IMG/VR virus record: IMGVR_UViG_3300019487_000107
Location: 1-21,819 of that record
Source: a virus
Direction: 5' to 3' (one strand)
Length of the DNA stretch: 21,819 nucleotides
Position 1 is the stretch's first letter. Each line of letters starts with the position of its first letter. Made by a program: the position numbers and the translations under genes. Positions 1 through 21,819 of this stretch are shown here, piece after piece. The notes under the pieces are model-generated. The model searched no databases. It had not been told where the DNA came from and saw only the letters and a program-made list of their open reading frames with translations.

Positions 1-2474
1 AGCAAGGGGCCATAGGTTTCCTCGGCGCGGTCGGCCGCGGCGCGCAGCTTGTCGTAGTAGTCCTTCTTGTCCATGGCCCAGCGCTTGGCGGGCAGATCGA
101 GGAGAGCCGTGGCTTCCGCTTTGGTAATCGGCAATCGGTCCTGCTCGGGAATGCCGAGCCTGGCCTGCGCTTCGAGCCTGGCCTTGACGATCGACCCTGG
201 ATCTTCGACACCCTGACTTTGCAGGCGTTGCGTCACCCGCTTCACCTCCGGCGCCTCATTGACGGCCTCGGCCGGATCCTCGCTGCGCAATTCCCTGAGC
301 TTGTCGGCACGGGCTTTGGTCTTGTCGTAGACCTTGGCCCGCATCTCGTAATCGGCCGACCCCGGCTCGGGAACCAAGCCATCTAGATGGCGGCGCATGG
401 TGCCGTCGTCCATATCGTCGAGACCGCGGCCCGCCGCGTATTCCATATCGGCCTGGCGGCGATCGAGGACGTAGTTGTTCCACACCGACGGCTCGACCGC
501 CTTGCGGTAGCTGTCGATCTCGAAATCCTGCCGCCCCAATCCGCTGTCGCGGCGCGAAGCGATGTCGTCGGCGGCCTGCTGCTTTAGGTCCCACAGGCGC
601 TCTTGCAGTTGGGTCTTTTTTGCTGTCTGCACCTGATCGACGAGGCGGGCCCTCTGGTCAAGAGAGAGGTTGGGGTATTTGCCGCTATACTGGGAACCTT
701 GACGGGGATGGTCTTGCGCGTACTCGCGCTCGCTCTGGCGCTCGCTGTCGGTACGCAGAAGTCCGGAATCCGGCGCACGATCAGCATCCGACAGTGTCCC
801 CGTTGCGGCCTGCGCGGTTCTGACCGGCTTGTCTTGGGTCTCACCTTGCGCCTCTGGGCCGGGAAGTCTGGCTCCCGCACCGAGCGCGGCATAGCTGGTG
901 AGCGTTTGATCGCCGCGACCGTTGGAAACGGGCGTCGGGCCCTGCGCAAGGCTTGGCTCGCCCGACCCATAGTCGCCGGCACCGGGGAGACGGGCGCCTG
1001 AGCCCAGTGAAGCCAGGACACGCCGAGCCAGACTGACCTCGTTGACACTCCCATGCTCCGCCCCGCGGTCTCCCTTCGCTTCGTCGTGAGGAACGGAAAA
1101 CCGGACGCCTGGAATCTTGCCCAGTGTCTCGCGCAAAATGCGCGCGTGCGCCTCCGCCCCTTTGTCGCTGTCGAAGTACGCCACCGCCTTCTCGTCGGTC
1201 ACGGCGTAAGGCTCGGTGTGGATGGTGAAGGGGCGCCCGCGGCCGTTCTCGCTGCGGGTCACGACTCTGGGCTTGAGCTCGACCCCGAACTCGTCCTTGT
1301 AGAGCTTGGCAATGGCGCCGGCGTATGCGTTGGCCGCCGAACGCTGCTCGGGCGTGGCCTTGTCCGGAATGACCACCATGGGGCTCGTTGGCTTGCCAAC
1401 CGGTCCCGAGTTGGTGTCGAGGTTGACGACGACGCCACCGGATTTGAAGATGGCTTGGCGTTCGGATCGCGACGGGGCCTGCTCGAGGATAGCCAGCGCC
1501 GGAGCAGATGTTCCAACCCCGCGCCCGCCTTGTGTTCCATCGGCAGCCGCCCTGAGCGCCCCGACGAGGTCGGCCCGATCACCACGGACAAGGGCGTCCT
1601 TGCCGAGCCCGGCCTGTTCCAGTGCGCCTTCGACAACGGCCCGATCCGTAGGCTCCAGATCCCGAAGATCGGAATGCTTCTCCAGGATCTCCGCAGCACG
1701 CGCGGCGTCCGAAGCCCCGCTCTGGGTCCCCGGCGCCCCCTTCGCTGGTCCGGCATCGCCCGGACCTTGCCCGCCGGGATAAAGGGCCGTCGGCTCTTGG
1801 GAGCGTTCGCCCTCGATATCGCGAATGATGGCATCGGGACTGTCGCCGTGATCCAGGCGCCAGCGGATGTGCTCGGACTCGAGCACGGCGAAGTCCTTGC
1901 GCCGGACCTCGTCCTTCTCGATCGGCGTCAGATACGGATTGAGCTGGAGGTTGCGCTCGTAGTCCTGCTTGATGGCGTCGATGTTGCCGGAAAAATCAAG
2001 CCGGGTCTTATAGTCCTCGACCGCATTCAGGGCCGAGCGCTTTTGCTCGGCCCGCTCGAAGTTGGTCGCCGTCCCGTAATAGCCCCGTTCGGCGTCGAAC
2101 AGCTTGTCGTCGTAGACGGGCTTCAGCTTTTCCGGAACCGTTGCGAGAAAGCCCCGCGCGCTCTCGGTGTAGCTCTTGGTCCATTCGTCGGCGAAGGCTG
2201 AGGCTTTTCCAGGCTCTATGCCGCGCAGCGCCGTGTCGAACGCCTTGTCCTGCTCGAACTTGAATTCCTGAAAGGACCGCTCGGTGTTGTAGGCGTCCGC
2301 CTCGCCAAGACCGCCGCCGAAATCGGCGAAGGCCGAGCCGAGGCTCGCCAGAGCATTGCCGAATTGCGCCTGCGAGCGCCCCACCGACGCAACTTTGCTG
2401 TCGATGGTGGCAATGGGCGGGCTTTCGTGGACGCGGATGGGCGAAAGCGACTCGCGTGTGGGGAGCTTGGGCAT
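1..2474 (-). CDS. Large internal virion / DNA-ejection protein, partial (C-terminus beyond left edge)
   Basis: An uninterrupted frame runs from the ATG at 2474 to base 1: 824 codons and no stop, so the protein is longer than shown. The ATG lies 4 bases after the stop of the preceding small internal virion protein. The N-terminal third is helical and charged. Residues about 230-260 form a Gly/Pro/Ala linker. Residues about 345-490 look like a compact globular domain with motifs GRGRPFTIHTEP, PHDEAKGDRGAEHG and NEVSLARR; the conserved His and Glu residues could suit a hydrolase, but I do not recognise the family. A long Lys/Arg/Glu-rich helical region follows (about 600-820). Position after the tail tubular genes and a gp14-like protein matches the large internal core proteins of T7-like podoviruses, which are ejected into the host envelope and often carry a peptidoglycan-degrading domain. 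The role is inferred from gene order. Confidence 0.75.
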   Translation of the reverse strand, partial: MPKLPTRESLSPIRVHESPPIATIDSKVASVGRSQAQFGNALASLGSAFADFGGGLGEADAYNTERSFQEFKFEQDKAFDTALRGIEPGKASAFADEWTKSYTESARGFLATVPEKLKPVYDDKLFDAERGYYGTATNFERAEQKRSALNAVEDYKTRLDFSGNIDAIKQDYERNLQLNPYLTPIEKDEVRRKDFAVLESEHIRWRLDHGDSPDAIIRDIEGERSQEPTALYPGGQGPGDAGPAKGAPGTQSGASDAARAAEILEKHSDLRDLEPTDRAVVEGALEQAGLGKDALVRGDRADLVGALRAAADGTQGGRGVGTSAPALAILEQAPSRSERQAIFKSGGVVVNLDTNSGPVGKPTSPMVVIPDKATPEQRSAANAYAGAIAKLYKDEFGVELKPRVVTRSENGRGRPFTIHTEPYAVTDEKAVAYFDSDKGAEAHARILRETLGKIPGVRFSVPHDEAKGDRGAEHGSVNEVSLARRVLASLGSGARLPGAGDYGSGEPSLAQGPTPVSNGRGDQTLTSYAALGAGARLPGPEAQGETQDKPVRTAQAATGTLSDADRAPDSGLLRTDSERQSEREYAQDHPRQGSQYSGKYPNLSLDQRARLVDQVQTAKKTQLQERLWDLKQQAADDIASRRDSGLGRQDFEIDSYRKAVEPSVWNNYVLDRRQADMEYAAGRGLDDMDDGTMRRHLDGLVPEPGSADYEMRAKVYDKTKARADKLRELRSEDPAEAVNEAPEVKRVTQRLQSQGVEDPGSIVKARLEAQARLGIPEQDRLPITKAEATALLDLPAKRWAMDKKDYYDKLRAAADRAEETYGPL

Positions 2475-2478
2475 GAGC

Positions 2479-2973
2479 TTAATTATATCCGTAGCGATAG
2501 CTTGAGCCGCCGCCGGAAAACCCGCCGGCGAATTTCGACAACCCGCCGATGCCGCCGATCAATGTGGCCGCCGCCGAATAGCCCGCCGCCTGCCGCGCCG
2601 CCTGGCCTTCGAAGCGTCTTGCCGAGGCTTGTAGCTCGCGGCCCTGGCGGTCCCGGTTGCCGGCGTACTGCAGGTTTCCGGCCTGGTAGCCGCCGTACTG
2701 CTCGATGCCCTTGATGATGTTGAGGGTCGTGGGATCGGTCGCGGAGAAGCCAGATGACGCCCCCACCGCCTGCACCCGGCTTTGCAAAAGCATGGCCTCG
2801 CGCCGCTTGGCCTGGGCGTCGTCCTGGGCTGCGACCTGCTCTTCCTTGCCCTTGCGCTCGAGCTGCTTGGCCTCGAACTCGGCCTGCTGTTGCTGCGCCT
2901 TGCCGGCGGCAATGGTGCCCGCCGCCGACACCACCGTGCCGAGGATCGAGGCAATGGCTCCTAAGGCTGCCAT
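2479..2973 (-). CDS. Small internal virion protein (gp14-like)
   Basis: 164 residues from the ATG at 2973; an in-frame ATG 15 bases upstream (2988) is possible, but 2973 gives the shorter 13-base overlap with the preceding gene. The first 30 residues are Ala/Gly-rich and hydrophobic (ALGAIASILGTVVSAAG), followed by a Gln/Lys/Glu-rich helix typical of a coiled coil (about 30-75), then SGFSATDPTTLNI, and a second Ala/Gly-rich hydrophobic stretch ending in a Gly/Ser/Tyr tail. Hydrophobic helix, long polar coiled coil, and the motif of a Ser/Gly turn followed by an Asn-Ile-Ile helix are common in podovirus internal virion proteins that line the ejection channel. It sits directly before the large ejection protein. 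Assignment rests on architecture and gene order; no catalytic residues are visible. Confidence 0.65.
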   Translation of the reverse strand: MAALGAIASILGTVVSAAGTIAAGKAQQQQAEFEAKQLERKGKEEQVAAQDDAQAKRREAMLLQSRVQAVGASSGFSATDPTTLNIIKGIEQYGGYQAGNLQYAGNRDRQGRELQASARRFEGQAARQAAGYSAAATLIGGIGGLSKFAGGFSGGGSSYRYGYN

Positions 2974-3335
2974 TCTTTGGCGCTCCATCGATAAAGACGT
3001 GACGATCTGGGATCGGGGCGAAAGCCGAACCGCTCCATCCAGGGAATTGCGCCGGGCTCTTTCGGGTCGGGGTCTGCATAGATGTATTTGACACCGTCGC
3101 GCGCGGCGTCACGCATGACATCGAGCGCAGCTTTGATGATGGCCCGCTTATAAGCACGGCCTTCCTCGGTGACATCGCAGAAGGCAAACCAGCGCCCGTC
3201 GATGAAGGCCATGCCGCCGATGCCGAGAAGGCGCCCGTCGAGATCGCCGACCATGGCCTTTATGGTCGGCTTATCCGCCATGTCGGAATAGGCGGCGATG
3301 TCGGCGCGCGTGGCGTGGCGCAACACCAGGGGCAC
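2961..3335 (-). CDS. GNAT-fold acetyltransferase-like virion-module protein
   Basis: 124 residues starting at a GTG (3333-3335), 2 bases after the TAA of the tail tubular B gene; no ATG gives a better fit, and a longer version would run back into the tail gene. An AAGG sits 9 bases upstream. The fold pattern is GNAT-like: an N-terminal 'LRHATRADI' strand and helix, 'GRLLGIGGMAFIDGRWFAF' as the central beta hairpin, then a long helix with 'YKRAIIKAALDVM', and 'PWMERFGFRPD', the common GNAT C-terminal element. The canonical acetyl-CoA pyrophosphate loop (Q/RxxGxG/A) is not clear; 'EEGRAYKRAI' is the closest. Proteins of this type are often found between tail tubular protein B and internal virion genes of podoviruses and may be structural rather than enzymatic. 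Function is inferred. Confidence 0.6.
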   Translation of the reverse strand: MPLVLRHATRADIAAYSDMADKPTIKAMVGDLDGRLLGIGGMAFIDGRWFAFCDVTEEGRAYKRAIIKAALDVMRDAARDGVKYIYADPDPKEPGAIPWMERFGFRPDPRSSRLYRWSAKEWQP

Positions 3336-3337
3336 GC

Positions 3338-6300
3338 TTAGACCTTTTCGTTGGTAGCGACCGTCGGCACGATGGCGAGCACGGTCGCTGGCCTTGGTGC
3401 CTTGGCCCGTAGATGCACGCGCGCGTCCGCATCCCACGCGCTCGGGAATGGGAACGCCACCTGATCGAACACGGGATGGATGGCGTCGGCGTCGACGACC
3501 GCGCCTTTGTCCATGCGCGGCAGCGCGTCGAGATGGCCGGAATCGGAGCCGAAGAAGAGACCGTTATTATGGGTCTGATGCAGGATGACGCCCATCTTGT
3601 CGACGCGCTTCATCTGAGTGAGTGCGGTTCCGGCTTCGGCCGCGTAGGCGAGTTTGGCGCTCCGCCAGTCGGCCGCGTAAGGGAGACCGCCAACGGCATG
3701 ATGCACGGCTTCCGAGAGCGTCACGGCGCCGCTGCCGGTGTCGACCGCATAGGTGGTCTGCACGCCGGCAGCGTCCGGAGACAAGTCCTTGCCGTGGCCA
3801 ACCGAGCCCGTGTCATCGGCCCAGAGGATGATGTTTTTGCCGATGAGATGCTGAAAGCCGGTGAGCGCCGTGGTGCGGCCCGTATCCGTGTAGCTCTTGG
3901 CGCAATCGGCGAGCCACGTGAGACCCGTATCGCCAACGCACTCGGATTCCATAGCCCACTTCTCGAGATAGCGGACAGTGGCTGGGGCGTAGGCATAGGA
4001 CTGCGGCGTGAAGTTCGACGTCCAGCGCGCTACCGTCGAGATGCGGAACTCGTCGATGAGCCCGTTCCAGGTCTTGATCGTGACCTCGCCGCGTCGGCCT
4101 ATCGAGAACGCACTAGAACTGTCGTTGACGGTGCCGGATACGGCGACGTCAACGCCCTCCTGCACGCCATCTACGAACAGCTTGAGCACGTTGCCGGTAC
4201 GGACGAAGGCCACGTGGTGCCAGCCGGCCGCCGTGAACGTGGTGGTGCCAGTGACGGCGTAGGTGGTGACGTTCGTGGACGCGGACACCTGCACGGCATT
4301 GCCGGTGGTGAGAAAAATGCCAATGCTGGAGTTCGTGAGGGTGCCGCCGCCATCGACCTGGCCGCAGATGTAGCGTTCGGTACCATCGCCGCCCTGGCGG
4401 TTGAACCAGCAATCGATCGTCCAGTCGCCTGAGCCTAACGTAAAGACATCGTCGTCGGCGTGCGAAAGATAATCGCCCGTCCCGTCGCAGACGAGGGCGG
4501 CGGCACCGAACTTCGGCGCCACATCGTCATTGAATTTGGCGTTGCCGTGGGCCGTGAACACGAGCCTCGAAGCGGACGCATCGTTGCCGTTGCCATCCAT
4601 GTGCAGGAGAAGGACGGTATCGTCGTCGAGCCCGCGGGCGGCCATCTCGCGTTTTATGTGATAATAGACGGCATCCTCGCCCACACCCGGCAGCACCATG
4701 GCGCGCTCGACGACGCCGTCCGTCGACCATGTCGACCAGCACACGACGTCTTCCGCGGGCTCGTAGGTCAGGATTTTGACCGTACCGTCCGCCATGACGC
4801 AATGAAGCCGCGTATCGGGCTGGCGCTGGATGGCAACGGACACCACGCCGGCCTCAAGAAGATCCGGCACCAAAAGCGTGAGCTCGAAGGCTTCGTAGTC
4901 GGCGACCGCATTCTGCGACGGGCCGATCATGAAGGCGCGCTGGCGCGAGCGCTGGATCATGATGGCGCGCGTATCCATCTTGATGGCTCTGAGCGGAGCC
5001 GAGCCCAGCGTCGAGATATCGCTGGTCGAGGTGTTGTCGGGCGTCAGCGGCTCGTCGAGCGACGAGGAGCGGATCGAGATTTCCGAGCCCGACGTGCCGA
5101 CGATAAGCCGCAAGAGCGACACCATGAAATTGATGTTGTCGACGGGCCCAGAGCCGAAGGTGCGGATGATGGGTCCGGCGTCGCCCTCGACATCCTCATC
5201 GAAACTCTCGTAATCGTCTGAAACCGATAGAAACAGGCTTCCGCCTTGAGCGTGCGCCAAACGCCCGCCGTGGAGAACCGTTGCTGTCGGAAAGCCGCGA
5301 TTGTCGGACCAATAGCCTTCCTGCCAGTTGTCGGAGGGTCCAGTGTCGGAGAAGCGCTTCAGCACCTCGACCGCCACAGTCTGGTTGCTGACATAGTCGG
5401 TGACGCGGCAGATTCCAGTGACGCCGCCCCCCTTGTACGTGATGACGACTTGGGCCACGCCCGAGACGTAGGATGAAATCCGCGCCCTGTACCAGACCTT
5501 GAGATTGTCGTCCTGGTCGTTGATGGAGCGAGTGAAGGTCCCAGTGTCGCCGGTATAGCTCGAGGCCTTGGCGAGATTGGCCGACAGCGGTGCAAAGCCA
5601 AGATCGTCGCCGTCGATGGAACGCTCGATCTGCATGGTCCCAGCCCACGTGCCGGTCACGGTAAAGGTGATGGTCCGCTCGCTACTCCCGGTCTCGGCCC
5701 CGGTGTCGGAGATGCCAGCCACTTGGATGGCGTCGGTTTTGGCACCTACGTTGCCGAGGAACCACCTCCCGTTCTGGCCCTCGTGGAACAGGCGAAACAG
5801 AGCCCCGATGTGGCTGGCGGTAAAATAGGGAATGTCGGATGTCAGCGTCGTGTTGCCAAAGCGCTGGCTGACGTCGAGTTTGGCCGACGAGCTCGATGTG
5901 GCCAGAAACGGCCCATCGTCCGGCTCGTAATTGACCAGGGACCACGACCGTCCCGTGCCGCGCCGCTCGACCTTGCGCGGCCGGATGCCGGCACAGTCGA
6001 CATAGACCACATCGGCGGACTGATCATAGCGGATATTATCGAGATCGTCGGCCCCCCACGGCGCCGGAATCTCCACAACACCCGCAGCCCCGATCTCGAT
6101 GCTGCTCACGATGCGGTCGAGATCGGTGTCGGACTGCACGGTGATGTGGAAGTTCTGTTCCGGTACAAAGGCCAGGCTGTGATAACCGGTGCCGAGTTGG
6201 GTCTCGCGCACAAAATCGTCGTCGCCGCTCGATGACCCTACGCGCAAGGTCACAGGCCCGCGCGAGACGGTAATGGCCACGGAATGCTCGACGCCATAAT

Positions 6301-7297
6301 CGCCGGTATCAACCACGACCTGGCGCCTCGCCCTTGCCAGGGCGCCGATGGAGTCGGCGTTCAGGGTCAAGCCCTGACTATCGAAACGCACCAAATCGGC
6401 GGCAGTGCCGCTGCCACCGGTGTCGTTCTGCAATTCGAACTCGGACACGATGACCTTGTCAGGTATCGCAACCGAAACGGCGGAAATGTTGAGGCGCCAA
6501 TAGCGCCAGGCATTGGCGCCGGTATCTGTATAGCTGGCGTTGGAAAACGTGCGCTTCTCGCTCACCGCCCATCCGGTCTGTGCGCTCCGCGTATCCTCGA
6601 CTGTCCAGCCGTTTCCGGTGTCGACATCATTGCCTTCAAGCGTCCACGCCTTGGGCGCACTTTTGACATCGGCGCTCGCTGGTCCAGCCCGGACGGTATA
6701 GGACTTGATGCGCCGCGTATTGCCGGCTCCGAAATCGACCCGCCACCATTGCGGTACACCCGAGCTGGATTGCCAAGAGGTCGCCGTACTATTGTCGGCT
6801 CCCATCCATGCCGGATGTGTAACGCTGGTGCCCTCGCTCTTTGCAGCCACCGTTACACCATTAGTCGTGGCTGCGGTCATGGCTGGCACATAGTCGACCG
6901 TGCCGCCAGAGACGCCGGCGATTACGCCACCAGCGCTGGCGCTCGACCACCCCGTATCGCTGAGGCTAACGGTCGTCTCAACGGCCGGGCGCTCGAGCAA
7001 TGCCAGATTATGGCCGTCATCGCCGAGCCATATCCGCATGGTGCCGTCGGTCAGTTCCGGCAAGGCCACGTCATCCGTGGCAGCCACGAACTCGATAAAC
7101 GTCGCGCCGGTGTCGTGACGGCTCGAGCCGAAATACTTGGTGCCGGGCCGGAGCGTCATCGAGCCTTGCGTTTTCGGCAGCCAGTTGTTGAAGGTCTCGG
7201 CCGAAAGCCGTGTCCGCTCGAGGTCGACGCGCGCCAAAGACTTCGGAGAAACAAGGCCGCGGTTAAAGGCAAAAAGCGGGATATTGCCGCGCGCCAC
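3338..7297 (-). CDS. Tail tubular protein B-like nozzle protein with discoidin-like and LamG-like inserts
   Basis: 1319 residues from a GTG (7295-7297), 6 bases after the tail tubular A stop. The core resembles podovirus tail tubular protein B: N-terminal 'FNRGLVSPKSLARVDLERT' and 'NNWLPKTQGSMTLRPGTKY', central 'PWGADDLDNIRYDQSADVVY' (about 412-432), 'WSDNRGFPTATVLHGGRL' (about 663-680) and 'SDISTLGSAPLRAI' (about 759-772). T7 gp12 has about 790 residues, so this one is enlarged. Two extra domains explain much of that. Residues about 145-291 look like an F5/8 type C (discoidin) domain, with 'ATSWQSSSGVPQWWRVDFG' and a C-terminal 'RYWRLNI'. Residues about 889-1104 look like a LamG/concanavalin-like domain: 'VLLLHMDGNGND', 'DWTIDCWFN', 'WHHVAFVRTGNVLKLFVDG' and 'GLIDEFRIS'. 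Both are carbohydrate-binding folds, so the nozzle may also bind receptor. The tripeptide Asp-Thr-Gly occurs 13 times. Confidence 0.85.
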   Translation of the reverse strand: MARGNIPLFAFNRGLVSPKSLARVDLERTRLSAETFNNWLPKTQGSMTLRPGTKYFGSSRHDTGATFIEFVAATDDVALPELTDGTMRIWLGDDGHNLALLERPAVETTVSLSDTGWSSASAGGVIAGVSGGTVDYVPAMTAATTNGVTVAAKSEGTSVTHPAWMGADNSTATSWQSSSGVPQWWRVDFGAGNTRRIKSYTVRAGPASADVKSAPKAWTLEGNDVDTGNGWTVEDTRSAQTGWAVSEKRTFSNASYTDTGANAWRYWRLNISAVSVAIPDKVIVSEFELQNDTGGSGTAADLVRFDSQGLTLNADSIGALARARRQVVVDTGDYGVEHSVAITVSRGPVTLRVGSSSGDDDFVRETQLGTGYHSLAFVPEQNFHITVQSDTDLDRIVSSIEIGAAGVVEIPAPWGADDLDNIRYDQSADVVYVDCAGIRPRKVERRGTGRSWSLVNYEPDDGPFLATSSSSAKLDVSQRFGNTTLTSDIPYFTASHIGALFRLFHEGQNGRWFLGNVGAKTDAIQVAGISDTGAETGSSERTITFTVTGTWAGTMQIERSIDGDDLGFAPLSANLAKASSYTGDTGTFTRSINDQDDNLKVWYRARISSYVSGVAQVVITYKGGGVTGICRVTDYVSNQTVAVEVLKRFSDTGPSDNWQEGYWSDNRGFPTATVLHGGRLAHAQGGSLFLSVSDDYESFDEDVEGDAGPIIRTFGSGPVDNINFMVSLLRLIVGTSGSEISIRSSSLDEPLTPDNTSTSDISTLGSAPLRAIKMDTRAIMIQRSRQRAFMIGPSQNAVADYEAFELTLLVPDLLEAGVVSVAIQRQPDTRLHCVMADGTVKILTYEPAEDVVCWSTWSTDGVVERAMVLPGVGEDAVYYHIKREMAARGLDDDTVLLLHMDGNGNDASASRLVFTAHGNAKFNDDVAPKFGAAALVCDGTGDYLSHADDDVFTLGSGDWTIDCWFNRQGGDGTERYICGQVDGGGTLTNSSIGIFLTTGNAVQVSASTNVTTYAVTGTTTFTAAGWHHVAFVRTGNVLKLFVDGVQEGVDVAVSGTVNDSSSAFSIGRRGEVTIKTWNGLIDEFRISTVARWTSNFTPQSYAYAPATVRYLEKWAMESECVGDTGLTWLADCAKSYTDTGRTTALTGFQHLIGKNIILWADDTGSVGHGKDLSPDAAGVQTTYAVDTGSGAVTLSEAVHHAVGGLPYAADWRSAKLAYAAEAGTALTQMKRVDKMGVILHQTHNNGLFFGSDSGHLDALPRMDKGAVVDADAIHPVFDQVAFPFPSAWDADARVHLRAKAPRPATVLAIVPTVATNEKV

Positions 7298-7303
7298 GCT
7301 GGC

Positions 7304-7948
7304 TTAACCCGTAAGGTTGCCGCGGCTGCCGCGATCACGCCGCGACCCGCCCACGCCCCAGCGCGCCGTGGTCCAGCCGGATGCGGGAGCAAACTTGGGC
7401 TGTGGCTCGTTCATGGCGTCCTGGTTCTTGGCGCACTTCCTCGCCTTGTCGCGGTCCTTGCCGATCTGCTCCTTCAAGGCCGCATTCTGCGTAATCTTGA
7501 GGCACACTCTATAGGCATGCTCGAGTTCGACATAGCGGGTGAAGGCCGCCGACCAGCGCGAAAGCTCGAAGCCGAGGCCGGTATCACTCGACACATAGCG
7601 CACATAGATGGGACTTGAGTTGGCCGACCAGAACGACGCGTCGTCGTAGTAATGGAGCAAAGGCAGGGAGAAATATTCGTCCTCGGAAACGGCGACGGTG
7701 CGCAGCCAATCCGTGGGCTTGGCGAAGACTTCCGTAAACCCGAACTCTGGCGTGACGCCGGTGTCCGCCGTGGCCTTCACCGTTTCCATGGCGAAGTTCC
7801 ACGACGCTTCCGACAGGCAATCGGAGACGACGCGTGTCCACAGCGCATTGAGCTCGCGGGCCGCCTCAGCGGCTTCGCCGGTATCGGCGAGGCGCCGGTG
7901 GCCAAGCTCGATGAGGGCGGCGTTGAACACGCCGATCTTGGTCGCCAT
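7304..7948 (-). CDS. Tail tubular protein A (head-to-tail adaptor of podoviruses)
   Basis: 214 residues from the ATG at 7948, 5 bases after the preceding stop. N-terminal 'FNAALIELGHRRLADTGEA' and 'ELNALWTRVVSDCLSEASWNFAM', then 'FGFTEVFAKPTDWLRTVAV', 'DEYFSLPLLHYYDDASFW' and 'YVRYVSSDTG' are the characteristic blocks of the T7 gp11 family; length is close to T7 gp11 (196 residues). The protein forms the ring between portal and nozzle. It is encoded directly before its partner tail tubular B, as usual. The C-terminus (about 185-214) is a basic, Gly/Arg-rich tail. Three Asp-Thr-Gly tripeptides are present, echoing the enrichment in the next gene. Confidence 0.85.
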   Translation of the reverse strand: MATKIGVFNAALIELGHRRLADTGEAAEAARELNALWTRVVSDCLSEASWNFAMETVKATADTGVTPEFGFTEVFAKPTDWLRTVAVSEDEYFSLPLLHYYDDASFWSANSSPIYVRYVSSDTGLGFELSRWSAAFTRYVELEHAYRVCLKITQNAALKEQIGKDRDKARKCAKNQDAMNEPQPKFAPASGWTTARWGVGGSRRDRGSRGNLTG

Positions 7949-7953
7949 CGTGA

Positions 7954-8358
7954 TCAGACTGCTTTCTTATCGAGAAGCCATGGCTCGACCTTGAGTCCGT
8001 TGACCTGACCGAGGTTGTCGAGCGTGATGCCCTCGATGGTGAGCAGGACCTTGAAGGCGCCATTCTGCGGGCGCACGTAGATCAGAGAACCGATCTTGCC
8101 TTCCACGAATTTGGAGACGTTGGCCCAGTAGACCGGCTTCAGGATGTCCTCGAGCGTGACATCGGACGCCGGCTTGTGTCCCAGCACCTCGAACTCCTGC
8201 CCCAAGACTTGCAGGGTCGAAGGCGCGGCCTTCTTGGGCTGGGCTTCACGGAGTGTCTGCCCCACCTTGGTGACCTGCGGCGTACCGAAGGCCGGCTTGG
8301 CCGTCTCGACGGGTGTCGTCGTTTCTGCGGTTGCGATCTTCTGTGCGGCTTGCGCCAT
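7954..8358 (-). CDS. Hypothetical phage structural-module protein, 134 residues
   Basis: 134 residues from the ATG at 8358, with a good AAAGGA ribosome-binding site about 7 bases upstream. The first 55 residues are Ala/Thr/Lys/Pro-rich and probably disordered; the folded part begins at about 'TLQVLGQEFEVLGHKPASD' and continues through 'VEGKIGSLIYVRPQNGAF' and 'LLTIEGITLDNLGQVNGLKV'. I do not recognise the family. Placement between the capsid proteins and tail tubular protein A suggests a virion or assembly role. It is the first gene after a strong hairpin (8394-8424), so it may begin a separately transcribed tail unit or depend on readthrough. Confidence 0.7.
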   Translation of the reverse strand: MAQAAQKIATAETTTPVETAKPAFGTPQVTKVGQTLREAQPKKAAPSTLQVLGQEFEVLGHKPASDVTLEDILKPVYWANVSKFVEGKIGSLIYVRPQNGAFKVLLTIEGITLDNLGQVNGLKVEPWLLDKKAV

Positions 8359-8393
8359 GATATGTCCTTTGTGGGTTCAGAGAGAAAGCGAAA

Positions 8394-8424
8394 GAAAGGG
8401 GCCAGGAATGCCCCAGCCCCTTTC
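8394..8424 (-). terminator. Hairpin with T-rich tail, probable Rho-independent terminator or attenuator
   Basis: A perfect 9-base-pair stem (8394-8402 with 8416-8424; GAAAGGGGC pairing with GCCCCTTTC) encloses a 13-base loop. On the minus strand the stem is followed by a T-rich run beginning TTTCGCTTTCT. It lies in the 79-base gap between the capsid-associated gene and the next gene. The T tract is interrupted by C and G, so termination may be partial, which would lower tail gene expression relative to capsid genes. Confidence 0.65.
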
Positions 8425-8437
8425 CCCATTTCGTGCG

Positions 8438-8725
8438 TCAGCCGGTGTCGCCGACGAGCGTTGCCGGGCCGGTCGTGCCTTGCGTGGCCCCGGTGTCCTG
8501 CAGCGGTGCGAACGCGGCCATATACACCGTACGGTTGGTGGCCCCGTTGTGCGCATGGATCTCGATGAGATCACCGCTGTCGACGCCATACTTGCGTGCC
8601 TCGGCAAAATAACCGGCCACGTCAGCAACGTCAGCCAGGGAGCCGGTATCGTCGTAGACCCAGCGCTTGCGCCCGGCCATCGGCTGCGACGCCAGAGAGA
8701 AACGATTTGGATTGAAGCTAGACAT
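8438..8725 (-). CDS. Small capsid-associated protein of unknown function, 95 residues
   Basis: 95 residues from the ATG at 8725. A strong GGGGGAGGG ribosome-binding site lies about 8 bases upstream, suggesting high expression. Starts 'MSSFNPNRFSLASQP' and contains 'RKRWVYDDTGSLADVADV', 'GDLIEIHAHNGATNRTV' and a Gly/Thr-rich C-terminus 'QDTGATQGTTGPATLVGDTG'. Short proteins of this kind commonly follow the capsid gene in podoviruses and are candidates for head decoration or fibre-like surface proteins. The exact family is not recognised. It sits 17 bases after the capsid gene and just before a terminator-like hairpin, so the pair probably shares a transcript. Confidence 0.7.
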   Translation of the reverse strand: MSSFNPNRFSLASQPMAGRKRWVYDDTGSLADVADVAGYFAEARKYGVDSGDLIEIHAHNGATNRTVYMAAFAPLQDTGATQGTTGPATLVGDTG

Positions 8726-8742
8726 GGATCATCCCTCCCCCG

Positions 8743-9876
8743 TTAGATCGCCGACGCATCGTGCAGGAACTGCACAATGCCGGACTGTTGCAGAAGCTTG
8801 GCGCCAGTGAACGACGACGCGCGAGCGTAGGAGTAATCCTGCTCGTCGTCGTAGCCGATGGCGACATTGAGACCCTCGCCCTTGTCGAAGGCACTTCCGA
8901 TCGCGTCGCGATGGTAGAAGTAGCACTTCTCCGAGGGGGTCCCGACGCCGGTCAGGTTGGGATGGAAGATCCAGTTGAAGCCCGCCCAGCGCAAGAGGCG
9001 CCGAGCCGGACCCGCGAGGAACTTCATCTCGACGTAATCGGCCTTGGTGAACTCGGGGATCTGCATCAGATAGCCGCGAACTGCGGGTGAGCAGACCGCG
9101 AACATCTTGTCTTCCTCCTGCACGGGCACTTCGGCCTCGCCGAGAGTCGTCATCGCTTTCGCAGCAACGCTCAAAGCCATGGTCGAAGCCGCGCCGAGGT
9201 TGTTGGTCGCCGTGTCGAGCTGAGCAATGACGTCAGCGTCGATGCGGCGGTTCAGAACCTTGCGCGTTGTCTCCTGCATGAGGCGCTTCTGGTCTCCCTG
9301 AGACTGGAAGATGTTGAAGCGAGTTTTACGAACGAGATCGTGCCTGATACGTTCAATGCGATTAGCTAAGTCGCATCCGGTCCATCGAGAACTTCGCGAA
9401 AGACCCGCTGCATGTTGCCATGCAGTCCAGACCATATCATCACCTCAACCGTTTTCCCGTGTTGAGGGCTAGGCGCTTCGGGCCGCTTGGCCCTACTCCC
9501 TTGCGGGATGGTCGTTGCACCTTCAAACCGTGAGAGAAACTTGCAACGGTTTGCTTGGCTCAGGATTGTCCCGGCACTTGGCTGGGATGTTCCCTGAATT
9601 CACCTAGTTCTTCGACGTGCATCACTGCACGAAGGAGCCGCATGACTCAACAAGCGTTGCGGTGGTCTGGGTCAGACTGTCGGCGCGAGCCGGAATCAAA
9701 CCGTTGATACCGCGGGTCACTGCGGCAGCGCCGCCCGACCCTGCAACCAGGAACGTCGCCTGGTTGCCTTTGATCACAGCCTCGGTGACAGTCGTCTGCC
9801 GAAGCCATGACATCCCCTCTTCGAATTCCGCGACAAGCTGATCGCGGTATTGGATTTGGGGTGCACTTTCTGCCAT
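8743..9876 (-). CDS. Major capsid protein, two exons split by a group I intron
   Basis: Exon 1 runs from the ATG at 9876 to about 9645; exon 2 from about 9344 to the stop at 8743. Ribosome-binding site GAGGTG (9882-9887) lies 5 bases before the ATG. Unspliced, translation stops in the intron (TGA at 9622-9624). Joined, the product is 277 residues: N-terminal 'GMSWLRQTTVTEAVIKG' and 'LTQTTATLVE', then 'HDLVRKTRFNIFQSQGDQ', 'ETTRKVLNRRIDADV', 'AQLDTATNN' and 'GFNWIFHPNLTG'. These blocks match podovirus major capsid proteins, and the break falls in a normally continuous block (TLVE-x-HDLVRKT). Position after the scaffold gene agrees. The residue at the junction is Trp or Ser depending on the exact splice sites. 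The gene is not a pseudogene: both exons are intact and in the same frame. Confidence 0.85.
9345..9644 (-). ncRNA. Self-splicing group I intron, about 300 bases, no internal ORF
   Basis: On the minus strand the conserved core is clear. P element AATTCAGGGA (9600-9591) and Q element AATCCTGAGCCAAGC (9567-9553) form P4; CAAACCG/CGGTTTG (9553-9547, 9530-9524) form a P6 hairpin. R element GTGCAACGACCATC (9520-9507) and S element GATGATATGGTC (9441-9430) form P7 through GACCAT/ATGGTC. CTAGG/CCTAG (9607-9603, 9473-9469) fits P3; CCTCAAC/GTTGAGG (9467-9461, 9449-9443) is P8. Extra hairpins between P7 and P3' (GGGCCAAGCGGCCC) suggest subgroup IA. P9 is CTGCATG/CATGCAG closed by GCAA (9425-9408). P1: exon GAGT with internal guide GCTC (9638-9635), giving a U-G pair at the 5' splice site (9645/9644). 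The 3' boundary lies at 9345-9343; reading frame fixes total length to a multiple of three. Confidence 0.88.
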
Positions 9877-10102
9877 TTGGGCACCTCATAAGTTGCGGTT
9901 GAGATGCCGTCGTTCTGGTTGACTCCTTTCGAGGCCGATGCGGGTTGACCGGGTCGCTGTCCCCTCTTTCCTAAAGAAAAAGATGACATGACCCGGCGCC
10001 ACACTGGCATCCAGAAGCGCGTCACGAACGGGTCGTGGTAGGAAAACGGCCGCGAGCGGCGCCGGATAAACCGGGTTGACCGCGCGTGATGGCCGTCGGG
10101 TA
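9877..10102 (-). promoter_or_regulatory. Leader of the capsid gene (226 bases) with Shine-Dalgarno sequence
   Basis: No convincing gene lies between the scaffold stop and the capsid ATG. It contains the capsid ribosome-binding site GAGGTG (9882-9887) and a second purine-rich AAAGGAG (9929-9923) with no start codon at suitable distance. A GGTCAACCCG motif appears twice on the minus strand (around 10078 and 9951). Just after the scaffold gene a short GC-rich hairpin (CGGC/GCCG followed by TTTT, about 10055-10035) could be a weak terminator, but the stem is short. A capsid-specific promoter may be here; I could not identify a convincing -35/-10 pair. Confidence 0.4.
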
Positions 10103-11281
10103 TCAGCCCCGTTTCCGGGCCTGAATCTTTTGCTGCGCGCCGAGCAATTCCAGCTCACGCGTTTGAATGGTGTCCGACCAGTAGCGGGACGGATTGGACG
10201 TGCGCAGGGCCTTGATCTCGGCCAACTCGCGCTCGACGCCCATGCCGGACGGATCGCCGTCCTCGACCACCGTCTCGCCGGGATTGATCTCATAAGAGAG
10301 AGAACTTAAAAAGCGCGCGACCTCGGGATCGTTGCCGATGATCGCGCCGTCCATCGTGCGTCCGCCCATCAGGCGCGCGAACGTCGAGTTCGGGTTCTTG
10401 GCGTCGGGGCCACCCGGCGCATTCTTGAACAGGGTGCGAATGGCGCCCACGCGGCGATTGTAGGACGGGCCCCACTCGTCCTTCAGCGTACGCTCGGCCT
10501 GACGCCAGAAGTCATCGTCGGCCTCGACTTGGGCCGCCGCCTTTTCCTCCTCGAGTTTGTAGTAGGCTGCCAGCCCCGCCGCGACCACGGCCGGCGTGGC
10601 GCCCGCCGGATGCACGGCCTTGACAAAGGCGTCGACCACGGGCTTGTCGGCTTCGCCAATCACAGCCCCGTTCGGAAGCTGAATATCCTTGAAGTAGTCC
10701 TCGGCCTTCTCTGGCACGCCGAGCGCCTTATGGTAGGCGGCAATCTCCTCGGGCTTGGCGTCCTTGCCGGGGACCTTGATCAGGCCGCCGCCGTTCAGCT
10801 TGGCATCGAGCTCACGCCAGTTGCCGTAGACACCCGTCGGGTCGGAGACCCGTTGCAGGCGGCGTAATTCCTTCTCGTAGACCTTCTTGTCGCCGGCCGC
10901 GATGTACTCGGCCATCTTCTCGCGCCAGTTCTCCGGCCAGTAGCCGCCGTCCTTGGCCTTGCCGTTGGCCTTGTCGGCAGCCTTGACGGCAGGTTCGGTT
11001 TCGTCCTCTTCCTCTTCTTCCTCGTCGGCGCCGACCGCGAGGGTCTTCGCGGGTGCCTTGGCGGTGGTTGCAGGCGGGGACTTCTCCGTAGCGTCCTTGT
11101 CGGTGGGCGCTGCTTTCGGCTCGCCCTTGGCTGGCGTGCTCTTGCCGGTTTCGGACGTGGTCTCCGTCTGGCCTTCGCTTTCCGTCGCGGCCGCAATATG
11201 CGCAAGATCGTCTGCCGTCAGCGACGCGGGCGCCGCCGTCGTTGTGCTTTCCGTCGAAGTCGTCGTCTCAACGTCAGACAT
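10103..11281 (-). CDS. Scaffold-like head assembly protein
   Basis: 392 residues from the ATG at 11281, whose A is shared with the TGA of the previous gene (TGATG), with AAAGGTG just upstream. The N-terminal 120 residues are low-complexity Thr/Ala/Glu/Lys/Pro and include an acidic run of Glu and Asp (about residues 91-99). The middle holds 'YWPENWREKMAEYIAAGDKK', 'LGVPEKAEDYF', 'VDAFVKAVHPAGATPAVV' and 'DDFWRQAERTLKDEWGPSY'. The C-terminus is a long helix ending in basic 'AQQKIQARKRG'. Acidic disordered N-terminus, central helical 'lgvPekpedY' block and basic C-terminal helix are typical of podovirus scaffold proteins, whose C-terminal helix binds capsid subunits. It lies immediately upstream of the major capsid gene, as expected. 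It should be absent from mature virions. Confidence 0.75.
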   Translation of the reverse strand: MSDVETTTSTESTTTAAPASLTADDLAHIAAATESEGQTETTSETGKSTPAKGEPKAAPTDKDATEKSPPATTAKAPAKTLAVGADEEEEEEDETEPAVKAADKANGKAKDGGYWPENWREKMAEYIAAGDKKVYEKELRRLQRVSDPTGVYGNWRELDAKLNGGGLIKVPGKDAKPEEIAAYHKALGVPEKAEDYFKDIQLPNGAVIGEADKPVVDAFVKAVHPAGATPAVVAAGLAAYYKLEEEKAAAQVEADDDFWRQAERTLKDEWGPSYNRRVGAIRTLFKNAPGGPDAKNPNSTFARLMGGRTMDGAIIGNDPEVARFLSSLSYEINPGETVVEDGDPSGMGVERELAEIKALRTSNPSRYWSDTIQTRELELLGAQQKIQARKRG

Positions 11282-11460
11282 CAGTCACCTTTCTCGATGT
11301 TGGCCAGAGCCTGCGTCATCTCTTTGTGCCGCTTCATGGCAGCGCCATAGCGCGCCTTGTCCTTCTTGATCTTCTCGGCCTCGATCAGCGTCCTCAAATC
11401 GGCTTCCGCCTGATACTCGGCCATGGAGGCCTTATCGGCCTTGCTCATCGCACCATTCAT
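11281..11460 (-). CDS. Small helical protein, 59 residues, coupled to scaffold gene
   Basis: A 59-codon frame from the ATG at 11460 to TGA at 11281-11283. The ATG overlaps the preceding gene's stop (ATGA), and its own stop overlaps the scaffold ATG (TGATG), so it fills an otherwise empty gap with both junctions coupled. The protein starts 'MNGAMSKADKASMAEYQAEA' and continues with Lys/Glu/Arg/Ala-rich sequence, predicted as one or two long helices ('IEAEKIKKDKARYGAAMKRH'), without hydrophobic membrane segments. The family is not recognised. Its position suggests a head-assembly accessory role. The coupling on both sides is the main argument that it is translated. Confidence 0.7.
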   Translation of the reverse strand: MNGAMSKADKASMAEYQAEADLRTLIEAEKIKKDKARYGAAMKRHKEMTQALANIEKGD

Positions 11461-11819
11461 GTCTGGCTCTCCTTGCCCTCGATCACCGAAACCTTGATCT
11501 TCATCGCCTTGACGATCTGCTGGCCCACGGACTGCCTCCCATCGACGAACGCGGCAATGCGCCCATTGGGGTCCTGAGCCGTAAAGCCGTTGTCATAGGT
11601 CTGCGCCGCGCCGTTGATGATCCAGTCGAGCGCCCGCTTGACATCTGCTGGTGTCGGCGTCGGCGGCGGAGCGCCCATGGTTTTCTCGTCCCATGCCGTC
11701 TCGGCCAGGCGCGCATAGGAGGCCAGCGTCTGGACGGCGCGAATGTCGGCCACCTCGTAGTCGGCCGGAAACCAAACCTCGCGGCGGCGCCGTGGTGCGG
11801 GGTCTTTTGGTGCGTTCAT
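11457..11819 (-). CDS. Hypothetical protein downstream of portal, 120 residues
   Basis: 120 residues from the ATG at 11819, 8 bases after the portal stop. N-terminal Pro/Arg-rich 'MNAPKDPAPRRRREVWFPAD', then 'DIRAVQTLASYARLAETAWD', a Pro/Thr linker (PPPTPTPADV), 'KRALDWIINGAAQTYDNGF', 'NGRIAAFVDGRQSVGQQI' and a C-terminal 'KIKVSVIEG'. I do not recognise the family. The stop overlaps the start of the 59-residue gene as ATGA. Location between portal and scaffold implies a head-assembly role; no enzymatic motifs are seen. Confidence 0.7.
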   Translation of the reverse strand: MNAPKDPAPRRRREVWFPADYEVADIRAVQTLASYARLAETAWDEKTMGAPPPTPTPADVKRALDWIINGAAQTYDNGFTAQDPNGRIAAFVDGRQSVGQQIVKAMKIKVSVIEGKESQT

Positions 11820-11827
11820 CGGCTAGA

Positions 11828-13516
11828 TTACGCGGCTCGGCCGGGCCGGCGCGGCGCGGCTGCTCCGCCACCTGCACCCGGAACGGCGCCGGACTTGAGC
11901 ACGGCCTCCAGACCCTTGCCGCCCTTCTGGGCCGCTTCTCCTGCGGAATTGGCCATGGCCAGAGCCTTCGCCATCTCCTGCTCCTGGGCCTGCTGCGCCC
12001 GCTTTTCGTCGACGGCTTCCTTGGGATTGAACCACTTCGCCTTCCAGCCCGCCGCGCGCATGGCGTCGCGGGTGGCTTCGGCCATGTTCGCCGTCTCGAG
12101 AATCGAGGGATCGAACTGGGCGGTGGGGAGAAGAATGCGGTCCCGGATATCGAGGAACAATTCCGCTTCGTTCTGCTCGGCAAGCTCGTCCAGCGGCGAG
12201 CGGAACTTGAACTTGATGTCGCGATCGGCGAGCGACGGCGGCATATTCTGGAATGGAAAGGCGCCGCCGTCGCGCAGCACCTGGAACACGCCGTCGCACA
12301 GGGGGTGATTGTATTCCTTCTGGATGGGCTTGGAGATGGGCGCCGCGGCGCGAATGTGCTCCTGGATGCGACGGCGCACTTCGGTCGCCGTCATGGCCTT
12401 TGAAACCTCGGGCAACTGGATTTTGTCAAGGAAGAAGCCCGAGCGGATGTCCTCCTTCAGTGCCGAGGCAATGTCGAGGCCGATAGGGAAGCCGGAATGG
12501 TTCTGGGTGATGGGGCGGAGCACATCGCCAAGGCGCTCGTCGTATTCGATGTCGGCGGTCGTGATGCCGCCGGGATAAAGGGCGATATCACCGCGGATGG
12601 CATCGGTGATGGCCACCATAGGCGGGTTGACATAGGCCTCTCCCGCCTCACGCAGCGTCCGCATCACGACCTGCAGCGTGCGCCCATCGGGCAACAGCAC
12701 GTCGGTGGCCATCGACGTGCCCCACACTGATCCGGACACGATCTGCCAGCGCGGAATGCAGTAGCAGAAATAGTTGAGTCCGGTCTCCTCGAGCACGGTC
12801 TCGCTTTCGGTCTCGACATAGAGCGAGACGAAGGGAAACGCCCTGCCGCCCTTGCTCTTATAGGGGTAGATGCGGGCCGGCAGCACGACATGGCGGCAAC
12901 GGAAGGTCTTTTCCGGGTCCTTCTCGAACGCCTTTTGCACCTCGCTGCTGATGGCCTTGGGGAAATGATGCTTCAGCTGGCGGGCCGTCGGTTCCCAATT
13001 ACGATGATTGCAGTCGATCTTGCCTTCGCCGTTCTCGGTCCAGGCGTTGTCGCGCAGGTGGTAGTTGCGAAAGAGAAGCCCGTCGCCCGCGACGTTCAAG
13101 CCGAACTTGATGACGCCGTTGCCGAACGTCGCCAGGTCGTGGTTGGTCTGCATGCGCGCCGTGACCATATTGGCCGCGGGGTCGGTCATGGCCCGCCATT
13201 GGATGTCGCTCAGGCGCTCGAGGAACTTGCGCTCCGCGTCCGCCTGGTCCAAATCCTCATCATCGACATGGATGGCGAAGAACTTGTCGGGGAACAGGAA
13301 CTCGTCGAGCATGTTGCCCAATTCGCGCCGGGCCAGCACCGGATAGGACGAGAACAGGTGATCGGCGTACTCCTCCCCGTCGTCGCGCTTCGAGGTAAAT
13401 GTGGCGCGCTTGGGGTAGAAGTTGAGTGCCAGTTCCTGGTGCAAGCTGTCGACGCTACGCTTCAAGTCGAACAGCTTGTCGCCAAGTCTCACCACCTCGC
13501 GGGCACGACTGTCCAC
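11828..13516 (-). CDS. Portal protein (podovirus head-to-tail connector, Head-tail_con type)
   Basis: 562 residues from a GTG (13514-13516), 6 bases after the preceding stop; no in-frame ATG gives the expected N-terminus. Typical connector blocks: 'RSVDSLHQELALNFYPKRA', 'EEYADHLFSSYPVLARRELG', 'TNHDLATFGNGVIKF', 'FFLDKIQLPEVSKAMTATEV' and 'AAPISKPIQKEYNHPLCD'. 'MTATEV..R..E' followed by 'GP/IS.LQ.E...P' is a signature of the head-to-tail connecting family (Pfam Head-tail_con). The protein forms the dodecameric ring at the packaging vertex that binds the terminase and later the tail adaptor. The C-terminal 60 residues are Ala/Gln/Gly-rich and probably flexible. Gene order terminase, small protein, portal, scaffold, capsid is the usual one. 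Confidence 0.88.
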   Translation of the reverse strand: MDSRAREVVRLGDKLFDLKRSVDSLHQELALNFYPKRATFTSKRDDGEEYADHLFSSYPVLARRELGNMLDEFLFPDKFFAIHVDDEDLDQADAERKFLERLSDIQWRAMTDPAANMVTARMQTNHDLATFGNGVIKFGLNVAGDGLLFRNYHLRDNAWTENGEGKIDCNHRNWEPTARQLKHHFPKAISSEVQKAFEKDPEKTFRCRHVVLPARIYPYKSKGGRAFPFVSLYVETESETVLEETGLNYFCYCIPRWQIVSGSVWGTSMATDVLLPDGRTLQVVMRTLREAGEAYVNPPMVAITDAIRGDIALYPGGITTADIEYDERLGDVLRPITQNHSGFPIGLDIASALKEDIRSGFFLDKIQLPEVSKAMTATEVRRRIQEHIRAAAPISKPIQKEYNHPLCDGVFQVLRDGGAFPFQNMPPSLADRDIKFKFRSPLDELAEQNEAELFLDIRDRILLPTAQFDPSILETANMAEATRDAMRAAGWKAKWFNPKEAVDEKRAQQAQEQEMAKALAMANSAGEAAQKGGKGLEAVLKSGAVPGAGGGAAAPRRPGRAA

Positions 13517-13522
13517 TTGTGT

Positions 13523-13759
13523 TTAGCCCCCGAGTTTCTGACTGCTGGTAGCCGCGCCGGCGGCGCGACCGGAACCCAGGCTTCCGCCCGATACTCGCGT
13601 CTGGTCGGTGAGCAGCGTCGAGAGGCGCCCCGAGCGGCGGCGTGCGTCTTCCCGAGCGCGCAGGCCGGCCTTTTCGAGCTCGGGATCGGTTTCCACGGGC
13701 TTACGGACCGGCGGAGGAAGTTTTGGCGGCTTGGGTCCGCCTCCGAATAAACCACCCAT
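13523..13759 (-). CDS. Small Pro/Gly-rich protein between terminase and portal, 78 residues
   Basis: 78 residues from the ATG at 13759, 5 bases after the terminase stop; a strong GAGGAGA ribosome-binding site is embedded in the last terminase codons. Sequence begins 'MGGLFGGGPKPPKLPPPVRK', then 'ETDPELEKAGLRAREDARRR', 'LSTLLTDQTRV', and ends in a Gly/Ala/Ser-rich tail. Short proteins of this pattern are common at this spot in podoviruses with Head-tail_con portals; function is unknown. The frame choice is supported by the ribosome-binding site and spacing. Confidence 0.7.
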   Translation of the reverse strand: MGGLFGGGPKPPKLPPPVRKPVETDPELEKAGLRAREDARRRSGRLSTLLTDQTRVSGGSLGSGRAAGAATSSQKLGG

Positions 13760-13764
13760 TTTAG

Positions 13765-16299
13765 CTATCTCCTCTTCTTGGCGTTGGCGTAGGCAAGAAT
13801 GACTTTTGGCGGAGCGCGGCGTGTGAGCGCCCGCTTTACCGCCTGGTTACCGGGGGCAAGACACATCACGACGCCCTCGCCCCTGTCCGGCGAGCGGCCG
13901 ATGCGCTTCTTGATCTCTTCCTTGGACTCGATCTGGATGCCGTTGGGTTTCAGGATCCAGCGGAACGACGCCAGGTCCGCCTTGAGCTCGGCATCGTCGG
14001 ATGGGAGCGCGATGTGCGAGCCGCCTTCCTGGTTCGGATCGAGGGCTTCGCGCAGGCTCCAGATGTCGGCGGCGCGTTTGTTGACGAAGCGCAACTTGCC
14101 GTCGCGCGTGGTGCCCGATGATGGATCGAGCCCCATGTACGTGACCACGTCGATACCGTTGTCCTTGAGAGCAAGCGCGGCGTCGCCACCCCAGCCGCCG
14201 CCGAGATCGACCACGACCGGGCAATTGTCGCGGCGCACCTTGACCACGGCTGCCGCCGTGAGCCGTCCGTCCTTGTCCGCCTCTCGTGCCACATCAAGAC
14301 GCGCGAACCAACCGCCATAGCGCGGCGCGATGACCCGCTTATCCCCACCGCCAGGCGCCACGTCGATGGCCATGGCCGTCATGGCGTAGCCTTCGGGCGG
14401 GCGCTCGGTCCAACGCTGCTGAGCCGCCTCGATCCATGCCGTCGGGATCACCTGCCAATCGTCATCCTTGAGACCAACCGTGAAGTCGCCTTCGCGATAG
14501 ACGCGGCGCAACTCCTCGGGCAACGACTCGAGACGGTCGCCATAATCCGTGCGGGCAAGATCCGGATTGTCCTCGAGGCGGGAGCGGATGAAGGTTCGTG
14601 ACGTCGCGCGAACCATTTTGCCGCGCACGTCATGGGGACCGGGTCCATCGACTTCGACATCTTGCCCGTCAAGGGTGAGATACCAGCGCAGCTCCCCGTC
14701 CTCGGCCGGGTCTGGGTGGTTGGGATCGAGCCAAGCCGCCCATCTCTTGACGATCCACATGCCCTCGGCCGTGGTCGGCCCGTTGGTCGCGCCAATGATG
14801 CGGCAGCGCTGGTTCGGGTCAACCGACCGGTTCCAGGTATTGATGAAGACGTACTGGCTTTCGAGGAAGTCGGCGAGTTCGTCGTAGCAGTTCTTATTAA
14901 CAAACCCACCTTCTGTGATATAGTGTCGTACTTCTGCGATTTGCAGATCATAGACATCCAATTCACCGAGGGGCCGATAGGACAATGCCGCGAATTGTGC
15001 CGAACCAGATCCAGAGGCTTGACGAATTTCCTTCGTATAAGGGTGGCCGTACGTGTTTGGTGAACGGGTACGTTTTTGAATTCGCCCCCGCGCACGCGCT
15101 AGCCAATGGCTGGGGCTGGGTCGCTCAGCATCGTCTTGTAGGAGAAGACATCGTTGGCCGCCCACTCGTCGTATCGAAAAACCCAGGCACACGAGAAGAG
15201 GTGCACCATATCGACGGAAACCAGCTAAACAACGACCCCAAAAACCTACAGGTGCTAACGGCTCGGCAACACCGTACAATACACGCCCGTCAGCGAGCCG
15301 CCCAGCAACTGGCCTTACTGAATGACGAGAATGTTGCCGCGGCACTTGATGGACGCGATCTCCGCGAGGCTGCCAAAATACTAAGAACGAGTCGGCAGAC
15401 CCTATACCGCCGCTTTGCCCACCTGTTTGAGGATCGCATGCGTACGCGACCGAGCCGACATGACGATCCCAAAACCATGGAGCGCATACGGCCCTATGCA
15501 GAAAGCGACCGATTTTCGCTGCGCGAGACCGCGAAAGCCACAAAGATTTCTGCGATAACGATACTGAGTGCTTGTCGCCATTTCGGCGTGCCGTGGACTC
15601 ACAAATTCCGCCCAGGTCGACCGAGGAAATCCAAGAAACACCAGTCCACAGCGCATGCGTAGTCGACTGCCGCTGCCTCGCGATAACACGGCCCAACCAG
15701 TCCGTAGCAAGGACTTCAACGCACGGCTTCCTCTGGCTTGGATAAATCCTTTCGAGGCGACGAGGCCCCTCCAAGGTCGCCAGCATTTCGCCGACACATA
15801 GGGTCTCGATCGGCTTGTACGTTCCATCGGCTAATCTGACGCGAGTGCCCTTCGCGACGCAAATTAGATCGCGCGCCTTGCCCTTGAAGCGCTGCTTGTC
15901 GCGCTCGAGTTCGCAGCCTCGAAATTCGATCAGCTTGCCGTCAGGGCCGCGCCATGTCGGCGGGTTGCGGGTGAAGCCGTCATCGGACTTGAGCAACTCC
16001 AAAAGCGCGTCGCCGAGTTCCGCCGCGTCCTGGTTGATACGCCGCAGGATTCGCGCCCGCGTGTGCTCGTTGTATGCGAGGCCTACGAGTAGCTGAGACT
16101 TCCCCCCGCCGGCTTCCCCGCCGAATAGAAGCTCGTCGGCTTGCGAATAGTAGGCTTTGGTCTGCGGGCCTGGATTGGGCACAAACCGCATGGCGCCGCA
16201 TTCGGCCTCGGCCAAGGCCAGCGCCTGTTTTTTTTCCGGCTCAGGGAGTGCATCGAAAGCCCTGAGCAGCTCGGCGAAGGCCGAACTATCCAGTTGCAT
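13765..16299 (-). CDS. terL: Terminase large subunit precursor containing an intein
   Basis: Continuous frame with in-frame ATGs at 16362, 16314 and 16299; I prefer 16299, which overlaps the small-subunit stop by 14 bases, has AAGG upstream and starts '[15 protein letters not shown]'. Residue numbers here count from 16362 (865 residues). Walker A 'GGEAGGGKS' is at 81-89; Walker B is 'DLI' (165-167) then 'CYDELADF' (492-499), interrupted by a 324-residue intein (168-491). ATPase coupling motif 'RIIGATNGP' is at 521-529. The C-terminal RNase H-like nuclease has '[11 protein letters not shown]' (Asp 667) and '[13 protein letters not shown]' (Asp 719). After excision the protein has about 541 residues (520 from the preferred start), normal for TerL. 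It powers DNA translocation and cuts the genome at the portal. Splicing is needed because the ATPase motif is split. The middle of the intein is antisense to an HNH gene. Confidence 0.9.
14897..14924 (+). promoter_or_regulatory. Putative sigma-70 promoter for the antisense HNH gene
   Basis: -35 TTAACA (14897-14902; one mismatch to TTGACA), 16-base spacer, and -10 TATAGT (14919-14924; one mismatch to TATAAT) preceded by TGa, an extended -10. Transcription would begin near 14931, about 54 bases before the HNH start codon at 14985, where GAGGGG and AGGA provide ribosome-binding sequence. The promoter is embedded in the codons for the intein C-terminal blocks and runs against terminase transcription. 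Confidence 0.5.
14985..15662 (+). CDS. HNH homing endonuclease, antisense within the terL intein
   Basis: 225 residues from the ATG at 14985; the only plus-strand gene in the window. The HNH core is '[19 protein letters not shown]' followed by '[18 protein letters not shown]' and '[13 protein letters not shown]': the HH pair, the central Asn and the final His of the HNH_3-type nuclease are all present. The C-terminal half holds two helix-turn-helix-like segments, '[18 protein letters not shown]' (about 127-144) and '[19 protein letters not shown]' (about 174-192), then a basic tail '[10 protein letters not shown]'; these probably bind the target. The gene lies wholly inside the intein, from just before block F to block B; its stop codon overlaps the block B codons. 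It would cut intein-free terL alleles to promote spread of the intein. A separate promoter lies upstream. GC is lower than in the surrounding gene, consistent with separate origin. Confidence 0.9.
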   Translation: MPRIVPNQIQRLDEFPSYKGGRTCLVNGYVFEFAPAHALANGWGWVAQHRLVGEDIVGRPLVVSKNPGTREEVHHIDGNQLNNDPKNLQVLTARQHRTIHARQRAAQQLALLNDENVAAALDGRDLREAAKILRTSRQTLYRRFAHLFEDRMRTRPSRHDDPKTMERIRPYAESDRFSLRETAKATKISAITILSACRHFGVPWTHKFRPGRPRKSKKHQSTAHA

Positions 16300-16987
16300 C
16301 GGCCTTGCTTGCATTCGCCTTGGCGCGCTGACGCTCAAGGGCCTTTCCCAGAGCGAAGGCAACGCGCCGCGCCTGATCGATACTGCTGTCCAACGCCGTC
16401 ATTTCAATCGGTCCGCCGTCGGGGCCAGAGTGCTCGCTCTTCTCCGCAAGCCCCAGATCCCGAGCAATGATGTTAGCGTTCAAAAGATCGGCCGCGGCGC
16501 CAGCGAACTTCTGCGCATAGATCACGGCTTCGGCTCGCGTAAGGACAGAAAGCAAATCGGCCCGTTCTTTACGCCACTGCCGCCACTGCTGGATGCTTAC
16601 ATCGAGAAACAGGCAAAGGCCCTGTAATGTCATTGCACGCATCTTGGCCGCCGGCTCGTGAGACGCGGCGCCTTGGAAGGTTACTAAGCGATCCTCCCAT
16701 AGAGGATGGGCATCAACCCATTCGAAGTATTCGACACAGGCATCCCACAGATCATCGGCTTGGGCGAACTTCGGCTTGGGCCCCGCGCTCGATCTGGCTT
16801 CCCAGAAGCGATTGCCGGGGAGAAAGCGGCCCGTCGTCACATCTCTCTTTGTGGTTTCGGGCGGACCCAGCGGAGACGGCTCCGCTGGGGATTTCGGCTC
16901 TTCGCCCTTACTTCTGGCTTCTGCGCGGTCGGCTGCCGTTTCGACAGCCTTACGAGACGTGCGCCTTGGTGCTTTCGCCATCCTCAT
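16286..16987 (-). CDS. terS: Terminase small subunit (P22 Gp3-type DNA-packaging protein)
   Basis: 233 residues from the ATG at 16987; a second ATG two codons later (16981) is possible. The first 50 residues are basic, Pro/Ala-rich and probably disordered. The conserved block begins '[17 protein letters not shown]' and continues '[20 protein letters not shown]', '[20 protein letters not shown]' and '[18 protein letters not shown]'. These are the signatures of phage P22 Gp3-like DNA-packaging proteins (Pfam GP3_package), which recognise the packaging site and regulate TerL. '[17 protein letters not shown]' suits a helix-turn-helix. The C-terminal tail is Lys/Arg/Ala-rich and may bind DNA or TerL. 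It precedes terL with a short overlap, as expected for translational coupling. Confidence 0.9.
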
Positions 16988-17294
16988 CTTCTGTCCAAAG
17001 TTTGTACCGTGCCGTCCCCGCGATGCGGTCGGCTTCGATCTCGTACGGGTTCGCCCGGTAGCCGTAGCGAAGGCTCGACCAGAGGTATTTGGTCCAGAAC
17101 GTCACGTCCCCGTCCCGGCGGATTTGAGCAAGATGCACGAGTTCGTGACGCATGACCTTGGGGTCCCTGTGCGAGCCAATGTAAGCGGTTCGCCACGGCA
17201 TGGTGATGCCCCAGCACTTGAGGTGGCGCATGAGGGCATCGAGCCAGGGACCGGCGATTTTGAGCCGCACGTTCTTAGGCGTTACGCAAGGCAT
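16950..17294 (-). CDS. Small HExxH metallopeptidase-like protein
   Basis: 114 residues from the ATG at 17294; a TTG further upstream (17318) would add 8 residues. Overlaps the previous gene by 20 bases and the terminase small subunit by 38. The zinc-protease motif 'HELVH' is at residues 50-54, in context '[19 protein letters not shown]'. A downstream '[11 protein letters not shown]' (82-92) offers the third ligand Glu of a gluzincin-type site. No signal peptide or membrane segment. The protein is far smaller than cellular M48-type peptidases, so it is a minimal domain. Similar short HELVH proteins occur in phage genomes near lysis or structural genes; substrate is unknown. A role in capsid maturation or host proteolysis would be speculation. 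Confidence 0.7.
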
Positions 17295-17766
17295 CCCAAT
17301 CGCGTTTGACACGCGCAAGGTCGTCCCCCCCCATGCCGTTCGAGATAAACCAGGCTTCGCCCCAGGCGGGGGCCCATACCTTGCGCGCCATGCTTACTAT
17401 TGGCGTTTCATCGATCCCAAGCGCCAAGGCGCACGCGACGCGATGCGATCCGTTCAGGAGTTCTCCGTCCGGATCGATCGGCACCGCATGCTTGGAATCA
17501 AAACCCTTTTCACCCATTGAGCGGAACAGGGCTTCGGCCGAACGAAGGTAGTCTTCAGCGGAGTGCTTCCACTGATCGGTTGCGAGACCTGCTTCCATGC
17601 GGGCTCCGGAACGCTTTAGGATGTGCCAGAGGTAGACCCTTTCGGCATCAGCGTCGCCACCATGGCGGAGGAACCTGAAGTAGCGTGTCTTGATGGCCAA
17701 GTCCCATCTGCGATTGCTCACAAGTTGCTTGGTTGGCAAAAGCGAGTAGCTCGGCTCGAGCGGCAT
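17275..17766 (-). CDS. ParB/sulfiredoxin-like domain protein
   Basis: Start is uncertain: GTG at 17811, ATG at 17766 (used here, 163 residues) or GTG at 17721, none with a strong ribosome-binding site. All overlap the kinase-like gene (119 bases with the ATG). The conserved section is 'WDLAIKTRYFRFLRH', 'ERVYLWHILKRSGARMEAG', 'HAVPIDPDGELLNGSHRVAC' and 'ALALGIDETPIV'. The 'PIDPDGELL-GSHRVACAL-LG' pattern is that of ParB N-terminal/sulfiredoxin-like domains, where the Gly-x-His-Arg box (106-109) binds nucleotide. No HTH is visible, so it is not a full partition protein. It follows a kinase-like protein and two glycosyltransferases. The reaction is unknown. Confidence 0.6.
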   Translation of the reverse strand: MPLEPSYSLLPTKQLVSNRRWDLAIKTRYFRFLRHGGDADAERVYLWHILKRSGARMEAGLATDQWKHSAEDYLRSAEALFRSMGEKGFDSKHAVPIDPDGELLNGSHRVACALALGIDETPIVSMARKVWAPAWGEAWFISNGMGGDDLARVKRDWDALRNA

Positions 17767-18337
17767 CGATGGGTTGATGCTGAACGTCAATGTCGATTGT
17801 GGGAATGCCACGATCTTTCAGAACCTCTTTGACGATGGGTAGGCAGGCCAGCATGTGCGGGACCTGCGCGCTTCTGTTTTCGTGGGCCGTCTCTTTGACC
17901 TGCTCTCTGGCCTTGTTGCGGGCGATGAGCGTTGCGAGATCAGCTTCGAGAAACGCAACGCCCACCGATACCGGCATCAGCCATAGGGCTCTGCGGATCA
18001 GGTTGATGTCGCGCCTCATATGGTGGAGGCGCCAGCCAAAGCCGAGAACGCGCTGAACGAGGCCAGTCTGAACGAACACCGGGAACTTGCCCTCGGGGGC
18101 TTCCATTCTCTCGACCGATGCCATCTTCTTGGCTGAGCGGTCGTTCATGCGGATGACGGCTTCGAAAGTCGGGTGATCCTGAACGAGTTCGCAGAGGCTG
18201 GTGATCTCGTCGGTGAACTGTTTCCAGTAGGCGGGGGGCAATTTGCCGTCCCACCCGACTTCCCTGTCGCCCCAGACGGCGTAACAAAGCTCGCTCTTGC
18301 CGGCCCCCGGACACCCCGCAACGTCGAGCCACCTCAA
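17648..18337 (-). CDS. P-loop kinase-like protein (nucleotide or small-molecule kinase)
   Basis: 229 residues from a TTG (18335-18337) that overlaps the previous stop (TTGA), with GGAG 7 bases upstream. The next in-frame ATG would remove the P-loop, so TTG is preferred. Walker A 'GCPGAGKS' is at residues 8-15, right after 'WLDVA', a typical start for small P-loop kinases. Further blocks: 'WDGKLPPAYWKQFTDEI', 'FVQTGLVQRVLGFGWRLHHM', 'RRALWLMPVSVGVAFLEADL' and 'RNKAREQVKETAHENRSAQ', the last resembling a lid region with several basic residues. The pattern 'GVAFLEADLATLIARN-AR' is like the phosphoryl-acceptor and lid region of thymidylate or deoxynucleoside kinases. Substrate is not certain; context with glycosyltransferases allows a sugar or nucleotide-sugar role. 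Confidence 0.7.
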   Translation of the reverse strand: MRWLDVAGCPGAGKSELCYAVWGDREVGWDGKLPPAYWKQFTDEITSLCELVQDHPTFEAVIRMNDRSAKKMASVERMEAPEGKFPVFVQTGLVQRVLGFGWRLHHMRRDINLIRRALWLMPVSVGVAFLEADLATLIARNKAREQVKETAHENRSAQVPHMLACLPIVKEVLKDRGIPTIDIDVQHQPIDAARAELLAFANQATCEQSQMGLGHQDTLLQVPPPWWRR

Positions 18338-19056
18338 ACGCGGTGCTCCGCAATCCACGGGTTGGCCGCCATGACGCTGGGCGTGGCCTTTCCGTCGGAG
18401 CCTGGAAAGGTGACGAGGCAGGCATTGGCCGGGAGTGTGCCGTTGACGCCGGAGCCGGGCGTGTCCTCGCGTCCCAAACGATAGACGCCATCCTTCTCGC
18501 CGTCGAAATAGGGCATGTCTCCACCGAGCACCTCGGAAATCCACCACTGATCATCGCGGCAACCTGGGTCCTTGGGATCGAAGTAGTCCCAGAGCGCTGT
18601 GTAGGTGCCGGTTTTGTGTAGAAGCAGCGATGTGTTGTAGTAGGGGCGCCCTGGTTTCAGGGGCTTATCCCATGGAATTCTCGACGGGTTGCGCCAGAGG
18701 ACGAGCTCTTCGTTTCGTGAGACGAGATGGTCGAGATTGCCGACAATGACGGTGTCGAGATCGATCTGAAGCACGCGCTCGCCGAGAGTGTCCTTGGCAT
18801 AGGGCGAGAAGGTCATGAGGCGCACGAAGCAGGTGCCGGGAACGCGGGTGGTTCTGTCGATACGGACGGCGCGAAGAGTGCGATCGTGCGCGAAGACTTC
18901 GGGCTTATCCGTGATGACCACGAACTCGTGCGGGATTGTGAGGTTACGCGATACCATGGTTTGCAGACGCCGCACGTCATCGGACGTATAGGCGTGGGCG
19001 AACTTGGAGCCTTGGTCGGGCTGCCAGAAGTAGGTAGCAATGACGGTCTTACTCAT
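18334..19056 (-). CDS. GT-A fold glycosyltransferase, paralogue of the one at 20639-21391
   Basis: 240 residues from the ATG at 19056, overlapping the preceding gene's stop as ATGA. N-terminal 'MVSRNLTIPHEFVVITDKPE' is the nucleotide-sugar binding beta-alpha unit; 'VLQIDLDTVIVGNLDHL' (95-111) holds the DxD metal/nucleotide motif (Asp 99, Asp 101). Further blocks are 'YYNTSLLLHKTGTYTALWDY' and 'DDQWWISEVLGG'. The C-terminus 'ANPWIAEHRV' matches the other glycosyltransferase's 'NHPWVEEYWR'. No membrane segment. It transfers a sugar to an unidentified acceptor: phage DNA, virion protein or host surface polysaccharide. With methyltransferase, kinase-like and SDR genes around it, a dedicated glycan modification set is likely. 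Confidence 0.8.
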   Translation of the reverse strand: MSKTVIATYFWQPDQGSKFAHAYTSDDVRRLQTMVSRNLTIPHEFVVITDKPEVFAHDRTLRAVRIDRTTRVPGTCFVRLMTFSPYAKDTLGERVLQIDLDTVIVGNLDHLVSRNEELVLWRNPSRIPWDKPLKPGRPYYNTSLLLHKTGTYTALWDYFDPKDPGCRDDQWWISEVLGGDMPYFDGEKDGVYRLGREDTPGSGVNGTLPANACLVTFPGSDGKATPSVMAANPWIAEHRV

Positions 19057-19328
19057 GCCACCCGCCGCTCGAAATAGATTTCCTCTGGCCGCAACGTCAT
19101 TTCGCGAACGATTGTCTTGAGCCGAAGGGTTTCCAGGTTGCGCTCGAATTCTGCGATTAAGTGCTGTCTGTATTCTGCCTGCCGCAGAACAGCTTCTGAA
19201 GCGGTCATGTTATCGGCTTCAGCCAGCATCTTGATCGGCATTATGGACGAAGCGCGGACAATCGCAGGCGCGGCCACCACGCCGACAATGCCGAGCAGAA
19301 GCTTTCGTCTTGAGCAGTCCACTCTCAC
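19053..19328 (-). CDS. Small exported protein with Tat-like signal peptide
   Basis: 91 residues from a GTG (19326-19328) that overlaps the previous stop (GTGA); its own stop overlaps the next gene (ATGA). N-terminal 'SRRKLLLGIVGVVAAPAIVR' has a twin-arginine pair, hydrophobic core and an Ala-x-Ala-like cleavage region (about residues 20-27). The rest is a single helical, charged segment, 'AEYRQHLIAEFERNLETLRL', with no Cys. Export through Tat is a prediction: the motif lacks the ideal Phe-Leu-Lys but is of the S-R-R type. The position within an operon of modification genes is unusual for an exported protein. Small secreted phage proteins of this sort may act in lysis (spanin-like) or in surface exclusion; neither is shown. 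Confidence 0.65.
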   Translation of the reverse strand: MRVDCSRRKLLLGIVGVVAAPAIVRASSIMPIKMLAEADNMTASEAVLRQAEYRQHLIAEFERNLETLRLKTIVREMTLRPEEIYFERRVA

Positions 19329-19690
19329 GCCCCTACAATCGTCAGATCATGACCGTTCAATCCCATGGACTCGTCGGCCCAGCGAATGGTTTTCATGTCG
19401 CCGTCGAAGCCGCGCAGATCGCCGATGATGTCGTCGACCTCGGAGGGGCTGACGCGCTTGTTGTTGGAGGTGCGGCGCGCATAGCCGTCGGTGTCGATGA
19501 TGAACTTGTGCGCGGGCTTGGGCGGCGCCACGGGCTTGAACGGAACGGGTTTAGGAGACGCACTCGGCTGCACCTCGCGCAGGGCGGCAACGCGCTCCTT
19601 GATCTTGCCCCACTGCTTGGGAGATGGGGTTTTTTCGATGTTCTCGGCGAAGCCGTCGAACCAGTTCAGGAAATCGCGCAGGTCGCTCAT
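19325..19690 (-). CDS. Hypothetical protein, 121 residues
   Basis: Starts at the ATG at 19690, which overlaps the methyltransferase stop as ATGA; a longer start at 19708 is less likely because of the coupled junction. Begins 'MSDLRDFLNWFDGFAENI', continues with a Lys/Arg-rich helix 'PKQWGKIKERVAALREV', then a Pro/Lys-rich linker, and ends with a small folded segment, 'RVSPSEVDDIIGDLRGFDG', 'KTIRWADESMGL'. Its own stop is coupled to the Tat-like gene (GTGA). I do not recognise the family. No enzyme motif, signal or membrane segment is visible. Confidence 0.65.
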   Translation of the reverse strand: MSDLRDFLNWFDGFAENIEKTPSPKQWGKIKERVAALREVQPSASPKPVPFKPVAPPKPAHKFIIDTDGYARRTSNNKRVSPSEVDDIIGDLRGFDGDMKTIRWADESMGLNGHDLTIVGA

Positions 19691-20385
19691 GCCGTGCGCT
19701 CTGCGCAAAGGATTCTATAATCTAAGACATAACCGGGAACATTTTTTGTCAGCTTCCAATCCGGATCGAGAGCGGACTCGAAGAGTTCCACGCTTCGTGC
19801 GTGAATATGGTTGGCGACGCGGGCGGTCCAGATGATGCGGGACTTGGTGACGCGCTGCAGTTCCTTGAGGGCGACCTTGCAATCGTCGGGCGACAGCCCG
19901 CGGGTGAGGCGCACCATGACGGCGGCGTCTACGGACTGGTCCTCGAGACCGATCTTTCTGATGTCGCCGATGACGAGGGCGCCCTTGTCCTTGATGCGCA
20001 GCGGGATGATCTCGTTCTGCTTGTTGCAGACGGCGACCCATTCCTCGACCTTGGCCTGGGGAACGAGTTTCAAGGCCGACTGGATCAGCATGTCGCCGGA
20101 GATATCGGCGCCGATGAATGTGATTTTTTTCTTTTTATAGACATCGAGAAAGCGGCCGGTGCCGACGGGGCAGTCGAGAACGGTGCTGCCTTCGGGGAGT
20201 TCAGAGAGAAGTTCTTCGATGATCTTCTGCTCAGTTGTCCACTTGGGATGGTTGACACGCTTGGCGTCGTAGCCTTCAGCGATATCGCCGTGGTATTTCC
20301 CGGCCCCTGAAGCTGGCACGCCTTGCGGCGGCGGGGCCTGTCGCTGCGGTTGGGAGGGGAGGTATTCCATCAAGGGTTGGGTCAA
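19687..20385 (-). CDS. SAM-dependent methyltransferase (class I Rossmann fold)
   Basis: 232 residues from the ATG at 20385, overlapping the preceding stop as ATGA. The first 28 residues are Pro/Gln-rich. Motif I 'VLDCPVGTGRF' (69-79) is the SAM-binding Gly loop; 'GADIS' (92-96) is motif II, with the acidic residue that holds the ribose. 'IGDIRKIGLEDQSVDAAVM' matches motif III and IV region; 'LKELQRVTKSRIIWTAR' resembles the post-motif strand of small-molecule methyltransferases of the Methyltransf_11 type. No target-recognition domain or DNA methyltransferase (N/D)PP(Y/F) motif, so it is unlikely to be a DNA adenine methyltransferase. Substrate is perhaps a sugar or lipid given the glycosyltransferases on both sides. 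An A-rich run codes for a Tyr-Lys4-Ile stretch at 83-88. Confidence 0.8.
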   Translation of the reverse strand: MTQPLMEYLPSQPQRQAPPPQGVPASGAGKYHGDIAEGYDAKRVNHPKWTTEQKIIEELLSELPEGSTVLDCPVGTGRFLDVYKKKKITFIGADISGDMLIQSALKLVPQAKVEEWVAVCNKQNEIIPLRIKDKGALVIGDIRKIGLEDQSVDAAVMVRLTRGLSPDDCKVALKELQRVTKSRIIWTARVANHIHARSVELFESALDPDWKLTKNVPGYVLDYRILCAERTA

Positions 20386-20642
20386 GCCAGATGCTCCGTC
20401 ATCGGATAGGCCCTCTTGACGCTTTCATATGACGTGGCCTTATAAGCGACGATCCCGTCAACGATATCAGCGCCCGACATGCCACGCAGGCGTGCGAGCC
20501 CAGATTCCGTATCCAATCCAGCGTCAGTGAGGATGCCGACGAGTGCATCTATCAACTCATCTGCGCGGTTGGCGTCTCGAGCGCAGATCATGAGTTTCCA
20601 TATGGCGTCCGCCTTGCCTGGTTTCCACTGCTTAAACCTCAT
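20382..20642 (-). CDS. Hypothetical protein, 86 residues
   Basis: Starts at the ATG at 20642 (ATGA overlap with the upstream glycosyltransferase stop), stop coupled to the methyltransferase start. A start 21 bases earlier is possible but not coupled. Sequence begins 'MRFKQWKPGKADAIWKLMIC' and continues 'RADELIDALVGILTDAGLD' and 'GADIVDGIVAYKATSYESV'; helical, soluble, no recognised motif. It is part of the chain of overlapping genes and is probably translated for that reason. Confidence 0.6.
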   Translation of the reverse strand: MRFKQWKPGKADAIWKLMICARDANRADELIDALVGILTDAGLDTESGLARLRGMSGADIVDGIVAYKATSYESVKRAYPMTEHLA

Positions 20643-21391
20643 CGCCAATACTCCTCGACCCACGGATGGTTTTTGCGAAACTCAGGTTGCGACGGGGACC
20701 TGTCGCCGGGCGTGAACACGATGCGTGCGTTCTCCGGCAGTTCGCTCTGCACGCCGTTGCCCATCTTGCCATTCATGAGACGGCCGGCTCCGTAGACCCC
20801 GTCGTTTTCCGTCCAGTGCGGGACGTCCCAGTCCCACCCGGCTTCGGGATAGGAGGCGTTGAGACGCTCGGATATCCAGCATTGTTCCGCTCCGCCGAAG
20901 CGGCGATTGAACCACGCTGGCGTTGTTTTTGGGTCGAAGTCCCGCCAAAGAAATTCCGTGGCTCCGACGACAAAATATTGCAGGCTGCCTTGTATGAACC
21001 CGCGTCGGCCGCCGACTTCGAAGTTCGGGTTTTTCCACCACACGGCAGGCTCATCGCGCGATGCGAGCGGTTTGAGATCGCCCGTCACGACGCAATCAAT
21101 GTCCATCAAGAGAACGCGGTCACCTTCTTTCGCGACGATGCCTGACTTATGCGTCGCAAGTTTGATGCAGCATGTCCCAGGCACATGAGCGCTCACATCG
21201 ATGGGTAGCGTTTCAAGGCCGGGAAATAAATCTGGGCGATGCGTGACGACGACACGCCTATGTGGGACAGAAAGATTGCGAGCAACCATCCTGTCCCACA
21301 AATAAACATCGTCTGGCGTCAATTGCACGGTGCGCTGAAGTCGGCGAGCTGGGTCTATCCAGTACCAGCAACAGACCGTAAGATCGGCCAT
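20639..21391 (-). CDS. GT-A fold glycosyltransferase, paralogue of the one at 18334-19056
   Basis: 250 residues from the ATG at 21391, with AGGATAGG immediately upstream; an upstream in-frame start (21475) would run through the leader repeats and is rejected. 'MVARNLSVPHRRVVVTHRPD' closely matches the same region of the second glycosyltransferase; 'VLLMDIDCVVTGDLKPL' (93-109) carries the DxD motif (Asp 97, Asp 99). 'VPGTC' (70-74) and 'CWISERL' are also shared. Cytoplasmic; no membrane segment. The two genes probably arose by duplication and then diverged, most of all in the acceptor-facing C-terminal third ('WDWDVPHWTENDGVYGAGR' against a different sequence in the other). Substrate not known. 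First gene of the coupled chain. Confidence 0.8.
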   Translation of the reverse strand: MADLTVCCWYWIDPARRLQRTVQLTPDDVYLWDRMVARNLSVPHRRVVVTHRPDLFPGLETLPIDVSAHVPGTCCIKLATHKSGIVAKEGDRVLLMDIDCVVTGDLKPLASRDEPAVWWKNPNFEVGGRRGFIQGSLQYFVVGATEFLWRDFDPKTTPAWFNRRFGGAEQCWISERLNASYPEAGWDWDVPHWTENDGVYGAGRLMNGKMGNGVQSELPENARIVFTPGDRSPSQPEFRKNHPWVEEYWR

Positions 21392-21567
21392 ACCTATCCT
21401 GCCTGCCTTACCTTGCCTGAACGCACCTGGACAGGACTTACCACGACGTGACCAGCCGTCCCCGCACGACCACACCTGACCTTGCCTGCCTTGCCGTTAC
21501 GGACCAAGACAACGCACGCCATGCCTGCCAAGCCCCACCTCGGCGGACCACATCAAGCCGCGACATT
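21392..21567 (-). repeat. Leader of the modification operon with short purine-rich repeats
   Basis: 176 bases without a gene between the SDR stop and the first glycosyltransferase. On the minus strand the motif GGCAGGCA occurs three times (21529-21522, 21490-21483, 21407-21400), and CAGGCAAGG recurs around 21480 and 21415. The last copy runs into the AGGATAGG ribosome-binding site. The motifs resemble repeated Shine-Dalgarno sequence and might form alternative ribosome or protein binding sites. No clear promoter or terminator is seen. Confidence 0.4.
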
Positions 21568-21819
21568 TCAACAGCCACCATTTAGGCGGATCACGTGGCC
21601 ACTTAAATAGCCCTGATCAATGTAAAGAACGAAGTGCGCAAGCCGCGCAACTTCAACCGCGGTTAGAAACCGTTTCTTGGGATGCGACTGTTTCCGGCGC
21701 TCCAGGTTTTCCAAATCGGTCCGCGCTTCCGTCATTCTCGTGTCTTCGATGATCGACGGCGCAATGCCGACGAGTTGCTGATACGGGCCTAATTTCCTAG
21801 TCTCGATGTATCTGTGAAG
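21568..21819 (-). CDS. Short-chain dehydrogenase/reductase, C-terminal fragment (partial)
   Basis: 83 residues from the right edge to the TGA at 21568-21570; the N-terminal Rossmann motif and catalytic Tyr-x-x-x-Lys lie outside the window. The visible part 'VGIAPSIIEDTRMTEA' is the usual post-catalytic loop (the Pro-containing 'aPg.v.T.m'), and 'HPKKRFLTAVEVARLAHFVL' with 'GYLSGHVIRLNGGC' is the standard C-terminal end of the classical SDR family, in which a Gly-Gly close to the C-terminus follows a strand of type 'G-x-x-I-x-v-dGG'. NAD(P)H-dependent oxidoreductase, possibly acting on a sugar or lipid precursor for the following glycosyltransferases. Substrate cannot be inferred. Confidence 0.75.
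   Translation of the reverse strand, partial: LHRYIETRKLGPYQQLVGIAPSIIEDTRMTEARTDLENLERRKQSHPKKRFLTAVEVARLAHFVLYIDQGYLSGHVIRLNGGC

Follow-up and report, generated by a model that had tools for sequence, protein, structure and literature searches.

The element that interrupts the terminase large subunit gene (terL) in the window, by which we mean the whole 21,819 nt (21.8 kb) virus record IMGVR_UViG_3300019487_000107 from IMG/VR, is very probably a mobile intein paired with a homing endonuclease that is encoded antisense to it and transcribed separately, a reading to which we give a probability of roughly 0.87. We observe an open frame, a fold, conservation and a family of like elements, and promoter use is indicated. 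A sequence-only reading of this DNA had claimed that the homing endonuclease of an intein is here encoded by a gene of its own on the other strand and expressed independently of the host gene, and this claim gains support from conservation across the family, from the open sense frame, from the structure models of both the intein and the HNH protein, and from a promoter-like element.

The structural genes of the window are encoded on the minus strand, and terL (13765-16299, minus strand; PHROG 979 / 2, terminase large subunit) is there a single continuous open frame encoding an 844 aa precursor, which is about 320 aa longer than its relatives. The surplus length lies in one block with intein motifs at either end, and this block corresponds to a 324 aa intein (14890-15861, minus strand) that begins with Cys1, ends with Asn324 and is followed by Cys+1. 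The insertion point is the Walker B motif of the terminase (LI/C-YDE, the slash marking the junction), a conserved site in an essential protein. The four splicing blocks that the sequence-only reading had placed on the minus strand inside terL could all be located by residue: block A, which begins CVAKGT (15832-15861), block B, STTHALW (15646-15666), block F (14917-14955) and block G, FVNKN/C (14887-14904). Two intein-free terL genes, L006 and L007, align without gaps across the window's junction, showing the insertion to be precise and in frame; at the +1 position these empty sites carry Ala or Gly in place of the Cys of the window. Splicing would leave a TerL of about 520 aa, or 57.9 kDa.

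The residues expected of a splicing protein are well kept among the relatives of this intein. Cys1 is invariant in 32 sequences, as is the His of the block B TxxH motif, which in the window reads TTH; the terminal Asn is nearly invariant, and the +1 residue is C, S or T throughout the family. Block G has Lys as its penultimate residue (NKN), as against the usual His-Asn, both in the window and in most relatives. Pfam Hom_end_hint matches 30 of the 32 family inteins, the window itself weakly (E 0.038), and an intein_Cterm domain is matched by nine of the 32. The NCBIfam model NF038136, built for an intein-containing Rv2578c-family radical SAM protein, matches 26 of the 32, which hints at kinship with a mycobacterial intein.

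Structure prediction divides the intein into two ordered ends and a disordered middle. In the AlphaFold (AF2) model, the N-terminal splicing region with blocks A and B (intein residues 1-80; 15622-15861, minus strand), which also forms conserved alignment columns, has a pLDDT of 93-98. The C-terminal splicing region, comprising an HPYT segment and blocks F and G (roughly residues 270-324; 14890-15054, minus strand), has block means of 73-98, rising to 95-98 from residue 291 on, and its HPYT segment is kept in mini-inteins that have no HNH gene (L192, L201). Residues 135-265 fall to a pLDDT of about 40, so that the center of the intein, antisense to the HNH gene (15067-15459, minus strand), appears to be an open, disordered linker, in keeping with its low amino acid identity among relatives. 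The top Foldseek hits of the intein model are all inteins, PI-SceI, Prp8 and gp41-1 among them, with probability 1.00, and the ends, at a pLDDT above 93 in most blocks, are confidently modeled as a Hint fold. An in-frame endonuclease on the minus strand between blocks B and F would have spoken against the sequence-only reading; the sense strand between the splicing blocks gave no endonuclease domain match and a disordered model, and in this the element differs from a conventional large intein.

On the plus strand, opposite this linker, lies a 225 aa open reading frame (14985-15662, ATG to TAG) that matches Pfam HNH_3 (E 7e-8), HTH_28 (E 3e-5) and PHROG HNH families with E-values down to 7e-15. 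Its catalytic motif (15195-15284, plus strand; HNH_3 residues 71-96) includes H74, H75, N83, N87 and H96, which are invariant in 29 sequences. The motif is followed on the same strand by a first HTH-like segment (15324-15425; HTH_28 residues 118-142, model helices 114-147) and a second helical, HTH-like segment (15468-15584; model helices 162-200). The AF2 model has a mean pLDDT of 90.7 over the full length of the protein, and a Foldseek search of this model against the PDB returned no significant match. The protein thus joins a catalytic motif to a DNA-binding domain, as expected of an HNH homing endonuclease, and the domain matches and model helices bear out the earlier description of a full HNH gene with two HTH-like segments. 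That description had also placed the gene exactly between blocks B and F, and here it needs correction: the last codons and stop of the HNH gene (15660-15662) lie inside the codons of block B, and at its other end the first 20 codons run over the conserved HPYT segment (15034-15045) of the intein C-terminal domain, so the gene is slightly wider than was described.

The arrangement is not peculiar to the window. The sequence-only reading had proposed a search for other terL genes with an antisense HNH in the intein, and our scans of IMG/VR with the HNH protein and the intein blocks uncovered 45 or more distinct terL inteins (43 clusters at 90% identity and 21 at 50%) in which an intact HNH gene runs antisense, its phase relative to the terL frame never varying. 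The first four relatives of the HNH protein (L002-L005; 83 to 44% identical) are all encoded antisense to a terL intein inserted at this site, where the terL frame is open throughout, and a wider HNH scan added four more (L057-L060), such that every close HNH relative lies antisense in a terL intein. When we instead scanned with the N-terminal blocks of the intein, with no HNH required, we again recovered terL inteins with an antisense HNH or its remnant, with no change of phase among them, and a further scan added more. Two scans with other HNH subgroups, for which no intein was required, yielded 33 distinct antisense cases, and the N- and C-terminal splicing blocks were in one open frame in 33/33; the same scans returned two cases that were partial, and related HNH genes at 36 other loci, mostly lacking a long antisense frame. 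C-exteins from diverse members matched terminase large subunit families in 10/10 cases. The presence of the same arrangement in dozens of independent contigs, together with the ungapped alignment of the two intein-free terL genes across the junction, leads us to reject an assembly chimera, the artifact that the sequence-only reading had named as fatal to it.

All members of the family come from uncultured viruses. Searching 50,697 phage records by tblastn with the HNH protein, the intein N-blocks and several TerL proteins gave no antisense-HNH intein, nor did a tblastn search of plasmids with one intein N-block and one TerL. A genome collection scanned with the HNH alignment gave short HNH matches only, and a scan of 399 genomes of one phylum, which had no positive control and so shows little, gave no matching case. 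The antisense arrangement characterizes this family and is not general: four other inteins (L195, L196, L200, L208) have their HNH match on the sense strand, and the TerL inteins of the cultured phages GMA6 and CL131 are in-frame inserts with no HNH on the antisense strand. A second site does occur. In two nearly identical sequences the Walker A motif of another TerL family (GGNR/C...NHHN/SGKT) is interrupted by a different intein, which has an antisense HNH of its own in the same phase (intein-bearing terL at L298:2-2605 and L300:753-3362, both minus strand), and their sense frames opposite the HNH gene contain 0 stops against 7.6 and 6.8 expected. A second site of this kind suggests that the arrangement has either moved or originated more than once. 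The largest family member (L186:4001-5161) has a 387 aa intein and a 333 aa antisense ORF that extends past the usual HNH C-terminus with more helix-turn-helix-like repeats. Near the terL of the closest relative we recognized by eye an IS200/IS605 OrfB (TnpB)-like ORF (L002:6113-7249, minus strand) that is absent from the window.

An open frame opposite a gene could be fortuitous, and we therefore shuffled synonymous codons within each HNH gene, keeping its protein and codon usage, and counted stops on the opposite strand. Over 26 HNH genes (two decayed), the phase of the terL frame was expected to contain 177.6 stops and contained 0, while the other two phases gave 197 stops against 197.0 expected and 231 against 241.0. 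Sixteen further HNH genes gave 0 stops against 112.2 expected in the terL phase, bringing the pooled expectation over 42 genes to 290, again with 0 seen. None of 63 control HNH genes outside the family, mostly free-standing, was stop-free in that phase. Conservation of the HNH protein is evident as well. Between the window and L002 there are 30, 36 and 90 differences at HNH codon positions 1, 2 and 3, and the HNH proteins are 79% identical while the sense amino acids over the same stretch are 55% identical; over 242 pairs, mean identity is 0.41 for HNH and 0.20 for the sense frame. These biases indicate that the HNH protein is conserved, and that the middle of the sense frame is mainly kept free of stops. 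A chance antisense ORF is rejected by the HNH conservation and the stop test together, and selection acts on both strands, to different ends.

All neighbors of the HNH gene are transcribed in the opposite direction, and the gene would thus need its own promoter. A putative extended -10 sigma70-like promoter, TTAACA-16-TG-TATAGT (14897-14924, plus strand), sits inside the codons of blocks G and F at a position conserved in the family; the call is a consensus match. The conserved HYI of block F, when read in reverse, yields TATAAT or TATAGT if its Tyr is encoded by TAT, and TAT is the codon in 21/26 cases, where the codon usage of each terL itself would predict 10.6 (P 2.5e-5); in a second set it is used in 7/13, which is not significant (P 0.10). 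The antisense promoter score exceeds that of synonymous recodings of the same protein segment with a Z of 5.93 in the first set, from which the promoter idea was derived (n=29), and of 4.18 in the 16 later inteins that make up the second set. Controls gave a Z of -1.0 and -0.9 for the C-extein and a mild excess for the sense strand (1.3) and the intein N-blocks (2.2), and inteins that have lost their HNH gave 0.46. In three members (L144, L151, L276) the two hexamers both match the consensus and stand 16 bp apart, while in several others (L160, L194, L286) the promoter is weak or absent. A weak Shine-Dalgarno-like AGGA (14978-14981, plus strand) precedes the ATG of the HNH gene in the window, and such matches upstream of the HNH start are raised family-wide, at 57% against 17%, with some bias from picking the best start. 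An antisense promoter-like element, beyond what the protein needs, thus appears to be embedded in the codons that specify the conserved C-terminal blocks of the intein, and its use as a promoter is indicated.

The distribution of these inteins is sporadic, and intein-free terL genes are common (L006-L016 and others). Beyond the intact cases, two inteins have an HNH that is decayed or mostly deleted with an intact terL sense frame (L142, L145), and two 151 aa mini-inteins of the same family have no HNH (L192, L201). This fits a course of gain, endonuclease loss and retention of splicing. The mini-inteins could reflect an older form that the HNH invaded in reverse orientation, or they could equally be deletion products. 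These four elements (151-252 aa) are of use in their own right as natural small inteins. In some pairs the HNH and the intein are far more alike than the terminases that host them, as for L148 and L199, at 58% for HNH, 45% for the intein and 24% for TerL, and similar pairs exist; this fits what horizontal movement would give. Across the family, HNH identity tracks TerL identity (Mantel 0.63), which indicates that much of the inheritance is vertical.

Taken with what is known of inteins and HNH homing endonucleases, from which splicing, cutting and homing are inferred here, these features suggest how the element would work. On the sense strand, terL would be transcribed and translated straight through, and the two ends of the intein would fold into a Hint domain, excise themselves and rejoin TerL at the Walker B motif, the middle serving as a disordered tether of which only the absence of stop codons is required. 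On the antisense strand, the promoter hidden in the codons of the C-terminal blocks would drive a separate HNH-HTH endonuclease, which may cut terL near the Walker B codons in co-infecting phages whose allele lacks the intein, and repair of the cut terL would then copy intein and HNH together.

It is also conceivable, if improbable, that the HNH is an independent, free-standing homing endonuclease that landed in the intein and homes as a passenger on intein-containing alleles rather than serving as the intein's own enzyme. Phage HNH genes often move alone, and about half of the wider HNH relatives are free-standing (the 36 other loci above). A passenger of this kind sits poorly with the same phase and position in all 45 cases, with HNH ends that overlap intein blocks and a putative promoter embedded in intein codons, and with the correlation that we find between the identities of the HNH and of the splicing blocks. 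Less probable still, the intein could be split or dead, so that these phages would have a disrupted terL and, in the antisense HNH, a relic. The non-canonical penultimate Lys could be taken in this sense, as could the split RecA-type inteins with separate endonucleases in relatives (L158, L162, L166), but the frame is continuous in all cases, Cys1, TxxH and the terminal Asn are conserved, and on the HNH side the catalytic residues are conserved in 29 sequences and differences show a synonymous-site excess on the HNH strand. Removal of the element at the RNA level as a group I or II intron, the open frame being incidental, we reject as barely credible even though antisense endonuclease genes occur in some group I introns, since 14700-16100 has no Rfam match even at E <= 1, 0 stops are seen where 290 are expected, and both intein ends are modeled as a Hint fold; group I introns resemble the window in placing an endonuclease opposite the host gene strand, and differ as RNA-level elements that have no frame to keep open.

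Among known systems, the intein with a separately expressed antisense endonuclease has several partial parallels. Split inteins in fractured genes have a free-standing endonuclease gene between the N and C intein halves, and so share a separate endonuclease in that position, but their host gene is in two ORFs while that of the window family is continuous (33/33). We observe related configurations in passing: a RecA-like split intein (L158:3377-5437) has an HNH-like gene (4202-4900, minus strand) antisense between its halves, with an overlap onto the end of the N-half ORF; in L162 and L166 the halves of RecA-type split inteins instead flank GIY-YIG-like and Vsr-like genes in sense orientation, named by eye; and in three T4-like isolates (L180, L181, L183) the RecA/UvsX annotation is in two parts that flank a same-strand homing endonuclease, SegG-like in one isolate. 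The nearest published case is the ShiLan insertion, which keeps the host gene frame open, has a sporadic, homing-like distribution and encodes an HNH out of frame (in the third frame) on the same strand, with no intein splicing blocks found (PMC11855218). It has in common with the window family an HNH in a second frame of a frame-preserving insertion and a sporadic distribution. The window differs from ShiLan, with its same-strand HNH and no intein, in having an antisense HNH preceded by a promoter-like signal of its own and a complete Hint intein in the frame of the host gene. Phage TerL inteins were described by Kelley et al. 2016 in ATPase motifs, one of them in Walker B, with rapid splicing shown for five; that paper assigns endonuclease activity to a recognizable HEN domain inside the intein itself and makes no mention of an antisense gene (PMC5050341). 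Host gene and ATPase motif sites are thus alike, and the HEN within the intein contrasts with the antisense HNH of the window. An intein like this was not known to the sequence-only reading, and we likewise found no antisense endonuclease in an intein in the open-access literature.

We think it likely that these elements represent a widespread and undescribed class of phage intein in which both strands code, for splicing on one and homing on the other, with the HNH promoter and gene ends placed in splicing-block codons, and with one lineage occupying the Walker B motif of diverse TerL proteins and a second intein in Walker A. Inteins with an antisense HNH in terL are probably a large overlooked class, and a concrete one that gene finders have missed; the arrangement may explain ‘large’ inteins with no recognizable endonuclease. 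The overlap is long, deeply conserved and marked by a clean statistical signature, and it supports antisense coding as real in phages. The long disordered middle would make these inteins naturally insertion-tolerant splicing scaffolds. Large inteins normally carry their endonuclease in frame, and each spliced host protein then releases one endonuclease. Antisense coding uncouples the endonuclease from terL, which is a late gene, so that the endonuclease could be expressed early or at a low level.
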